DNA of 61,701 nt from a virus. Location: positions 1-61,701 of the IMG/VR virus record IMGVR_UViG_3300008120_000180. One strand, written 5' to 3'. The position numbers were made by a program, and so were the translations under genes. Below are positions 1-61,701 of the stretch, in pieces. The notes below the pieces were generated by a model. It was given only the letters and a program-made list of their open reading frames with translations, had not been told where the DNA came from and searched no databases. Within the stretch, counting starts at the first letter, position 1. Each line of letters opens with the position of its first letter.

Positions 1-1091
1 GGAGTTATAACTGAAATAGCTATCTTCTTAAGAGAATCTGTTGTGCTATCATAGATGCATAAGAAATTATTTGATCTTATAACATCGGTTAGAGATGAGA
101 CATTATTTTTATTATAAATTGAATTTGGTGTAAGTGATACGATAGCATCAGAGTACATTTTTGCAGTATAACTTGCACCACCAGAACCACTAAAAGTTAT
201 TGTGGCTGCAGTACTTGTGTAACCATAGCCTTTATCTGTTATGGTTACTGATGTAACAGAAGTATTAGTAACTGTTGCAGTCGCTGTAGCTCTTCTACCA
301 ACAAACAACCAATTTCCGGAAATACCAGAAGAATGGAATGGAACCTGAGAAGAATCAGCTATTGCTTTTGTTGCCTTATAGAATCTATATTGAGCATCGC
401 CTGTAACTGGTACTCCACCAACAGTTGTCATTACTATTGTATTTTGTGCAAAACCAGTAGCACCAAATAAAGTTCCACTAGATCCAACAAATCCGGTAGC
501 ACCGACAACGAATGGAGGATTTGAAATTGTCACATCAGGAGTTGAACTATAACCCGAACCAGCATTTGCTTGAATCACACCTCCAACTCTATAGTTATCA
601 GTTCTAAGTGATACGCTGATATCTCCTTCATTATTATAAGGAGAAGATGCGATAATTGAATAATTTGTGGTAAAACATGTTGCGCCGGCAATAGTCACTG
701 TTGGTGCAGAAGTGTAACCTGTACCTGAATTGGCTAAAGTTATAGAAGAAACATAAACACCAGTAGATCCATATGATAATCTCGCAACACCAGTCGCTCC
801 TGTACCAGCACCACCAGTAAATATTAAACCATATTCACCAGGAGCCATATTATTAGAGACACCAGATGCACCTATTGTTAATTCTCCAATTGTTGTTGGG
901 GATGTAACATAATATGTACTTAATGCTTTATTTTTAAACGAAGCATCATATATAGCAAATTCTGCTGGTTGTGGGTCAGTTGTATCTAATGAAACTGAAG
1001 TGAAACTTTCGAATTGTGTAAATGCATCGTTTATTTTTGTTGCCCATTGTGCAAAGTTATCACTATTCTTAAGTCTTGGTAATGATGGCAT
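1..1091 (-). CDS. Tail-fibre-like virion protein, 3' part cut by window edge
   Basis: An open frame reads leftwards from ATG at 1091 to base 1 with no stop, about 363 codons; the C-terminus lies outside the window. The N-terminus (MPSLPRLKNSDNFAQWATKI) looks like a short attachment region. The rest is Gly/Thr/Ser-rich and holds repeated beta modules of the type GTGYTSAPTVTIAG, plus several G-A-T-G or G-S-T-G tetrapeptides. A stretch of roughly 70 residues is close to a stretch inside the gp7-like gene at 9057-15593 (shared GLIFTGG, YGSTGV and TNYSIIA strings), so the two are partly paralogous. It ends the virion operon behind a small coiled-coil gene. Role inferred: distal fibre or baseplate appendage. 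Exact function unknown. Confidence 0.75.
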   Translation of the reverse strand, partial: MPSLPRLKNSDNFAQWATKINDAFTQFESFTSVSLDTTDPQPAEFAIYDASFKNKALSTYYVTSPTTIGELTIGASGVSNNMAPGEYGLIFTGGAGTGATGVARLSYGSTGVYVSSITLANSGTGYTSAPTVTIAGATCFTTNYSIIASSPYNNEGDISVSLRTDNYRVGGVIQANAGSGYSSTPDVTISNPPFVVGATGFVGSSGTLFGATGFAQNTIVMTTVGGVPVTGDAQYRFYKATKAIADSSQVPFHSSGISGNWLFVGRRATATATVTNTSVTSVTITDKGYGYTSTAATITFSGSGGASYTAKMYSDAIVSLTPNSIYNKNNVSSLTDVIRSNNFLCIYDSTTDSLKKIAISVIT

Positions 1092-1101
1092 CTATTATCC
1101 C

Positions 1102-1341
1102 TTATTTTGAACAAAAAGATTTTAACATGCTCTTTATTTCATTTATCTCTTCTTTAATAGTATTTATATCGTCGATTGATTCCCTTAGAGATTCAATCTC
1201 AGAATATATCGCTTCTAATTCTTTTTTATTCTTTAGTTGTTTCTTCTTAAACTCTAATCTGGCTATTTCATCTGTAATTAAAATAGCCTTAGAAGAGAGA
1301 TCACGATTTAGATTATTTACTTCTGTTGGTATTATTTTCAT
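1102..1341 (-). CDS. Small coiled-coil protein of the virion operon
   Basis: Encodes 79 residues, mostly charged heptad-like helix (about residues 15-75, rich in E, K, I and L), with no membrane segment or signal peptide. I do not recognise the family. It sits between the DUF4815 gene (whose stop is 2 bp upstream) and the partial fibre gene (start 10 bp downstream), so it is almost certainly cotranscribed with late virion genes. The tight packing, and the absence of a better frame in the interval, argue that it is real. A trimeric coiled-coil connector or a fibre chaperone are possible roles, but this is inference only. Confidence 0.65.
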   Translation of the reverse strand: MKIIPTEVNNLNRDLSSKAILITDEIARLEFKKKQLKNKKELEAIYSEIESLRESIDDINTIKEEINEIKSMLKSFCSK

Positions 1342-1342
1342 A

Positions 1343-4300
1343 TTAGATAACTGTGTCTAAAGCGATTGCTCTGAAATCGGCAATTCTAGGAATAATTGTT
1401 GGATCTGTTGATAAGAAAACTATCTTAATTGCAAATTCATCAAACGATGAATATGTAACACCATTACGAACATAAGAAATAGTTTGTGGATTAGTTGTAG
1501 AATCTGGTCTGAAAATAAATTCTTTGAAGTCATTAATATTAGTAGAATTTAAATTATCTCCAGGATATTCTTTTTGCATTTCAATCCAGGATCTATTTGA
1601 AAATAGATCAGAATCTTCTGTAGCCTTCACCTTATAATACACTTTAATATCGGTTCCAGATTGTTTAACTGCAGTCAAATATACCTTTAAATAATCTGCG
1701 GGATTCTGTAGAGTTACTCTTCTTGTAATATACTTAGAAGCAGCAGCTCCTCCGGATGGGAAAGTTTCTGAATTAGAATAAACTGTCGCATTATTTGACA
1801 CTGAAGTTGCACCTGTTCCTAATTGACCTCTAACAACCGTCACACCAGTCGCACCAGTCACACCACCTGCAGCAGTAACCAAGATATACTCAGAACCGAT
1901 CTTAATGTAATTTCCATTTAATGCATATTGTGAAGAAGCTAGATTAATAATAGTTGCATTATGACCAGTTGCTCCTGATACAGTAGTAGTTCTTTCATAT
2001 AAGTTATTAATATCATTTTCAATTGCTAGATAATTATTCTTCTCCATATCAATTATCGGAGAAACTGAATTATTAGTTACAGTTCCAATAACTCTATGTT
2101 TGAAGGATTCTGCGTTAGCTATTATTTCTCTTCTACCAGAGAAATTATAATTCTTATTAGTGAGAAAAGTCGTATAAGAAGATTCTAATGACGACCCGCT
2201 TGGTTTAGAAACGAATGAACTTGATGTTGTTGCAGTTGGAAACTCCATTGTAGATAATCCAACCCAAATAACATCAGAAAATCCATCACCAGCAGATTTA
2301 CCAGTGAATGTTATATTGCCAGTTACAGTCGCAGAATTTGCCGCCGAAAGAGTTATAATAAATCCATCAATTCGAGTAACTTCAGCACCAGCAGCTATTC
2401 CTGTTCCAGATACAGATTGTCCAATCGCAATATCTTCACTATTATTTACTGTTATTGTAAATCCACCATTAACTCCGGTTGCGGTTTTAACTCTTGTTGT
2501 TGGGGTTGCAACAATATAATCGCTCAAAACTGCAGTATATGTACCAACATCAAAAGAACATCTCTTGAGCGTAAACATCAAATCTTGAGTTTGTTCGGCT
2601 GTCCAAGTTGATGAATTTTGAGACTTGAATAGAGAACCAACATATGCTTGTTGTGAAATTTTAACATCAGTTCCAATTTTATTTTTACCTATTTCTGCAA
2701 TCCACACATTATAATCAGTTGAATTAGCTAGAATTACTAGAGAATATTCTCCAGGTTCAAGATAAACTATTGCCGGAAATTGGAAATTAGTTGCAGTTGT
2801 AGCATTTGCAGATACATTTACCGAAGATGGCGGTAAACTTTTCTCAGCAAAAGGCATAACTGCAGTCGCAGATGGATAACCATTTACAGTTGGTCTAATT
2901 TGTACTGTAACTGGTACAGAAGCATCTTTTGTTTGGAAGAAGATATCTACTGAATCAATAAACAATCCATTAGGAAAAATAGTTGGGTCAACGAAGAAAG
3001 TTTGAGCCAATGGATCCTGAGGAACAGGAACTTGTGGTTCAGGTGTTCTTATGTTGATCGTTTCAGTTTGTTTATGTATTAGGATACCATTTGCTGTATA
3101 TCTTGCTTGTGCGAAAGTTGTTTCTAAAGCCTTATCATTATTTGCATTATCTGATAATCTTAAGATTCTATCGCCAACTAAAAACATATTTTGAGGAATT
3201 GTAAATGTTCCTGAAATACTTCCAGCAGAATTAGTAACATTAGAACCCGTAAATGTTATCGTACCGTTTACTGTTCCAGAATTATTGACAGATAGTGTTA
3301 CTGTTCTTCCATTAACAGAAGTAACCTTTGCGTTGCTTCCAATTCCTGCTCCAGATACAGATTGACCAACGATAATTACATCATTTGTATTATCATTTAC
3401 TGTTATAGTATTTGATCCTGATGTTCCAGCACCTGTTTTAGTTATGACATAATTCACATATCTAGAAATTAAGATATCATCAAAGAAAGGATAAACAGTA
3501 GTATTGGGTTTTAATCCCTTTGCTGCAAAAGTAATTGTTTGTGGTCTCATCCAAGGAGTAGATGTAACATCTACAACTCTTTCTCCTAATGAGACAGTAT
3601 TAACTGTGGTTCTTACTGGTTGTTGATTCTGTACTCTTCTACCGGAATTATCTCCTCTTAGAGAGGGCGGAACTACAGGAGGATTCGTTCTTTGACCAAT
3701 TTGTGCATCAGCAACTGCACCTGTTCTCCAATTTCTCCATTGCGGAGTTCTTACACCGTTAACAATGTTTTCTTCATATCTCCAATCAGAGATATCAAAC
3801 ATTGCATTTCTTGGATCAGTATTAACAGTTGCTGCTGGTAAACCATTAGGATTCCATAAAGAAGTACCAAACCCAGGATTCATTCTTAAGAATCTGGTTT
3901 CTTCATCTTCTTCAGGCGCACCATTAAATTCTTCTTGCCAATTATTCCATCTCGAACCACTAAAATCATTACCAATTGCAATATTATCTCTATTTCCGTT
4001 AATGTTGATTATATTTTCTGGTCTGAATCTTTCATCTTTCCAAAAGTCGATTGAAGGATCAATCGACATTGTTCCTCTCCAAGAGAATACTGAGTAAGGA
4101 TTAACATTCACTGATTGTGAAGCGAATGGTTGAGTTATATAATTCGTTGGCGTAAATGTTCTGGAAAGAAGTGGACCTCTTTGAACATATCCAGAAGATT
4201 CTGTAGTTTTTAAGAATAAGTTGTAATTTTTGGTATAGAATCTTGGTCTCGCTTCTTGATTCTTTTCGTCTATAGCGCAACGATAATCTGAACTTGTAAC

Positions 4301-7192
4301 ATCACCGATACCGTGACCTGTAAAGGTATCTACGATAAATCCGTTTTTATATCTATCGTTACCATTAGCATCAGTTACATCTAAAGTTGCAGTTTCTCTC
4401 TCAAGCATATTCAAAAGAGAATAATATTCGATATTTTCAATTCTCTTTTCAATTCTACCGATATCTCTCATTGTATATCTCTTATTTTCCACATAATTTA
4501 GAACAATATCTTTATTATTATAAGTATATGGATTATAATAGATAGTATATAGAGTCATCCCATTATCTAAATCGTCAGGAGCCTTTGGAGATAAATCAGC
4601 ATTACCCTTTAATACTTTAAATTCTCTTTCTGTAGTTGCGACGATCTTATCAATTCTTGGTTTCCAATATGTAATATCTGCGTTCATATTAGTACCAGAA
4701 ATAGGTAATTTTGTTGTTTCGTATGGACCAGAACCGGGATCAGATCCTGTCAGTTGTCTAACTGGTCTAAAATCAACGCAATTCTTTAGATCATAGAATT
4801 TTCCGGTCGAGGAATAAAAGACTGGAATTTGATCGTATGAAGGATAAGAATCTACGTTAAAGTAACCAGAACCTGTATGCGTAAAATATTCAAAGAAGAT
4901 AACAATTGGACCTGTAACAACTTGTCCAGATTTTAGAACAACATTCGCATATTCATAAGTAAAATCTCTTTGTCCATTATCAAAACCGAATTTACTCGTA
5001 ACATCTTTTGTTGGATCGAACCAGTCAGCTTGACTCGTTGAATTTAAAATTCTATGTATTCTGATACCATCTGGAACTGTCAAAGATATTGGTACTTCGG
5101 ATGCCCCAACGCTAGTTGCAGAATATACTCTACCAACAGCAAGTTCTGAATACGAATTATATGTATAAGATGTTGTTGGTGGAGCTATTTCGTAATAAGA
5201 TGATGCGTCTGGTATTGCTGAAAAAGTTCCATCAATTGTTGCTATTTGTGTTGTAGAATCGTATGATGAAATCCTAAATCCTGTAGCACCAGTCATTTCA
5301 CCAGTACCAGAAATAATCTTAATTAAAGCATTCTGGTAGTAATTTGTTGTTGTATTATCTGCTGTTGAAGCTAGTTTAATTGTAGTCGAAGAATTTCCTA
5401 TCGATCCGGCATAACCAGCATTAGTCTTTGGTGTTATTTTATTTTTAATTCTAGGTTCAGTTGTATTTGCATTTACAGTGTAAATAACCGAAATATTAGT
5501 TGGTCCTGTTGCTCCTAATGTAATAGTTCCTGTTCTATTAACATTTGTTATGCCTAATGTATATCCACTTGAAGGGATTCTCTCGCCGCTCAAAGTATCA
5601 ACAACTAAGTAATGAGTATCAAGAGTTGCTGTATCTGTTCCTGATTGTAAAGTTTCAGTAGTTCCAACAGTCCACGAAAACGATGTAGTAGACGCTGCAC
5701 TGGTTACTGCTTTATATTGATAATCAGTATCTGTTAAAGCAATAAATGTTCCAGGACTTAACGGATCTTCAGTTCTAAAAGTTCTTACACTTTGTAAGCC
5801 AGTTTCAAAGATATAACTTGATAAATCTGTGCCATATAGAACACCAGTTGATCCAGATGTTGGAGCAACTAAATCAAATTTCTTAGTTGTACCATCTGAG
5901 GATCTTAAAGATCTAACATCAGAAAAACCTGCTCCCCCGCCCAAAAAGATTGCGAATAGATAGAATCTATATTGTACAGATGCACCAGAACCACTATCAT
6001 ATTGAATCGATGATACTCTACAAGTACCAATTTGATTTCCAGCTGCATTATATAGATAAAGAGTTTCTAATGTAGAAATATCCGGATACCCTTCGTCGAC
6101 AGTTACTTTAACATAATTACCATAATTCATTCCAATATCAAAACCATTGTATGTTTCGTCATCAAAAATTGATCTTGGTTTATCTAGATCAACATATTGT
6201 CTTGCGATTGTCTCGAACTCATATCCTTTAACATATCCCTTTCCAGACTCAATATAAGCACGCAACTTATTATTATCTGTTGGGTGATTCTGAACATCTA
6301 ACAAGAATGGTTTAACTGTATAATCACCTGATTCATCATAAGTTCTTCTTGCCAAGGTCTTTTCGATTTCAGAATAGATTGGTCTTGTGACTTGCTTATA
6401 TAAAGCACCTTCTCTAACTTCCAAGATTTCAATAAACTTGTCTGCATCTGTAGTAAAATTTAAATCTTTTGATGCGAGAGTTAGATTAACTTTTAATCTG
6501 TGCGCCCCAGGTGCTGCGTAGTTATATGAACCTGTTGCATTATCTAATAAAGTTGTGTCATCGCCTTCATCGATAATTGCTATTTCTGATAGCAAACCAG
6601 CTTTCTTATTTGGTGTATTTGAATATTTTTCTAAATAAGCTGTTTGTTCATTACAAATTACAAAGAATCCTTTTGTATAGAAGATACCATCAGAAATTGA
6701 AACAGTAGAAGATGGTCCAGTGATAGTTCCTGAAGCAATAGATTTACAATTTCCACCGCCAGCTGCAGAAATTGTTTCATCGTTTACATTGAATGTACCT
6801 TCAATTGGTTCGATTATAAGTGTCTTTGGATCTGATTCTTCACGCTCAGCAACCGCAACAACCACACCCTTCGCACCACTCGTTCCTCCAGTTATCACTT
6901 TATTCAAGAAAGATTCAACGTCAACTTCGTTAGAAGAAAATGTATCTTGTATTTTAACATATTTTCTAGTTTTCACATTGATCGTCGTCATACCGCCAAC
7001 TACAATCGATCCTTCTTTGAAAATATGATTCCCGAATCTTTCTACTTGAGTTTGTAGGATAGATTGTAACTGATTTAATTCTCTTGCTTGTACAGCATAT
7101 CCTGGGCGAAAAAGAATTCGTAGATAATCTTTTGTTTCTGGCGAAAAATCGTCCCAGTATGGAGAAGCATTTAATTCTGAAATTGCTGGCAT
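1343..7192 (-). CDS. Large virion protein with N-terminal DUF4815 domain
   Basis: Encodes 1949 residues. The first ~350 (motifs SPYWDDFSPETKDYLRILF, GYAVQARELNQLQSILQ, FGNHIFKEGS) match the DUF4815 family found in tail operons of T4-like cyanophages and relatives. The middle and C-terminal parts are beta-rich, with two copies of an 'IGQSVSGTGIxxGxxVT...ITLS...TGxITFTG' module (around residues 1240-1310 and 1590-1660) that also occurs in the gp7-like protein. A good ribosome site (AGAGGATTAA) precedes ATG 7192. It directly follows gp8, where T4 keeps genes 9-12, so it probably forms a baseplate-attached fibre or peripheral wedge. The family is known as a virion component; precise position is inferred. 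Confidence 0.8.
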   Translation of the reverse strand: MPAISELNASPYWDDFSPETKDYLRILFRPGYAVQARELNQLQSILQTQVERFGNHIFKEGSIVVGGMTTINVKTRKYVKIQDTFSSNEVDVESFLNKVITGGTSGAKGVVVAVAEREESDPKTLIIEPIEGTFNVNDETISAAGGGNCKSIASGTITGPSSTVSISDGIFYTKGFFVICNEQTAYLEKYSNTPNKKAGLLSEIAIIDEGDDTTLLDNATGSYNYAAPGAHRLKVNLTLASKDLNFTTDADKFIEILEVREGALYKQVTRPIYSEIEKTLARRTYDESGDYTVKPFLLDVQNHPTDNNKLRAYIESGKGYVKGYEFETIARQYVDLDKPRSIFDDETYNGFDIGMNYGNYVKVTVDEGYPDISTLETLYLYNAAGNQIGTCRVSSIQYDSGSGASVQYRFYLFAIFLGGGAGFSDVRSLRSSDGTTKKFDLVAPTSGSTGVLYGTDLSSYIFETGLQSVRTFRTEDPLSPGTFIALTDTDYQYKAVTSAASTTSFSWTVGTTETLQSGTDTATLDTHYLVVDTLSGERIPSSGYTLGITNVNRTGTITLGATGPTNISVIYTVNANTTEPRIKNKITPKTNAGYAGSIGNSSTTIKLASTADNTTTNYYQNALIKIISGTGEMTGATGFRISSYDSTTQIATIDGTFSAIPDASSYYEIAPPTTSYTYNSYSELAVGRVYSATSVGASEVPISLTVPDGIRIHRILNSTSQADWFDPTKDVTSKFGFDNGQRDFTYEYANVVLKSGQVVTGPIVIFFEYFTHTGSGYFNVDSYPSYDQIPVFYSSTGKFYDLKNCVDFRPVRQLTGSDPGSGPYETTKLPISGTNMNADITYWKPRIDKIVATTEREFKVLKGNADLSPKAPDDLDNGMTLYTIYYNPYTYNNKDIVLNYVENKRYTMRDIGRIEKRIENIEYYSLLNMLERETATLDVTDANGNDRYKNGFIVDTFTGHGIGDVTSSDYRCAIDEKNQEARPRFYTKNYNLFLKTTESSGYVQRGPLLSRTFTPTNYITQPFASQSVNVNPYSVFSWRGTMSIDPSIDFWKDERFRPENIININGNRDNIAIGNDFSGSRWNNWQEEFNGAPEEDEETRFLRMNPGFGTSLWNPNGLPAATVNTDPRNAMFDISDWRYEENIVNGVRTPQWRNWRTGAVADAQIGQRTNPPVVPPSLRGDNSGRRVQNQQPVRTTVNTVSLGERVVDVTSTPWMRPQTITFAAKGLKPNTTVYPFFDDILISRYVNYVITKTGAGTSGSNTITVNDNTNDVIIVGQSVSGAGIGSNAKVTSVNGRTVTLSVNNSGTVNGTITFTGSNVTNSAGSISGTFTIPQNMFLVGDRILRLSDNANNDKALETTFAQARYTANGILIHKQTETINIRTPEPQVPVPQDPLAQTFFVDPTIFPNGLFIDSVDIFFQTKDASVPVTVQIRPTVNGYPSATAVMPFAEKSLPPSSVNVSANATTATNFQFPAIVYLEPGEYSLVILANSTDYNVWIAEIGKNKIGTDVKISQQAYVGSLFKSQNSSTWTAEQTQDLMFTLKRCSFDVGTYTAVLSDYIVATPTTRVKTATGVNGGFTITVNNSEDIAIGQSVSGTGIAAGAEVTRIDGFIITLSAANSATVTGNITFTGKSAGDGFSDVIWVGLSTMEFPTATTSSSFVSKPSGSSLESSYTTFLTNKNYNFSGRREIIANAESFKHRVIGTVTNNSVSPIIDMEKNNYLAIENDINNLYERTTTVSGATGHNATIINLASSQYALNGNYIKIGSEYILVTAAGGVTGATGVTVVRGQLGTGATSVSNNATVYSNSETFPSGGAAASKYITRRVTLQNPADYLKVYLTAVKQSGTDIKVYYKVKATEDSDLFSNRSWIEMQKEYPGDNLNSTNINDFKEFIFRPDSTTNPQTISYVRNGVTYSSFDEFAIKIVFLSTDPTIIPRIADFRAIALDTVI

Positions 7193-7202
7193 TTAATCCT
7201 CT

Positions 7203-9035
7203 TTAGAATTGGATAATTACTCTAATATCTTCGATTTGTTCAGTATATCTTGAAAGTGGTGTTCTATTTTCCATATAGATTACAGAACCTGTATTTTTTG
7301 CAATTAATGGGCCAGTAGCTCCTGTTGGAGTAAAAGATGGACCACCTGTTACTTGTACTCCAGTAGATCCTGTAAAATATGGGAATGTTGCTGCCCCTGT
7401 AGTCTTACCTAAATTAGTCACATAAACTTTCTTATTAACAGTATCGTGTTGCACAACATTACCAATGGCAGTTTCGGCCGAAACTGATCCTTCATATATA
7501 ACAGAGTCTGGAGTAATAGTTGAACCAATAGTATTGTAACTAATAACTAGACATTGATTTATGACGCTGTCAGTAGCCAAAAAACCATAATAAGAAGTAG
7601 CATCTGGTAGAATATCAAATGCTTCAGTAACAGTTGCTATTTTAGTTGAATTATCAAAAGTGCTTATTGTTCTTAATTGACCTTTACCATTACCAGAATA
7701 AATGATTATCTTTTTTCCTGCAGTTACATTTGATGATGTATCTGCAGTATTCAATTTAATCTGAGATGTTGACATTCCTGATCTTGCTTGCGCTTGTTTA
7801 ATTGATCCTTGAACTAGAGGATTAACAATAATCCCTATCTTTCTGTATTCATTCGATGAAACTATTGCACCACCTTCGTCTCCTTCAAACTTAACTTTAG
7901 AAAGAAGATTGAACCCACCCAATTCAACAACTGGATCTGATCCATGTCCACCATTAGGAGAAATAATTACTCTAGCAGTCGCACCGGAACCAGCTGGTGC
8001 TGAAATAGTTGCAGTACATTCAGTATATCCGCTTCCTGGATTTACAATTTGAATTTTATTAATTGCATTAGATACAACTCTACAAACTGCAGATAATCCT
8101 GTTCCGTCTCCAGAAAAAGTTATTTTTGGTGAAATATATCCTTCATATCCTGCGGCAGCATTTGTTATACCAGGAGAAGCAAGTGTTACACCACCAGCAC
8201 CATCGTAAGCTGTAATTTCTGCTACTTCAGTTATAACACCTGAAATATTTTTGGTATAAAAGAAAGAACCATTATAGAAACTTGACGTTGCGCTTGGCGA
8301 ACCACTTGTTATTGTAATTTGAGTATTCGATGTTTTTGTAAATGTCACACCATCTTGTGCATCGGTAGTATCGCCTGTCGATGGCAATAACCTATTATAG
8401 CCAGATCCTGAGGATGTTACTTTTACATTATAAACTCCACCAGAAACGGAATTAGTAATAATATCCCAGTTATCTGTGGAATCATCTTCTGCTATTGTTC
8501 TAATTGGAAACCAATCAGTTGTTAAGAATTCTGAAGCATCTAGTGGCTTCAAGGTGTACATATATTTCCAAATATATCCATCAGATAAAGGTTGATATAA
8601 ATCTCCACCTGTAAATGCCGTTGTTGTTGGTTCTACTGTGCTTAGAGCATTTCCGCCATTAGAAATACACTTATACACTTTATAAGTGTCAGTTATAACG
8701 TAAAAAGGATAATATTCATTCGTTGAGATTGTTCTCTTAGTCAACAAATCAGATAAGTCTGATTGATTGTCGTACTCTTGATATCTTCTATTTTCTTGCC
8801 AACGATGCAAACGAATTACATTTACACAATTTGAAATCGATAATTTCTTAAGATATATCATTTCGTCGAATGCATCAGATTCTAATGTGAACGTGTCGAA
8901 CACAGAATCTGGAATCAAATCGTTTGTCCAACCACTAGGTTTAGACACAAAGAAATAGACTGATTCGTCTTCGACTGTGTTTTTGAAATTATTTAGATTT
9001 TTGTGTCTTAGAGAAGAACTTAAAACTGTTGGCAT
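7203..9035 (-). CDS. 8: Baseplate wedge subunit gp8
   Basis: Encodes 610 residues against 334 in T4. The C-terminus (VIYMENRTPLSRYTEQIEDI, then IIQF) matches the T4 gp8 ending (MIYMENRPP...EEINILFTF), and the N-terminal third has the gp8-type YPFYVITDTYKVYKCI and DGYIWKYMYTLKP segments. The extra length is an insertion in the middle, around residues 195-340, containing a GSGYxxxxATI-type beta module shared with gp7 and the left-edge gene. gp8 is a structural dimer of the baseplate wedge that bridges gp10, gp7 and gp6 in T4. A late-promoter box TATAAATA (9054-9061, minus strand) and an AAGGATAAG ribosome site precede the ATG. Confidence 0.88.
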   Translation of the reverse strand: MPTVLSSSLRHKNLNNFKNTVEDESVYFFVSKPSGWTNDLIPDSVFDTFTLESDAFDEMIYLKKLSISNCVNVIRLHRWQENRRYQEYDNQSDLSDLLTKRTISTNEYYPFYVITDTYKVYKCISNGGNALSTVEPTTTAFTGGDLYQPLSDGYIWKYMYTLKPLDASEFLTTDWFPIRTIAEDDSTDNWDIITNSVSGGVYNVKVTSSGSGYNRLLPSTGDTTDAQDGVTFTKTSNTQITITSGSPSATSSFYNGSFFYTKNISGVITEVAEITAYDGAGGVTLASPGITNAAAGYEGYISPKITFSGDGTGLSAVCRVVSNAINKIQIVNPGSGYTECTATISAPAGSGATARVIISPNGGHGSDPVVELGGFNLLSKVKFEGDEGGAIVSSNEYRKIGIIVNPLVQGSIKQAQARSGMSTSQIKLNTADTSSNVTAGKKIIIYSGNGKGQLRTISTFDNSTKIATVTEAFDILPDATSYYGFLATDSVINQCLVISYNTIGSTITPDSVIYEGSVSAETAIGNVVQHDTVNKKVYVTNLGKTTGAATFPYFTGSTGVQVTGGPSFTPTGATGPLIAKNTGSVIYMENRTPLSRYTEQIEDIRVIIQF

Positions 9036-9053
9036 TTATCTTATCCTTAATTC

Positions 9054-9061
9054 TATTTATA
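9054..9061 (-). promoter_or_regulatory. T4-type late promoter box before gp8
   Basis: The minus strand reads TATAAATA exactly, with the gp8 ATG 19 bp downstream after an AAGGATAAG ribosome site. This is the consensus recognised by the gp55/gp33 late system of T4-like phages. The box lies in the short interval between the gp7 stop and the gp8 start. Confidence 0.65.
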
Positions 9062-12000
9062 TTGGATATACTTTAATTATTGATTCAACAGGAACATTCG
9101 TCGATTTCCAACCAGAATACATTTCTCCTGTAACATATATTCCAGTTGCACCTGTAATCTGTAAAGTAGAAGAATCTCTTACTCTTGTTAAATTATTTGT
9201 TGAATTTAATTCATCAGATTCTTCATCTTTTTCCACATATAATACATTATTTATATAATCACATTTAATTACTCTTAATTTATTAGTAATTGATGGATTT
9301 ATAATTGAAACTTGATTAATTGTTTCGCCATATTCAAAATCTGGATAAGGTCTTTTACTGGTGAAAGTTATAGTACCAGAGACACTACCAGTCGTATATT
9401 GACTTAATTTAATTTTCTTTGTAATACTTAAACCTGTATCCACAACTGCTATATCTGTTACAATAGTTCCAGTTGCGATTCCAGTTCCAGAAACAATCGT
9501 ACCAGTTCTAATATTTGAAGTATCGAAACCAGAATCTATTGTTATAAATTCAGATCCAGCTACAGCACTACCAGTTGTTGTTTTTGTTGTTCCAGATAAC
9601 ACAAACACATAATGACCGTAAGTAGAATAATTGTAATTTAATCCAACCCCAACTCCATTAATAGTTTTCATAATTGGATATAGAGATACACCAGTTCCAG
9701 TTGCAGAATTTACAGTAACTCTTGGTTCATAGATATATCCTGAACCTGAAGATGTTACATTTATTGATGTAATTTTTCCATTTCCATCAACCGATCCAAT
9801 ACTTGCGACTGCTCCTGAACCATAACCACCTACGATTGAAATTGTGTCTGAGATTTGATATCCTTGACCGCCTGAAGAGATAACGATACTAACCACAGAA
9901 CCAGAAAAATGATCATCGTTATAGATTGTACCATTAGGTCCAGTTGCTCCAGTTGGGATACGATATAAATCAGGATATATGTAATATGTAGATTCATTAG
10001 CAACTCCAGTTGCTCCGTCTGCAATTATGGTTCCTGGGTTTCCCTCGCAACTTATTGTATTATCTATCTCATTATATTCAAGAATATTAAGAACTGAGTT
10101 TACACCACCACCACTTGTAATGATAATATTGTAATAAGGATAAGAATTATTCTCAAGATATAATTTATGAATACCTGTGCTACCAGCAGTAATTGATATA
10201 TTGCTTGGTGTTAATGCACCAGTTGCACCAGCTCCAGAATTATCGTAATTTGTTGCTAATTTAACTGAAGTCGGACTTGTAACAGTTACCCAATATTTTG
10301 TTCCAGAAGTCAATCCACTAACATCTGCATTCCCATTATTATAATAAACAACTTTATCACCAGTAGATAATCCATGATAATATCCTGTTGCACCGGGATA
10401 TCCTAAACCTGTTGCGCCAGAGAAAAGACTAATCGTGTTACTTGAGATCTGATTTGTTGGATCGAATGAGAATTCTTTCTTGACGATTGCATTAAGTTCA
10501 TAAGCTGGATCGTAAGGAGATAAACCAAATATTCCAGTTCCACCTGTTGCGCCGGAGACAGAAGAAAGAATATAATTTTGTATTAATCTATAAGAAAGCG
10601 ATGTTGGACTTGTTCCCTTATCAATATTATGAGATAATGTGAATACTTTTGTAGTACCGTTATAATTTGTAATTCTTCTTACATATTTCGTATTATCTAA
10701 TGTACCACCATTTACTGTGATAATCATTGAATAATTAGTGTATTCATCATCTTCAGAAGATAGTCCTACGTTAGCTGCACCACCACTAGCATCTATTGTG
10801 CTTGTAACACCATTTCCAGGAGAAGTTATAGTTCCAATAAAATCTTGGAAATAATCAGGAATTCCGGAATTTACATTTCTTACAATATCATTTACTGTCG
10901 GGCCAAGCATTGCTTTGCCAGGATCTAGTTGCGATACAACAGGAATTGTAGTTACAAAATCGTGATCTATTGTGTGATGTTGTAGATTTAAAGTTCCATT
11001 AGTCTGTGTTCCAAAATTATGAACTGGCCCTGATACACCACTTGTTGCAGTGCTTGAATTGATAACTTTATACCAATTGCTATTGTGATAAATTATTTCG
11101 TTTGGTTCATAACCTGTAGAACCAACCCAGAATCTAAAACCTGGTTCATAATATTCTAAAATAACCTTACCATTAGTTGCTGTTCCAGAAGTGTGTGTTG
11201 GAGCAGTTTGACCAAAGATTCCAGAAATATTTGCATTAGTTGTTCCGGTGATCTTATAGAAGTTTGTATTATGATATAATATATCACCAACATAACCTTT
11301 GAATGGATTAAAATATTTTAGAATACAAGTTCCATTTGTTGCTGAACCGATTTCGTGAACTGGTGGATTTTTTCCTGTGGTTCCTGCAGTTGTTACGATA
11401 TAATAATTATCCAACCATTGTATTAAATCATTAACAGCAGATGGTCCACCAGTGGCACCACTCCAAGTTGTTGGAGTAGAAGGAAGACCTGCGAACCACT
11501 TATAAGCTCTTATAGAATCTTTCACATAATTATTTCTTCTGATCGTTATTGTTGTGTAAGTCTTGGCATATTCATTGTAGTCTGTATCGAATGGAGTTTC
11601 TTCTCTCTTATAGATTCTTACAATAGATCCTACAGGTAGAGGAGAATAAAACTCAACAGTGTTCGCATCGGCCATGAAGTAGTCAACATTAAACTCTTTC
11701 AGTTCACCATTAACATATACAGATAATAATTTTTCAGCGACACCAGAGAATATAAGTTTCGCAGTTCCATTTGTTTGTTCGCCAGAAATAGCAGCTGGCG
11801 GTGTTGCGCCAAACGTGCCCGATTCTGATACAATATAAACATAATCGTTACCTGAAATTCTTACGAAAATCTTAGTTGGATTTTCTGTAGTTCCAACGCT
11901 TACACTATCTCCAGCTTGCCATTCAGTTCCATTATCTAATAAATCTGTAATATCAAAAGAATTATCTGGCGATCCTTCAACAAAATAAGTGTATTGATAA

Positions 12001-15000
12001 TAGAAAGGATTATAATTATATCTTCCTTCGTATAGAGATTCATCTTTAACAGAAAGAATCTTAGAGAAATATCTTAACCCAGCTGGGTGAATTGTTTGTT
12101 CTATCAACTTACCAAAAATATTCGCAGATTGATCTGAGATAATTTCGTAAGAGAAATCTTGGTAATATTCAGAATCTTGAATTTTCTTTTGTGAAGATGG
12201 TTGAGAATCTGTTCCAATATAAGAACCATCATAAGTTAATAGAGAAGAAACATTTCCAATAAAAGAAGCATCAGTTCCACCATTTGTAGTAAAAGATGTG
12301 AAGCCTTGAGGGAAATTAAAACCGAAATTTTCAATCTTATAATCAGTTATAGAATTATCAGAAACTTGTGTAAATTTATGGATCTGATATAAGCCAGTTG
12401 ACCCAAGAGATACAAGAGATCCAGTAGAACCTGCTAGTGCACCAGCATAACTTGTAAATAGTTGAAAACCTGTTGAACCAGTAATTCTTGCGTAATAAGT
12501 TTCGCCATCAGTTAAACCGATTGGTCCAGAAGATCCAACTGGCCCTGTTGCGCCATTAAAAGAGTAAATAATTTTTCTACCAGTTTTAAAATTATGCGGA
12601 CTTACGAAAGTTATTGTTTTAGAAGTTGGATTAATATTCGCAATTAATTCAGGATCATAAAGAGAATGATATTCTGATACTCCAGTTGAACCGATCGCAA
12701 CTAAAGAACCAGTAGAACCTGCTATGGCGCCAGCATAATTCTTGTATAACTGAACTCCAGTTGCACCAGTAATTCTTGCATAGTAAGTTGTATTATCTTT
12801 TAATCCAATCGGTGCAAGATATAATGTATGATTTTGATTTAACCCAGTTGCACCTAGAGGAACAATTCCAGTAGATCCACCATTTATTGCCAAATCATAT
12901 GAAGAATATAGATTAACATATTGATTCGGAATATCCGAATACATTAAAGCTGTTCTAGAAACTGCAGTCGTTGCTCCAACTTCGCCTGAGAAAGAAACGA
13001 TTGGTGGAATACTGTATCCGAAACCACTATCAGTGACTTTAATAGTATTAACAGAACCAGAAGAAATTGTACATGTTCCTAATGCATTTCTACCAATTGC
13101 TCTCCAATTATTAGTTACACCAAAATTATGTGTAGGAACAGATGAACTATCTGCAATAAAATTAGCTGCCCTATAGAATTTAGAAGAAACACCAGTGGCA
13201 CCAGGGATAGCAAAATTTACTTGAATTTGCGTCTTAGGAACAAAACCTGTAGATCCAATATTAGCAGCACCACTATTAAATGTTGTTGCTCCGGTGTATG
13301 GGTTTGTAAATGTTAATGTTGGGGCGACAGTATAATTCGATCCGCCAGAATAATTAGCAATTATAGAATAATTTGTCGTGAATCCTGATGCCCCAGCAAT
13401 TGTAACTGTTGGAGCAGAAGTATAACCAGTTCCAGCTTGAATTAAAGAAATAGAAGAAACACTAACACCTGTTGAACCATATTGTAAAGTTGCTAATCCT
13501 GTTGCGCCTGATCCTCCACCACCAGTAAAGATAAGACCATAAAGTCCTGGTGACATATAATTTGATATTCCAGTAGCACCAATTGTTAAACTACCTATAT
13601 TAAGCGGAATATCTACTTTAGCTACAATTCCAGAATCATCGGAGATATTTTTACCAACATAATAAGATACATCATCTATTAAACCAATCGGTCCTGTTGC
13701 TCCTTCTGGTCCAGTTGCACCATTAAATGAATAAATGACTCTATCGCCGATATTATAAGTATGATCTTCATTAAATATGATTCGATTATTCACATAATCG
13801 ACATTATCTTTTATGTTAAAATTCGCAATCGTAGTTTTATTATCGGCACTTTGGCCAAATGTATATGTTAAGCTATCGCCAGTTGCGAAATTATGATTAT
13901 TTCTAAAGGTTATCGTCTTAGATGTACCATTTACATCCGATGCGATATTAAAAGATCTATATAATAGAGAAGCAATATCTGAGATAACAAAATATCTAGG
14001 TTCGGAAGTTATAGTATCGGTATTCGTCACCCTAGCTATAAAAGAAGGATTTGCTAAAATTTGATCGCCGAATGAATAGTTAATTCCACCATCTACAATA
14101 TCTAATGAAACGATACAAGGATTAACTGCACCAATAGGATCATCAGATTTCGTCTTATCTAGATTATAGATCTTAATATCTTCACCAGAAATATCAAAAG
14201 TTCCATTAATATCTGTTAAATTCAACTCAAAAACAGTACCTGTTCCAGCAATTGCTACATCATGGATTGATTGTATTACTGCAGTTGTTCCTGATGTTAC
14301 ACCGATTATTTTCTCGCCCAGATAAAGATCAGTAAAATCTTCTTCAGAAATAGAAGTATCGAAAGGAGCGATTCTTATAACAGAATCTTGCGTCCATTTT
14401 CCATCAGATACTCTAAGCATATCAACTTTTGGAAAGTAAAGCTCAACATCGGAATCGAATAGAATTCTGAATAGAAATTTAATTGATTTCTCTGCACCCT
14501 TTGAGTTATAAAATTGCTTTATAAACTTAATAAATTTTTTAGTATCTACTTCTCTTGAAGATATAGAAGAATCTACTTCAGTATATAACCTTTCAGGAAT
14601 CTTAGGAGAAAATTCTTTTCTCAACGAATCAACGAATAATTCTATAGATTCATCGATATCTCTTGATGATTTGGCCGCAGCGACTCCTGCATTAATATTT
14701 CCGAATTTAAGAGTTGCAACCGCTTCTGCAACACATCCACTTCCACCACCACCAGTTACAATTGCAATAGGTGCTTCGTCTTCTGTGTAATCTGATCCTG
14801 AATTAGTTACAACAATCTTCTTTACTACACCAGATTCTATAACAGGATATCCAGAAGCAGCAGCTGCTGATCCAGTTTTCGGGTCATTAATATAAACTCC
14901 GTTCGAATCTTTCGTTTGGAAATATACTATTACAGGATTAATACCTCCAGTACTAATAAATTTAGTAGTCACACCAGCAAAAGAAGTTGGTGCGTTAGTA

Positions 15001-15593
15001 GTTCCGGTAGCACCATGATATGGTCCTGCAGTAAATTTGTGTGTTTGAGAAATTCCAGTATTAGATAGATTTACTAATGCACCTGTTGCGCCAGAAACAG
15101 CACCAGCTCTTGTATTGAATATCTGTAATGTATTTGAATTTACTGGTCGGACCCAATAAGTATTATTATCAACTAAACCTATAACACCAGTTGCACCAGC
15201 TGGTCCAGTGGCACCATTAAAAGAATAAATTACTTCATCACCTGTAGATAAACCATGTGAAGTTACATTTAAATATTCCGAAGATGCATTAGCTGTATTA
15301 ATATTAAATGTTTTTGTAATCGAAGATGATGTAGATTTACCGATTACTTGATAAACTCTATTATTAAATGAAAATCTAGAACCACCTTCATATGTGGTAT
15401 TTCCTTGCCAAGCAACTATAGGATTATAACCAGATCCACCTTCGATAACCTTTACAGCTACAATTTTTCCTGTTTCTTCATCAAGAAAATCGTAGTATTG
15501 TTCCATTAATTCTAAGAATAATGGATATTCTTCTCTAATAAATTGTGGAATCTGAGATTTGACGAATATTTTCTTTTTATGAGGAGTGTGCAT
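9057..15593 (-). CDS. 7: Baseplate wedge protein gp7, greatly expanded
   Basis: Encodes 2178 residues, about twice T4 gp7 (1032). The N-terminus (SQIPQFIREEYPLFLELMEQ) is typical of the cyanophage-type form. Around residues 350-390 the segment FYNSKGAEKSIKFLFRILF followed by VELYF matches T4 gp7 (FYSTKGIEASYKFLFKVLYNEEVEIE), and IEQTIHPAGLRYFSKIL near residue 1170 resembles its RFVHPVGFGF region. Between and after these lie many beta modules: about five copies of an 'HxFxTGDxxIYSFNGATGP...YYV' unit, several GSGYxxxPxVxIxG units, and about thirty GATG or GSTG tetrapeptides. gp7 is the large scaffold of each wedge. Whether the insertions are surface decorations or host-binding domains is unknown. 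Confidence 0.85.
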   Translation of the reverse strand: MHTPHKKKIFVKSQIPQFIREEYPLFLELMEQYYDFLDEETGKIVAVKVIEGGSGYNPIVAWQGNTTYEGGSRFSFNNRVYQVIGKSTSSSITKTFNINTANASSEYLNVTSHGLSTGDEVIYSFNGATGPAGATGVIGLVDNNTYWVRPVNSNTLQIFNTRAGAVSGATGALVNLSNTGISQTHKFTAGPYHGATGTTNAPTSFAGVTTKFISTGGINPVIVYFQTKDSNGVYINDPKTGSAAAASGYPVIESGVVKKIVVTNSGSDYTEDEAPIAIVTGGGGSGCVAEAVATLKFGNINAGVAAAKSSRDIDESIELFVDSLRKEFSPKIPERLYTEVDSSISSREVDTKKFIKFIKQFYNSKGAEKSIKFLFRILFDSDVELYFPKVDMLRVSDGKWTQDSVIRIAPFDTSISEEDFTDLYLGEKIIGVTSGTTAVIQSIHDVAIAGTGTVFELNLTDINGTFDISGEDIKIYNLDKTKSDDPIGAVNPCIVSLDIVDGGINYSFGDQILANPSFIARVTNTDTITSEPRYFVISDIASLLYRSFNIASDVNGTSKTITFRNNHNFATGDSLTYTFGQSADNKTTIANFNIKDNVDYVNNRIIFNEDHTYNIGDRVIYSFNGATGPEGATGPIGLIDDVSYYVGKNISDDSGIVAKVDIPLNIGSLTIGATGISNYMSPGLYGLIFTGGGGSGATGLATLQYGSTGVSVSSISLIQAGTGYTSAPTVTIAGASGFTTNYSIIANYSGGSNYTVAPTLTFTNPYTGATTFNSGAANIGSTGFVPKTQIQVNFAIPGATGVSSKFYRAANFIADSSSVPTHNFGVTNNWRAIGRNALGTCTISSGSVNTIKVTDSGFGYSIPPIVSFSGEVGATTAVSRTALMYSDIPNQYVNLYSSYDLAINGGSTGIVPLGATGLNQNHTLYLAPIGLKDNTTYYARITGATGVQLYKNYAGAIAGSTGSLVAIGSTGVSEYHSLYDPELIANINPTSKTITFVSPHNFKTGRKIIYSFNGATGPVGSSGPIGLTDGETYYARITGSTGFQLFTSYAGALAGSTGSLVSLGSTGLYQIHKFTQVSDNSITDYKIENFGFNFPQGFTSFTTNGGTDASFIGNVSSLLTYDGSYIGTDSQPSSQKKIQDSEYYQDFSYEIISDQSANIFGKLIEQTIHPAGLRYFSKILSVKDESLYEGRYNYNPFYYQYTYFVEGSPDNSFDITDLLDNGTEWQAGDSVSVGTTENPTKIFVRISGNDYVYIVSESGTFGATPPAAISGEQTNGTAKLIFSGVAEKLLSVYVNGELKEFNVDYFMADANTVEFYSPLPVGSIVRIYKREETPFDTDYNEYAKTYTTITIRRNNYVKDSIRAYKWFAGLPSTPTTWSGATGGPSAVNDLIQWLDNYYIVTTAGTTGKNPPVHEIGSATNGTCILKYFNPFKGYVGDILYHNTNFYKITGTTNANISGIFGQTAPTHTSGTATNGKVILEYYEPGFRFWVGSTGYEPNEIIYHNSNWYKVINSSTATSGVSGPVHNFGTQTNGTLNLQHHTIDHDFVTTIPVVSQLDPGKAMLGPTVNDIVRNVNSGIPDYFQDFIGTITSPGNGVTSTIDASGGAANVGLSSEDDEYTNYSMIITVNGGTLDNTKYVRRITNYNGTTKVFTLSHNIDKGTSPTSLSYRLIQNYILSSVSGATGGTGIFGLSPYDPAYELNAIVKKEFSFDPTNQISSNTISLFSGATGLGYPGATGYYHGLSTGDKVVYYNNGNADVSGLTSGTKYWVTVTSPTSVKLATNYDNSGAGATGALTPSNISITAGSTGIHKLYLENNSYPYYNIIITSGGGVNSVLNILEYNEIDNTISCEGNPGTIIADGATGVANESTYYIYPDLYRIPTGATGPNGTIYNDDHFSGSVVSIVISSGGQGYQISDTISIVGGYGSGAVASIGSVDGNGKITSINVTSSGSGYIYEPRVTVNSATGTGVSLYPIMKTINGVGVGLNYNYSTYGHYVFVLSGTTKTTTGSAVAGSEFITIDSGFDTSNIRTGTIVSGTGIATGTIVTDIAVVDTGLSITKKIKLSQYTTGSVSGTITFTSKRPYPDFEYGETINQVSIINPSITNKLRVIKCDYINNVLYVEKDEESDELNSTNNLTRVRDSSTLQITGATGIYVTGEMYSGWKSTNVPVESIIKVYPI

Positions 15594-15595
15594 TT

Positions 15596-17410
15596 TTACT
15601 CTACTGTCATATTTATTGAAACGTCAGTATCTACGATAGTTAATATATTGTTTCTAAATGAAGTAACTGTATACTCGAATGGTTCTGAAATTAAATCTAA
15701 TGTATTATCTTCATTAGGTATTGAAGATGGTTTAAAATTTGTAATTTGAACTAAACCAGAGTTATAATTTATCGTACCGGCATTCGCTTTGACTATTACT
15801 TTTGTACCAGCCGAGAACTTATAGATTCTTAATAATCCAGAAGAATCATCCTCAAGATAATAATCTTCATTAGACAATCCAAGAGTTGAATCGTTAACTG
15901 CTTTAAACGAAGATAAGCTAGCGAAAGTTCCTTCTCTTAATCTATTTTGGAAATTAATCGTATAAGTTGATGTGACATCTAATATTATGTCAATATTCTT
16001 TCTTAATTTAATAGAAGAATAATTTGAAATAATTGATGAATCTGCGTTATCAATTGAGCTTACGAATTTAGAATATGAAAATCTTGTACCAAATTTAATC
16101 AAATTTTCGACATTGAAATTGCTAATTGTCTGTCTTACTATTGAAGATAATTCAGAAGAAGTGTAAATTGTTCTTTTTGGATCAAATAAAACTGAAGAAT
16201 TTACAGTAATAAAAGTATATTCAGGATCTATAATTTCAGGAATAATTGAGATAATATTCTTATCTCCTAATACATTATTTAAGATTTCTTGTTTAACGGA
16301 ATTAGTTACTCTAAATCCTTTCTTCGGTTTAAAAGAAATAAAAACTTTCCCATAGATTGGCGGAACATTATCTTGACCACCCCAAACCGAAATAGATTCT
16401 GCTTGCGGATAATCTCTTTCTAAAAAAAACTTATAATCTTCTGCAGTAACTGCTCTTCCTTGAGTGTAGAAATTGTTAAGAGCACTTGTTCTTATTGATT
16501 CGATTCCTTCTTCAGCTGATCCAGAATGTGACACCTCAACATTATCATACACAATATCAGAAGATCCGAAAGTTTCTAGACCCACATCTCTTCCTGTTCC
16601 AATAGTAGTCGATAGAGTAAATTTTGAAATACCGTTGGCCGCTTCGCCTGAAGAAGTTTGGAATGTAATAAGAACTGTGTCGCCAGCCTCAGGCTTCTTA
16701 CCTAAAACACCATCGCCAAATTGAATAATGTAATTTCTATCAACAGATTCGAACAAATAAAAAATTTGTTCTTCTGAATCTAAAATAGTAATATCAGAAA
16801 CAAGATTATAAGTTTGTAGATCTCCAGTTTGACCTAATTCTTTTACATACACTTCAATCGAATCCGTATCAATATTGAAATTATTGATAAAGAATTTTTC
16901 TCCAGCAGTTGCAGTTATAGGATATCTTATCGTGAATCTTGATCCTTCTCTTAAACGGACGTCTGTGAATGTATAATATCCGCCAGATACTCTAGAAGTA
17001 TAAGCAACAACTGGTTGAAAAATATAAGTTGTTCCATCAATATCACCAGTAAAATTTGTAGTTTTATCGAGAGTTAATGATGTGTTTTCTGGATCCGTTG
17101 TTGGTATTCTGAAGGAAATATTTGATATAGCAGATTTTCTTGATCTTGGTGTGTAGCCTAAATTTTTAGCAATAGAAACAATCGATGATCTTGTTTGGGC
17201 TGTGTCAATGAAATTTTCATTTAAAGCCATATTAAGATATACCGCATTATAATGCGTATTGTAAGCAAGTATATCTAGGATAAGTGCTAAACCAGAACCT
17301 TCGAAATTATAATCTGTGAATGTGGTGTTGTTAGCAATATAAGCAGCTATATTGGCTCTTATTGTTTCGAAATCTAAATCTGAAACTAACTTGGAAATTC
17401 TTTCTGCCAT
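15596..17410 (-). CDS. 6: Baseplate wedge subunit gp6
   Basis: Encodes 604 residues (T4 gp6 is 660). The N-terminal segment YNFEGSGLALILDILAYNTHYNAVY matches, part by part, the T4 signature YDFEGSRLNVLCDLLAYNTLY and continues with NFIDTAQTRSSIVSIAKNLGY. The central TAEDYKFFLERDYPQAESI corresponds to the gp6/J-like 'TATDYDTFVSERFGSI' region. gp6 dimers form the inner ring that joins neighbouring wedges and controls the sheath-triggering change of the baseplate. It lies 2 bp downstream of gp25 and 2 bp upstream of gp7, the T4 partners it binds. No unusual feature apart from weak ribosome sites. Confidence 0.92.
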   Translation of the reverse strand: MAERISKLVSDLDFETIRANIAAYIANNTTFTDYNFEGSGLALILDILAYNTHYNAVYLNMALNENFIDTAQTRSSIVSIAKNLGYTPRSRKSAISNISFRIPTTDPENTSLTLDKTTNFTGDIDGTTYIFQPVVAYTSRVSGGYYTFTDVRLREGSRFTIRYPITATAGEKFFINNFNIDTDSIEVYVKELGQTGDLQTYNLVSDITILDSEEQIFYLFESVDRNYIIQFGDGVLGKKPEAGDTVLITFQTSSGEAANGISKFTLSTTIGTGRDVGLETFGSSDIVYDNVEVSHSGSAEEGIESIRTSALNNFYTQGRAVTAEDYKFFLERDYPQAESISVWGGQDNVPPIYGKVFISFKPKKGFRVTNSVKQEILNNVLGDKNIISIIPEIIDPEYTFITVNSSVLFDPKRTIYTSSELSSIVRQTISNFNVENLIKFGTRFSYSKFVSSIDNADSSIISNYSSIKLRKNIDIILDVTSTYTINFQNRLREGTFASLSSFKAVNDSTLGLSNEDYYLEDDSSGLLRIYKFSAGTKVIVKANAGTINYNSGLVQITNFKPSSIPNEDNTLDLISEPFEYTVTSFRNNILTIVDTDVSINMTVE

Positions 17411-17411
17411 T

Positions 17412-17807
17412 TTATCTTATTCTCTCTAGCTGTACTCTTACGGATACTGGTTGCTCAATATTAACAACATAAAATGAGATTTCTATTTCAATACCATTTT
17501 GATCTGGAAAATCTTTTACTATAACATCAATTACTCTTGCTCTCGGTTCGAAATTATTTATACAATTTTCTATATTGATCTGCAAAATAGTAGCAGTCTC
17601 AGGAGTAATGTTTTCAAACAAAGATCCATAAACACCAGAACCTATTTCTGGGTGAAATAATCTTTCTGAAAAGTTTGTCATAACCAACAATTTAACTGAT
17701 CTCTTAACTGCATCCACATCAGTTAAGGTGTAAATATCTTTTGTTTTTGGATTTTTCTGAAAAGATAAATCTATATCTTTATATCTATTCGTTAAAGTGG
17801 TTGGCAT
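17412..17807 (-). CDS. 25: Baseplate wedge subunit gp25
   Basis: Encodes 131 residues, the normal size of T4 gp25 (132). It has the family's central VKRSVKLLVMTNFSERLFHP segment and the GSGVYGSLFE and FEPRARVIDV motifs of the gp25/gpW 'lysozyme-like' baseplate fold, which has no enzymatic activity in this family. gp25 sits at the wedge core where the first sheath ring contacts the baseplate. It is transcribed just before gp6. The upstream sequence contains CATAAATA, one mismatch from a late box, and no clear ribosome site close to the ATG. Confidence 0.93.
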   Translation of the reverse strand: MPTTLTNRYKDIDLSFQKNPKTKDIYTLTDVDAVKRSVKLLVMTNFSERLFHPEIGSGVYGSLFENITPETATILQINIENCINNFEPRARVIDVIVKDFPDQNGIEIEISFYVVNIEQPVSVRVQLERIR

Positions 17808-17820
17808 ATAATCTATTTAT

Positions 17821-18729
17821 TTATGAAAAGAACGGAATCTTTGGAATAGAAGATAAGGTAGTGATTGTTGTATTCAAAGAATCTATTGTTGTGTTTAAAG
17901 AATTATATAGAGTAACATACTGATTATTTCTAGGATCAATTGCTGCTGGTAATGTTGGTAAAGTTTTTCTACTCTTTCTCTTATTCTTAAAGAAAGAATT
18001 GATCTTCTTTACATTATTTGCGATATTCTTAACATTTTGGGCTGTAGCAATTAAATTATTTGCAATATTTTGAACATTAGCAACTGTATTTGCAACATTA
18101 TTAATTTGAATAAGAGCTTCATTTACATTCGGAATATTTCCAGTAACACCGAAACCTAATGCATTTATGTTTGTTGTTAATGTTGACATATTTGTTAAAT
18201 CATTTGAGATAGAAGATAATCCGTTATTTACATATTCATTAATGTCATCTATCGATTGTTGAACAGTTGATGATGAGTTCTGAATAGTTGTAAGAGATTG
18301 GTTATCATCGATCAAATTCGCATAAGAATCGACTGTCCTTGAAAGTGATGATGATTGATTCCTTAATACAGCTGTTATGTTATCAATATTAGATAATGAT
18401 TCTTGAATATTATCTAAAGACATATTTTGCGTAATTCTTTGTAAGGAATTAACTGTGTTATTTACTGAACTAATTTGATTAACACTATCACTTAAAGCTG
18501 CATTAAGTTCATCAGAAATAATTCCTTCAGCTGAAAGAACTCCTAAAGAATTAAACGCTGATTCGTTTATTGTTCTCCAAGATACACCACGATTTATAAA
18601 TGGAGCGATAATAGCTGCTGCTTCCATTGCAATTGTTGCTGCTCTTTGTATTTTTGCTGTAATTGTTTTCGGTTTTTTAGCAGAAATTCCAGCAAATATA
18701 GTAGCTGTTGTTTGTACGTTTGGTATCAT
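17821..18729 (-). CDS. Helical structural protein between gp5 and gp25, unknown
   Basis: Encodes 302 residues. After a short Ala-rich N-terminal part (about residues 25-47, possibly amphipathic or membrane-associated) comes a long low-complexity helical region, residues 75-250, rich in N, S, I and L with irregular heptads. The C-terminus is basic (NKRKSRKTL) and then short. I do not recognise a family. Position, 4 bp after gp5 and before gp25, suggests a part of the baseplate hub or an assembly factor. A spike-tip PAAR protein is excluded: there is no Cys/His metal set. Function is unknown. Confidence 0.6.
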   Translation of the reverse strand: MIPNVQTTATIFAGISAKKPKTITAKIQRAATIAMEAAAIIAPFINRGVSWRTINESAFNSLGVLSAEGIISDELNAALSDSVNQISSVNNTVNSLQRITQNMSLDNIQESLSNIDNITAVLRNQSSSLSRTVDSYANLIDDNQSLTTIQNSSSTVQQSIDDINEYVNNGLSSISNDLTNMSTLTTNINALGFGVTGNIPNVNEALIQINNVANTVANVQNIANNLIATAQNVKNIANNVKKINSFFKNKRKSRKTLPTLPAAIDPRNNQYVTLYNSLNTTIDSLNTTITTLSSIPKIPFFS

Positions 18730-18733
18730 TTCT

Positions 18734-20110
18734 TTAAAATGGATTAAATGTTAGTGGCCCTGTCGGAGCCGTCTTTGGAAACTTTCTTGTTACCGTTGGT
18801 GCTTCTAAATTAATTCTCATATTAGATTTTGCATTTAAAAATCCTGCTTTTGCTTCTAAATCTAGATTAGTTCCAGCAACAATTTTCGTACTAATCAAAG
18901 AACCAACGCTTGTGTTAATTGTTGAATTTACAGATGTGAATGATGAATTAAGAGTTACTGAACCAACCGACCCAATTTCAGTTGAAACTGTAGAATTAAT
19001 AATAGTAGAAGTTAAAGATGATATATTCATATTCAACAAAGAAGACAGTCCCATTGTTGTTTTTGAAGCCATTGCAATTGATCCTAATGTTGTATTAACA
19101 TTGAAATTTGTATTGGCTGTCATTCTTATGTTTTCAGCAGATATATTTAAGTCTCCGCCAGCATCTATATTAATATCTTTTTCTGAAATAACAGAAACAT
19201 TATCATGACAATATAGAGAAGTTTCACCAACAGCCTGTATTGTAATCTTCTCTCCAGCCTGAACATTTATGTCATTTGCAGAATAAACATTACATCTTCC
19301 ATCAACTGTTATGTTTACAGAACCAGATACATATATTCTATCATCACCTAATATAATAGAATAATTATCTCCATTAACTTTTGTTAATTTATTAGCTTTC
19401 TTTTCACCATCTTCTTCTACTTCATAGATTTCGTAAAAAGTTCCTAATCTATGATATTCATGGATTCTCGTTTTATCTTTTGTATCGTCCCACTCTTTAA
19501 TGTGTCCAGATTCTGTTTGAAACACATGATTAAATGGATATTTTGCGTCATAAATTGGTAGAGGTTCAGACCAAGAAGTATCATCGCCTTCTTTTCTAGG
19601 ACCACCGTTATTAGATACACCTTCTAAGGCGACAGGAACAGTTTTTACAGCTTTATCTTTTCTTTGTTGGATAATTGTTTCTGAAATCTTTTCATTTCTT
19701 GCTAATCTATTTGTATCTGATTCTTTCAGATAGGAAGATTCTGGATACTTATTTGTTGGATCATTAAATCCTACTTGAGGATTTCCTTTCTTTTGAGGAA
19801 TACCACCAATTGTTCCGAACACAACAGGTTCTTGACAATTATCGCCATCTCTAAAGAAACCAACAACCCAAGTTCCTTCAACTGGTCCAACTGGTGCTTC
19901 TCCGATCCCATTCATAGAAGCAGAAGTAATCGGCATGATTGGATAAGCCCAAGGTAAATCTTCTGTTGGAATTTTATTCTTATCTTCTGTATGGATTCCA
20001 AGAATTCTTACACGAAGTCTTCCTAACTTCAATGGATCCATACGATCTTCTACTACGCCTTGGAACCAGACGAAATTATCGAATCCTATAAACGTATTTG
20101 TACTTGGCAT
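18734..20110 (-). CDS. 5: Baseplate hub spike gp5 lacking the lysozyme domain
   Basis: Encodes 458 residues (T4 gp5 is 575). Residues 10-115 form the OB-fold: WFQGVVEDRMDPLKLGRLRV, then DLPWAYPIMP and GTWVVGFFRDGDNCQEPVV, the gp5/VgrG signature. Residues 190-230 carry the ESGHIKEWDDT strand typical of the spike base, and residues 250-440 are a repetitive V/I/N/S beta-helix for the membrane-piercing needle. The T4 lysozyme domain normally inserted between the two is absent; a GH19-like lytic domain is instead fused to the tape-measure-like protein at 25181-27643. The gene overlaps the hub gene stop at 20110. Confidence 0.9.
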   Translation of the reverse strand: MPSTNTFIGFDNFVWFQGVVEDRMDPLKLGRLRVRILGIHTEDKNKIPTEDLPWAYPIMPITSASMNGIGEAPVGPVEGTWVVGFFRDGDNCQEPVVFGTIGGIPQKKGNPQVGFNDPTNKYPESSYLKESDTNRLARNEKISETIIQQRKDKAVKTVPVALEGVSNNGGPRKEGDDTSWSEPLPIYDAKYPFNHVFQTESGHIKEWDDTKDKTRIHEYHRLGTFYEIYEVEEDGEKKANKLTKVNGDNYSIILGDDRIYVSGSVNITVDGRCNVYSANDINVQAGEKITIQAVGETSLYCHDNVSVISEKDINIDAGGDLNISAENIRMTANTNFNVNTTLGSIAMASKTTMGLSSLLNMNISSLTSTIINSTVSTEIGSVGSVTLNSSFTSVNSTINTSVGSLISTKIVAGTNLDLEAKAGFLNAKSNMRINLEAPTVTRKFPKTAPTGPLTFNPF

Positions 20111-21480
20111 TATTCTACTACACTCTCTAGAGATTCTTTAGAACATTCTAAAGTCATATTATAAGAAGATCTATTTATGACATGTCGTATTGCCGTAATT
20201 AGAAAATTACCTCTGTAATATTTATCAAATTTGTTCTCACCACTAGATTCGGGTGAAGGTAAATCGAATTTAATAACATCTCCAGATTCTAATGTAGCAT
20301 CTCCGGTTACCACTATCTTAATTCTAAAATAATTAAGAGAAGATAATCTACTTAATTTAGAAGAAGATATATTTTGTAAGCGATTTGGATTTTCCGCTGT
20401 TCCTAAAGAAGTTAACATAATCCTGGATTCTTTATAAGAAGGATCATCGAATCTCTTATCGGATATATTTTTAACTCCAGAATATATTTTATTCTCAGAT
20501 AAATGATAGAAGTTTTCAAATTCTTTATCATAATTAAATGGTATTTTTTCCCATTCTTTTTTTGTAATATCATGAGTAATTAATGTGTTATTGAATAATC
20601 CTGTTGTATTATTTTCGATGGTATTGAAAGAATTTACAACTTCATAATTTAACGCATTAGAGTGCTCTGAATTATTTTGCAAATCATCTCCATCTGGTAA
20701 ATTTCCTGGCCTAAAGAATATAGTTTTTCTTGCATCATACGCAAGCATATCATCTATTGATAGAAACCAAAATTTTGAAGTTACTTCTTCGCTATATCTA
20801 CTTGAAGTATATCTTGCTCGGTCTCCTTCTGTTGGCCCATCGTTATATAATGTTTGAAAAAAGAAGAATCCTGGTGTGTTGTAAGTATATGAAATAGATC
20901 TAGATGCCAACCAATTAATTGTATAAAGAGGACTCCAATTTGGAATCACAACATTTGGTGCTTCGTGTGTTTTCTCAAATTCATAAGTTCCTGTAGTTCC
21001 AAAATCTTTATATATATTTTCGATAATTGAATTCATTGTCTTATTTTTATAAGATTTCGACACTTTAATGTTTCTATCAAGAACAGATTCTTCTGAAATA
21101 AAATGTATTTCGTAAGTTTGAGAACGTTCGTTTAACATAGTTCTATTTCTTACGTCAACAATTCTACCGAAATATTTAATTTTATTCTTCTTAATTTCCG
21201 TAAGACTTTTAATATCTGTCTTCTTATTCGGATCGATATATTGATGAACAGGAACTTCTAATTCAATAAGAATACCTTCATTACCTAAAATCGGTAAAGA
21301 ATTTAAACCACTTATGATGTTATTCGCATCAATTACTTCAATATAGCCACTAATAGTTGCTGTGAAAATTGATTCGAAAATATTGATTTCTGAGAAAATA
21401 GGAGATATATCCAGAAAGTTTTTTTCAGAAAATATAATAAGATTTTTAAGAGTATAATTTCCTGCTTGTAATTTACCCAT
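20110..21480 (-). CDS. 27: Baseplate hub protein, gp27-like
   Basis: Encodes 456 residues (T4 gp27 is 391). The N-terminal part (ISPIFSEINIFESIFTATIS, then GYIEVIDANNIISGL) and the C-terminal beta domain (ESGDVIKFDLPSP, RGNFLITAIRHVI, YNMTLECSK) fit the gp27/gpD hub family that trimerises around the spike and joins it to the tail tube. The call also rests on position: immediately upstream of gp5, its obligate partner, and downstream of gp53. Its start ATG at 21480 is adjacent to the gp53 stop. Identity to T4 gp27 is low by eye, so a structural comparison would be needed for certainty. Confidence 0.78.
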   Translation of the reverse strand: MGKLQAGNYTLKNLIIFSEKNFLDISPIFSEINIFESIFTATISGYIEVIDANNIISGLNSLPILGNEGILIELEVPVHQYIDPNKKTDIKSLTEIKKNKIKYFGRIVDVRNRTMLNERSQTYEIHFISEESVLDRNIKVSKSYKNKTMNSIIENIYKDFGTTGTYEFEKTHEAPNVVIPNWSPLYTINWLASRSISYTYNTPGFFFFQTLYNDGPTEGDRARYTSSRYSEEVTSKFWFLSIDDMLAYDARKTIFFRPGNLPDGDDLQNNSEHSNALNYEVVNSFNTIENNTTGLFNNTLITHDITKKEWEKIPFNYDKEFENFYHLSENKIYSGVKNISDKRFDDPSYKESRIMLTSLGTAENPNRLQNISSSKLSRLSSLNYFRIKIVVTGDATLESGDVIKFDLPSPESSGENKFDKYYRGNFLITAIRHVINRSSYNMTLECSKESLESVVE

Positions 21481-22158
21481 TTATTTAACCAGAAAATTAA
21501 AAGTATCTACAAATGATTGTAAATATTGTTTATTCAATAAGAGAATATTTCTTTTAGATTCATTAAGTTCAAATTCATAATCGTATATCGATTTAGCTTT
21601 TTTCATCACTCGACCATTTTGAGTATATGGTCTTGGAATTTGAGAATCTGGATTACTAAAATCGTAATCTATTTGAGGAACTTCTAAGAAGAATGTATTG
21701 TCTTCGTATTGACTTCCTACAGGATCGATTGATAAGATGCCTGTCGCACCATTTATTTGAGTTTCTTCTGTATTTCCAATATTAGTTGAGAATCTTTCGT
21801 ATGCTTCACGAATATAATATTTGTAAGTTGTTTGCGCTGCGGCAACTGATCCATATGTGTCAACAATATAATTCTGAAACTCTTCTGTATTTAAAGGAAA
21901 ATCGTAGAATCTATCAAATTTGTCATTTATCATCATTATAACCCAGTAAAAATTAGGAGAATCGTAAACATCATTAGATATAGATTCAATATTTTCTCCT
22001 TCTTTGATATTGTATTTGTAATATAATGATTGATCATCAGTTGGAGATATCTTTCTAATAACTCTTACTGTGATATCCTTCAGTAGAGAAAAAGTATTTC
22101 CTGTTTTATCAGAAAAATTTGGATAAAGAAGATAAGGAAATTGTTTAAAGTATGACAT
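21481..22158 (-). CDS. 53: Baseplate wedge subunit gp53
   Basis: Encodes 225 residues (T4 gp53 is 196). It holds the family signature of a LysM-like fold: LYYKYNIKEGENIESISNDV followed by YDSPNFYWVIMMINDKFDRF, comparable with T4 'ANAIYGNPQLYWVLLMCNDNYDPYY'. gp53 clamps adjacent wedges together around the hub. The C-terminal half (residues 110-225) is more variable and ends in a helix. It lies 4 bp after gp48 and 1 bp before the hub gene, inside the late virion operon. Confidence 0.9.
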   Translation of the reverse strand: MSYFKQFPYLLYPNFSDKTGNTFSLLKDITVRVIRKISPTDDQSLYYKYNIKEGENIESISNDVYDSPNFYWVIMMINDKFDRFYDFPLNTEEFQNYIVDTYGSVAAAQTTYKYYIREAYERFSTNIGNTEETQINGATGILSIDPVGSQYEDNTFFLEVPQIDYDFSNPDSQIPRPYTQNGRVMKKAKSIYDYEFELNESKRNILLLNKQYLQSFVDTFNFLVK

Positions 22159-22162
22159 GTTG

Positions 22163-23119
22163 TTATTCTGGTGTTACCGCTTGACCTAGATTTTTTTCTT
22201 CATTTAATATCTTTTCAATAAAATCTCTTGTTAACGGATTCGTTTCTTTAAAATCCAATTCAATTTCAATCTCAACTGGTGCGCCTTTTGTAATTCCATC
22301 TTTATTTTTAAATGTAACGAAATTATTTCCTCCGTACGAAACGGTGTAATTTTGTAGTACAGATCTGTAAATCTTATAGATAAATTTATTCTGTTTCCCA
22401 TCACTTGTAAAGAATCTGATTTCAAATTCAGCAGGATATCTATAAAGTAAAGATCCTGCAGCTAATGTTGGATGCATATACTTTTCAAATATTTTTATTA
22501 TCTCATTAATCGTTTCAGATTCTTTTTCAGATTTTGCTATTAATTTGTATTTAAACTTGAATTCTCTAAACTTAACGCCATTAAATAACAATTCTTTATG
22601 TGGATTTAAAGCTAAACCAGCTGCAGCGCCGCCAATCTTTAAAGCGGAGGGTGTAACACTTCCTAGTAATTTTCCTAAAGAAGATGTTATCGGGAATTTT
22701 GTTTGAAGTACTTCTAATGCTGATGGAGCCCCATCACCCGGACTTTTACTCAAATCAGCAACAACTGTACCTAAAACACCAGATATAGCTTGTTTCCCCT
22801 CTTCTATGTAAGAAAAAGAATCATCGTAAGAAACACCATAATTTGTGCTGAGCGACAATGGCATAGGTAGAAATATATTCTCTTTAACTCTTCTTGTACT
22901 ATTTAAACTTTGTCTGATTGTCAATCCTTTTTGAGTGACGTCCCCGCTTTCAATAGCTGTAACTGCATTACCAGCTGTATCTTTGATAGTTTGTACAGCA
23001 TCAGTGTCTGATGCTGCATATGTATCAAGAACAGTTATTAAACAAAAGACTTTACCATATTTAGATCCTAATAGATCTCCTGGGTACATTTTAGCTGCTG
23101 GTATGTTATTATTTGCCAT
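22163..23119 (-). CDS. 48: Baseplate tail-tube cap gp48
   Basis: Encodes 318 residues (T4 gp48 is 364). Residues 172-235 contain the tube-cap signature: NPHKELLFNGVKFREFKFKY, then KSEKESETINEIIKIFEKY and YRYPAEFEIRFF, seen in gp48/gp54-type initiators. N-terminal residues 65-110 (RRVKENIFLPMPLSLSTNYG) precede a Gly/Ala-rich helical segment around 150-170. This protein caps the hub so that gp19 tube assembly can start. It follows gp4 and precedes gp53. The ATG at 23119 has no strong ribosome site. Confidence 0.82.
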   Translation of the reverse strand: MANNNIPAAKMYPGDLLGSKYGKVFCLITVLDTYAASDTDAVQTIKDTAGNAVTAIESGDVTQKGLTIRQSLNSTRRVKENIFLPMPLSLSTNYGVSYDDSFSYIEEGKQAISGVLGTVVADLSKSPGDGAPSALEVLQTKFPITSSLGKLLGSVTPSALKIGGAAAGLALNPHKELLFNGVKFREFKFKYKLIAKSEKESETINEIIKIFEKYMHPTLAAGSLLYRYPAEFEIRFFTSDGKQNKFIYKIYRSVLQNYTVSYGGNNFVTFKNKDGITKGAPVEIEIELDFKETNPLTRDFIEKILNEEKNLGQAVTPE

Positions 23120-23144
23120 TTGTTGTTGTTTCCATATTATCTAT

Positions 23145-23582
23145 TTATTTTAAGAATAAATGATTCTCTGTAATTACAATAAAAGACATACCTTGTTTCT
23201 CAGCATATTTCTTTGCTGCATTCCATTTTGCAGAATTTATAAGATAAGTTTTGACAGTATTCACATAAGATTCAGTTATCTTCTTTGGCCTTTTTGGTTC
23301 TAAAGTTTGCACATATGGTTTAATTTCAACAAGATATTCTTTAATTTCTTTTTCTTTAGTCAAAACCTTAAGATAGAAATCAACAAAGTATCTGTGATAC
23401 TTCCCATCTAATGGAGAAATATAAGGAACAACATGTTCTTCAGAACTAAATTCTAAAATATTTGGATGATTATCTAAGTATTTTAGGAATTTAAGTTCCC
23501 AAGTAGATCTCCAAATTATGTTATTCGGATCTCCTTTGTATTTTCCCTTATTCTTTAAATTATATCTTCCGGAATAAGCCAT
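23145..23582 (-). CDS. 4: Head completion protein gp4
   Basis: Encodes 145 residues, the usual size (T4 gp4 is 150). Strong family motifs are visible: WRSTWELKFLKYLDNHPNIL, the HRYFVDFYLKV strand, EYLVEIKPYVQT and the C-terminal NSAKWNAAKKYAEKQ helix. The D...E-x-K arrangement (FVDF...LVEIKP) matches the endonuclease-like fold of the gp4 family, which is needed for DNA-filled heads to accept tails. The gene is the first of the leftward virion operon and diverges from the tube gene at 23609; the 26 bp between them must hold both promoters. Confidence 0.88.
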   Translation of the reverse strand: MAYSGRYNLKNKGKYKGDPNNIIWRSTWELKFLKYLDNHPNILEFSSEEHVVPYISPLDGKYHRYFVDFYLKVLTKEKEIKEYLVEIKPYVQTLEPKRPKKITESYVNTVKTYLINSAKWNAAKKYAEKQGMSFIVITENHLFLK

Positions 23583-23594
23583 ATTCTTATTTAT

Positions 23595-23602
23595 TATAAA
23601 TA
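23595..23602 (+). promoter_or_regulatory. T4-type late promoter box 6 bp from an ATG
   Basis: TATAAATA lies exactly 6 bp before the ATG at 23609. With the usual late start site about 6 bp after the box, the transcript would begin at or next to the start codon, so this mRNA is predicted to be leaderless. No purine-rich ribosome site exists in the 26 bp interval. Confidence 0.65.
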
Positions 23603-23608
23603 TAGATT

Positions 23609-24283
23609 ATGAGATCTCTAAATCAATTCAAAGCGCACATTAATTCACTAGGAACAGTTAAATCTAATAGATTTGAAGTATTCTTCGTTGGCGGTCCAAT
23701 TAGTTGGCCTACGTCACCAAGAGATTTATCTTTTCGTTGTGAGTCATTAAACATACCTGGTTCACAAGTTTTAACCACTGATTTTAAATTGTATGGCGGT
23801 CAACCTATAGTTAAAATACCCAATGGTAGAGCTGTTGATGAAGTTCAAATGACTTTTTTAACTGCCGGAGATATGCGAGACAAATATTGGTTCGACGAAT
23901 GGATAGATAAAATAACTGATCTCAGTAATAATACAGTATCATACTACAATGATGTAGCTTCTGATATTACTATCGATATTTTTAACGAACGTACAATTAG
24001 TATAGAACAAACAGAATCGACGGGTACTTTCGTTGACCTATCTGGTACAGGACCAACTAATAGACCATTTAGAGGACCATCTGGATCTGAATTAGTTCAG
24101 ATCTATTCAGTCAAATTAATAAAAGCGATTCCAACAAGAGTCGAAGCTGTTCAAGTTTCTTGGGCAGATGTTGATCAATTATTCAAATACACGGTAAGTT
24201 TCTCATACGAAACTTTACAATTCTTAAAATCATCGAATATAACAAAATTAGATTACAAACACCTTGATAAATTACAAAAATAA
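23609..24283 (+). CDS. Tail-tube-fold protein, probably gp54-type baseplate initiator
   Basis: Encodes 224 residues. The arrangement KSNRFEVFFVGGP...LSFRCESLNIPGS...VDEVQMTFLTAGDMRDKYWFDEW is the tail-tube fold shared by gp19, gp54 and gp48 in T4-like phages. It is longer than a typical gp19 tube subunit (163 residues) and it starts the hub operon, next to gp48 and gp26, so a gp54-like tube initiator is the better call; a diverged gp19 cannot be excluded. Transcription probably starts from the late box at 23595-23602, giving a leaderless message. Confidence 0.65.
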   Translation: MRSLNQFKAHINSLGTVKSNRFEVFFVGGPISWPTSPRDLSFRCESLNIPGSQVLTTDFKLYGGQPIVKIPNGRAVDEVQMTFLTAGDMRDKYWFDEWIDKITDLSNNTVSYYNDVASDITIDIFNERTISIEQTESTGTFVDLSGTGPTNRPFRGPSGSELVQIYSVKLIKAIPTRVEAVQVSWADVDQLFKYTVSFSYETLQFLKSSNITKLDYKHLDKLQK

Positions 24284-24295
24284 GGATAGAAAAAT

Positions 24296-25015
24296 ATGCT
24301 ACCGAAATTGAAACACCCATCTTATGAAGTGACAATTCCTTCAAATGAAAAGATATATTCATTTAGACCTTACACCGTAAGAGAACAAAAAATTCTTCTT
24401 ATGATGCAAGAATCAAATTCAATTGAAGAATTATCAAAAACGATAACGGATCTCATAGAATCTTGTTCAACAAATAACTTCTCGACAAAAAATTTAGCAT
24501 ACTTTGATATTGAGTATCTCTTCCTTAAAATAAGAGCTAAATCTGTTGGTGAAACTTCTAATCTATCTTTTAAATGCAATAATCTTATCGGAGAAGATAT
24601 TTGTGGTAATGTTAATAAGATTGAAGTTTCGTTAGAAGATGTTGAAGTTGATTTTTCGAAGGTTGTATCGAAAGAAATAAACATATCAGATAATCTTGTT
24701 ATAAATTTGCGATATCCAAATATTAAATCTGCAAAGTATCTAGAAGAATATAATATTACAAGAAATATAGATAAGTTAATTGCAGCTATATCTGAAGATT
24801 TAGACACAATTGTCGACGAAAATAAAGTATATGATGAGTATACTCAAGATGAATTAAGAGAGTTTCTATTAGGACTAGATCTAACGAGTTTTAAATCTAT
24901 CTTAGAATTCTATCTCAGTGTTCCGAAATTGAGGAAAGTTATCAATTTTAAATGTAGTTCTTGTGGATACGAAGAAGAAGTTACTTTATCTGGTATCTCA
25001 GATTTTTTCGAATAG
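24296..25015 (+). CDS. 26: Baseplate hub assembly protein gp26 (pre-frameshift product)
   Basis: Encodes 239 residues (T4 gp26 is 208). The N-terminus PSNEKIYSFRPYTVREQKIL is typical of the T4 baseplate gp26 family, which helps assemble the hub. Cysteine pairs (KCNN...DICGN near residue 100, and CSSCG near 222) may form a zinc-ribbon-like structure. A ribosome site AAGGATAGAAAAAT precedes the ATG. The last codons contain the heptamer T TTT TTC (25003-25009) in the correct phase for -1 slippage, followed at once by GAA TAG; slippage would extend the protein by 62 residues. The gene sits directly upstream of the tape-measure-like gene, the place where tail assembly chaperones are frameshifted in other long-tailed phages. 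Confidence 0.82.
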   Translation: MLPKLKHPSYEVTIPSNEKIYSFRPYTVREQKILLMMQESNSIEELSKTITDLIESCSTNNFSTKNLAYFDIEYLFLKIRAKSVGETSNLSFKCNNLIGEDICGNVNKIEVSLEDVEVDFSKVVSKEINISDNLVINLRYPNIKSAKYLEEYNITRNIDKLIAAISEDLDTIVDENKVYDEYTQDELREFLLGLDLTSFKSILEFYLSVPKLRKVINFKCSSCGYEEEVTLSGISDFFE

Positions 25016-25197
25016 CTATTAATAATGATAATTTGATGAACTATTATATTAGTAATTTTACTATGGCGCAGTTTTACAAATATTCGCTTACTGAGTTAGA
25101 TGAAATGTATCCTTGGGAGAGAGAAATTTATATTTCGTTATTAAATAAACACATAGAGGAAGAAAACGAAAGAATAAAAAATGCCAAGAAAAACTAA
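25003..25197 (+). CDS. Predicted -1 frameshift extension of gp26
   Basis: The -1 frame is open from before the slippery heptamer TTTTTTC (25003-25009) to the stop ending at 25197. It would add 62 residues to the first 238 of gp26, giving a 300-residue fusion. The extension contains LDEMYPWEREIYISLLNKHI, then EEENERIK, the 'W-E-R-x-x-Y-x-x-L' style common in the second domain of tail assembly chaperones. ATG codons at 25036 and 25063 could instead start a separate 53- or 44-residue protein, but neither has a ribosome site. The frame overlaps the next gene's start by 17 bp. Frameshifting is inferred from sequence only. Confidence 0.6.
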   Translation, partial: FFRIAINNDNLMNYYISNFTMAQFYKYSLTELDEMYPWEREIYISLLNKHIEEENERIKNAKKN

Positions 25198-27643
25198 TAA
25201 TCAAAAAGTAGCAAGTAGCGTAAGAGGATCTGTAGAAAAATTCTCAGGCGATATCGAATCACTTTCTTCTCAAATAGCTAATCTAACAGATGCAATTATA
25301 TCTGAAAAGAATTTGACTGCATCTAAAATCAAAAGCGAACGTGAATTGCTGGCTAAGAAAACTGCTTTACGAAATCTTAAAGAAGACATCGACGATCTAA
25401 GAAGCGAAAGAAAAAAGAATCAAGATAAATTAGATAAATTATTAGCAGATGCAGAATCAGAAGCACAAAAAGAAAAAGAAGAATTGCGTAAGAAAGAAAC
25501 GCAATATTCTGATTCAGCTAAGAAATCTTTCGAAGGTGGTCAATTCATTAGTGGAATGATCTTTAAATTCTTGGGAAGAAATGAGAAAGATAAGAAACAA
25601 ATTGAAGTAGAAAGAAAGGCTGATAAACAAGCACAGATAGAAGAATTACAAAATAGATCAAAGGCATTAAAAGAACAAACTTCTACATTAAAAGGATTAA
25701 GAACTAATATCATTGGTCTTAATACTAATATAATAGAATCCGAAGAAGAAAGAAAATATGAACAGAGAGACGCCGAAAAGGTTGCATCTGAAGTATCTAA
25801 GTTCGCTAGTGTAAAATTATTAGATATCGAACCAGAAGCTCTTTCTAAATTAGAAAAGATTTTTAAATCTTCGGTATCTGAAAAAGAAAATTCAAATACA
25901 TTATCAGATATTCTTTCTTCATCTCGAGGGTTACTAACATTCTTATCTTCTACTGCAGGAATAGCTGGTATTGCGACGACACTCACAGCTATAGCAGCTT
26001 TAGTAAGTACAAAATTTAAAACAGATGAATATGTTGCTGAAGAAAATAAAAAAGCAATTAAAGATCAAGAAACATCTACTAAATTGATAGAAGGTAGAAT
26101 AACCGAATCAAAAGCCTTAGAACAATTAAAAACTAATGCAGAAGGTTCTAATCTAGCTCTTCAAAGATTAAACGCAGCTGCTGGTGATCTGACATTACAG
26201 GTTCAGGACGAATATGCTGCGAAGATAAAATTAATGAAAATTTATGATGAAGAAGCTAAGAAGAAATTTGGAACTACTCTACAAACACCGACCGAAACAT
26301 TAAAACAATGGTTAGAATCAGATAAACAAAAATTATCTATTGAAACAGACTATGATATAAGAAAAAAACTAGAAGAAAGAATCAAATATAATGAATCTGT
26401 TCTTTCTGGTAGAAACACAACACCAATACCGTCGGGTCCAAGTGTACAAAAGGTTGAAACACCTAAACCAGTACCAACACAAGCAGCTCCACAAAAGGTT
26501 GAAACACCTAAGCCAGTACCAAGTATTGGAATACCAAAAGCTGGTGCTAAACCAACTGCGCAAGTTGAGAGTTCTATCATAGATAGGGTTTTAGGTGAGA
26601 TTGGTTCTTTCTTACCAACTGGAGTTGGGAGTTTAACTCCAACAGCAATGGCGGCAACTACACCTTATTATTCGCCAATAACATTACCAAGAAATGCTGC
26701 ACCTATATTATCACCAAATAAAATTTCTCCTACTCAAGCACTAGAACAAGCATTAAGAGAAAGAGGATTGTCAAAACAATTTATAGCGGCGGCTATTGCT
26801 AATGTATTTAAAGAAAGTGCAGGCGGAATGGTTCCTGAAAATTTGGATTATAGTAAGGACCAAGCCGAAAGAGTCTTAACGATTTTTGGGGAAAGTCGAA
26901 TACTTGGAAAAAATAGTTTAACTAAAGAACAACAGGAAAAATTTAAAGAATATAAACAATTAAAACCAGAACAACAGAAACAATTTTCCTTCTTAACGGA
27001 TGAACAGAGGGCAAAAATCAAATCAATGACAAGTGATATTAATGCATTTACTGAACAAGTTTATGGGGGAGAATTCGGTCGCAAACAATTAGGTAATAAA
27101 GAAAGGGGAGATGCTGTCAAATTCAAAGGTAGAGGATTAGTCCAATTAACAGGACGTGGTAATTACGAAGCAGCGAGTAAGGCATTGGGTGTGGATTTGG
27201 TATCAAATCCTGAGTTAGTTAATGATCCTATAATAGGTCCAAAAGTAGCTGCTTGGTATCTAGAGAATTCTAGTCGTAATAGAGCTAAAAAAATGGGATT
27301 AGATTTAAATACTGTATCCGATCAATCGAAAGTGAATGAGATTGTGACATCTGCTGTAGCAGGATCAACAATAAAACGTGGAGAAAAAACATATTTAGGA
27401 GGTTTACTCTCTAAAGTTGATACACTCTCGAATGAATATAATACAGGTGGTCTGCAGATGTTAGAAAGAGCTACAACTAACAAAGCCCTGAAAGAACCAC
27501 CACAAGGAAACAACGTTTTCGCTGTTAACAATACCAACGTTGTAAATCAACAAAAATCTGGAGGAAAGATAAGAGAAACTCCTCCTCCAACTTACAATCC
27601 TCAAGATAGAACACTTCATTCTAATACAAGAACTGGCGCTTAA
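25181..27643 (+). CDS. Tape-measure-like (gp29 position) protein with GH19-type lysozyme domain
   Basis: Encodes 820 residues. Residues 20-215 are long charged coiled coil; residues 250-276 (LLTFLSSTAGIAGIATTL onward) form one hydrophobic transmembrane-like segment; residues 420-450 are a Pro-rich linker with a doubled KVETPKPVP. Residues about 520-760 resemble glycoside hydrolase family 19: NVFKESAGG (candidate catalytic Glu545), and FKGRGLVQLTGRGNYE near 650, as in phage endolysins that cut peptidoglycan. The order gp26-frameshift ORF-this gene matches the chaperone/tape-measure order of other phages, and T4 puts gp29 here. I infer a tape measure carrying the lytic activity that gp5 lacks in this phage. 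Confidence 0.75.
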   Translation: MPRKTNNQKVASSVRGSVEKFSGDIESLSSQIANLTDAIISEKNLTASKIKSERELLAKKTALRNLKEDIDDLRSERKKNQDKLDKLLADAESEAQKEKEELRKKETQYSDSAKKSFEGGQFISGMIFKFLGRNEKDKKQIEVERKADKQAQIEELQNRSKALKEQTSTLKGLRTNIIGLNTNIIESEEERKYEQRDAEKVASEVSKFASVKLLDIEPEALSKLEKIFKSSVSEKENSNTLSDILSSSRGLLTFLSSTAGIAGIATTLTAIAALVSTKFKTDEYVAEENKKAIKDQETSTKLIEGRITESKALEQLKTNAEGSNLALQRLNAAAGDLTLQVQDEYAAKIKLMKIYDEEAKKKFGTTLQTPTETLKQWLESDKQKLSIETDYDIRKKLEERIKYNESVLSGRNTTPIPSGPSVQKVETPKPVPTQAAPQKVETPKPVPSIGIPKAGAKPTAQVESSIIDRVLGEIGSFLPTGVGSLTPTAMAATTPYYSPITLPRNAAPILSPNKISPTQALEQALRERGLSKQFIAAAIANVFKESAGGMVPENLDYSKDQAERVLTIFGESRILGKNSLTKEQQEKFKEYKQLKPEQQKQFSFLTDEQRAKIKSMTSDINAFTEQVYGGEFGRKQLGNKERGDAVKFKGRGLVQLTGRGNYEAASKALGVDLVSNPELVNDPIIGPKVAAWYLENSSRNRAKKMGLDLNTVSDQSKVNEIVTSAVAGSTIKRGEKTYLGGLLSKVDTLSNEYNTGGLQMLERATTNKALKEPPQGNNVFAVNNTNVVNQQKSGGKIRETPPPTYNPQDRTLHSNTRTGA

Positions 27644-28431
27644 AAGAAAGCATCAAGAGTATTAGAACTAACCTTTAGCCTCTTATCTCTTAATCTCAGT
27701 TCGGCGTGCCCGGTGGTTTTGCGAATATAATATGTACATAGATCTGGATACTTAGATTCTAAGAACTTTGCAGATTCGTCAATTCTCTGTTCAGTTCTTG
27801 TTTCTTGCATACCACCAGGCTCTTTATAATAAGCGGAAGAAACTGTCAGATAATTAATTCTCAGAACAACACCATCTTGAGAGTAATATTTAAGAGTCCG
27901 TTCGAAATCTTCTTTATCTTCTAATCCAACATAAGCAACATCAGAGTGTCGATTAATAGTACCATAGCAAGAACCAATGATGTAATACAAACCTTTACCG
28001 ATATTATCTTTCATAAAGTAAGGATTTGATGCTGCATAAATTCCCCAGATATATGATCCTTCTTTTTCGCAGGCTCTAAACGCAGTTACAATATGTTCTT
28101 TAAAATTTGTACACTCGACCAGTGTCTTTTCATCTTTTCGGAACATAATCTTATCTAGATCGTCGTCGCACCAAACTAACTTAGTTCCTTCTGGAAAGTA
28201 ATTTACAATAAAATTACGATTACCTGCTAGTGTTTTAACAGAAGGAATAATATGTGGCGTTAGTCCGACTTTCTCACATTCATCTTTATATTCAGATAAT
28301 TCATTCTCATCAGATAAGAAACAATAGATATTATTAATATCTACATCATTTCTATTCAATGTACTTAATGTTTTAGTTGCAAAAGTTTTTGCTCTTTTAT
28401 AAGAAGGAACAACAAAAATAAAATCAGACAT
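27640..28431 (-). CDS. Putative TET-associated glycosyltransferase 2
   Basis: Encodes 263 residues. It opens with FIFVVPSYKRAKTFATKTL, a GT-A style nucleotide-sugar binding start, and has a LVWCDDDLDKIMF motif near residue 88 (DxD-type metal site), then IWGIYAASNPYFM and YYIIGSCYGT. This pattern fits the TAGT family of phage glycosyltransferases described next to TET/JBP dioxygenases, which add sugars to hydroxymethylcytosine in DNA. It is the third gene after the dioxygenase, 7 bp behind the second. The acceptor and sugar cannot be told from sequence. Glycosylation of a protein or the virion remains an alternative. Confidence 0.72.
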   Translation of the reverse strand: MSDFIFVVPSYKRAKTFATKTLSTLNRNDVDINNIYCFLSDENELSEYKDECEKVGLTPHIIPSVKTLAGNRNFIVNYFPEGTKLVWCDDDLDKIMFRKDEKTLVECTNFKEHIVTAFRACEKEGSYIWGIYAASNPYFMKDNIGKGLYYIIGSCYGTINRHSDVAYVGLEDKEDFERTLKYYSQDGVVLRINYLTVSSAYYKEPGGMQETRTEQRIDESAKFLESKYPDLCTYYIRKTTGHAELRLRDKRLKVSSNTLDAFF

Positions 28432-28438
28432 ATAACTC

Positions 28439-29215
28439 CTAAATTGTACTTTTTAATTTAGACCACTTAACTTTTTTATGTAGCGACTTACCAAATCCAT
28501 TATATTCAATAATTAGATTCGGATTATTCCATTTCTTAGAAATATGATCAATGGTACATAATAAATTTTGTTCTTTTCTTAGATTTAGATCGTATCCACC
28601 AACACCATTATTTTTAAGAAATTTTCCTCTATTGATCATATGATAATTTATTAGAAATCTATTATGTTTATCTAGACCACCATAAGTTATATGATGATTG
28701 ATTACATAATCAAAATCTTCCAAAAAAGCTACAGATTCATCAAATCTCACTTTTTCTTGTGGTTTATGAACCATAAACTGTCCTGATATCATTCCTTTTT
28801 TAGATATTGAATTATTCGCATAAAAAGGATTTGTATTTGACGGAACTCCAGCAAGATAATAATTAGAATTTTCTAAAGTCGAATGCAATTCATCGACAAC
28901 TTTTATTATTTCAATATGTTTAGATTTCTTTTTATTATTTTGTAAATCTAACACATTCGACGAAATATAATCATCATCCATAGTAACGCAGTATTGATTT
29001 CTATCAAAAGCAAATTCTAGAGAAATATTCAATTGCTTAGATTTCATTGGTAATTCGCCATCAACCAATAATATATTCTTTGCACCTGCTTTTGAATATG
29101 CTTCGTAGTTACTTCTCGGAATTACCCAATAATGTTCTACTTCTTTAAGAACATTATTCATAATAGGAACTGAAAATTCTCTATTTGCAGATTGTATTGT
29201 ATAAAATATACCCAT
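28439..29215 (-). CDS. Putative TET-associated glycosyltransferase 1
   Basis: Encodes 258 residues. Like its downstream neighbour it has a GT-A layout: IQSANREFSVP start, QYCVTMDDDYISSNV near residue 77 as a DxD metal motif, and AGVPSNTNPFY followed by SGQFMVHKP. The two transferases are similar in plan but clearly diverged, so they may add different sugars or act in sequence. The ATG overlaps the dioxygenase stop (TAATG), implying translational coupling in one operon. Substrate, by context, is oxidised 5-methylcytosine in phage DNA; this is inference. Confidence 0.68.
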   Translation of the reverse strand: MGIFYTIQSANREFSVPIMNNVLKEVEHYWVIPRSNYEAYSKAGAKNILLVDGELPMKSKQLNISLEFAFDRNQYCVTMDDDYISSNVLDLQNNKKKSKHIEIIKVVDELHSTLENSNYYLAGVPSNTNPFYANNSISKKGMISGQFMVHKPQEKVRFDESVAFLEDFDYVINHHITYGGLDKHNRFLINYHMINRGKFLKNNGVGGYDLNLRKEQNLLCTIDHISKKWNNPNLIIEYNGFGKSLHKKVKWSKLKSTI

Positions 29216-30498
29216 TAGATATCCAACACTCCAGCTTTCTTTCCATAAATATTATCTTCAATCTGTGCAGCATATTCGTGTAACCCATTATCCACTAGAT
29301 ACTTATACCACTCTTCTGTTTCCCACATTCCTTTTGAAACACCATTCCATCTTTCGTGCCACAAAGGATGCTTGTTATTTAATCGACGATTCTCAACGAA
29401 ATTGTATCTTGTGTCTTCATAAGCCTTACTCTTACAATCAGCCATTTTCTCACGCATATAACAAACAACTGAGATTCTTTCTCCTTCACCACCAATAGAA
29501 GTATTACCATGAATCTCATGAACATCCATCATAATTACATCACCAGGTTGAACATCAACAGCTGCTCTGAACTCAGGAAATACAAGATAAGCGCCAGTAT
29601 AAGGAACACCGTTCGAAACAACAGATAAATTACCAAAACCTTCTTTTAGATCACCAGCATCACGATGCGCTGCTGTTCTATAAGTCTTATTAACTGTAAT
29701 AGTTGTGTATGCAGAGTTTCCAATTCTGAATGAAGGATCTAACTTTAGTACTTCTCTATTTTGAACTTCCCAACGACCAGGAATTAATTCCTTGAATAAC
29801 TCGGAAATTCTTTCAATAAAAGGAATAGAGGCTTTGAATTTATCATTATGATTTGTTGAATAAGAAGTGGTGCGGCAATAAGGAATTCTAGGATAACGAT
29901 CAAAATATCCAGCAATACCACTATTTACTGGATTGGCATAAGAAGTATCTGAGATCCAATCATAAATCTTTTCGACTTCTTCTAGTCTTTCGTTAGGAGA
30001 TAGATTCTTTACAGAATGAGCCCAAACATCAAAGTCGAAATCTTTTGGTCTCTTCTGTGTTAACCAAACAGATCCTCTTGATCCAACTTCTGTAGAATTC
30101 TTATACTTCACATACATATCATCAACCGGATTATCAGATGTAACTGTTGTCATTGTACCAGATAAAGTCTCTAAAACTTTTTCTTGTAGAAGAGTTACCC
30201 AGTCACGACCAGTAGACTTCTCAGTTCTTGGACCAGCAGCGATACCACGATTCTGTGATTCACCAGCAGCTTCTCGCAAACTTTGATAAGCAGTAACTTG
30301 CATCTCAGGAGAGAATACACCCTTACGAAATTTAAGTAGAAGATAATCTTCTAAGTTTGGATTCTTATCTGTTGGAGGAATGGGTTTGTACACATCACAA
30401 TCTTCTTGTATTAGAATATCATAGTGAGAATCATCTAAAAAAGTTCCTAATAATTTTTCACCAACTTCAAATCTATTTTTTAGATAAATTGTTTTCAT
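29215..30498 (-). CDS. TET/JBP-type 2-oxoglutarate Fe(II) dioxygenase
   Basis: Encodes 427 residues. The catalytic core lies at about residues 230-345: TYRTAAHRDAGD carries the HxD iron ligands, GAYLVFPEFRAAVDVQPGDVI is the conserved jelly-roll strand pair, and the distal His (MMDVHEIHGNT) and the 2-oxoglutarate-binding Arg (ERISVVCYMRE) follow. The motif order and the 'FGNLSVV' spacer fit the TET/JBP branch, which oxidises 5-methylcytosine or thymine in DNA. Two putative glycosyltransferases follow in the operon. No cytosine methyltransferase is visible in this window, so the methyl donor enzyme would have to be elsewhere or host-derived. A host-type promoter and an AAGGA ribosome site precede it. 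Confidence 0.82.
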   Translation of the reverse strand: MKTIYLKNRFEVGEKLLGTFLDDSHYDILIQEDCDVYKPIPPTDKNPNLEDYLLLKFRKGVFSPEMQVTAYQSLREAAGESQNRGIAAGPRTEKSTGRDWVTLLQEKVLETLSGTMTTVTSDNPVDDMYVKYKNSTEVGSRGSVWLTQKRPKDFDFDVWAHSVKNLSPNERLEEVEKIYDWISDTSYANPVNSGIAGYFDRYPRIPYCRTTSYSTNHNDKFKASIPFIERISELFKELIPGRWEVQNREVLKLDPSFRIGNSAYTTITVNKTYRTAAHRDAGDLKEGFGNLSVVSNGVPYTGAYLVFPEFRAAVDVQPGDVIMMDVHEIHGNTSIGGEGERISVVCYMREKMADCKSKAYEDTRYNFVENRRLNNKHPLWHERWNGVSKGMWETEEWYKYLVDNGLHEYAAQIEDNIYGKKAGVLDI

Positions 30499-30514
30499 AT
30501 AGTCCTTATACTTT

Positions 30515-30543
30515 ATTATACCTTATAATGTGTTCTGTAGCAA
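30515..30543 (-). promoter_or_regulatory. Host-type promoter of the TET operon
   Basis: The minus strand reads TTGCTA (-35, at 30538-30543), a 17 bp spacer and TATAAT (-10, at 30515-30520). The start site falls near 30508, leaving a 10-base leader with the ribosome site AAGGA before ATG 30498. The -35 element lies inside one arm of the palindrome at 30533-30564, so a protein bound there could block it. Confidence 0.6.
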
Positions 30544-30564
30544 GTTTTAAAACTTGCTACAGAA
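30533..30564. repeat. Perfect 32 bp palindrome over the TET promoter
   Basis: TTCTGTAGCAAGTTTT is followed directly by its exact reverse complement. It stands 14 bp after the stop of the minus-strand gene at 30578 and covers the -35 element of the TET operon. It may be an operator or a terminator stem for the upstream gene; it has no downstream T-run on the minus strand, which favours an operator or a processing site. Confidence 0.6.
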
Positions 30565-30577
30565 GTATTTAGATAAG

Positions 30578-30937
30578 TTAATCTGGTATTTGCCAATTTC
30601 CATCTTGCGTTTTACATTTTGTAACTTTCGCTTTCTTTTCTTCTCCATCTATTGTTACTAAGATAGGAAATTCTTTACACTCAATCTTTGAGTCAGAAGA
30701 TTCATTTGTTTTCTTAGTAGCTCTACCAACGACAAATCCTAAAACACCAACACCTAATCCTATTGCTGTTGCTGCTCCTGGAGAAATACCAGTTCCTGAT
30801 GTTCTACTTGAATATCCATTCGTAGGATAATGGTAGTGTGTATTATATCTATTTCTATTACGCCATCTCCAATGATTGGCGAAAATTGGTTCTACGGTTG
30901 CGAAGATCAATAAAAAACTAATTAGTAGCTTGCCCAT
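30578..30937 (-). CDS. Small secreted protein with glycine-zipper segment
   Basis: Encodes 119 residues from ATG 30937, chosen because AAGGAG lies 10 bp before it; an in-frame TTG 9 bp further upstream has no such spacing. Residues 1-20 (MGKLLISFLLIFATVEPIFA) form a signal peptide. Residues 50-75 (ISPGAATAIGLGVGVLGFVV) are a glycine-zipper hydrophobic stretch, so the mature protein may insert in a membrane. The C-terminus has two Cys. It overlaps the upstream WYL_2-like gene by 20 bp. No family recognised; a cell-envelope or exclusion protein is possible. Confidence 0.6.
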   Translation of the reverse strand: MGKLLISFLLIFATVEPIFANHWRWRNRNRYNTHYHYPTNGYSSRTSGTGISPGAATAIGLGVGVLGFVVGRATKKTNESSDSKIECKEFPILVTIDGEEKKAKVTKCKTQDGNWQIPD

Positions 30938-31229
30938 AATTCTCAAACTCCTTCTGAGAAAGAATTTTGATATCTAGAAGATTCTGAATCTTGAAACTTC
31001 TATATTCTTTTTTATTTAGGTCGAAGGTAGGAATTACTGATTCGTTTTCTTTACGAGGTTTAATAACCTGCCCTTCAAGCATAACTTTCTTTGGTGTGTA
31101 AGAAGAGTTATTTGTACATAACATTTCACGAATTTCTCCGTTTGTCTTAGTGAACGAGATTAAACAGATATTTTCTTTTAGAGTCTTGATTAACTTATTA
31201 CGATATTCAATAAATTCTTCTTGTGTCAT
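30918..31229 (-). CDS. WYL_2/DUF2693-like small protein
   Basis: Encodes 103 residues from ATG 31229, preceded by AAAAAGGAATAAT; a longer in-frame start would overlap the upstream gene by 41 bp. The layout LIKTLKENICLISFTKTNGEIREMLCT followed, later, by FDLNKKEYRSFKIQNLLDIK is the SH3-like barrel pattern of the WYL_2 (DUF2693) phage family: a basic helix, a 'ITFTKxxGExRxMxCT' hairpin, and a 'VWDLxxxxWRSFK' strand. A shorter relative lies at 56962-57192. Function of the family is not established; nucleic-acid or ligand sensing is guessed from the fold. Confidence 0.65.
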   Translation of the reverse strand: MTQEEFIEYRNKLIKTLKENICLISFTKTNGEIREMLCTNNSSYTPKKVMLEGQVIKPRKENESVIPTFDLNKKEYRSFKIQNLLDIKILSQKEFENYGQATN

Positions 31230-31230
31230 A

Positions 31231-31740
31231 TTATTCCTTTTTCTTTTTCTTTTTATCGTGCCAGTAATCATCTATAGATTTTTTAGATTTATTAGTGAAT
31301 CCACGCAAGTCAGGTGAGTCCAGAATAGGTGTACCCATCTGTATAAAATTAAAATCATCTGTACCGAGATAATTTGTTCCAAAATCGGAACCAAACTTTG
31401 AATTGTCAGTATTAACTAATCTAACATTTTGAATTGAACTGTCAATTCTTTCTTTTAGATTATCAGAATCATCAATTACTTCATCTTTTTCGTGATTTAG
31501 ATAGATTAAGAAAATAATATTATGGATTGCTTTGTAGAGATCCTTAACATTCTTACCGTCTTTCTTACCGTAACGAGCCAGATATTCAATAGCGTTCGCA
31601 ACATACGAACCTTCTCCATGACCTATAGCCATAATAAGATCGTTCACTTGAATATTATCTTTTGAATTATAATGTTGCGAATAAGTTGTTACAATATATT
31701 CTAGCACATTATCTAAAATCTCTTTTTCTTTATATTTCAT
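31231..31740 (-). CDS. DUF3310-like protein (T7 gp1.7 type)
   Basis: Encodes 169 residues. Residues 20-75 (QHYNSKDNIQVNDLIMAIG, then VANAIEYLARYGKKDGKNVKDLYKAIHNI in pieces) resemble the DUF3310 pattern HYxx..IxxxD.I...xGNAIKYLxRxxxKxxxxDLxKAxxY. That family includes T7 gp1.7, a nucleotide kinase linked to dTMP use. The C-terminal ~80 residues are unlike the family and end in a Lys-rich tail. It heads a three-gene minus-strand cluster and lies just after the repeat gene at 31758. Enzyme activity cannot be judged from sequence. Confidence 0.5.
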   Translation of the reverse strand: MKYKEKEILDNVLEYIVTTYSQHYNSKDNIQVNDLIMAIGHGEGSYVANAIEYLARYGKKDGKNVKDLYKAIHNIIFLIYLNHEKDEVIDDSDNLKERIDSSIQNVRLVNTDNSKFGSDFGTNYLGTDDFNFIQMGTPILDSPDLRGFTNKSKKSIDDYWHDKKKKKKE

Positions 31741-31757
31741 TTCACTTTTTCCTTTCT

Positions 31758-32018
31758 CTAATTATTCGTCGTCAATAGGGTAGATGACCCAGACCTAGAC
31801 CTAGAATAAAACCTAGACTCAGAACAAGACGAAGACCAAGATCCAGAATAAGACGAAGACCAAGATCCAGAATAAGACCAATACCCAGACCCAGATCCAG
31901 AATAAGACCAATACCCAGACCCAGATCCAGAATAAGACCAATACCCAGACCAAGAATAAAACCCAGACCTGGACCTAATATTTCTTTTGTTTCTTCTGTA
32001 GATTGATTTTTTAATCAT
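31758..32018 (-). CDS. Hexanucleotide-repeat gene 1, Ser-X dipeptide repeats
   Basis: Encodes 86 residues. The head MIKKSIYRRNKRNIRSRS is basic and shared with three other genes (35798-36040, 36041-36235, 36243-36449). It is followed by about 60 residues of alternating Ser and Gly/Arg/Trp/Tyr encoded by a degenerate 6-base unit (TCTGGN, TCTTGG, TCTAGG, TCTTAT). A host-type promoter (32025-32054) puts the predicted transcript start at the ATG, so the gene appears truly expressed and leaderless. No known family. Expected to be disordered; RNA or DNA binding, or a scaffold, are possible. That the repeat is merely selfish DNA with an open frame is an alternative. Confidence 0.55.
   Translation of the reverse strand: MIKKSIYRRNKRNIRSRSGFYSWSGYWSYSGSGSGYWSYSGSGSGYWSYSGSWSSSYSGSWSSSCSESRFYSRSRSGSSTLLTTNN
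31775..31977. repeat. Degenerate GACCCA hexamer array
   Basis: The plus strand is a run of roughly 34 units of six bases with consensus GA(C/T)C(C/T)A, variants including GATCCA, GAATAA, GACCAA and TACCCA. Units such as GACCAA-TACCCA-GACCCA-GATCCA-GAATAA recur as a higher-order block of about 30 bases, at least three times. A second array lies at 35830-36415. Confidence 0.75.
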
Positions 32019-32024
32019 ATAACT

Positions 32025-32054
32025 ATTATATCACACACCCCACAACTTAGTCAA
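32025..32054 (-). promoter_or_regulatory. Host-type promoter of hexamer-repeat gene 1
   Basis: TTGACT (32049-32054), 18 bp, TATAAT (32025-32030), then six bases and the ATG at 32018. The spacing predicts transcription from the start codon itself. Confidence 0.6.
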
Positions 32055-32500
32055 GTCTTCATTATCTAAAAAATCTCCAGAATTATCTTCTTCACCAAAG
32101 ATTTTAAGAGTTACTTTTGTTTGTCTGAACATCTCGATAGTTCTGTTTTTGTGTTCGTAATACATAGAATCTTTATGCGAAAACGCATCTAGATTTTTAT
32201 TGCTTACGATTACTCTTATTATACCAGAATTAACGATTCCTCTGGCACAATCTATGCATGGGAAATGAGAGCTGCATTATATATAGCATTTCTTTCGGCA
32301 TGTTCAACCCAAAAATATTTTTCAGGTTTTTGCCATTTAGCTTTGTCATGATCATTTGCTCCTCTTGGGAACCCATTATATCCTGTAGATATAATATTAT
32401 TGTTTTGACCAATAATAATTGCAGCACATTTAGTATTTGGATCGTTAGACTTCACTGCGATTGAATCTAACATATTTATAAAATATTCGTCCCAATTCAT
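32031..32500 (-). pseudogene. dCMP deaminase, frame-broken
   Basis: Two frames together make a dCMP deaminase. Frame 1, ATG 32500 to stop 32252 (82 residues), has the N-terminal helix, TKCAAIIIGQNNNIISTGYN, and the catalytic VEHAERNAIYNAA. Frame 2, open from 32276 to the stop at 32031, gives FPCIDCARGIVNSGIIRVIV with the two zinc cysteines and a normal C-terminus. In T4 the His and first Cys are about 28 residues apart; here joining the frames gives about 18, so roughly 30 bp appear deleted with a change of frame. The product could not bind zinc unless the break is an assembly error. A strong leaderless promoter is intact. Confidence 0.75.
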
Positions 32501-32507
32501 ATATTTA

Positions 32508-32536
32508 ATTATACCGTTTTAAGATTAGAAAGTCAA
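32508..32536 (-). promoter_or_regulatory. Host-type promoter of the deaminase gene
   Basis: TTGACT (32531-32536), 17 bp, TATAAT (32508-32513), then seven bases and ATG 32500. Leaderless spacing as in several other early genes of the window. Confidence 0.65.
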
Positions 32537-32548
32537 GTTTTCGTTTTT

Positions 32549-32592
32549 TATAAATAAATGAGGGAGAAAAATTTTCTAGCATTTTCTCCCTC
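32549..32592 (+). promoter_or_regulatory. Late box plus hairpin leader of homing endonuclease 1
   Basis: TATAAATA (32549-32556) is followed by an 11 bp stem, GAGGGAGAAAA (32560-32570) with TTTTCTCCCTC (32582-32592), and an 11-base loop. The ribosome site AAAGGAT lies further on, 10 bp before ATG 32621. The same order (late box, hairpin, CACAAACTAA...GGATA, ATG) precedes homing endonuclease 2. Confidence 0.6.
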
Positions 32593-32620
32593 TAATCACA
32601 AACTAAAGGATACTTAGTCT

Positions 32621-33406
32621 ATGACTAATACTATTTATTGTACTTACCTTACCACTTATTCTGGTAATAAACTCCCTCCTTTTTATATCGGCTCTACTTC
32701 TGTCCAAAAGATAGAAGAAGGTTATCGTGGATCTGTTTCTTCTAAGAAATACAAAGAAATCTGGACGACAGAATTATATGAGAATCCTCATTTATTCGAG
32801 ACTAAAATTTTAACAACACATTCTACGAGAGAAGATGCTTTCGAAGAAGAGATGCGTTACCAGATAGAACATGATGTAGTTAGATCTCCAGAATATATTA
32901 ATATGGCTATTGCTAATAAATTAATGGTTTTTGATCATAATGATTCAGAATGGAGAACGAAGCAATCTCTTGCTAAGAAAAAGAGATTCGAGAATCCAGA
33001 AGAGAGAAAGAAACTGTCTGAATCTGGTAAAAAGAGATGGGAATCAGAAGAATTCAAAAAGAAAATGTCTGAATCTAAAAAAGGAAGAAAGCAATCTGAA
33101 GAACATAAAAAGAAGTTATCTGAATCTCGAAAAGGTAAGAAGATATCAGAAGAAACTAGAAAGAAGATGTCAGAATCACATAAAGGGAAAAAGAAGACTG
33201 AAGAACAAAAATTAAAACAATCCCTATCTATGAGTGGTAGAAAAAATTCTGAACAACATAACAGAAAAATATCTGAAGCTCAGAAAAATAGAAAACCAAT
33301 TTCAGAAGAAACTAGAAAGAAACAATCTGAAGCGCAAAAGAAAAGATTTAAATCAGAAACAGAACGAGCAAAAAATTCTAAAGCAGCAAAAAAGAGATGG
33401 GAATAA
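32621..33406 (+). CDS. GIY-YIG homing endonuclease 1
   Basis: Encodes 261 residues. Residues 3-25 hold the nuclease signature in modified form: [11 protein letters not shown] for 'GIY' and PPFYIGST for 'YIG', followed by a catalytic-domain Arg and Glu ([10 protein letters not shown] near 72). The C-terminal half is a chain of basic NUMOD3-like DNA-binding repeats, SEExRKKMSESxKGKK, at least six times. It is closely similar in the first 110 residues to the endonucleases at 37737 and 48539, so these are recent copies. Free-standing HEGs of this kind (Seg type in T4) spread by cutting phages that lack them. The stop at 33404-33406 runs straight into a palindrome. Confidence 0.88.
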
Positions 33407-33434
33407 AAGGATTGGGGATTAATCCCCAATCCTT
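33407..33434. terminator. Perfect 28 bp palindrome between convergent genes
   Basis: AAGGATTGGGGATT is followed by its exact reverse complement. It begins right after the stop of endonuclease 1 and covers the stop of the minus-strand secreted-protein gene. On the minus strand the stem is followed by TTTTATT, so it can work as a terminator for that gene; on the plus strand there is no T-run. Confidence 0.65.
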
Positions 33435-34479
33435 AGAAAATAGGACTTGTTGTAAAGTAACCACGATCTAAGTTAAATTTCAATCCGAATCCAGTTAATC
33501 CAGGACGTTGAGTATTAACTTTCAAAGTGCCACTCTTACCTTTCGTAATCGGGAAAGTTGTATCTAAGGTGATTGCAGTTAAGGTGATTGCAGTTTGACC
33601 TTTTGCTGGTAAACTAACTACACCCGTATGTAATTGTGTTCCCATGGTATCATAGAATACAAAATTTACATCTTGTGCATAATTAAGATAATTCACTAAT
33701 GCAATTCCAGTTGAAGTGCGATCAATATTATCAAATGATAACGAAAACGAATCTCTATTGGGAATAGAAGCTGGAATCGTACCTTCGAAAAGAGAATTTG
33801 CATAAGTTGCTTGCGCCACAACACCTGATCCGTATACAGTCTTAATATCAAGAGAACCTGTTTTAAGTGTTGTTGGATCTAGTAAAATTACATCAGAAGA
33901 ACCATATCCAGGAATTGCAACTGAATATTCAGATGTATACGAACCATTAACTGCAAATGGTACATTTACACCCTGCGGGTCATAAAATTTCAAAGTAACC
34001 AAGGAAACATTCGGTGATGTATTCGTTAGCTTAACAGTTGTCTTCCATCCACCACCAGAAGCAATATGTGAGACAGTAGGATCTAGAGATGTAGTAAATG
34101 TTCTAGAATCAATAACAGTTAAATTAAGACCAACTGAAACTGAGGTAGATGGTGAATTTTGTACAAATGTCACAGGAATATTATAATTCCCCACAGTTAG
34201 ATTTGAAGCAATAACTGAGATTCGTACAGCTGTAGTAGTACCTGGAGGAATAAATCCCTGAACAGGCCAGACTAAAATTGCGGGATTATTATTCGGGACT
34301 ACTACATTATAAGCAAATGTAGAATTATTTGATGAAATGAATACTTCTGGAGCAGACACAATTGTGTCTTTTGCTAAGTCGAATGTAACATTTACTACGG
34401 AAGGCGAAACTGTTGGAAAATTTGGAATTTGTCCAAAAGAAACGATTGATAGTAAAAGAATTGATAAAATATATTTCAT
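33433..34479 (-). CDS. Secreted two-domain beta protein
   Basis: Encodes 348 residues. Residues 1-16 (MKYILSILLLSIVSFG) form a signal peptide, probably cleaved before Gln17. Residues 20-125 read like an Ig-like BACON-type domain (VSPSVVNVTFDLA ... FIPPGTTTAVRISVIASNL ... PVTFVQNS). Residues 130-345 form a second beta domain beginning SHIASGGGWKTTVKLTNTS with LKFYDPQGVNVPF, a style I associate with secreted proteins of environmental bacteria such as Acidobacteria. No catalytic motif. Such a protein is not part of the T4 core, so it is a likely acquired cargo gene acting at the cell surface or secreted at lysis. Function unknown. Confidence 0.6.
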   Translation of the reverse strand: MKYILSILLLSIVSFGQIPNFPTVSPSVVNVTFDLAKDTIVSAPEVFISSNNSTFAYNVVVPNNNPAILVWPVQGFIPPGTTTAVRISVIASNLTVGNYNIPVTFVQNSPSTSVSVGLNLTVIDSRTFTTSLDPTVSHIASGGGWKTTVKLTNTSPNVSLVTLKFYDPQGVNVPFAVNGSYTSEYSVAIPGYGSSDVILLDPTTLKTGSLDIKTVYGSGVVAQATYANSLFEGTIPASIPNRDSFSLSFDNIDRTSTGIALVNYLNYAQDVNFVFYDTMGTQLHTGVVSLPAKGQTAITLTAITLDTTFPITKGKSGTLKVNTQRPGLTGFGLKFNLDRGYFTTSPIF

Positions 34480-34859
34480 ATTTTTCCTTTCAAGTGATTT
34501 AAAATATTTAAGTAAGAGATATAATGCGTCTCTGGATATTTAGTGTTATAATGTTGTGCGATAACTTCACACATCCTCTTAGATCCGATGGGATTTAAAG
34601 AATGGACCATACAAACTTCTGTCGGCCACTTATTGTTCTCTCTCATCCAGAGAACAACATCATAACCAGTTTTATTTGGTGAAACCCAATCAGGATTATT
34701 ATTCATTGTGTAATGATCCTCAGCAAGATCGTGATCTAACCAAGCCTCTTGTATTTCATTCTCTGATAAAATCTTAATCGCCTCATCGTAATTCTTGGCA
34801 ATCTTCCAATCCCCGATAAAAGGACAAGGACGAACATCATCTAACCATAATTTAATCAT
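34476..34859 (-). CDS. Cyclic-phosphate processing receiver (cREC) domain protein
   Basis: Encodes 127 residues forming one receiver-like domain: KLWLDDVRPCP at the N-terminus (acidic pair), then AWLDHDLAEDH near residue 40, GYDVVLWMREN near 66 and VCMVHSLNPIGSKRM near 83. The DDxR, LDHDL and HSxNPxG signatures are those of the cREC family, proposed to process nucleotides or RNA ends with cyclic phosphates rather than act in two-component signalling. It overlaps both neighbours by a few bases. PseT and an RlaP protein also occur in this window, which supports an RNA-repair role. Confidence 0.72.
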   Translation of the reverse strand: MIKLWLDDVRPCPFIGDWKIAKNYDEAIKILSENEIQEAWLDHDLAEDHYTMNNNPDWVSPNKTGYDVVLWMRENNKWPTEVCMVHSLNPIGSKRMCEVIAQHYNTKYPETHYISYLNILNHLKGKI

Positions 34860-35040
34860 TTTTACTGATCCTTAATTGTGTATTTGGTGTTATCGTTCCT
34901 ACTCCCATCTTTCCATTTATAGGAATGGGATATAATTCATCTGTGCGAAGACTACGATAGATTTTACCTTCTGGTAATACCGTAATTGTTGGAGCAACAT
35001 TTCCACCGAATAACAACTTTAAAAGATTTCTTCTATTCAT
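34852..35040 (-). CDS. Small protein with twin-arginine-like start, unknown
   Basis: Encodes 62 residues. The start MNRRNLLKLLFGGNVAPTIT resembles a short twin-arginine signal (RRNLLK followed by a hydrophobic stretch), but it is short for a real one. The rest (IYRSLRTDELYPIPINGK, then MGVGTITPNTQLRI) has the 'GVGTITPNTQLRIS' string that is also common in fibre proteins. It overlaps the cREC gene by 8 bp. No known family. May be a fragment of a fibre gene or a true small protein. Confidence 0.45.
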   Translation of the reverse strand: MNRRNLLKLLFGGNVAPTITVLPEGKIYRSLRTDELYPIPINGKMGVGTITPNTQLRISKND

Positions 35041-35053
35041 AATACTATATTAT

Positions 35054-35272
35054 TTAAATAATGTCAATTGTATCATAATCCGTATCTGTCCACGCATTAT
35101 ACTTCCACACCCAATGATCAACACAATCCCAAATAAGTAAATCTTTAGGATCATATCCTAAAGAAGTCATTTTATTTTTATATTCGGTGAAATACTCACG
35201 AACAATATCATCATCTGAATAAGTTACATACTTATTATCTTCTGTTCTATAGGTCCAGTATCTCATATACAT
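35054..35272 (-). CDS. Small hypothetical protein
   Basis: Encodes 72 residues, acidic and rich in aromatic residues (WTYRTEDNKYVTYSDDDIV, then LLIWDCVDHWVWKYNAW). No signal peptide, membrane segment or recognised motif. The start could also be the Met three codons in (MRYWTYRT). It is packed between the SLOG protein gene (11 bp) and the gene at 34852 (13 bp), in the same direction, so it is probably cotranscribed and real. Confidence 0.5.
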   Translation of the reverse strand: MYMRYWTYRTEDNKYVTYSDDDIVREYFTEYKNKMTSLGYDPKDLLIWDCVDHWVWKYNAWTDTDYDTIDII

Positions 35273-35283
35273 TAGTCCAAAAT

Positions 35284-35715
35284 TTATAAAAGAATAAGTT
35301 TAGATCTCTCTATTGCTTCTGCTTCTGTAAGATTAATCTTCTTGAGAAATTTCTTGATTGTATCTTCTGTTCCACCTTTTCTATCAGAAGCAACACAAGC
35401 AATCAAGATATCTGATCTTTCTGCGATTAGGGTGTTTCTTTCATTATTAACAATAGCATGTGCCGCACGATGCGGCACATTCTTTTCTTTAATTAGATGT
35501 TCTCTTTTCTGAGAATCTGGAAGGAATTCTATTAATCTGACTGCACCGTTTGTATTTAGATGAATATCTTTTGCGAAAGAATCTGCACCTTGTTTACAAC
35601 CACCAGAAACCATTACATCTCCAGTTTCATATATATCTTCTAATGCATCAACAACAAGATCATGATCTACAAATGTATTTCTTCGACGAGAACCAACTAT
35701 TCCGATATATTTCAT
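35284..35715 (-). CDS. SLOG-fold nucleotide-binding protein
   Basis: Encodes 143 residues. The first strand MKYIGIVGSRRRN, the DVMVSGGCKQGADSFAKDI motif near residue 33, and the RSDILIACVASDRKGGTEDT segment near 100 define a small Rossmann-like SLOG/DprA-type domain (YspA, DUF2493 class) that binds nucleotides or nucleotide-derived signals. In phages its role is undetermined. It is the first gene of a four-gene minus-strand run that ends with the cREC protein. Confidence 0.72.
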   Translation of the reverse strand: MKYIGIVGSRRRNTFVDHDLVVDALEDIYETGDVMVSGGCKQGADSFAKDIHLNTNGAVRLIEFLPDSQKREHLIKEKNVPHRAAHAIVNNERNTLIAERSDILIACVASDRKGGTEDTIKKFLKKINLTEAEAIERSKLILL

Positions 35716-35797
35716 TAATATTTTTAACTTATAATTTTTTTGCCGGAGATCTTTTTAATAAAGAATAACAGATTTATCTAGTGAGATGTGCGAATCA

Positions 35798-36040
35798 TCA
35801 TAAATTTCCTGAAACCACCAACGATTCTTCCCCAGATCTAAACCTATACAAAGACCCAGACTTAGACCCAAATCTGGACCAAGTCCCAGACCAAGAACCA
35901 ATGCCAATCTCAAACCATGATCCAGATCTAGACCCAGATCTAGACCCATACCTAAATTCAGAACAAGAACGAGAGAAATACATAGATCCCGATTGTGTTC
36001 TAAAACTTCTTTTATATGGTGAGTTCTTAAACATAATCAA
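35798..36040 (-). CDS. Hexanucleotide-repeat gene 2
   Basis: Encodes 80 residues. The head MIMFKNSPYKRSFRTQSGSM is a diverged form of the MIKKSIYKR head of the other repeat genes. The body alternates Ser with Gly, Arg and Trp (FRYGSRSGSRSGSW), then decays into non-repeat sequence (GEESLVVSGNL). The plus strand is also open here with Asp-Pro-Asp-Leu repeats, a by-product of a six-base unit without stop triplets; the conserved head favours the minus strand. It starts directly at the stop of the next repeat gene. Confidence 0.42.
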   Translation of the reverse strand: MIMFKNSPYKRSFRTQSGSMYFSRSCSEFRYGSRSGSRSGSWFEIGIGSWSGTWSRFGSKSGSLYRFRSGEESLVVSGNL

Positions 36041-36415
36041 TCACAAAGTCTCAGATCTAGACCAGGAATAATATCCAGATCCAGACCAAGGTACAGACGC
36101 AGACCAAGAATAACATCTAAAATTAGACCCAGACCTAGAATAAAACCAAAACCCAAATCCAGATCCAGAATAAGACCTAGACCCAGACCAAGACCTAGAC
36201 CAAATGTTTCTTTTGTAGATTGATTTCTTAATCATAATTTAATTACCAAGACCTAGACCCAGACCTAGACCAAGACTGAACCCAAGACCCAGACCAAGAC
36301 TTAGACCTAGACTCAGATCCAGAATAAGACCAAGACCAAGACCAATACCCAGACCAAGACCGAGACTTAGACCCAGACCTAGACCTAGACTCAGACCCGG
36401 ACCCAGATGCAGACC
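35830..36415. repeat. Second GACCCA hexamer array, interrupted
   Basis: Hexamers of the form GA(C/T)C(C/T)A fill most of this stretch on the plus strand, in three blocks (about 35830-35955, 36053-36210, 36246-36415). Each block ends on its right with the same 5' gene head on the minus strand, so the whole gene with its repeat, not only the repeat, has been duplicated in tandem. Confidence 0.72.
36041..36235 (-). CDS. Hexanucleotide-repeat gene 3
   Basis: Encodes 64 residues: head MIKKSIYKRNIWSRSWSGSR, followed by Ser-X repeats (SYSGSGFGFWFYSRSGSNF). The first ~30 bases and the upstream AAATTATG are nearly identical to the gene at 36243, showing recent duplication. Its stop touches the start of the next copy downstream. 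No promoter of the early type is visible, so it may be read from the gene upstream. Unknown function. Confidence 0.45.
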   Translation of the reverse strand: MIKKSIYKRNIWSRSWSGSRSYSGSGFGFWFYSRSGSNFRCYSWSASVPWSGSGYYSWSRSETL

Positions 36416-36449
36416 AAATAGTTCTTTTGTAGATTGATTTCTTAATCAT
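36243..36449 (-). CDS. Hexanucleotide-repeat gene 4
   Basis: Encodes 68 residues: head MIKKSIYKRTIWSASGSGSE, then an almost perfect alternation of Ser with Arg, Gly, Lys and Trp to the end. This is the cleanest copy of the family in the cluster. It starts 8 bp after the stop of a possible 27-residue frame in the GC-rich island. Unknown function; a disordered, basic, aromatic-rich chain of this kind could condense with nucleic acid, but this is speculative. Confidence 0.48.
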   Translation of the reverse strand: MIKKSIYKRTIWSASGSGSESRSRSGSKSRSWSGYWSWSWSYSGSESRSKSWSGSWVQSWSRSGSRSW

Positions 36450-36460
36450 AATTTAATTTA

Positions 36461-36627
36461 GAAGTTTCGGCGGAGGACTCTCTCCCTCCCGTCAAGTCTG
36501 GTTCGTGGCGACTTCCCCTGTGTTCTGGTTGTGCTGTCCATGGTTACCATGCATTCCTTAGTAGAACAACAATTTCCAGCCACCCAGTTTTTGCGGAGCG
36601 GGTTGCCCTCCAGTAGTGTACTACCAT
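36461..36627 (-). ncRNA. GC-rich island, candidate structured RNA
   Basis: By hand count about 53% of these bases are G or C, while the surroundings are near one third. There are many local stems: GGAGG/CCTCC at 36471-36488, CATGG-TTA-CCATG at 36539-36551, GTAGT/ACTAC at 36614-36625. On the minus strand two short frames abut (36544-36627 and 36458-36541, 27 residues each, very basic), so a pair of small peptides is the alternative. It lies just downstream of tRNA-Thr on the same strand, so it would be cotranscribed with the tRNA array. No known RNA family recognised. Confidence 0.4.
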
Positions 36628-36640
36628 TCCAAATTATTTA

Positions 36641-36716
36641 TGGAGCCACGAGACAGAGTTGAACTGTCAACCTACGGTTTACAAAACCGTTGCTCTGCCA
36701 ATTGAGCTATCGTGGC
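36641..36716 (-). tRNA. tRNA-Thr(TGT)
   Basis: Acceptor GCCACGA/TCGTGGC, anticodon loop TTTGTAA with anticodon TGT, normal variable loop and T-arm, and an encoded CCA (minus strand, at 36641-36643). A standard class I tRNA that reads ACA codons. Confidence 0.88.
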
Positions 36717-36717
36717 A

Positions 36718-36870
36718 TTACTTTTTCTTTCTCTTACAAGCACAATCACATAAACACTTCTTTACACATGGACATTTATCTACACAACAACCATGTGGTT
36801 TACAAAACTTTGGAATTTCCTGAGAGAACAATAAACTACACGAAATAATAAAAGTAATAATCATCTTCAT
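36718..36870 (-). CDS. Tiny secreted cysteine-rich peptide
   Basis: Encodes 50 residues from ATG 36870, which has GGAG 7 bp before it. Residues 1-16 (MKMIITFIISCSLLFS) form a signal peptide. The mature part holds nine Cys in a KxCxPHGCC...CPCVKKCLCDCAC pattern and ends in Lys/Arg. It resembles disulfide-rich or metal-binding secreted peptides but matches no family I know. A possible 30-residue frame (36867-36959) overlaps its start by ATGA and could couple translation. It lies inside the tRNA array, between tRNA-Thr and the abnormal tRNA at 36966. Confidence 0.55.
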   Translation of the reverse strand: MKMIITFIISCSLLFSQEIPKFCKPHGCCVDKCPCVKKCLCDCACKRKKK

Positions 36871-36965
36871 AATTTTCTCCATAATCTTGTTTGGGGATTT
36901 TTATAGTCTTTGAGTTTTGTTTGCTCCTTACTCTGGGTGACTAATGCCAGAAGCCCCATCTTATT

Positions 36966-37055
36966 TATTCGGTGTTGGATTCGAACCAACATTTACCAGG
37001 ACGGAATCGAACCGTCTCTTTCTACCGTCGTAGAAAACACCAAGTTTACCGAATA
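36966..37055 (-). tRNA. tRNA-like element with two T-arm-like stems
   Basis: Ends pair as TATTCGG/CCGAATA and the 3' T-arm GTTGG-TTCGAAT-CCAAC is perfect. Inside is a second T-arm-like stem, GACGG-TTCGATT-CCGTC. The stem at the expected anticodon position, TCTAC-GACG-GTAGA, has only a four-base loop. Read as a class II tRNA it lacks a normal anticodon loop; read with GACGG/CCGTC as the anticodon arm it would be a Ser (CGA) tRNA with an extra stem in the D region. No CCA encoded. A decayed tRNA is possible. Confidence 0.5.
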
Positions 37056-37060
37056 AATTT

Positions 37061-37160
37061 TGGTCCCCCCGCTCCGAATCGAACGGAGAACGTGCTCTAA
37101 TCTGGAGCCACGGAGTGCCGACTTATAAGATCGGTGTTTTACCAATTAAACTACAGGGGG
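37061..37160 (-). tRNA. tRNA with TAT anticodon and giant variable arm
   Basis: Acceptor CCCCCTG/CGGGGGG, D-arm GTTT/AAAC, anticodon arm CCGAT-CTTATAA-GTCGG (anticodon TAT, Ile AUA codons), T-arm CTCCG-TTCGATT-CGGAG, discriminator A and encoded CCA. The variable region is 29 bases and folds as CGTGGCTC-CAGATTA-GAGCACG with one bulge. tRNA-Ile normally has a five-base variable loop, so this is a class II-like body with a class I anticodon. Confidence 0.7.
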
Positions 37161-37190
37161 TTTGGAATATTATTTTCTAATCACAAAATT

Positions 37191-37276
37191 TGGCTCACCG
37201 ACTAGGATTCGAACCTAGATGCGTCTTTCGACTGCCGCATTAACAGTGCGGTGACTTACCATTAGTCTATCGGTGA
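37191..37276 (-). tRNA. Class II tRNA with GTT anticodon (Ser-like body)
   Basis: Acceptor TCACCGA/TCGGTGA, D-arm GACT/AGTC, anticodon arm CCGCA-CTGTTAA-TGCGG (anticodon GTT, Asn codons), T-arm CTAGG-TTCGAAT-CCTAG, discriminator G, encoded CCA. The 16-base variable arm contains GTC-GAAA-GAC. Long variable arm and G73 are serine-tRNA traits, and bacterial SerRS reads those rather than the anticodon. A normal tRNA-Asn(GTT) also exists at 37389. Confidence 0.78.
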
Positions 37277-37285
37277 AAAACTTTT

Positions 37286-37359
37286 TGGCACCTCTGCTCC
37301 GACTCGAACGGAGAACGACAGTTTTGGAGACTGTTATGTTACCATTACACCACAGAGAT
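37286..37359 (-). tRNA. tRNA-Trp(CCA)
   Basis: Acceptor ATCTCTG/CAGAGGT, anticodon arm ACAGT-CTCCAAA-ACTGT with anticodon CCA, normal variable loop, T-arm CTCCG-TTCGAGT-CGGAG, discriminator G and encoded CCA. Confidence 0.85.
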
Positions 37360-37364
37360 AAAAC

Positions 37365-37372
37365 TATTTATA
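37365..37372 (-). promoter_or_regulatory. Late promoter box inside the tRNA array
   Basis: TATAAATA on the minus strand, between tRNA-Asn and tRNA-Trp, just upstream of the latter. A second exact copy lies at 37555-37562 before tRNA-Glu. They suggest that the array is also transcribed late. Confidence 0.45.
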
Positions 37373-37388
37373 GTTATTTTTAATAAAT

Positions 37389-37464
37389 TGGCTCCGGAGG
37401 CAGGACTCGAACCTACAACATCCTGATTAACAGTCAGGCGCATCTACCATTGAGCTACTCCGGA
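37389..37464 (-). tRNA. tRNA-Asn(GTT)
   Basis: Acceptor TCCGGAG/CTCCGGA, D-arm GCTC type, anticodon arm CCTGA-CTGTTAA-TCAGG with anticodon GTT, short variable loop, G73 and encoded CCA. A standard class I asparagine tRNA. Confidence 0.88.
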
Positions 37465-37470
37465 AAAATT

Positions 37471-37547
37471 TGGCGTCGTCGACGGGGATCGAACCCGCAA
37501 TCTCCACCTTGAAAGGGTGGTGGCTTAACCAATTTGCCTACAACGAC
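37471..37547 (-). tRNA. tRNA-Glu(TTC)
   Basis: Acceptor GTCGTTG/CGACGAC, anticodon arm CCACC-CTTTCAA-GGTGG with anticodon TTC, T-arm GCGGG-TTCGATC-CCCGT, discriminator G and encoded CCA. Confidence 0.85.
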
Positions 37548-37554
37548 TTAATTA

Positions 37555-37562
37555 TATTTATA
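37555..37562 (-). promoter_or_regulatory. Late promoter box before tRNA-Glu
   Basis: Exact TATAAATA on the minus strand, 8 bp upstream of the tRNA-Glu 5' end. Confidence 0.45.
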
Positions 37563-37649
37563 CGCAAGAGTGGACCTTGAACCCACATGATTTAGCTTTT
37601 AACTAGCAACCAATATTGCCATCGTTTTACCTTGTTAAACTATCTTGCG
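37563..37649 (-). tRNA. tRNA-like element, anticodon uncertain
   Basis: Acceptor CGCAAGA/TCTTGCG, D-arm GTTT/AAAC and T-arm GTGGG-TTCAAGG-TCCAC are clear. The 87-base length implies a long variable arm. The best anticodon stem, GGCAA-TATTGG-TTGCT, has a six-base loop, and the next stretch (AGTTAAAAGCT) is only weakly paired, so no anticodon can be assigned safely. CCA is not encoded. A decaying or processed tRNA is likely. Confidence 0.5.
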
Positions 37650-37662
37650 AAAATTCATTTTT

Positions 37663-37707
37663 TATAAATAATATTCGAGGATAGAATTGCGGAAACAATT
37701 TCTATCC
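37663..37707 (+). promoter_or_regulatory. Late box plus hairpin leader of homing endonuclease 2
   Basis: TATAAATA (37663-37670), then a stem of GGATAGAATTG (37679-37689) with CAATTTCTATCC (37696-37707, one bulge), then CACAAACTAAGGATA and ATG 37737. Sequence of the stem differs from that of endonuclease 1 but the layout is the same. Confidence 0.6.
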
Positions 37708-37736
37708 CCTAAACACAAACTAAGGATATTTAGCTT

Positions 37737-38420
37737 ATGTCTAATAATATTTATTGTACTTACCTTACCACCTATTCAGGTGATAAACTCCCTCCTCTTT
37801 ATATTGGATCAACTTCAGTAGAAAAAATCAACAAAGGTTATCATGGATCTGTAGAATCTAAGAAATATAAAGAAATCTGGTTATCAGAATTATCTGAGAA
37901 TCCTCATTTATTTCAAACTAAAATTCTAACAACTCATTCTACTAGAGAAGAAGCGTTAGAAGAGGAGGTTCGTTATCAATTAGAACATGATGTTGTTAGA
38001 TCTCCAGAATATATTAATATGGCTGTTGCAAATAAGAAATTCATATTTGTTGATTATGATGATTCAGAATATATAAAGAAAATATCTGAAGCTGGTAGAA
38101 AGAGATACAAAAACCCAGAAGAAAAAAAGAAATCTTCTGAATCTCAAAAAAAGAGATACGAAAACCCAGACGAAAGAAAGAAGACTTCTGAAGCTCAGAA
38201 AAAGAGATATAAGAATGGATTCATAAATCCTATGTTTGGTAAGAGACACACTACAGAAACAAAACTTAAAATGTCTGAAAGTGCTAGTGGATCTAAAAAT
38301 GGTTCTTATGGAAGAAGATGGTTTTACCATCCAGAAACATTAGAGAATATTAAATGTTTACCAGAGGATAAGCCAGAAAACTATATTCCAGGAAGAAAAT
38401 TGTCAATGTTGCAGAGGTAG
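37737..38420 (+). CDS. GIY-YIG homing endonuclease 2
   Basis: Encodes 227 residues. The N-terminal nuclease domain ([32 protein letters not shown]) is close to endonuclease 1, with which it shares most of the first 110 residues. The C-terminal part has three basic repeats (KKRYKNPEEKKKSSE type) and ends with a different module (FGKRHTTETKLKMSE and a WFYHPETLENIKCLPEDKP-like tail). The stop codon and last ten bases lie inside the tRNA-Met gene on the other strand, so the insertion used a tRNA 3' end as its border. Confidence 0.86.
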   Translation: MSNNIYCTYLTTYSGDKLPPLYIGSTSVEKINKGYHGSVESKKYKEIWLSELSENPHLFQTKILTTHSTREEALEEEVRYQLEHDVVRSPEYINMAVANKKFIFVDYDDSEYIKKISEAGRKRYKNPEEKKKSSESQKKRYENPDERKKTSEAQKKRYKNGFINPMFGKRHTTETKLKMSESASGSKNGSYGRRWFYHPETLENIKCLPEDKPENYIPGRKLSMLQR

Positions 38421-38486
38421 GATTCGAACCTTTTGAGACGTCCTCCTGGTTATGAGCCAGGCGAGCTGACCGCTGCTCTACTCTGC
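38411..38486 (-). tRNA. tRNA-Met(CAT), irregular
   Basis: Acceptor GCAGAG/CTCTGC, D-arm GAGC/GCTC and anticodon arm CCTGG-CTCATAA-CCAGG (anticodon CAT) are good. The variable region AGGACGTCTCAAA is longer than normal and the T-stem AAAGG/CCTAC has two mismatches, where GTAGG would be perfect. The tail is ACA, not CCA. The 3' ten bases are shared with the stop region of endonuclease 2. It could serve as Met or as Ile2 after lysidine modification. Confidence 0.6.
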
Positions 38487-38577
38487 TATAAAATCCGGTG
38501 GTTTTGATTTGGCTGGCTCAAAACCAAAAGCCTCAACTAAATAAGATCCAATTGAAATCTACATTAGCCGCAACCTG

Positions 38578-39237
38578 CTAGATTATGCGTCTAGCATTCT
38601 TTAAAACTCGACCTTTTTCCCAACCATTCGGAATTTCTTCGTATGTTTTAATTTTCTTGTTTTCTTTACCATTTGTTATCCAAATTGTTCCATATTGGGA
38701 ATTCAATTCTCCATCATGTTTTCCTTTATGTGAATTAGACATTTTTAATTTAGATTCTTGATTATGTTTTTTACCTAACCAAACACCATTAGGATATTTT
38801 TCAATAAATTTTTCTGTGGCTTTTTTTAAGATTATGTTAACTTTGTTTCTAAACTCAACATCAGAATTATATTTCTCTTTAAAACTTTTTGAGTTTCCTT
38901 TCATTAAGGAATCTAATCTTTTTTTAGTCAAAAACTTTTCTGGATTAGAATTTATATAACTAAACCCACCACAACCACCTTCACATAAGTTATATGTTTG
39001 TTCTAAGTGAACAAAATCTTTATTAACAATTTCTTTTTCTTTTTCGTTCATTGCATCTTCACTATCGAAGATGTATAGTATATCTTTTTTAAAATTATCA
39101 ATTCCATATTTTTTAATGGCACACTTCAGTAACTTACCAGATCCCATATAATTATCATTTAGATCTTTCGTTTGATGTTTACCGATATAAACTTTACCAT
39201 TAATTTTATTTGTTATTTGATATATTAAGTAATGCAT
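38578..39237 (-). CDS. GIY-YIG homing endonuclease 3 (SegA-like)
   Basis: Encodes 219 residues of a different lineage from endonucleases 1, 2 and 4. The start YLIYQITNKINGKVYIGKHQ has classic GIY-YIG spacing, followed by DNYMGSGKLLKCAIKKYG and a catalytic Glu region near 70-80 (EKEIVNKDFV). The C-terminus has a NUMOD3-like SKLKMSNSHKGKH and the common 'WITNGKENKKI...IPNGWEKGR' tail. It sits in the tRNA array between tRNA-Met and tRNA-Pro. A long hairpin containing a late box precedes the ATG. Confidence 0.86.
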   Translation of the reverse strand: MHYLIYQITNKINGKVYIGKHQTKDLNDNYMGSGKLLKCAIKKYGIDNFKKDILYIFDSEDAMNEKEKEIVNKDFVHLEQTYNLCEGGCGGFSYINSNPEKFLTKKRLDSLMKGNSKSFKEKYNSDVEFRNKVNIILKKATEKFIEKYPNGVWLGKKHNQESKLKMSNSHKGKHDGELNSQYGTIWITNGKENKKIKTYEEIPNGWEKGRVLKNARRII

Positions 39238-39247
39238 TTTTATGGTC

Positions 39248-39302
39248 CCGGATTCTTATAAAGAAGTATTACATACTACTATTATTATTTATAAGAATCC
39301 GG
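39248..39302 (-). promoter_or_regulatory. 15 bp hairpin with late promoter in its 5' arm
   Basis: On the minus strand the arms are CCGGATTCTTATAAA and its complement, separated by 25 bases, ending 11 bp before ATG 39237. The late box TATAAATA (39286-39293) overlaps the 5' arm. A transcript from upstream would form the full stem; a late transcript starting near 39280 would lack the 5' arm and leave the start region open. This mirrors T4 genes whose early messages are silenced by a hairpin. Confidence 0.6.
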
Positions 39303-39311
39303 AACTCGATG

Positions 39312-39387
39312 TCGGGATGGCTGGATTCGAACCAGCGTTCTTCTGCTCCCAAGGCAGACGGATTAAACCAAACTTTCCCACATCCCG
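39312..39387 (-). tRNA. tRNA-Pro(TGG)
   Basis: Acceptor CGGGATG/CATCCCG, anticodon arm TCTGC-CTTGGGA-GCAGA with anticodon TGG, T-arm GCTGG-TTCGAAT-CCAGC, discriminator A. The next bases are CA rather than CCA. Confidence 0.85.
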
Positions 39388-39397
39388 TTAATGATAT

Positions 39398-39565
39398 TTA
39401 AACTTCGTAAAATACTTCTTTAAATTCATAAATAGAAGAATTTTTAACTGCTGCTTTCGCCATTGGTAACGACTTATAAATTTTTCCACCAGCAGAATAA
39501 GCACTACCAGTTCTTACTTCTTTGGTAACTTTATTTATAGCAACCCATCCGATAGGAATCTTCAT
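39398..39565 (-). CDS. Small hypothetical protein
   Basis: Encodes 55 residues from ATG 39565 (IGWVAINKVTKEVRTGSAYS, later a YKSLPMAKAAVKNSSI segment). The Gly-Trp/Ile-Gly-Trp start and 'AINKxTKEVRTGxAY' look like a small phage beta-hairpin protein. No family known to me. Two overlapping promoters lie upstream: a host-type one (39589-39617) and a late box (39582-39589), supporting expression in both phases. The gene ends 11 bp before the 5' end of tRNA-Pro. Confidence 0.6.
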   Translation of the reverse strand: MKIPIGWVAINKVTKEVRTGSAYSAGGKIYKSLPMAKAAVKNSSIYEFKEVFYEV

Positions 39566-39581
39566 TACTCACTCAACCTTA

Positions 39582-39617
39582 TATTTATATTATATCACAT
39601 TTCTTTCGCTTCGTCAA
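39582..39617 (-). promoter_or_regulatory. Overlapping early and late promoters
   Basis: TTGACG (39612-39617), 17 bp, TATAAT (39589-39594) form a host-type promoter. Its -10 shares a base with an exact late box TATAAATA (39582-39589). Both direct transcription to the gene at 39398-39565. Confidence 0.6.
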
Positions 39618-39774
39618 GTTCTTCTTTTATTTTTTGTTTATTCTTTAGAGTAGAAATCATTCGATTACTTCTACAATATTCACAAGAACCATTATTTCTA
39701 CAATGAGAAGAAACAGATTTTCCACCAGTTAATTTATTTCTTTTGTTTTTTGTTTGTGTTCTTTTCCAACTCAT
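39595..39774 (-). CDS. Small basic Cys-containing phage protein
   Basis: Encodes 59 residues if the start is ATG 39774 (MSWKRTQTKNKRNKLTGGKS); a start 60 bp upstream would add a hydrophobic but unlikely extension. CRNNGSCEYCRSNR near residue 28 could be a small metal or nucleic-acid binding knuckle (three Cys plus a His before it), and the C-terminus is an acidic helix. The 'LTGGKSVSxxCRNxGxCxYCxxNR' pattern recurs, to my recollection, in other T4-like phages as a conserved hypothetical. No ribosome site of note. Confidence 0.55.
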   Translation of the reverse strand: MSWKRTQTKNKRNKLTGGKSVSSHCRNNGSCEYCRSNRMISTLKNKQKIKEELDEAKEM

Positions 39775-39998
39775 ATGTTTATTTAGTAGGGAGAAGATTG
39801 AAATGAAATCTGAGCAATAAACAATTAGCAACAAACAACAAAATCCATATTATATTTGATCGTTACAATAAGCAACAAACAGAGAGTTTTTTATTTTACG
39901 ATTTTTCTATAACATGAGAAGTTTGCTAGTTTCCTTATGAGGGAAGTTTGTATATCCATAAAGGATAAAAGATTTCTTCTGGCCTTCTCCCACAACAA

Positions 39999-40562
39999 CT
40001 AGACGATTCTTAGAGTTTCTAAGAACTGCCAGTTGCTTTCACTAATCAGAATATGATTAGATGAATTGTATTCAGATAACTTATCTGTTAACTGAGTTTT
40101 TTCTTTCTTTAGATTGTAGATTTGATTTTCAACTCCTTCAACCATTTCTGTATTGATAAATGAGACATTCATATTTCGAGGGTACACATTAGTATCGCTG
40201 TTAATATGTTCTGCTTCATCTACCATTTCAGTTAGAGGTCGATCCCACTTCTTAACATCTAAAGAGGTAAGCATCGTTAGTTGCTTTTCTACAACAGCTA
40301 GATCGCCTAGAAGAGATGTAATACCAACATTTGTATTTGTAATACCAATCTGGTTCTTAATAGTTGCCAAGATCTTGTATAACTTTTCTTGTTTAACTAA
40401 AACATCAAGAAACTTAACTCTTCCCTCATGCACAAGACACACAACATCAATATTCTTTGTTACAACTTTTGTAGAAGATGGATTTGGTTTGTTGTTCACA
40501 AGCCATTTTTCAATCTCAGAAACAATCTGAGCAGCTTTTCGGAGTGTCACTTTATTTTCCAT
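39999..40562 (-). CDS. Helical hypothetical protein
   Basis: Encodes 187 residues, predicted mainly alpha-helical, with a segment NQIGITNTNVGITSLLGDLA near residue 90 and a C-terminal coiled coil (VENQIYNLKKEKTQLTDKL). The pattern of short helices with 'IxxTN...TSLLGDLAxxEKQLxxL' recalls the DIP1984/septicolysin-like group of small helical proteins, but the match is weak. It has a ribosome site AAAGGTGATAT. It lies upstream of no clear operon partner; function unknown. Confidence 0.5.
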   Translation of the reverse strand: MENKVTLRKAAQIVSEIEKWLVNNKPNPSSTKVVTKNIDVVCLVHEGRVKFLDVLVKQEKLYKILATIKNQIGITNTNVGITSLLGDLAVVEKQLTMLTSLDVKKWDRPLTEMVDEAEHINSDTNVYPRNMNVSFINTEMVEGVENQIYNLKKEKTQLTDKLSEYNSSNHILISESNWQFLETLRIV

Positions 40563-40571
40563 ATATCACCT

Positions 40572-40811
40572 TTATGATTCTTCTTTTGTTAATTTTCTAA
40601 AATAGAATTGATCCCAACCCCAAAGAATTTTTCCTTCTTTATTGGCAAGAACTACATGTCCTGGCATTTGTTCTATCTCACCAATACAGACCAAAACATC
40701 GCCTTGTTTAAATGGAAACTGATACTCGCCTTTCGGCAGATCAAAAACTTCAACTAAAAATGGTTTTTCACGTAATTGTTTAAGTCTTTTTTTGTATAAT
40801 CTGTTTTTCAT
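40572..40811 (-). CDS. Small beta-rich hypothetical protein
   Basis: Encodes 79 residues: a basic N-terminal helix (KKRLKQLREKPF), then a compact beta region (FPFKQGDVLVCIGEIEQMPG, HVVLANKEGKILWGWDQFYF). The 'F-KxGDVLVCIGExExMPGHVVLAxxEGKxxWGxDxFxFRxLT' layout looks like a small SH3-like barrel. It is packed 9 bp before the gene at 39999 and downstream of the ligase, same strand. Family and function unknown. Confidence 0.5.
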   Translation of the reverse strand: MKNRLYKKRLKQLREKPFLVEVFDLPKGEYQFPFKQGDVLVCIGEIEQMPGHVVLANKEGKILWGWDQFYFRKLTKEES

Positions 40812-40833
40812 AACTAATATCTCTTATATTATT

Positions 40834-40862
40834 TGGTCGCAATGGAGGGAGTTGAACCCTAG
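40834..40862 (-). other. 3' fragment of a tRNA gene
   Basis: The minus strand has AGGG-TTCAACT-CCCT as a T-arm, CATTGCG as a 3' acceptor strand, A73 and an encoded CCA, but no matching 5' half (CGCAATG) exists upstream; that place is occupied by the end of the ligase gene. It looks like a tRNA remnant left after recombination at a tRNA 3' end. Confidence 0.5.
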
Positions 40863-40877
40863 ATTCTTCTTTTAAAT

Positions 40878-42194
40878 TTAAATTTTCTCCCCAGCGGTAA
40901 ATCCACGCCAAGACTTAAATCTCGGAAACCGTAGGGAGTAAGTTCCATCTTGATTTTGAGTAACAGCATCTGCAAGGACTTCAGCAATCTGCCCGATCAA
41001 TTTATCTTGATTCCCCCAAATATCGTTACGCTCTTCATCAGAAAATCCCGAGCCAACATTAACTGAGATGTTCTTACCATTATATTCGCCTTCACAAACA
41101 ATCGCACCAAGCGAACCCTTATTCTTACCAGTTCCTTCTTCAACTCCAACAACTCCAAGATCAAGAGAAATAACTGGCTTGGCCTTTAACCAAGAAGAAG
41201 AACGCTTACACTCGTAAGGAGCGTTCAAGTCCTTGATCATAATTCCTTCGTAACCACCTTCGATAGCCAACTCATTAATCTCACGAAGCCGATCTCGGCC
41301 TGCGACGGTCTCGAAATTAATAATTTCTGAAGAAAGAATCTTAATATTCGGAGTGGAATCTTTTACAAGATTGTACCAGATATTAAGTGCTTCAGAACGA
41401 GTCTCCTGAGTTTCTAAACACATTCCGGCAACGAAATCCTTCATAGGAATCATATCAAAGAGATGAAGAACCGCATCAGAAGTCTGAACATTTTCCTTAC
41501 GATTTAATTGCTTCATCAAATCCTGGAACTTTTCCGACATAACTTCACCATCAAAGACCCAGGGTTCAGAAAGAGCCTCAGAAATCTCAGAGAACTGATT
41601 ACGGATATGCGGAAAGTTTTCGAGTTCCTTACCATTACGAGAAAACTGAATTACACGACCATCAGGATAAACAAAGGTAAGAACTCGAACGCCATCTAAC
41701 TTAACTTCAATCTGCTTACGACCAATCAACTTAGACTGCTGATCAGTCGAATCCTGAGCGAGCTGACAAGAAAAAACAGGAACAAGATATTTATCAGAAG
41801 CACGAATGTTATTCACAACTTTATTCACTGTCTTTTCAGACAACCCACAACGAAGATCCTTGATCAGGATCCGACGATACCAATAATTCCATTCATCAAT
41901 CGTAGCCATGGACATAGCACGATTAATTTCATCTTTCGCATTATTACCAGTGATCTTACGATTTAAGAGATTATTCAATAAGCCAACAAATTCAGACCAA
42001 GAAAGACCAGAACCAGATGCGATCTTCTTCTCAGGAACTTGCTTCACACCGAACGTGAGCATATTATCCAAAGCATAACGTATTCCATAAAATAGAATAT
42101 CATTCTTATCACGGGCTTCACGCTCAAGAATCGCTTCTTTACCAAGCCGAGAATTATCGGATTCAAGTGCCTTAATAACTTTCCAGGGAATCAT
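40878..42194 (-). CDS. 30: ATP-dependent DNA ligase (T4 gp30 type)
   Basis: Encodes 438 residues (T4 gp30 is 487). The nucleotidyltransferase motif I is IEVKLDGVRVLTF (adenylated Lys near residue 166); motif III-like region AFDGEVMSE appears as PWVFDGEVMSEKF near 215, motif IV as GGYEGIMIKDL near 315, and motif V as SWLKAKPVISLDL near 335. The C-terminal OB domain follows (VVGVEEGTGKNKGSLGA). It seals nicks in phage DNA. The ATG overlaps the stop of the 64-residue gene upstream. The codon use is slightly richer in G and C than that of the neighbours. Confidence 0.92.
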   Translation of the reverse strand: MIPWKVIKALESDNSRLGKEAILEREARDKNDILFYGIRYALDNMLTFGVKQVPEKKIASGSGLSWSEFVGLLNNLLNRKITGNNAKDEINRAMSMATIDEWNYWYRRILIKDLRCGLSEKTVNKVVNNIRASDKYLVPVFSCQLAQDSTDQQSKLIGRKQIEVKLDGVRVLTFVYPDGRVIQFSRNGKELENFPHIRNQFSEISEALSEPWVFDGEVMSEKFQDLMKQLNRKENVQTSDAVLHLFDMIPMKDFVAGMCLETQETRSEALNIWYNLVKDSTPNIKILSSEIINFETVAGRDRLREINELAIEGGYEGIMIKDLNAPYECKRSSSWLKAKPVISLDLGVVGVEEGTGKNKGSLGAIVCEGEYNGKNISVNVGSGFSDEERNDIWGNQDKLIGQIAEVLADAVTQNQDGTYSLRFPRFKSWRGFTAGEKI

Positions 42195-42388
42195 TAATAG
42201 ATCTCCAAAATTTCTTCGAAACGAGCGATGTAAGATGTGGTATCACAATACGATTCAAGATCGAAAATCGGACAACCGGAAGAATCGACTCGAATATTTT
42301 TAACACACATCGAAAAATCCAATGGGACGCACCAAACCTCATCAAGAATCTTCACTTCTTTAGTGAACTTTCGTAATTCGTTAACCAT
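42194..42388 (-). CDS. Small hypothetical protein before ligase
   Basis: Encodes 64 residues (MVNELRKFTKEVKILDEVWC start, then PLDFSMCVKNIRVDSSGCPI). No motif recognised. Its TAA overlaps the ligase ATG, so the two are coupled. A very good host-type promoter (42395-42423) has its -10 six bases before this ATG, giving a predicted leaderless message. Possible role: ligase partner or translation initiator of the operon; unknown. Confidence 0.6.
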   Translation of the reverse strand: MVNELRKFTKEVKILDEVWCVPLDFSMCVKNIRVDSSGCPIFDLESYCDTTSYIARFEEILEIY

Positions 42389-42394
42389 ACAACC

Positions 42395-42423
42395 ATTATA
42401 CCTTTTTCTGGTGAGGAAGTCAA
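42395..42423 (-). promoter_or_regulatory. Host-type promoter of the ligase operon
   Basis: TTGACT (42418-42423), 17 bp, TATAAT (42395-42400), six bases, ATG 42388. It flanks the left side of the nested inverted repeat. Confidence 0.72.
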
Positions 42424-42440
42424 GGAAATTTGAAATTTTT

Positions 42441-42690
42441 ATTCCCTTTGTTTTGAATGACTTAACTGCAAACTATTGAAAATAAAGAGAATAAAATTTT
42501 CGGCTTCCAGCGGTCCCATAAATTTTGGTATATAAGGGTATATTGAAGGTCGCTGCGATTGCTCCAGGCCCATCCTGGAGCTAAATGCACCCTCCACACG
42601 AATCGATATCGAATGTGCTGAACTTGTTTGAAAATTTTATTCTCTTTAGAATGAGTGACTTGCAGTTAAGTCATTCAAAACAAAGGGAAT
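42441..42690. repeat. Nested perfect inverted repeats, 31 bp and 19 bp
   Basis: This 250 bp stretch lies between divergent promoters in the only gene-free interval above 300 bp. Outer arms: 42441-42471 and 42660-42690, 31 bp, no mismatch. Inner arms: 42483-42501 and 42630-42648, 19 bp, no mismatch. The two are separated by 11 unpaired bases on each side. The 128-base apex contains a further stem, GCTCCAGG-CCCAT-CCTGGAGC (42571-42591), and CGATATCG. No reading frame of note. It could be an origin of replication, a structured RNA, or a pair of inverted regulatory copies. It has no target-site duplication, which argues against a transposon. Confidence 0.8.
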
Positions 42691-42707
42691 ATTCTTTCGA
42701 AAAAATA

Positions 42708-42736
42708 TTGCTTCCTCTCCTCTAGTACGCTATAAT
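42708..42736 (+). promoter_or_regulatory. Host-type promoter, rightward
   Basis: TTGCTT (42708-42713), 17 bp, TATAAT (42731-42736). Drives the gene at 42762, which has a ribosome site AAGGA. The -35 region and first spacer bases (CTTCCTCTCC) resemble those of the divergent ligase promoter. Confidence 0.6.
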
Positions 42737-42761
42737 TGTTCTGTTGGTTGATAAGGAAACT

Positions 42762-42959
42762 ATGAAAATCTATCTGCTAATTGAATCCAAAGAATATCTG
42801 TACGATGATCGTACATTCAAAACGAATTTAGAGGCTTTCGTTTGTCCGGTGGCAGCTAATTTAGAACTACAAAAATTAGAGGCTTCTAAGGAAACCTCTT
42901 ATTCTTATAGGTTAATTTATTACGTCGAGAGTGTATATCTCAATCAACAATCTTTTTGA
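42762..42959 (+). CDS. Small hypothetical protein
   Basis: Encodes 65 residues from ATG 42762, chosen for AAGGAAACT just before it. IYLLIESKEYLYDDRTFKTN, then ANLELQKLEASKETSYSYRL: a small alpha/beta protein without recognised motif. It is the only rightward gene in a leftward block, fired by the promoter at 42708, and converges with the gene at 42940, overlapping its end by 20 bp. Being alone next to the inverted repeat, it may belong to the early regulatory set; function unknown. Confidence 0.55.
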   Translation: MKIYLLIESKEYLYDDRTFKTNLEAFVCPVAANLELQKLEASKETSYSYRLIYYVESVYLNQQSF

Positions 42960-43389
42960 TCGCTGTAAAGTTTATTACACCGTCTAAATTTTCTACTCGC
43001 ACACAGTTCTTTCCAAATTTTTCTGTTAACTCATTAATAGAAAAACTCGCCAAAGTATTTGTTATAAATTTATAGATATAAACATAGTCTTCATATGTTA
43101 TATCGTGTAAAGAACATTTTGCAAATATTCCTGTCTTAAGATCCTTTCTTTCTCTTTCGAAAAAGAACTTAAAGGATCTTTCTTTTTCCGCAAGAAAACA
43201 ATCAATCCAAACATCATCGTTTATCTTATATCCACTATAATCAATATTATTTCTGAATGGGAATTCTTCCTCTTCATTAAAGGATACGTATTTCTGCGAC
43301 CACTCTACAGATTTAATTTTCGGATATTTATCAAATAGCTCTTTAAAGAAAGAAGATAGATCTGTAATTGTATTTAAATTTCTATTCAT
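42940..43389 (-). CDS. Hypothetical protein downstream of gp32
   Basis: Encodes 149 residues, alpha/beta, acidic and aromatic-rich (KYVSFNEEEEFPFRNNI, FKFFFERERKDLKTGIFAKC, YVYIYKFITNTLASFSINEL). No signal peptide or recognised motif. It follows gp32 after the GGGGACC hairpin at 43398-43419 and may be expressed by read-through. It converges with the small plus-strand gene, overlapping it by 20 bp. Family unknown. Confidence 0.5.
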   Translation of the reverse strand: MNRNLNTITDLSSFFKELFDKYPKIKSVEWSQKYVSFNEEEEFPFRNNIDYSGYKINDDVWIDCFLAEKERSFKFFFERERKDLKTGIFAKCSLHDITYEDYVYIYKFITNTLASFSINELTEKFGKNCVRVENLDGVINFTAIKKIVD

Positions 43390-43397
43390 AGTATTTT

Positions 43398-43419
43398 ATG
43401 GGGACCTTTCGGTCCCCAT
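43398..43419. terminator. GGGGACC hairpin after gp32
   Basis: ATGGGGACC-TTTC-GGTCCCCAT lies 7 bp after the gp32 stop. The minus strand lacks a T-run after it (ATAAAATAC), so it may protect the 3' end of gp32 mRNA or give partial termination; the plus strand has ATTCATTTTT. A stem with the same GGGGACC arms occurs at 56536-56558. Confidence 0.55.
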
Positions 43420-43425
43420 TCATTT

Positions 43426-44361
43426 TTACTCTTCAGCTAACTTACGGAAATAATCCAACGAATCATCATCTTCTTCAACTTCACCCGAAGATTTCGAATT
43501 ACCCCAAGGAACATCTTCTGTATCATCAGCAGAAGCAATTGCTTTACTTACTGGTTTTGATTCCATCTTAGCTGGAGAAGATGCTGGCTTAGAAGCACCA
43601 ACTAGGTTGGTCGAAGGTGCCTTAACACCAAGAACTTTATCGAGACGTGCGGATAATTCCTCATAAGTCTTAAAGTTCTTAGGATCGTGAAATTCGTTTA
43701 AATTATATAGCGAATTCCAAACTGTCTCAATAGCAGAATCATCTCCATCTAATAGAGGACATTGATTCTCAAAAATCGAATTATCGTAATTCGGATACCC
43801 ATCAACTCGCTTAATTTTCAAGCGGAAATTAGCACCTTGCCAAAATTCAAAAGGATCGATAGGATCTTCACCTTCGAAGACAGGCTTCATTGCTTCTTGA
43901 ATCTTATCGAAAATTTTCTTACCGTATTTGAATAGAAATACTTTGCCTTCATTTTGAGGATTCTTAGGATCCGAGATTACATAGATATTAGAAATATATT
44001 GTTGCTTACGTTTACGTTTACGAACGATTTCTTTATTCGCTTCAATACCTGTGGCCCATAATTCAGAATTACGTTCTGAACAAGGATCTGGCTTGCCAAT
44101 CGTTGTTAAAGAATTCTCGATATACCAACCACCAGGACCTTGAAATGCATGCGAATACATATTAATCCAAGGCAACTTATCATTCTTACCAGCTGGTAAG
44201 AAACGAATCAATGCAGTTCCATTACCTGTTTTCTCATCAATCGGAACAGACCAAAAACGATCATCTTGATAACTCTTAGTTCCGGAAGACATCTTCTCTA
44301 GTTCGGCAACTAGATTGTTTAAATTACTCTTACTTTTCTTTTTATAATCTGCGAAATTCAT
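43426..44361 (-). CDS. 32: Single-stranded DNA-binding protein gp32
   Basis: Encodes 311 residues (T4 gp32 is 301). N-terminal B domain (FADYKKKSKSNLNNLVAELE), core OB-fold with TALIRFLPAGKND, the ENEGKVFLFKYGKKIFDKI type signature (here NEGKVFLFKYGKKIFDKIQE) and FWQGANFRLKIKRVDGYPNY near 190, and an acidic C-terminal tail (VEEDDDSLDYFRKLAEE) that recruits partners such as gp59. The T4 zinc ligands (His and three Cys) are not kept: only one Cys remains in KPDPCSERNSELW, as in cyanophage versions. It coats ssDNA in replication and recombination. Confidence 0.95.
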   Translation of the reverse strand: MNFADYKKKSKSNLNNLVAELEKMSSGTKSYQDDRFWSVPIDEKTGNGTALIRFLPAGKNDKLPWINMYSHAFQGPGGWYIENSLTTIGKPDPCSERNSELWATGIEANKEIVRKRKRKQQYISNIYVISDPKNPQNEGKVFLFKYGKKIFDKIQEAMKPVFEGEDPIDPFEFWQGANFRLKIKRVDGYPNYDNSIFENQCPLLDGDDSAIETVWNSLYNLNEFHDPKNFKTYEELSARLDKVLGVKAPSTNLVGASKPASSPAKMESKPVSKAIASADDTEDVPWGNSKSSGEVEEDDDSLDYFRKLAEE

Positions 44362-44375
44362 ATATTTCCTTTTTG

Positions 44376-44663
44376 TTAATTGATATTATTTGCTAGTTTT
44401 TTATTAAGATCGTCGATAATTTGCTTTAATACTGCATTTTCTTGCTGAAGTGTAATGATATCTTCTTTATGTTTAATTTCTTCCATTCTAAAGATATCCA
44501 TTAATTCATTGATAACAGATTCAAACACATCATCTAGTTCTCGTTTTACATCAAACAATTCTTTTAAAGATTCAGTAACTTCATGTAATTGAACACCACT
44601 TTCTTGAAGTGAAGAATCTTCAAAATTATCGGAGTCATCTTCTAAATAAATATAATCACTCAT
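44376..44663 (-). CDS. Acidic coiled-coil hypothetical protein
   Basis: Encodes 95 residues: a very acidic start (SDYIYLEDDSDNFEDSS) and a coiled coil from about residue 28 to the end (ELDDVFESVINELMDIF, ITLQQENAVLKQIIDDLNKK). No known family. It is directly upstream of gp32 with its own host-type promoter and ribosome site AAAGGAAATT, so the promoter probably also feeds gp32. Could be a replication accessory protein; unknown. Confidence 0.55.
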   Translation of the reverse strand: MSDYIYLEDDSDNFEDSSLQESGVQLHEVTESLKELFDVKRELDDVFESVINELMDIFRMEEIKHKEDIITLQQENAVLKQIIDDLNKKLANNIN

Positions 44664-44682
44664 AATTTCCTTTCATAATTTA

Positions 44683-44711
44683 ATCATACTACGCTGTTAG
44701 TATTTAGTCAA
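44683..44711 (-). promoter_or_regulatory. Host-type promoter before the gp32 unit
   Basis: TTGACT (44706-44711), 17 bp, TATGAT (44683-44688), then a 13-base leader with AAAGGA and ATG 44663. A second TTGACT starts 5 bp further upstream. Confidence 0.6.
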
Positions 44712-45337
44712 GTCAAAAATATTTCTTTAAACATAGATTTGATTTCTTTCGATTCCGGTAGATAATGCGAAATAAATGGATAATATTTAGTCATTAATAG
44801 ATATTGATCTTTCCAGATAGGATCGAAATCTTTTTTCTTATTCATGTTATTAGAGAATAACATGACAATATCTAAAGCGATAAATGTCTCAATCCTAATG
44901 TCATTCCTTAAAAGGAATTTGAATATAATTGGATGTGTACCTTCTTTTATTTTAAAGACATCAACTATTTCTATTTCAGATTTAAGACAATACTCTCTTA
45001 TAAGAGAGAATTCTTTTTTAAGATAATATCTAATTCCTTCAACATATCCTCTAAACTTAAGATATCTTGTTTCATTATCTTTTTCTAGCAAATCTTTAAC
45101 CCAAAAATTAGAGTTATGTATTTGCTCTACTAACATCTTTTCTATTATTTTTTCTCTACTAAATTTATGTGCCAGTTTATCGAAATGATACTTATCTTTT
45201 CTAGAATTATAAGATGCTTGAGTTGCTTTCGTTTTCCCGTTAAATTTGAAGAAATTATAAGAATTAGAACTAAAGTGCATTTTAAATGCTAGATATAATA
45301 CATAAGCATCAAATCCAGAAATTTGGGTTCCACTCAT
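44708..45337 (-). CDS. 59: Helicase loader gp59
   Basis: Encodes 209 residues (T4 gp59 is 217). Helical throughout, with TQASYNSRKDKYHFDKLAHK followed by FSREKIIEKMLVEQIHNSNF and WVKDLL, aligned with T4 'AAYQKRRDKYFFQKLSEKYKLKELALIFISNLVANQDAWIGDI'. The C-terminal half (FKFLLRNDIRIETFIALDIV) parallels T4 'FKLLQSNIISFETFILLD'. gp59 loads the replicative helicase on gp32-coated forks. Gene order gp33-gp59-gp32 is as in T4. Its ATG overlaps the gp33 stop. Confidence 0.88.
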   Translation of the reverse strand: MSGTQISGFDAYVLYLAFKMHFSSNSYNFFKFNGKTKATQASYNSRKDKYHFDKLAHKFSREKIIEKMLVEQIHNSNFWVKDLLEKDNETRYLKFRGYVEGIRYYLKKEFSLIREYCLKSEIEIVDVFKIKEGTHPIIFKFLLRNDIRIETFIALDIVMLFSNNMNKKKDFDPIWKDQYLLMTKYYPFISHYLPESKEIKSMFKEIFLT

Positions 45338-45618
45338 ATTGGTAATTTAGTCTGAGAATTAATATCCTTTCTTAAGAGTTTAAGAGCCTTAGCATCTTGC
45401 TCTATTTCACACCTTAATGATGCCGGAATAATTTTACAAACTGACTCAACATCATAAGAGTATTTATCGCAATACAATAAAAGAGCATCAATATAATTGA
45501 TATCGTGATGCCATACTAAATCCGTCACTTCATTATATATTTCTTCTGGTTTAATTATTAAATCTTCGATTGGTTCAAGTACCATTTTACTTCCCTTAAT
45601 TTGTAGTATCGAGCTCAT
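45334..45618 (-). CDS. 33: Late-transcription coactivator gp33
   Basis: Encodes 94 residues from 45618, or 83 from the internal ATG 45585. The core NYIDALLLYCDKYSYDVESV followed by IPASLRCEIEQDA matches T4 gp33 'SYLEATTAFLEENSIPETQFAKFIPSGIIEKIQSEA' and the cyanophage forms, and the position next to gp59 is that of T4. gp33 bridges RNA polymerase and the sliding clamp at late promoters, consistent with the TATAAATA boxes in this window. A TATAAT lies six bases before ATG 45618 (leaderless start), while ATG 45585 has a ribosome site AAGGGAAG; both starts are possible. Confidence 0.82.
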   Translation of the reverse strand: MSSILQIKGSKMVLEPIEDLIIKPEEIYNEVTDLVWHHDINYIDALLLYCDKYSYDVESVCKIIPASLRCEIEQDAKALKLLRKDINSQTKLPI

Positions 45619-45665
45619 AATACTATTATACTTGTTATCTGTACAAAAGAAAAATAAATTATGTA

Positions 45666-45694
45666 TTGACTTTAGAGGAATAAGACGTTATACT
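45666..45694 (+). promoter_or_regulatory. Host-type promoter facing against the local genes
   Basis: TTGACT (45666-45671), 17 bp, TATACT (45689-45694) on the plus strand. Every gene for more than 5 kb downstream is on the minus strand, so a transcript would be antisense to 45716-45922 and uvsW. No start codon follows within 40 bp. Confidence 0.5.
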
Positions 45695-45715
45695 AAGTGT
45701 GTAGCGACGTTAAAG

Positions 45716-45922
45716 TTATAGAATAATTAGATTACTTCTGGATTGTAACCCTTGTGTATAATCTTCTAGTAATTCTCTAACAACCAATCTTGCATTAACC
45801 CTACCCATATTCATCTGACCAGTTATCATTATCCTCCGATCGAGCTCGACCATTGCTTCTTCTAGATTAGTAGGAATAATTCTTTCGTAAGATGGTTTAG
45901 AAATTTTGATAATATTTTCCAT
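45716..45922 (-). CDS. Small hypothetical protein after uvsW
   Basis: Encodes 68 residues (IIKISKPSYERIIPTNLEEA, then MVELDRRIMITGQMNMGRVN). A short helical protein without recognised motif; the 'RRIMITGQMNMGRVNARLVVREL' helix is basic and could contact nucleic acid. Start lies 1 bp after the uvsW stop, so it is cotranscribed with uvsW. In T4 the dsbA gene is in this general area, but the sequence does not match it. Confidence 0.5.
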   Translation of the reverse strand: MENIIKISKPSYERIIPTNLEEAMVELDRRIMITGQMNMGRVNARLVVRELLEDYTQGLQSRSNLIIL

Positions 45923-45923
45923 T

Positions 45924-47399
45924 TTATTTCTCCAATTTAATGTCTAAAATTTGATATTCAAAATCTTCTTCGTTATATATCTTAATTCTTTCTTTGAAGT
46001 GATTATATGCATAATTATTTTTATTCTTGTATCGCAAATCATCTACTAAATCAAATAGAACAGACGGACCAGATTTCTTATCTGAAGTCCTCAGAACTCT
46101 TCCGATTGATTGAAGAGTTCTGACTCTTGATTTAGAAGGATGTGTGAATATAATATTCTTAAGAGTAGGAATATTAATACCTGTAGAGAAAATTTGAGAA
46201 GATGCGACAATTATTGCATTATCTACATTGTCAATTGACTTTCTTACTGATTCTCTTATCTCAGTTTCAGTTCCACCAAATATAAAGAACACTGGTTTAT
46301 TAGTACATTCTTGTATTAAATCAAATATAATTCTTCCGTGTGCTTCAACTCTTGAGAACAATATTAATGTGTTTCCTTTTAAAGATGCCGCTAATTTTGC
46401 AATATATCTGTTTCTCTTCTCATTAGAGATAATAAATTGCACTTCATCTTCCCAAGAGGCTATCTTTAATTCTTTCTTTGTTATATCAGAGTATGAAAAA
46501 ACTAAGACATTTATATTTAAATCAGCTAACTTTTTTTCTTTTATTAATTTAGAAGTAGTGGTTAAGGAATACGCTTTCCCGAATAAACCTTCTACTTGTA
46601 GTTGATGTAATTGTTGGCCGGAAAGAGTTCCAGTAAAGCCAAATCTGTAATGTGCATTTACACACTTATCGAATAGCTTAGAAACTTCTTTTGCTGCGTA
46701 TAAATGTGTTTCGTCTCCGATAACAACAGAGAAATTATGAAACCATGATTCAGGATTATCATATATAGATTGCCAAGTGGAAATTATAATTCGCTTCTGC
46801 TCTCTAACCATTCCTGAATATATTCTTGTAATTTTATTAGAAGGTTCCCAATAAGGGAAGTAATCACAAATATCAGAATACATCTGTTCCACAAGAGATG
46901 TTGTAGGACAGATTAATAGAATATCGCCTTCGTCATTATCATAGTAAAACTTAATAATAGATGCTATTATCAGACTTTTGCCAGAAGCAGTTGGACTTAA
47001 AGCGATATATCTAGGATTTGTTATTGCACGTCTAATACCTTCTATCTGATAATCTCTTGGTTCAATACTTTGACCGTTATTGTACCATTTCGTTTGAGAA
47101 ATAAAATCATTCGCTTCTTTCTCGCTATAAGAGATATTATCAGATTCTTGTATAAAGTTATAACCATTATCCTTTGCATAACTTTCTACATAATGACTTA
47201 AACCTTTATGTAGTGTACAATTCTTCTTATTAAGAAGATGTATTTTCCCATCCCAAAGTCTTCTCTTAAACTTTGACATAAACTTAGCATTTGGAACGTC
47301 AAATGAAAGACGTTCCCATAATTCTTGAATTATACCTGGATCTGTTTCTACTCGGATCCATGTTGCGTTTATGTTAGTTAATTTTATAGTTGCATTCAC
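45924..47399 (-). CDS. uvsW: UvsW recombination helicase
   Basis: Encodes 491 residues (T4 UvsW is about 500). An N-terminal substrate domain (WERLSFDVPNAKFMSKFKRR) is followed by the SF2 core: Q-like EPRDYQIEGIRRA, motif I SPTASGKS near residue 135, motif II GDETHLY near 230, motif III GFTGTL near 262, and motif VI QSIGRVLRTSD near 450. UvsW unwinds branched DNA and R-loops and moves replication from origins to recombination. It comes after uvsY in this operon. No truncation. Confidence 0.94.
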   Translation of the reverse strand: MNATIKLTNINATWIRVETDPGIIQELWERLSFDVPNAKFMSKFKRRLWDGKIHLLNKKNCTLHKGLSHYVESYAKDNGYNFIQESDNISYSEKEANDFISQTKWYNNGQSIEPRDYQIEGIRRAITNPRYIALSPTASGKSLIIASIIKFYYDNDEGDILLICPTTSLVEQMYSDICDYFPYWEPSNKITRIYSGMVREQKRIIISTWQSIYDNPESWFHNFSVVIGDETHLYAAKEVSKLFDKCVNAHYRFGFTGTLSGQQLHQLQVEGLFGKAYSLTTTSKLIKEKKLADLNINVLVFSYSDITKKELKIASWEDEVQFIISNEKRNRYIAKLAASLKGNTLILFSRVEAHGRIIFDLIQECTNKPVFFIFGGTETEIRESVRKSIDNVDNAIIVASSQIFSTGINIPTLKNIIFTHPSKSRVRTLQSIGRVLRTSDKKSGPSVLFDLVDDLRYKNKNNYAYNHFKERIKIYNEEDFEYQILDIKLEK

Positions 47400-47410
47400 A
47401 TAACTATTTA

Positions 47411-47842
47411 TTATCCAATCTCACCACTATCGAATTTTAACATAGTTATTGCATTTTTAATAGAGAACTCACGCTGCTCAATTCCTCGTAGGATTTTTTC
47501 TAGATAGAAACATTTTTCTTTTTGCATTGCAATTTTATTTGATATTGTCAAAATATCTTCATCTGATTCTAGATATATATCTATGTCTTGTCTTAGAATT
47601 TTCTTATCGAATGGTTTCTCTTCATATTCTTCTGGAGATGCTTTACCAGAGTAATATTCCCATTTTTGTTTTCTCAGTATTGCGAACTTTGAAGTAAGAG
47701 TATGTAATAATACTTTTTCGTTCCTATAAATCTCTAGATACTTAGAAAGTATATTCGGCGTTCTTGTTGCTTCTTCAACAAGTTTAAACCTGTCGATCTT
47801 CATATCTTCATTTACCATCTTAACTAAGTCATCAAATTTCAT
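47411..47842 (-). CDS. uvsY: Recombination mediator UvsY
   Basis: Encodes 143 residues (T4 UvsY is 137). Pattern conserved: EEATRTPNILSKYLEIYRNE, AILRKQKWEYYSGKASPEEY, the DILTISNKIAMQKEKCFYLE helix and the IEQREFSIKNAITMLKFDSG end, comparable with T4 'LKARLDYYSGRGDGDEF' and 'IKSRGFAIKHIQDMRAFEAG'. UvsY loads UvsX recombinase on gp32-covered ssDNA. It overlaps the nuclease gene upstream by 11 bp and is followed by uvsW. Confidence 0.9.
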   Translation of the reverse strand: MKFDDLVKMVNEDMKIDRFKLVEEATRTPNILSKYLEIYRNEKVLLHTLTSKFAILRKQKWEYYSGKASPEEYEEKPFDKKILRQDIDIYLESDEDILTISNKIAMQKEKCFYLEKILRGIEQREFSIKNAITMLKFDSGEIG

Positions 47843-48509
47843 TCTTATACTCCAGATCAGGAAGGTGCTTTTTAATAATATCGGCTAGAGATTTGTAATG
47901 TTTATTTCTTTTTGTTTTGAATACGATCGGTGTTGAGTCATATACACTCATTATAATTGTTATGTTATTAACTTTTATTCTAGTCATCTCTTCTAACATT
48001 AAAGAGTAAGCTGTTCCTTGTACGAAATAATTTTCGATCCATTCTTCTTTTTTCTCTTTCCGTGATGTTTTAAAGTCTATGATAGACAATTCGCCTTCAT
48101 ACTCAGCTATACAATCGGTTCTTCCGGCTATTCGCAAGACATCTGAGTAAAGAGCACTTTCTTGTACTAATATGTTATCTATATTATCGAGTTTGTCTTG
48201 AACTCCAATGAACATATACTTAGAATGCGGTGTACAGTTATCCAAATAATTTTCTTTATTTTGTAAGTATTTTTCTACATGTTCGTGGAACAAAGTACCA
48301 ACTTCGCAGGCGTAAGAAGAAATTTTATCTGCTTCTTCTTCGCCAATAGAAGCTCTCCAAGAAGCCATACCTTCTTTAGAAGTTTGACCCAAGAGAGTGG
48401 TAATGGATGGCCTGTAATTGCCTTCTGGAGTTATATAATATCTTTTTCCATTTATCTCTTGGGTCTCTAATTCAGGTAATGATAAGTAATTATGTGTAAA
48501 TTTCTTCAT
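47832..48509 (-). CDS. PD-(D/E)XK exonuclease (RecB/Cas4-like)
   Basis: Encodes 225 residues. Active-site elements in order: YRPSITTLLGQTSKEGMASW (substrate region), the His of GTLFHEHVEKYL near 93, AGRTDCIAEYEGELSIIDFK near 128-147 with the Asp and the D-x-K pair, and the QGTAYSLMLEE motif near 163. This is the PD-(D/E)XK single-strand exonuclease family commonly found beside uvsY in cyanophage-like genomes. It overlaps uvsY by 11 bp. The ATG is six bases after a TATAAT, another possible leaderless start, though no good -35 is seen. Confidence 0.82.
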   Translation of the reverse strand: MKKFTHNYLSLPELETQEINGKRYYITPEGNYRPSITTLLGQTSKEGMASWRASIGEEEADKISSYACEVGTLFHEHVEKYLQNKENYLDNCTPHSKYMFIGVQDKLDNIDNILVQESALYSDVLRIAGRTDCIAEYEGELSIIDFKTSRKEKKEEWIENYFVQGTAYSLMLEEMTRIKVNNITIIMSVYDSTPIVFKTKRNKHYKSLADIIKKHLPDLEYKNEI

Positions 48510-48538
48510 ATATTAATTATACTACATTTCTGTTTCTT

Positions 48539-49288
48539 CTACCTCTTCTTTAATCTTCCGTTAGTATAATTTTCTGGAATTTTATCGTCTTTTGAAATTA
48601 ATTGTTCGATAATATTGTTAGTAATCCATTTTCTTTTTGGTCTATTTTTGGCTTTCAAAGAAATTTTTCTCTTACACTCTTCTGTATGAGGAATTCCTTT
48701 ATTCGGTGCCGCTCGACCTTTTTGTCTTTCCGATTGTCTTATAGATTGTTCAACTGTTCTCTTTTTACCTTTATTTTTAAAACTCATTTTTCTTTTCGAT
48801 TCATCGGAATGTTTTCTTCCATAAATGGGTGAGTTACTTCCAAATCTACCACGGTGATATGAATTTTTAGACATTTGAGTTTTCGTTTTTTCAGAATGTT
48901 TTCTACCCAACATACCTTTTCCGTGATTCATAGATATATTCAACCTCATTTGTTCAGTCCTTTTTCTTCCGGTATTATCGCTAAATAATTTACCAGCAAT
49001 ACATAGATTAATATATAACGGATTATTGACAACATTCATTTTTTTCTGAAATGATTCTTCCCGATTTAACGCTTCTTCCCTCGTAGTGTGAGTTGTTAGA
49101 ATTTGCGTCTCGAAAAGATGTGGATTATCTTTTAATTCTAAAAGCCAGATTTGTTTATATTTTTTGCTTTGAACCGATCCACGATATCCTTCGCTTATCT
49201 TAAGCGCAGAAGTTGATCCAATATAAAATGGTGGAAGTTTATTACCTTTGTAGATTGTAAGGTAAGTACAATAAATAACATTAGACAT
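48539..49288 (-). CDS. GIY-YIG homing endonuclease 4, inserted at the phoH 3' end
   Basis: Encodes 249 residues. N-terminal nuclease domain like endonucleases 1 and 2: [52 protein letters not shown]-terminal half has NUMOD3-like repeats (GRKHSEKTKTQMSKN, GRKHSDESKRKMSFK, HTEECKRKISLKAK). The ATG lies in the last part of phoH in another frame, and uses AAGGAG inside phoH codons as its ribosome site. The phoH ending has been replaced by a read-through of this gene's 5' part. Confidence 0.87.
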   Translation of the reverse strand: MSNVIYCTYLTIYKGNKLPPFYIGSTSALKISEGYRGSVQSKKYKQIWLLELKDNPHLFETQILTTHTTREEALNREESFQKKMNVVNNPLYINLCIAGKLFSDNTGRKRTEQMRLNISMNHGKGMLGRKHSEKTKTQMSKNSYHRGRFGSNSPIYGRKHSDESKRKMSFKNKGKKRTVEQSIRQSERQKGRAAPNKGIPHTEECKRKISLKAKNRPKRKWITNNIIEQLISKDDKIPENYTNGRLKKR

Positions 49289-49929
49289 ATAATTTCGAAC
49301 TCCTTCATTTCAGAAATAATATTAATCATTTCTTCTAAACCACTAACATCATATTTAGATCTGTATAAATCATTTTGTTTTGTGTCACCACACATTATCA
49401 ATTTGGTGTTTTTACCAACTCTTGTTATGACAGTTTTAATTTCTTCGTAATTACAGTTTTGGATTTCGTCTAAAATTATGAACGTATTGTTGATTGTAGT
49501 TCCTCTTAGATAAGAAGTAGAACAGAACTCAACAAATCCTTTACTCTTTAATATCTCAAATGCGTCTCCTCTACCAAATAATTCTGAGAATACTCCTTTA
49601 TATGGATCTTCGTAAACTGACATCTTTTCTTTAAGAGTTCCTGGTAAAAACCCAACATCTCTTGTAGATACAGTAGATCTTATAATCATTATTTTATGAG
49701 GATCATCTAAATCTTTAGATCTTATGATTCTTGATAAAGCTAGATACAGCGAAATATATGTTTTTCCTGTGCCTGCTGATCCGCATAACAATAAATTGTA
49801 ACCCTCTTCAAAAGCATCAAATACATCTTTCTGTGCTTCTGTAAGAGGGGAGATTTTCTTTAAATTAAATGAAGAATCAATAGTTGGAAATTCTAGATTC
49901 TTCTTAGAAGTTCTTGGTTTTCTTGACAT
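49195..49929 (-). CDS. phoH: PhoH-like ATPase with replaced C-terminus
   Basis: Encodes 244 residues. Walker A LLLCGSAGTGKTYISLYLAL near 48, MIIRSTVSTRDVGFLPGTLK near 87, Walker B FIILDEIQNCNYEEIKTVI near 152, and LIMCGDTKQNDL near 182 are all intact. After EMKEFE near 210 the expected end (helix with 'DIVRSxxVK') is missing; the last ~35 residues come from the out-of-frame start of the inserted endonuclease. PhoH proteins are RNA/ATP-binding and of uncertain role in phage. The ATPase core may still be active. Confidence 0.87.
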   Translation of the reverse strand: MSRKPRTSKKNLEFPTIDSSFNLKKISPLTEAQKDVFDAFEEGYNLLLCGSAGTGKTYISLYLALSRIIRSKDLDDPHKIMIIRSTVSTRDVGFLPGTLKEKMSVYEDPYKGVFSELFGRGDAFEILKSKGFVEFCSTSYLRGTTINNTFIILDEIQNCNYEEIKTVITRVGKNTKLIMCGDTKQNDLYRSKYDVSGLEEMINIISEMKEFEIICLMLFIVLTLQSTKVINFHHFILDQLLRLR

Positions 49930-49970
49930 TTGTTAATTCCTTGTGGAACATGACAAATAAAGCGCATCAG

Positions 49971-50246
49971 TTAAAATTCTCTGGCAATCGACCTCGTTCT
50001 TTCAACATTTCCATGAGGGTGTGCTTCTTTAATTCTACCTAAAACATACTTCTGAAAATCAGATGGTGCTCTTGTTACTCCGATTCTTACCGGATCACAA
50101 ATACCAGGGGCAGTAATCGTTTTTGATATAGTTAAAGAATTACAATTTGGACATGGTTCTTTTGTTGGTGAATCAAGATCTGACATGGATACTCTTTTCT
50201 CAAAAGAATATTCGCAAGATGTACAATTATAGTCGTATAGAGGCAT
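49971..50246 (-). CDS. FmdB-type zinc ribbon protein
   Basis: Encodes 91 residues from ATG 50246, selected because AAGGAG lies 9 bp before it and MPLYDYNCTSC is the canonical start of the FmdB family. CTSC near 8-11 and CPNC near 32-35 make the zinc ribbon. The basic C-terminal half (FQKYVLGRIKEAHPHG, ERTRSIAREF) is usual for phage members. The family is a putative regulator with unknown target. It lies between the MoxR-like gene's terminator and phoH. Confidence 0.8.
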   Translation of the reverse strand: MPLYDYNCTSCEYSFEKRVSMSDLDSPTKEPCPNCNSLTISKTITAPGICDPVRIGVTRAPSDFQKYVLGRIKEAHPHGNVERTRSIAREF

Positions 50247-50276
50247 CTTAATTAACTCCTTCATATTATTACTTAT

Positions 50277-50308
50277 AAAAAAAAAATGGACAGGCTTTTG
50301 GCCTGTCC
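50277..50308 (-). terminator. Rho-independent terminator
   Basis: GGACAGGC-CAAAA-GCCTGTCC stem (50288-50308) followed on the minus strand by ATTTTTTTT. It ends the MoxR-like transcription unit, 25 bp after its stop. Confidence 0.85.
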
Positions 50309-50333
50309 TTAGTTAGTTTAAGGAGAAATAATT

Positions 50334-51488
50334 TTATTGTTTGTCGTCTTCAGATTCTAAAATTTGACCAGATGAATTAATTTGTACACTGTCATCAACT
50401 TTCTGATATAGCGAATAGAAAGATTTCTTTGTATCTTCATCGAATCGAGAAATACAGTAACGAATTGCCTTAACTCGATCCATACCAGTAATGATCGTAG
50501 TATTCAGAATATGAATAAGGCGACGAGTACTCACAATTTCTTCAACACCACCAACATCGTAAGTCTCACGAATAATTTTCGCCCACTCAACCAAATTCTT
50601 AACGAAGGTCAAATTTTCTTGAGTTTGTGCATTATTAGTCTTTAGAATGGCTTCTAGAATTTGCGTTTCGATTGTAACAGGTGGATATTCGTGTTCAAAC
50701 GTAATAGCAAATCGATCTAGTAGAGCTTCGTTCTGCGTATTCGAACCAATATAACGTCCGTCTTCAGAAGACTTACCTTTCGTGTTTGCCGTGGCGATAA
50801 TATTAAATCCTGGCTGTGGGAAAACGGTAGTATTAGTCTTCTTAATATAGATAGGATTACCTTCGAGGATAGGTTGCAAACACATAATCTTCGGAGATGC
50901 CAAGTTTAACTCATCGAGTAGAAGAACCGCACCTGTCTTCATAGCTGCAACAGCAGGACCATCTTGCCATACGGTTTCCCCATTAACTAGACGAAAACCT
51001 CCGACCAAATCGTCTTCGTCAGTTGTTTCTGTGATATTAGCACGAATAAGTTCACGATGATTTTCTGCGCATGCCTGGTAAACCATCTTCGTCTTACCGT
51101 TGCCAGATTCGCCTGTAATATAAACTGGATGAAAACTATTAGACTTAATAATCTTCTTTAGTAGATTGTAATCGCCGAATTTAATGAAAGATTTATCGAT
51201 TTGTGGAATTAGAGAATTAGAATTTTCTACAGAAGTAGAAATTTTATCTACATTTTTCATTGTAGTTTTCGGTACGGAACTTTCTTGAGTATTATATACG
51301 AAGGCATCACCATCAATAGCACTAACAGAAACTTTGTACAACCCACGCTTAACTTTATTATGCGGATTCGTCATAAAATCAGTAAACTGCTTCTGAAGTG
51401 AATATTTAAGAGCAACGCTCTGAATTTGTGGACGAGTCAAAGTTTCAATTCCAGGATATTCGCCCTTCAGGGCATCGATCAGATTCAT
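50334..51488 (-). CDS. MoxR/CobS-like AAA+ ATPase
   Basis: Encodes 384 residues. After a ~105-residue N-terminal region come Walker A HPVYITGESGNGKTKMVYQA near 122, the DEDDLVGGFRLVNGETVWQD pore/hairpin segment, Walker B AVLLLDELNLASPKIMCLQP near 186, sensor 1 GFNIIATANTKGKS near 217 and Arg-finger region ALLDRF. This is the MoxR class, annotated CobS in cyanophages. It is divergent from, and surely works with, the VWA protein at 51602: MoxR ATPases with VWA partners remodel protein complexes or insert metals. No evidence for a cobalamin pathway here. Confidence 0.85.
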   Translation of the reverse strand: MNLIDALKGEYPGIETLTRPQIQSVALKYSLQKQFTDFMTNPHNKVKRGLYKVSVSAIDGDAFVYNTQESSVPKTTMKNVDKISTSVENSNSLIPQIDKSFIKFGDYNLLKKIIKSNSFHPVYITGESGNGKTKMVYQACAENHRELIRANITETTDEDDLVGGFRLVNGETVWQDGPAVAAMKTGAVLLLDELNLASPKIMCLQPILEGNPIYIKKTNTTVFPQPGFNIIATANTKGKSSEDGRYIGSNTQNEALLDRFAITFEHEYPPVTIETQILEAILKTNNAQTQENLTFVKNLVEWAKIIRETYDVGGVEEIVSTRRLIHILNTTIITGMDRVKAIRYCISRFDEDTKKSFYSLYQKVDDSVQINSSGQILESEDDKQ

Positions 51489-51511
51489 TTATTATTTCTC
51501 CTTACACACTC

Positions 51512-51541
51512 AGTATACATCTCTTCGTTGATAAAAGTCAA
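51512..51541 (-). promoter_or_regulatory. Host-type promoter of the MoxR-like gene
   Basis: TTGACT (51536-51541), 18 bp, TATACT (51512-51517), with AGGAG-type ribosome site before ATG 51488. Divergent from the VWA promoter 25 bp away. Confidence 0.62.
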
Positions 51542-51565
51542 CTGTTTTTTTAAAAAAAAATGCGC

Positions 51566-51594
51566 TTGACTTTTTTCGCAGAGTATTATATAAT
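51566..51594 (+). promoter_or_regulatory. Host-type promoter of the VWA gene
   Basis: TTGACT (51566-51571), 17 bp, TATAAT (51589-51594), seven bases, ATG 51602. A leaderless start is implied; the in-frame codons upstream of 51602 overlap the promoter and cannot be used. Confidence 0.68.
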
Positions 51595-51601
51595 GGTGAA
51601 T

Positions 51602-53794
51602 ATGAATACGAACACCGCATACGAAAATCTTGCAAAGTTAATGTCAACCGAGAATATCGGTGTGACGTATGGTAATGTAGAAACTGCTTATTTTAATGTT
51701 GAGACACGAACTCTGATGATCCCGAATTGGGAAGGTCTCTCTGAAATTGAGTCTTCGCTATTGATCGCCCACGAGATCGGTCACGCTCTCTATACTCCTT
51801 CTGATACTTGGAAAAGTGCCATCGATGAAATGGGTCCTAACTTTAAAGGATACCTTAATATTGTTGAGGACGCTAGAATTGAGAAAGCTGTTAAAACTAA
51901 GTTTCCTGGTACAAAGCAGATCTTTTATTTTGGATATCAAAAACTCAGCGAGAGGGCGAATATCTTTCCGAAAGATCTCTCGATCTACACTTTTGTAGAT
52001 ATCATCAATGCTCATTATAAATTAATGGGTCCGATTCTCGGAATTAAGTTAAACGAGGCGCATCGATATTTTATCGATAAGATTGATAATATCGTATCAT
52101 TCGATGATGCTGTGACTGTTGCGAAAGAACTATTTGAATATTCCAAGGGACAGGGTCTTCATGATGAAGAAAATCTAAATAAAGAGACGAGACGTACCAC
52201 TTCTTCCAATACTACTGAAGTAAATACGAATAATACATCTTCTGAGTTAGAAGAACCTTCAGAAAAAGATAATTCAAGAAATGATTCTTTTGATAATGAA
52301 TATGATAATTCTGAAGAGAATAAATCTGAGAAAAATGAGGAAGCACCGGAATCAATTACTGCAGATTCTATTGCCGATTCATTAAGGTCGAATCTTCCTA
52401 AGAATAATATTTTTGTTGCTGATATTCCGGATCCTATTCTAAAGAATATTATTGTTCCTTTTAAAACCATAATCGAGAGTGCTTCTGGAAAAATTCAGAG
52501 ACCGATTGATCTCAAAAATGAAGATGAAGAATTTCTCAGCCCGGAAGAATTAGAAGATCTTATTGAAAAAACAAGTTTAACAACATTCACTAAGAATAAT
52601 GCTTCGAAGATTGCTTATCATAAGCAGTTATTCGAAATGCGTAAGAAAGCCTTAGAACATAAGCGTACTCTTACATTTCGCTCTGGTATATTGAATACGA
52701 ATAAGATTCATGCATATAAGTATGATGATCAAATCTTCAAGACCTTTGAAGTGAAAGAGAGTGGTAAGAAGCATGGTCTTATCTTCTTCTTGGATATGTC
52801 TGGTTCAATGGCTTCGTATATTTCTGGCGCAATCTCTAAATTGTTAGAGATTGTTCTTTTCTGTAAATCTTCAGAAATTCCTTTTCTTGTATATGGTTTT
52901 ACAACTGCATATTCTGAGTTACTTCACCCGCATGGATATAAACAAGAAAATTATAATAAATTCGAGAATTATGGGCAGATGGAATATAGAATGTCATTGA
53001 GTTATGATTTTAATTTGTTAGAATTTCTCAGTAGCGAAATGACAAATGTTGAATTTAAGAAAGGAGTTGATATCTTATTGGATCGTGTCGGTAATCGTAG
53101 AAACCGTTATGGTATGTTTGGATTAGGAGGAACTCCATTAAACGAAACCATCTTATGTCTATCTTCTATTGTTAAGAACTTTAAAAATAATACAAATGCT
53201 AAAATTGTGAATTGTGTATTCTTTACTGACGGCGCAGGACATGAATATAGATTTATTAAAAATGTTAAAAATGATAGCCAGCATATTTATGGGCATGGTA
53301 TTGATTCGTATTCAGAAAATAAATATTTTCTTTACGATTCTAAAAAGAAGAAAAACTATCTTATTAATAAATCTAATGAATTAGATCTTTCTAAGATCTT
53401 ATTAGAAGTAATGAAGAATCGTATTCCTGATACGAATATTGTTAACTTCAATATTGTAACTTCTTTAAGTAATGAAATTACAGATAAGGAAATTAAAGAT
53501 AATTATCCAACCGCCCCAAATAGATTATTAAGTCAATATAATTGGCAAGATCGACAAAATCTAGAAAATATTATTACGAATAATCCGATTATCTTAATTA
53601 GAAATAATAATAGAGGTTTTGATCAAGTATATTATCTTACTTCTGGCTGTTTAGCTAAACCAAATAACAAAAAGAATAAAATCGTATCTTCTAAAGTAGA
53701 TATTACAAATGTTAAGGAAAATTTTATTTCAAGTAGTAAGAATAAGAAAGAGATGAATAAATTAATATCTGCTTTCGTGGATATGATCGTATAA
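51602..53794 (+). CDS. VWA-domain protein with N-terminal HExxH motif (CobT-like)
   Basis: Encodes 730 residues from ATG 51602. Residues 50-70 hold LLIAHEIGHALYTPSDTW, a zinc-metallopeptidase HExxH with a downstream Glu/Asp-rich region (YLNIVEDARIEKAVK near 88, which can give the third ligand). Residues 200-260 are acidic and disordered (SSELEEPSEKDNSRND). Residues 390-600 form a VWA domain: LIFFLDMSGSMASYIS with the DxSxS MIDAS, later GMFGLGGTPLNETIL (Thr) and VFFTDGAGHE (Asp). It pairs with the divergent MoxR ATPase. Such pairs act as metal- and ATP-dependent remodelling machines; proteolysis is an added possibility. Confidence 0.8.
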   Translation: MNTNTAYENLAKLMSTENIGVTYGNVETAYFNVETRTLMIPNWEGLSEIESSLLIAHEIGHALYTPSDTWKSAIDEMGPNFKGYLNIVEDARIEKAVKTKFPGTKQIFYFGYQKLSERANIFPKDLSIYTFVDIINAHYKLMGPILGIKLNEAHRYFIDKIDNIVSFDDAVTVAKELFEYSKGQGLHDEENLNKETRRTTSSNTTEVNTNNTSSELEEPSEKDNSRNDSFDNEYDNSEENKSEKNEEAPESITADSIADSLRSNLPKNNIFVADIPDPILKNIIVPFKTIIESASGKIQRPIDLKNEDEEFLSPEELEDLIEKTSLTTFTKNNASKIAYHKQLFEMRKKALEHKRTLTFRSGILNTNKIHAYKYDDQIFKTFEVKESGKKHGLIFFLDMSGSMASYISGAISKLLEIVLFCKSSEIPFLVYGFTTAYSELLHPHGYKQENYNKFENYGQMEYRMSLSYDFNLLEFLSSEMTNVEFKKGVDILLDRVGNRRNRYGMFGLGGTPLNETILCLSSIVKNFKNNTNAKIVNCVFFTDGAGHEYRFIKNVKNDSQHIYGHGIDSYSENKYFLYDSKKKKNYLINKSNELDLSKILLEVMKNRIPDTNIVNFNIVTSLSNEITDKEIKDNYPTAPNRLLSQYNWQDRQNLENIITNNPIILIRNNNRGFDQVYYLTSGCLAKPNNKKNKIVSSKVDITNVKENFISSSKNKKEMNKLISAFVDMIV

Positions 53795-53802
53795 GTAAAG
53801 GT

Positions 53803-53985
53803 ATGGATATTATATTTAAAATAACTATTTTATTCTGTTCGATTGTGGTATTCATTGCTTTTTCAAAAATTGGTGCTACAATCGAACGTATGAAGTGGAT
53901 ATACGGAGAACATTTTATAAATGAGAAAGGTTTTCCGATGACAGTAGATAAGAAAAGCGGAAAAACTAAAATGTTGATTTTCTGA
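53803..53985 (+). CDS. Small membrane protein
   Basis: Encodes 60 residues. Residues 3-25 (IIFKITILFCSIVVFIAFSK) form a transmembrane helix or uncleaved signal; the rest is polar and basic (EKGFPMTVDKKSGKTKML). It is 8 bp after the VWA gene, same strand, with GTAAAGGT as ribosome site. No family recognised; could anchor the VWA/MoxR system or act separately. Confidence 0.5.
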   Translation: MDIIFKITILFCSIVVFIAFSKIGATIERMKWIYGEHFINEKGFPMTVDKKSGKTKMLIF

Positions 53986-54012
53986 GTAATAGAGTGTAGA
54001 AGGAAACAATAT

Positions 54013-54198
54013 ATGACAAATTTTAACTTTTTAATCGGGAAACCATTAGCAGAAGCGAAGGATTATGCGAATTCTTCTGGATTTAGTGTTAGAGTGATCG
54101 ATATGGGATTTCCTGCGGTCTTGACATGCGATTATAGTGCGAATCGTTTGAATTTTAAAGTGAAGGAAGGAAGAGTCGTTGATATCGAATTGGGGTAG
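54013..54198 (+). CDS. I78-like peptidase-inhibitor-fold protein
   Basis: Encodes 61 residues. The layout FLIGKPLAEAKDYANSSGFS, RVIDMGFPAVLTCDYSANRL, NFKVKEGRVVDIELG follows the inhibitor I78 / potato-inhibitor-like fold: 'LIGxxLxEAxxxAxxxGxxxRV...DYxxxRLNxxVxxGRVxxIxxG'. I78 members inhibit serine proteases, but in phages their role is not known. Ribosome site AGAAGGAAACA before the ATG. It follows the VWA gene cluster and may protect phage proteins from host proteases. Confidence 0.6.
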   Translation: MTNFNFLIGKPLAEAKDYANSSGFSVRVIDMGFPAVLTCDYSANRLNFKVKEGRVVDIELG

Positions 54199-54209
54199 AT
54201 TTTTTGGCT

Positions 54210-54238
54210 TTGACTTCTTCAATAATTTATAGTATAAT
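54210..54238 (+). promoter_or_regulatory. Host-type promoter before the pseT unit
   Basis: TTGACT (54210-54215), 17 bp, TATAAT (54233-54238). It leads to the 42-residue membrane gene and pseT. Confidence 0.68.
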
Positions 54239-54255
54239 GGTATAGTGAGGTTTGC

Positions 54256-54384
54256 GTGGAAAATATAATTATCGGATTTATATTTGGACTTTTAATGATC
54301 TGGATTTGTGGCGATGCGATCGCTATAATCATTAGCGAAATTAAGGATTCTTGTAAGAAAATTATTTCTGCTATTATGAAATAG
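54256..54384 (+). CDS. Tiny membrane protein with GTG start
   Basis: Encodes 42 residues from GTG 54256, with GAGG 5 bp upstream. Residues 3-26 (NIIIGFIFGLLMIWICGD onward) form a single transmembrane helix, and the C-terminal part is amphipathic and basic (IKDSCKKIISAIMK). It is the first gene after the promoter at 54210 and precedes pseT by 20 bp. A holin-like or inhibitor peptide is possible; unknown. Confidence 0.5.
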   Translation: MENIIIGFIFGLLMIWICGDAIAIIISEIKDSCKKIISAIMK

Positions 54385-54404
54385 CATTATGAGGAATTAT
54401 TGAG

Positions 54405-55337
54405 ATGCGTGCGTATATTACAATCGGATTGCCTGGATCCGGAAAGAGTACCTGGGCAAAGAGTATTGACGCAGATCGTATAAATAACGACGAGATTCGT
54501 GCTGAGATTTACGAAGAAATCGGAAATAATACTTGGTCACCGAAAGTTGAAGAACGTGTTAAGTTTGAACGTGGGGTCCATATCAGTACTTGTGCTGCTT
54601 TTGGTTTAGATATTGTTGTAGACAATACTCATCTAAATCCAAAGACACTAAATCAGATTGTATCCTTTTGCGAATCGAGAGGTTATGAAGTTGAGATTGT
54701 AGATTTCCGTCACGTTCCAATCGAAACTTGTATCCAACGTGACTTGACTAGAAAGGGAACTTCTGGTTATGTTGGTGAAAAGGTTATTCGTGATATGTTT
54801 AATAAATTTATGAAAGAACCAATTGATCGTAATCTTCCTTCTTGGGTTCCTAATCATCTCCCAGATTGTATTATTGTTGATATCGACGGAACTCTTGCTC
54901 AAATAAAGGATCGTGGCCCTTACGACGAACATAAAGTATATAATGATGATGTTCGTCGTCACGTTCTTTTCACAATCACTTCACTGATGAACGCAAATCC
55001 AGAATTGAAGGTGTTTATTTTCTCTGGTCGTTCTGATTCCTGTATGGCAGAAACGGTTCGTTGGCTTGAAGATAAATGTAATTATTATGTAATTAATTAT
55101 AGTAACATTCTTCGATATAATAATTGTATCGGAGGTTATGATGTCGAACTTCATATGCGTAAGACTGGCGATAAGCGTCGAGATTCGCTAGTCAAGACTG
55201 ATATGTACAACGAATTTGTAAAAGATAAGTATAATGTAATTGCAGTTTTCGATGATCGTCCACAAGTGATTCGTGAATGTTGGAAAGTTCTAAATCTTCC
55301 GGTATTCAATTGTGGTTTGATTGATGTAGAGTTTTAA
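54405..55337 (+). CDS. pseT: Polynucleotide kinase 3'-phosphatase (PseT)
   Basis: Encodes 310 residues (T4 PseT is 301). Kinase half: P-loop IGLPGSGKSTWAKSI at 7-21, DRINNDEIRAEIYE near 25 (catalytic Asp, Arg), DNTHLNPKTLNQIV near 69. Phosphatase half: CIIVDIDGTLAQIKDR near 160 (DxDGT), VFIFSGRSDSCM near 207, and VFDDRPQVIRECW near 285. It repairs RNA ends (5'-OH and 2',3'-cyclic phosphate) left by host anticodon nucleases, normally with an RNA ligase. No T4 Rnl1-type RNA ligase is seen in the window. Confidence 0.93.
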   Translation: MRAYITIGLPGSGKSTWAKSIDADRINNDEIRAEIYEEIGNNTWSPKVEERVKFERGVHISTCAAFGLDIVVDNTHLNPKTLNQIVSFCESRGYEVEIVDFRHVPIETCIQRDLTRKGTSGYVGEKVIRDMFNKFMKEPIDRNLPSWVPNHLPDCIIVDIDGTLAQIKDRGPYDEHKVYNDDVRRHVLFTITSLMNANPELKVFIFSGRSDSCMAETVRWLEDKCNYYVINYSNILRYNNCIGGYDVELHMRKTGDKRRDSLVKTDMYNEFVKDKYNVIAVFDDRPQVIRECWKVLNLPVFNCGLIDVEF

Positions 55338-55388
55338 TGATTTATAATATACAATGCATAAAAATAGAAGAATTGAACATCTTTAAAC

Positions 55389-55417
55389 TTGACTTTATGT
55401 TTTAAATGTGAGATAAT
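55389..55417 (+). promoter_or_regulatory. Host-type promoter of the RlaP-like gene
   Basis: TTGACT (55389-55394), 17 bp, GATAAT (55412-55417), six bases, ATG 55424. Leaderless spacing again. Confidence 0.6.
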
Positions 55418-55423
55418 AATATT

Positions 55424-56128
55424 ATGGCTGATAGATACACACTTCTTAAAGGTTTAGTTGGTTCGCATGTTTACGGATATGCGACTGAATCATCAGACAA
55501 AGATTACATGAGTGTTTATCTATCTCCATTAGATCATTATTTTGGATTGAGAAGTTCGTCAACTTCTATGACTGTAACGGATAGTGAAGATAACTGTGAA
55601 TACGAATTTCTTAAATTTATGAAATTGTGTTCTTCTTTTAATCCAAACGTAATCCCGCTTCTTTGGACAAACAAAGAAACCCAATCTGATAATTGGGATC
55701 TTGCTCTTGAACTTATAAATAACAGACATTTATTTGTTACAAAACTTGCTTACAATACTCTTGTCGGATACTCAGTCTCCCAGAGAGAAAAGGCAAGAAA
55801 ACAATTAACAGGTAAGTTAGGTGAAAAACGAAAAGATTTAATAGAGAAATATGGTTTTGATGTTAAAGCAGCAGCACACACAGTTCGGCTGCTGAAAACA
55901 GCAGAACATTTATTTAAATATAATGAAGTAGAATTAGATGTTGCTGCTGAAGAATGTGCAGAGTATCGCTCAGGTAAATATTCTTGGGAAGATTTTGAAG
56001 ATAGATTTGAAGTCTTGAAAAAGAGAGTAGATCTATCGTTTCAAGAATCTACTCTACCCGAAAAACCAGATATGGATAAAGTGAATAACTTGTGTGTAAA
56101 TGTTCTTAAATCTTTTCATTTTAAGTAA
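55424..56128 (+). CDS. RlaP-type nucleotidyltransferase
   Basis: Encodes 234 residues. LVGSHVYGYATESSDKDYMS at 10-29 is the pol-beta superfamily active site (GSxxxG...SDxD), and CEYEFLKFMKLC near 64 carries the third acidic residue. PNVIPLLWT, YSVSQREKARKQL and KAAAHTVRLLKTAEHL complete the RlaP ('RNA ligase-associated pol beta') family signature. The family is thought to act in RNA repair or end modification; it follows pseT here, which supports that. Its promoter gives a leaderless transcript. Confidence 0.8.
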   Translation: MADRYTLLKGLVGSHVYGYATESSDKDYMSVYLSPLDHYFGLRSSSTSMTVTDSEDNCEYEFLKFMKLCSSFNPNVIPLLWTNKETQSDNWDLALELINNRHLFVTKLAYNTLVGYSVSQREKARKQLTGKLGEKRKDLIEKYGFDVKAAAHTVRLLKTAEHLFKYNEVELDVAAEECAEYRSGKYSWEDFEDRFEVLKKRVDLSFQESTLPEKPDMDKVNNLCVNVLKSFHFK

Positions 56129-56162
56129 AACTAATGTGATGGAAAGATAGAAAAAACAATTG

Positions 56163-56236
56163 GCGAGCGTGGTATAGAGGTCGTGCCCTGGTCTTCCAAA
56201 CCAGAGACGTGGGATCGTATCCCGCCGCTCGCTCCA
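56163..56236 (+). tRNA. tRNA-Gly(TCC)
   Basis: Acceptor GCGAGCG/CGCTCGC, anticodon arm CTGGT-CTTCCAA-ACCAG (anticodon TCC), discriminator T and encoded CCA. The T-loop is ATCGTAT rather than TTCGANT, unusual at position 54. It stands alone, 19 kb away from the main array and on the other strand. Confidence 0.85.
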
Positions 56237-56308
56237 AAAATTATGGCTAATATAAATAAAGATGTTAGGAAAACTGACAAATACACACAAACACACAGGA
56301 GGCTCAAC

Positions 56309-56530
56309 ATGAGCAAGACACCTTACGAAGTAAGATTAGAATTGCTGAAGCTATCACAAGGATTACTTTTTGATCCAGTATACTCTAAGAGAGATACATT
56401 GATCAATGAGTGGGAACATCAAAAGGAATTAGATAAAGCTACTCCTTATCCAACTCTTCCAAGTTTTCCAACAACAGAGGATGTTATCGAAGAAGCTGAG
56501 AAGCTAAATAGATTCATAAGCAACGGATAA
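56309..56530 (+). CDS. Small conserved phage protein
   Basis: Encodes 73 residues from ATG 56309, chosen for the strong site AGGAGG 7 bp upstream; longer frames would run through tRNA-Gly. KTPYEVRLELLKLSQGLLFD and the later DVIEEAEKLNRFI are the type seen in many T4-like phages as a small conserved helical protein ('NPxEVRLExLKMAxxxL'). Function is unknown. It is followed by the GGGGACC terminator-like stem. Confidence 0.65.
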   Translation: MSKTPYEVRLELLKLSQGLLFDPVYSKRDTLINEWEHQKELDKATPYPTLPSFPTTEDVIEEAEKLNRFISNG

Positions 56531-56535
56531 AAAAT

Positions 56536-56558
56536 ATGGGGACCAAATTGGTCCCCAT
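56536..56558 (+). terminator. GGGGACC hairpin, likely terminator
   Basis: ATGGGGACC-AAATT-GGTCCCCAT, followed by TAGAGTTTTT. It begins 5 bp after the stop of the gene at 56309 and ends 10 bp before ATG 56569. The same arms occur in the stem after gp32. Confidence 0.6.
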
Positions 56559-56568
56559 TAGAGTTTTT

Positions 56569-56772
56569 ATGGAATTAAAAGAATTAAAAGAAATCAATAA
56601 ACAAATAGCCGACGAAGTATATGGTTCTGCTTTTTATTATGGAAATCTATCAGAAGAAGAATGGATAACTATTTTAACTAAATTACTCAATCAAGCAACA
56701 GAAAGAGGTTGGGTTGCCGCTGGAGGAAAAATAGAAACTGAAAAAATCAGCTATTTCTTAGATAATATTTAA
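56569..56772 (+). CDS. Small hypothetical protein
   Basis: Encodes 67 residues from ATG 56569; an earlier in-frame ATG at 56536 lies in the termin­ator stem and is unlikely. KELKEINKQIADEVYGSAFY then YGNLSEEEWITILTKLLNQA: a helical protein with a 'ERGWVAAGG' turn. No known family. Converges with the basic gene at 56778. Confidence 0.5.
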   Translation: MELKELKEINKQIADEVYGSAFYYGNLSEEEWITILTKLLNQATERGWVAAGGKIETEKISYFLDNI

Positions 56773-56777
56773 TATAC

Positions 56778-56927
56778 TTATCTTAATTTCCCCTGACCAC
56801 GATATTTTTTGAAGGTTCTTTTCTTAGACTTATTCATTGAAGACCGCTTTGGATTGCGAATATCCTGAGCGGTCTTCTTCCATTTTGCACGAGAAATAAA
56901 TGTTAAACCTTCGATAAACTTAGCCAT
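56778..56927 (-). CDS. Tiny basic protein
   Basis: Encodes 49 residues from ATG 56927, with the ribosome site AAAGGAAAATT. Sequence AKFIEGLTFISRAKWKKTAQ, then NKSKKRTFKKYRGQGKLR: about one third Lys/Arg, no acidic cluster, so nucleic-acid or ribosome binding is plausible. It is the only minus-strand gene between 51560 and the right edge. Coding support comes from the ribosome site and fitted ends; family unknown. Confidence 0.55.
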   Translation of the reverse strand: MAKFIEGLTFISRAKWKKTAQDIRNPKRSSMNKSKKRTFKKYRGQGKLR

Positions 56928-56961
56928 AATTTTCCTTTTTTTGATTTATAATTATATTTAT

Positions 56962-57192
56962 ATGACTAAACAAAACATTATCGAAAAATTAAAATCTAAT
57001 TCATTAAGAATTCATTTCACATATGCGAATGGTAAGAAGACATCTGTTTTCTGTACATTAGATATGTCTAAAATACCTGTTAATAAACAAGATAGTATTG
57101 GGCCATCTATTGAAGAAATAATTGTAGCCTGGGATCTTGAGAAACTAAAATGGATTGCCTTTAAATCGGAGAAAATCACTTCTATAGATTAA
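56962..57192 (+). CDS. WYL_2/DUF2693-like small protein
   Basis: Encodes 76 residues from ATG 56962 (a start 21 bp upstream would overlap AT-rich promoter sequence). IIEKLKSNSLRIHFTYANGK, TSVFCTLDMSKIP and VAWDLEKLKWIAFKSEKITS follow the family plan: basic helix, 'ixFTyxnGkxxxxxCTL', and the 'VWDLExxxWRxFKxxxI' strand. A longer relative lies at 30918-31229. The role of this SH3-like fold in phages is unknown. Confidence 0.68.
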   Translation: MTKQNIIEKLKSNSLRIHFTYANGKKTSVFCTLDMSKIPVNKQDSIGPSIEEIIVAWDLEKLKWIAFKSEKITSID

Positions 57193-57204
57193 TAAATAAG
57201 ATAT

Positions 57205-57834
57205 ATGTCTATTTTATCTGTAAACATACCACACTTTTATTGTTTATTGAGAAAAGAATATCTGTATAATTTGAAAGACCATTTTGGTGAATATGAACTT
57301 TGTTCTGTGTTTGGCGTAACTTCTATACCAGCAAGAGCAATTACATTTACATGTATGATTAATAATGGTTCACAAGTTGCAAGATTACCCATATCTGCTT
57401 TTTGTTGGAAAGAGTGTAATCCGCAACCACTCGAAGTTTTAGAATTATGGGATTGTTTCTCATATAATTTAACTTGTGTTTCGTATGATTATCTTAAAGG
57501 TTTAAGAGTATCATCTTTCTTAAAAGATAAGAAGTGGTATGATGGTGAATATATGTTCACCTTAGATTGGTATGGTTCACCTTATGCGGAAGATCCTGGA
57601 GAAGGTGGGTTTAAAACGGCACACATCATAAAATTAGATACAGGAAATTTTGCGGCTCAACCAAATAATAGAATTTGTTGGTATGAGCCAGCATTTATAC
57701 CAAAACCATACAAAGAATCAGAATCTAAACCAGATTATAAAGTAAATGAACACACTTGGAAATGCGAAGGACGATCTAAATGGTATACAGAAAATTCTGA
57801 TAAATATTTCTACGAGATAACACAGGAAAACTAA
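57205..57834 (+). CDS. Conserved phage protein, unknown function
   Basis: Encodes 209 residues. Distinct conserved blocks: VRREYLY-type start (LLRKEYLYNLKDHFGEYELC), SVFGVTSIPARAITFTCMI, RLPISAFCWKECNPQPLEVL, ELWDCFSYNLTCVSYDYLKG, and MFTLDWYGSPYAEDPGEGGF, then AAQPNNRICWYEPAF. I recall this pattern as a widespread conserved protein of marine and other tailed phages with no assigned function. It is directly before a virion gene (1 bp gap), so a structural or assembly role is likely. Confidence 0.72.
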   Translation: MSILSVNIPHFYCLLRKEYLYNLKDHFGEYELCSVFGVTSIPARAITFTCMINNGSQVARLPISAFCWKECNPQPLEVLELWDCFSYNLTCVSYDYLKGLRVSSFLKDKKWYDGEYMFTLDWYGSPYAEDPGEGGFKTAHIIKLDTGNFAAQPNNRICWYEPAFIPKPYKESESKPDYKVNEHTWKCEGRSKWYTENSDKYFYEITQEN

Positions 57835-57835
57835 G

Positions 57836-59110
57836 ATGGCACAATATAGACTCGATCAGGGAATTGTAGATCCACCACACAAAACAAGATACGAAATGAT
57901 GATGTTGGCTGATAACTGGGGAAACCAGTCAGAATGGAGACCTCAATTCACCAATAACAATCGTCTTAAAGTTACTCCATATCAAACAGTATTCTTTAAC
58001 ACTTTCCAGTATGGTAAAGAGACTGATGTATGGGACGAGAGTATAACTGGAACTGCCAGCGCAGCTCATAATGTGAATGCCAGTAATGTTGTAATGCAAG
58101 TTGGATCTGCTGCTGGAAGTAAAATCGTTCGACAAACCAAGCAGGTGATGAGATATATTCCTGGTAGGGGAGCAACTCTAGCATTTGCAATTCGTCTTGA
58201 TACACCAGTAGCAGGCGTTCGTAGAAGATTTGGATTGTTTGACGATAATAATGGCGCATACTTTGAAGATAATGGTGGTGTATATTCATATGTTCTTCGT
58301 AGTAACGTAACTGGTAGTGTTCAAGAAACAAGAGTAACCAGAGATAATTGGAATGGTGAAAAGTTTGATGGAAATGGTTGGACTGGAGTGACTGCTGATC
58401 CAACAAAACAACAAATGATTTCAATCAACTATGAATGGTATGGTGCAGGTATCGTCCAGTTTAGTTGGTTGATTAAGAATGAGACAATTGTATCACATAC
58501 TTTTGACAACTCAAATACTAATGATAGAGTTTGGTGTTCTACTCCATTCTTACCAATTAGAGTTGAGATAGAAAATGTAACTGGTGTTGCAGGAACTCAT
58601 TATATATATCAAGGTTCTAATTCTCTTATTCAGGAAGGAGAACCAGAAAAACTTGGAACTCTGTTGAGTATCGCAAATCCCATCACAGGGACAACAATGG
58701 CACTTGCAAATACATTTTATCCAATTATAAGTCTTCGTTTGAAGTCTACTCAATTATCTGCGGTGATGCTCTTAAGGTCACTACAAACAGCAACAAATGA
58801 TAATACAAATGTGTATTGGAAACTTATTGAGAATGCAACAAACACAGGTGGGACTTGGGTAGATCATCCAGATCCAAACTCATTTATACAATACAATATC
58901 ACTCAAACGGCAACGACTGGCGGTACTAATTTATTAAATGGATTTATTGTTGGTGGAGGTGCTGCATTGATTAATATTGATGATAAAGCATCACTTCAGC
59001 TAGGAAGATCAAGTCTCGGCACAGTATCGGATACATATACCCTTGCCTGTGCGTCTCCAAACACAAACAAAGATGCATTAGCAGTTCTTAACTGGATTGA
59101 ACAACGATGA
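57836..59110 (+). CDS. Conserved virion structural protein
   Basis: Encodes 424 residues. The start LDQGIVDPPHKTRYEMMMLA, then VFFNTFQYGKETDVWDESIT and GSKIVRQTKQVMRYIPGRGA, match a structural protein widely found in T4-like cyanophages and other phages. Beta-rich throughout, probably a trimer or decoration. A jelly-roll-like region (residues 100-260) with PGRGATLAFAIRLD is suggestive of a carbohydrate-binding sandwich. It follows the conserved gene at 57205 and precedes the collagen-like fibre gene. Confidence 0.72.
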   Translation: MAQYRLDQGIVDPPHKTRYEMMMLADNWGNQSEWRPQFTNNNRLKVTPYQTVFFNTFQYGKETDVWDESITGTASAAHNVNASNVVMQVGSAAGSKIVRQTKQVMRYIPGRGATLAFAIRLDTPVAGVRRRFGLFDDNNGAYFEDNGGVYSYVLRSNVTGSVQETRVTRDNWNGEKFDGNGWTGVTADPTKQQMISINYEWYGAGIVQFSWLIKNETIVSHTFDNSNTNDRVWCSTPFLPIRVEIENVTGVAGTHYIYQGSNSLIQEGEPEKLGTLLSIANPITGTTMALANTFYPIISLRLKSTQLSAVMLLRSLQTATNDNTNVYWKLIENATNTGGTWVDHPDPNSFIQYNITQTATTGGTNLLNGFIVGGGAALINIDDKASLQLGRSSLGTVSDTYTLACASPNTNKDALAVLNWIEQR

Positions 59111-59193
59111 CTGATGTATCTGATATTCTTACGATACGATCTCTTTTTGTTTCTTTTGGAACTACTATAGAAGTCGTTTCTCTACTAGGTTAG
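59107..59193 (+). CDS. Possible 28-residue peptide coupled to the structural gene
   Basis: An ATG overlaps the stop of the gene at 57836 (ATGA) and opens a 28-codon frame, mostly hydrophobic in its second half ([19 protein letters not shown]). Overlap start codons are typical of translational coupling, and nothing else occupies the 99 bp interval. There is no further support, so it may be chance. Confidence 0.3.
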
Positions 59194-59209
59194 TTCGAAA
59201 TTATCTAAT

Positions 59210-61701
59210 ATGACAACACTATCTTTTAATACAACATCATCGTTAACGACGCAAACCATAACTATATCTTCGCACGGTTTACAAACTGGTGAGATTGTAA
59301 GATATAATGATGGAACAGATCCGGCTCCATATAATATAGGATTAGTTAATGCAACAGAGTATAATGTTGTTAAGAAAGACAATAATACTTTATTCATAAC
59401 CACAAGCCTAGATAATATTAAATTTTTCGTAGCACAAGTAGAAGAATTAATTAATCTATCGAATAATACAATCTATATTGAAGAACATGGATTTAATACT
59501 GGTGATAGAGTTATCTATAATTCTAACGGAGGTAATCCTCTTGGTGGTCTTGTTAATTGGAATACATATTATGTAATTAGAGTTGACGATAACAATATTA
59601 AATTGGCAAATTCAACAGTCGATGCGAATGCTAATATTGCTATAGATATAACAAATCCTGGTACAGAATTTTCGCATCTTTTATTTAAATACATAACTCT
59701 TATTCCTAGTTCTTCTCCACCACAAACACATTCATTAGAATATAATTATTATTTGGATAATATTATTACTGCAGGAGCTACTGGATTCTTAGGATCAACA
59801 GGATTCCTAGGTTCAACTGGATTTACAGGATCAACTGGGTTCCAGGGTTCAACTGGGTTCCAGGGATCAACTGGATTTACAGGATCAACGGGATTCCAGG
59901 GATCAACAGGATTTACGGGATCAACAGGATTTACAGGATCGACTGGGTTCATTGGATCAACGGGATTCCAGGGATCAACAGGATTTACGGGATCAACAGG
60001 ATTTACAGGATCGACTGGGTTCATTGGATCAACAGGATTCCAAGGATCAACAGGATTTACAGGTGCCACAGGACCAATTGGTGGTTCTAATACACAAGTC
60101 TTATATAATTCGTCAGGTACTGTTGCTGGTTCATCAAATTTAACATTCGATGGAACGAGATTAACTGCTGCTGCACTGACAGTTGATACGAATACTTTAT
60201 TTGTAGATTCAACAAATGATAGAGTTGGTATTGGTTTAACTAATCCTGCACATAAGTTAGATGTAAGAGGTAATACTGCCAAAATTTTTAATGGAACTTA
60301 CGCTGCGGATACAACATTACATATTGGTAGTGCTGATGAATTAAATCCAGGCCAAGGAATGTATTTAACATTTCATGGTAGCGCAACACCTCCGTATTCT
60401 AGTATAAATTCTCTTTCGCAAGGAGTCTCGTGGAGAAATATTGCATTAGTACCAAGTGGCGGTTCAGTTGGTATTGGAACAACAAGTCCAGGAACAATAC
60501 TTGAAGTATTCGGAGGTTCAATAACAACACGAGCTGGAACTGCTCAAGATTCAGTTATAATAGCTGGCAGAGCAGGAGGAACTTCAAGTTATGGTGTAAC
60601 TTTAACACCAACAACTCTATCAGCTTCAAGAACATTAACATTACCTGATACTACAGGAACCATTGTTACAACAGGTGATTCTGGAACAGTAACATCCACA
60701 ATGATTGCTGATGGTACTATCGTTAATGGTGACATCAATGCATCAGCAGCAATTGCAGTGTCCAAGTTAGCAGCATCAACAATTTCTGGTATTACATTGG
60801 GTAATAACTTGAATACCCTGACAATGAATGTGTCAGGAACAGGTCTAAGTGGATCAACTACATACAATGGATCGGCTGCTGCTACATTTACAGTAACTTC
60901 AAACGCAACTTCAGCGAACACAGCATCAGCTATTGTGGCTAGAGATGCATCTGGTAACTTCAGTGCGGGAACAATTACAGCAACAACATTAGCAGGAACT
61001 CTATCAACAGCCGCACAAACAAATATTACGAGTTTAGGAACATTAACATCATTAACAATAAGCGGAAATTTAACAGTAGATACGAATACTTTATTTGTAG
61101 ATTCAACAAATGATAGAGTTGGTATCGGAACGTCGAGTCCAGCCAGAACTTTACATGTACATAATGCCGTTGCCGATAATCATTTATACCTCTCTAGCGT
61201 AGGACCAAGTATTATCATGGGTAATAATGTAACTTTTGCATCAAGTACCATGTACTATTTGATGGCGATGGCTACGGCGAATGGTCAATATGGACTGAAT
61301 GCTGGAGATACTATTTTAGGTAATTATGGTAACTCCAGAGGCAATCTGCATATCAATAGTAACTATTCTGGTACTGGAACCACCAATGTGATTATGCAAC
61401 CTAGTTCTGGTAGTGTTGGTATTGGAATTGCACCAACAACTAAGTTACATATAGCCACCGCTACTAATAATGGATTAAGTATCACCAGTACAGATGGCAC
61501 CACATTTCGTGGAATTTTATTTAACACAAATGATAGTGCTCTAAGTATGGGGACCACAACGGCGCATGGTATAGCCTTTTATACCAGCAATGCCGAAAGA
61601 GCCAGTATTAATTCTGCTGGTGATGTAATCATAGGAAATGCCAGCAATCCAGGCAATACGCTGAGATATCTGGATCTGTATAACACAAATACTGGCGCAT
61701 C
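59210..61701 (+). CDS. Collagen-like tail fibre protein, 3' part cut by window edge
   Basis: Open from ATG 59210 to the right edge (830 codons visible). Residues 1-180 contain two 'HGLxTGDxVxYN...YYVxxxDxNxIKLA' modules like those in the gp7-like protein. Residues about 188-290 are a collagen-like run of Gly-Ser-Thr-Gly-Phe-(Thr/Gln/Ile/Leu) repeats. The remainder has fibre repeats: two copies of [18 protein letters not shown], several 'SVGIG...P...KLHI' units, and [19 protein letters not shown], all typical of phage and metagenomic fibre tips. Likely a host-recognition or side fibre. The end of the gene, and any chaperone domain, lie outside the window. Confidence 0.8.
59775..60070 (+). repeat. 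Near-identical collagen-like repeats
   Basis: About 16 copies of an 18-base unit of the form GGATTYNNNGGATCAACN, coding Gly-Phe-X-Gly-Ser-Thr. Long segments, for example GGATTCCAGGGATCAACA and the next 36 bases, recur almost exactly, so copy number can change by recombination. Confidence 0.75.

What the first reader, a model, noticed from the sequence alone, without database searches (positions are those of the whole stretch)
42441..42690. Nested perfect inverted repeats (31 + 19 bp) between divergent promoters
Seen: two perfect inverted repeats, separated by exactly 11 unpaired bases on each side, around a 128-base apex with its own 8 bp stem, bounded by outward-facing TTGACT/TTGCTT-TATAAT promoters. 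It lacks an open frame. Inferred: candidates are an origin of replication, a stable regulatory RNA, or inverted copies of one protein-binding region serving both promoters. The symmetry of the 11-base gap suggests that spacing matters.
Basis: seen in the sequence. Interest (0 to 1): 0.78.

Follow-up and report, generated by a model that had tools for sequence, protein, structure and literature searches.

The report
Back-to-back mobile phage promoter cassettes
The nested inverted repeat is two copies of a small "hairpin plus promoter" cassette placed back to back between two genes of an uncultured T4-like phage; related phages carry many such cassettes and use them to switch on early genes and, as one pair of relatives shows, to shuffle genes, so the feature is real but of a largely known kind.

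Summary
In detail: arms 42440-42501 and 42630-42691 match at 54 of 62 positions (32 and 19 bp perfect, 11-nt mismatched block), around a 128-nt apex and between outward sigma70-type promoters. Order-2 Markov surrogates reach a score of 17; the real repeat scores 32. Three other public contigs carry it unchanged, which argues against a foldback artefact.

It is not one large structure. Each arm folds alone into a hairpin, ending 16 nt from its own promoter's -35 box. A covariance model of the hairpin finds the same cassette in 24 of 28 related viral contigs, with 11 places in one 77-kb contig. Of 35 hairpins checked, 33 have such a promoter. Tandem copies start at the preceding gene's stop codon. 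Doubled copies point outwards in all 12 cases with both promoters. Two relatives about 98-99.5% identical differ by a 391-bp deletion between two cassettes. This matches the "promoter-early stem-loop" (PeSL) cassettes of T4-type phages.

Differences: AU-rich hairpins without a clear terminator tail, start codons 6-8 nt after the -10 box (probably leaderless mRNA), recurring GC-richer spacers in divergent pairs. Origin or stable-RNA readings are not supported.

The parts
42440..42501 (-). Left arm = upstream hairpin of the leftward cassette; local hairpin 42440-42493 on the minus strand
   Evidence: covariance model R1 hit 42431-42499 minus, 70.7 bits
42630..42691 (+). Right arm = upstream hairpin of the rightward cassette; local hairpin 42638-42691, -21 kcal/mol, z -5.85
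   Evidence: R1 hit 42632-42700 plus, 81.7 bits
42472..42482 (.). 11-nt diverged block of the left arm (counterpart 42649-42659): a variable part of the hairpin's 5' arm
42649..42659 (.). 11-nt diverged block of the right arm
42502..42629 (.). 128-nt spacer (apex), GC 0.48 against 0.33 for the window; 8-bp stem 42561-42568/42574-42581; function unknown
   Evidence: outside the window found only in the three identical contigs
42395..42423 (-). Leftward sigma70-type promoter TTGACT-17-TATAAT
42708..42736 (+). Rightward sigma70-type promoter TTGCTT-17-TATAAT
42194..42388 (-). 64-aa gene, ATG 6 nt after the -10 box (probable leaderless start), first gene before DNA ligase (40878-42194); homologue at the same place in L019
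42744..42959 (+). Small gene of the rightward cassette: TTG 7 nt after the -10 box (71 aa) or in-frame ATG at 42762 with an AAGGA Shine-Dalgarno (65 aa); no family match

Best explanation
The element is a pair of PeSL-like regulatory cassettes (hairpin, then sigma70-type promoter, then a start codon a few bases later) in back-to-back orientation. Host RNA polymerase would fire both promoters outwards: leftwards for the 64-aa gene and DNA ligase, rightwards for a small gene of unknown function. The hairpin is the upstream boundary of each cassette. In tandem copies it sits at the stop codon of the preceding gene, so it most likely ends or stabilises incoming transcripts and insulates the promoter (inferred). 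In the divergent site two such boundaries meet with a spacer between them. Because each hairpin is itself nearly palindromic, and because the two copies here are close to identical, they form a nested inverted repeat. The cassettes are also the homology at which gene modules are swapped (seen directly in relatives). The near-identity of the two arms probably reflects recent inverted duplication or conversion between cassettes (inferred).
For: Same hairpin found by covariance model in 13 of 15 and 11 of 13 related contigs, 11 places in G007. 33 of 35 listed hairpins, not all independent, have a TTGNNN-16/18-TANNNT promoter close to a stem end (fixed distances). 12 of 12 doubled hairpins with two promoters point outwards. 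Tandem hairpins mostly start about -4 to +13 nt from the preceding stop codon. Pair-preserving changes in the stem: 5 of 15 pairs in 10 sequences; same trend in 64 distinct rows. L024 and L025 (98.4 and 99.5% identical on the two sides) differ by 391 bp between two cassettes, joined within AGGTATA[A/C]TGGTTCTA. T4-type neighbourhood: gp32, gp59-like helicase loader, UvsW-like helicase, ligase. RB49, the phage in which PeSLs were described, shows the layout stem-loop then sigma70 promoter at about the same distance.
Against: The hairpins lack a clear U-run and the terminator scan does not call them, whereas PeSL stem-loops are described as effective terminators. R1 finds nothing in RB49 1-50000, so no sequence homology to the original PeSLs is shown. 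Within the window itself only this one pair exists. Promoter activity and early timing are inferred from sequence alone. The two primary PeSL papers are not in the library and were read only through citing papers. The 12 doubled sites and the 35 hairpins include homologous loci of related contigs. The covariation alignment A2 contains both strand readings of the same palindromic sites.
Confidence: 0.86

Rival explanations
1. Palindromic operator: the hairpin sequence is a DNA site for a phage or host regulator that controls both promoters, and the inverted pair lets one complex loop the 128-nt spacer.
For: Fixed distance to the -35 box on both sides; conserved loop and upper-arm sequence ACTTGCA / TTGAAAACAAA; doubled sites are always divergent.
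Against: Stem bases change in pair-preserving ways across copies, which suits a structure better than a fixed recognition sequence; spacer length varies from 0 to 178 nt; no candidate regulator identified.
Confidence: 0.25
2. A structured or stable regulatory RNA is transcribed across the whole 250-nt repeat, for example by read-through of the gp32-side operon, and processed at the long duplex.
For: Whole-interval fold -106 kcal/mol, z -11.9; minus-strand genes upstream could read through.
Against: Most of that energy is the trivial consequence of two inverted copies; both promoters face outwards; the apex alone folds unremarkably (z -0.7 and -1.8); relatives keep the single cassettes, not the long duplex.
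Confidence: 0.05
3. Origin of replication with an extruding cruciform.
For: Long inverted repeat, between divergent promoters, close to replication genes.
Against: The hairpin is present at many sites per genome; no clear GC-skew reversal across 40000-45000; placed by gene starts.
Confidence: 0.03
4. Miniature inverted-repeat transposable element with TA flanks.
For: 252-bp unit with 62-bp terminal inverted repeats ending in TA.
Against: Copies in relatives are single hairpins tied to promoters, not whole units with two terminal repeats; spacers differ between families and the window apex has no dispersed copies.
Confidence: 0.03

Closest known systems
PeSL (promoter-early stem-loop) cassettes of T4-type phages RB49 and phi1 (Arbiol et al. 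2010, doi 10.1093/gbe/evq006; Comeau et al. 2014, doi 10.1093/gbe/evu129; cited through PMC4503421)
   Same: Stem-loop followed by a strong sigma70-like promoter between small genes, many copies per genome (in relatives), recombination between copies swaps or deletes gene modules, T4-type genome.
   Different: Here the stem is long and AU-rich without a U-run; RB49 examples have GC-rich stems with T-runs, a leader and a Shine-Dalgarno. Here the start codon usually lies 6-8 nt after the -10 box. Double divergent cassettes with recurring spacers; I could not check whether these were described before.
Promoter plus inverted-repeat motif of haloarchaeal myovirus HGTV-1 (reviewed in PMC3950731)
   Different: Archaeal promoter; no sequence relation tested.

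Membership tests
PeSL cassette of T4-type phages | Lies in a T4-type myovirus genome | tested here: met
   PHROG matches to gp32-type ssDNA-binding protein, helicase loader, UvsW-like helicase and DNA ligase next to it
PeSL cassette of T4-type phages | Strong sigma70-like early promoter | tested here: met
   TTGACT-17-TATAAT and TTGCTT-17-TATAAT; early timing itself not testable here
PeSL cassette of T4-type phages | Stem-loop joined to the promoter | tested here: met
   Local hairpins in each arm, -35 box 16 nt away; same layout in 33 of 35 hairpins
PeSL cassette of T4-type phages | Stem-loop is an effective transcription terminator | tested here: inconclusive
   Terminator scan does not call it and the U-tail is weak or absent, but tandem copies sit at stop codons; needs an experiment
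PeSL cassette of T4-type phages | Repeated in plastic, small-gene regions | tested here: met
   11 places in G007 and copies in 24 of 28 related contigs; only this pair in the window
PeSL cassette of T4-type phages | Mediates modular shuffling by recombination | tested here: met
   391-bp cassette-to-cassette deletion between two near-identical relatives; shown in relatives, not at the window site
PeSL cassette of T4-type phages | Sequence relation to the RB49 cassettes (not a stated requirement) | tested here: not met
   Model R1 has no match in RB49 1-50000
PeSL cassette of T4-type phages | Forms encapsidated mini-circles (from my knowledge of Arbiol 2010) | not testable with these tools
   Needs phage DNA
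Rfam RNA family | Match at the family's gathering score | tested here: not met
   No match; only chance microRNA-precursor hairpin scores far below threshold

The most novel reading that the evidence does not exclude
In this uncultured T4-like lineage the cassette is a new composite form: an AU-rich, structure-conserved hairpin plus promoter plus built-in leaderless start codon, which also exists as a divergent double module (hairpin-spacer-hairpin) whose spacers belong to a few families that recur as units at different gene pairs, including within one genome.
Probability: 0.4. Interest if true: 0.5.

Novelty: new variant of a known kind. Interest (0 to 1): 0.36.

Why it matters
It explains a striking symmetric structure by a known building block and extends PeSL-like cassettes to an uncultured T4-like group with no close isolate found, with a clean natural example of cassette-to-cassette gene deletion. 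The probable leaderless early genes, and the recurring spacers of the divergent pairs, are testable and possibly new.

Tried and rejected
Rfam at gathering and relaxed thresholds: only chance hairpins. Named phages by DNA: no match to the 42000-43200 region and no relevant match to the cassette. 16-base and 18-base arm patterns: besides the identical contigs and the L127/L128/L134 cassettes, hits look like chance. Apex pattern: only the identical contigs and one chance hit. Apex as coding remnant: relatives' spacers differ by indels not in multiples of three, so dropped. Apex homology to the L143 spacer is weak (z 4.3 among many tests) and not claimed. Origin: no clear skew change. A hand-typed N-terminus was replaced by a direct reading, with the same alignment.

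Full report
Observation. The nested inverted repeat is real and at the stated place: arms 42440-42501 and 42630-42691, 54 of 62 positions complementary, 32 and 19 bp perfect, all mismatches in one 11-nt block, a 128-nt apex with an 8-bp stem, and outward promoters whose -35 boxes both start 16 nt from the arm edge. It scores 32 where Markov surrogates reach at most 17 and is the only long inverted repeat of the window. Three other public contigs carry it inside 2,207 bp of identical DNA, and the arms differ from each other, so a foldback artefact is unlikely.

Context. The window is a fragment of a T4-like phage: gp32-type protein 43426-44361, helicase loader 44708-45337, UvsW-like helicase 45924-47399 and DNA ligase 40878-42194, all on the minus strand. 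The repeat lies between a 64-aa gene in front of ligase and a small plus-strand gene. No close isolate was found: gp32 and ligase are under 60% identical to any named phage.

What the arms are. Each arm folds alone into a hairpin (right -21 kcal/mol, z -5.85; left weaker). Relatives of 71-75% ligase identity lack the nested repeat but contain single hairpins with the same sequence, each next to a promoter. A covariance model of ten copies found the hairpin in 13 of 15 and 11 of 13 related contigs, with 11 places in one 77-kb contig. Across copies the stem changes in pair-preserving ways (the larger alignment includes both strand readings of the same sites, so it is indicative only).

The cassette. 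Of 35 listed hairpins 33 have a sigma70-type promoter close to a stem end; in 29 of 34 promoters an ORF begins with ATG 6-8 nt after the -10 box, typically TATAAT-GGTTCT-ATG, as in the window's leftward gene. Other strong promoters of the window show the same (51566+, 32536-, 32054-), so early messages are probably leaderless (inferred). Tandem hairpins mostly start within about 13 nt of the preceding stop codon.

Divergent doubles. In 12 of 12 doubled hairpins with two promoters, the promoters point outwards, with a spacer of 0 or 128-178 nt. Spacers are GC-richer than their loci and fall into three families reused at different gene pairs. The window's spacer belongs to none clearly. Because the hairpins are nearly palindromic, many pairs can also pair with each other at long range; the window pair is the one with the highest inverted identity (57 of 68). 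The 11-nt gap is just where the two copies differ.

Shuffling. L024 and L025, 98.4% and 99.5% identical on the two sides, differ by 391 bp: L024 joins the first cassette of L025 to the gene of the second, with the crossover in a shared AGGTATA[A/C]TGGTTCTA. This is recombination between cassettes.

Known kind. Stem-loop plus early promoter cassettes that mediate modular shuffling are the PeSLs of T4-type phages (Arbiol 2010, Comeau 2014; cited through PMC4503421; compared with HGTV-1 in PMC3950731). RB49 shows the same layout with GC-rich terminator stems and leadered genes. The present cassettes meet the layout, repetition and shuffling criteria; terminator function is undecided and there is no sequence relation. 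I therefore call them PeSL-like, a variant of a known kind.

Noticed in passing
window 51566+, 32536-, 32054-, 42423-: Strong sigma70-type promoters with the ATG 6-7 nt after the -10 box: probable leaderless early genes; only 23 of 58 genes have a Shine-Dalgarno-like stretch.
   Followed up: partly
L136, L139, L175, L019 and L137, L138, L151, L176 and L017, L143, L178 (spacers between divergent hairpins): Three recurring families of GC-richer spacers, 128-178 nt, reused at different gene pairs; function unknown.
   Followed up: partly
L024 against L025 and L026: Cassette-to-cassette deletion of a 93-aa gene between near-identical phages.
   Followed up: yes
L183 923-1058, L177 743-879: Divergent pairs with zero spacer: two hairpins directly abutting.
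   Followed up: partly
window 42388-42377, L183: Different genes behind the cassettes share the first codons ATGGTTAA[C/T]GAA, as if the start of the reading frame belongs to the cassette.
   Followed up: no
window 36641-39387: Cluster of tRNA genes, including one with an odd 4-base anticodon call (attg, 37562-37649).
   Followed up: no
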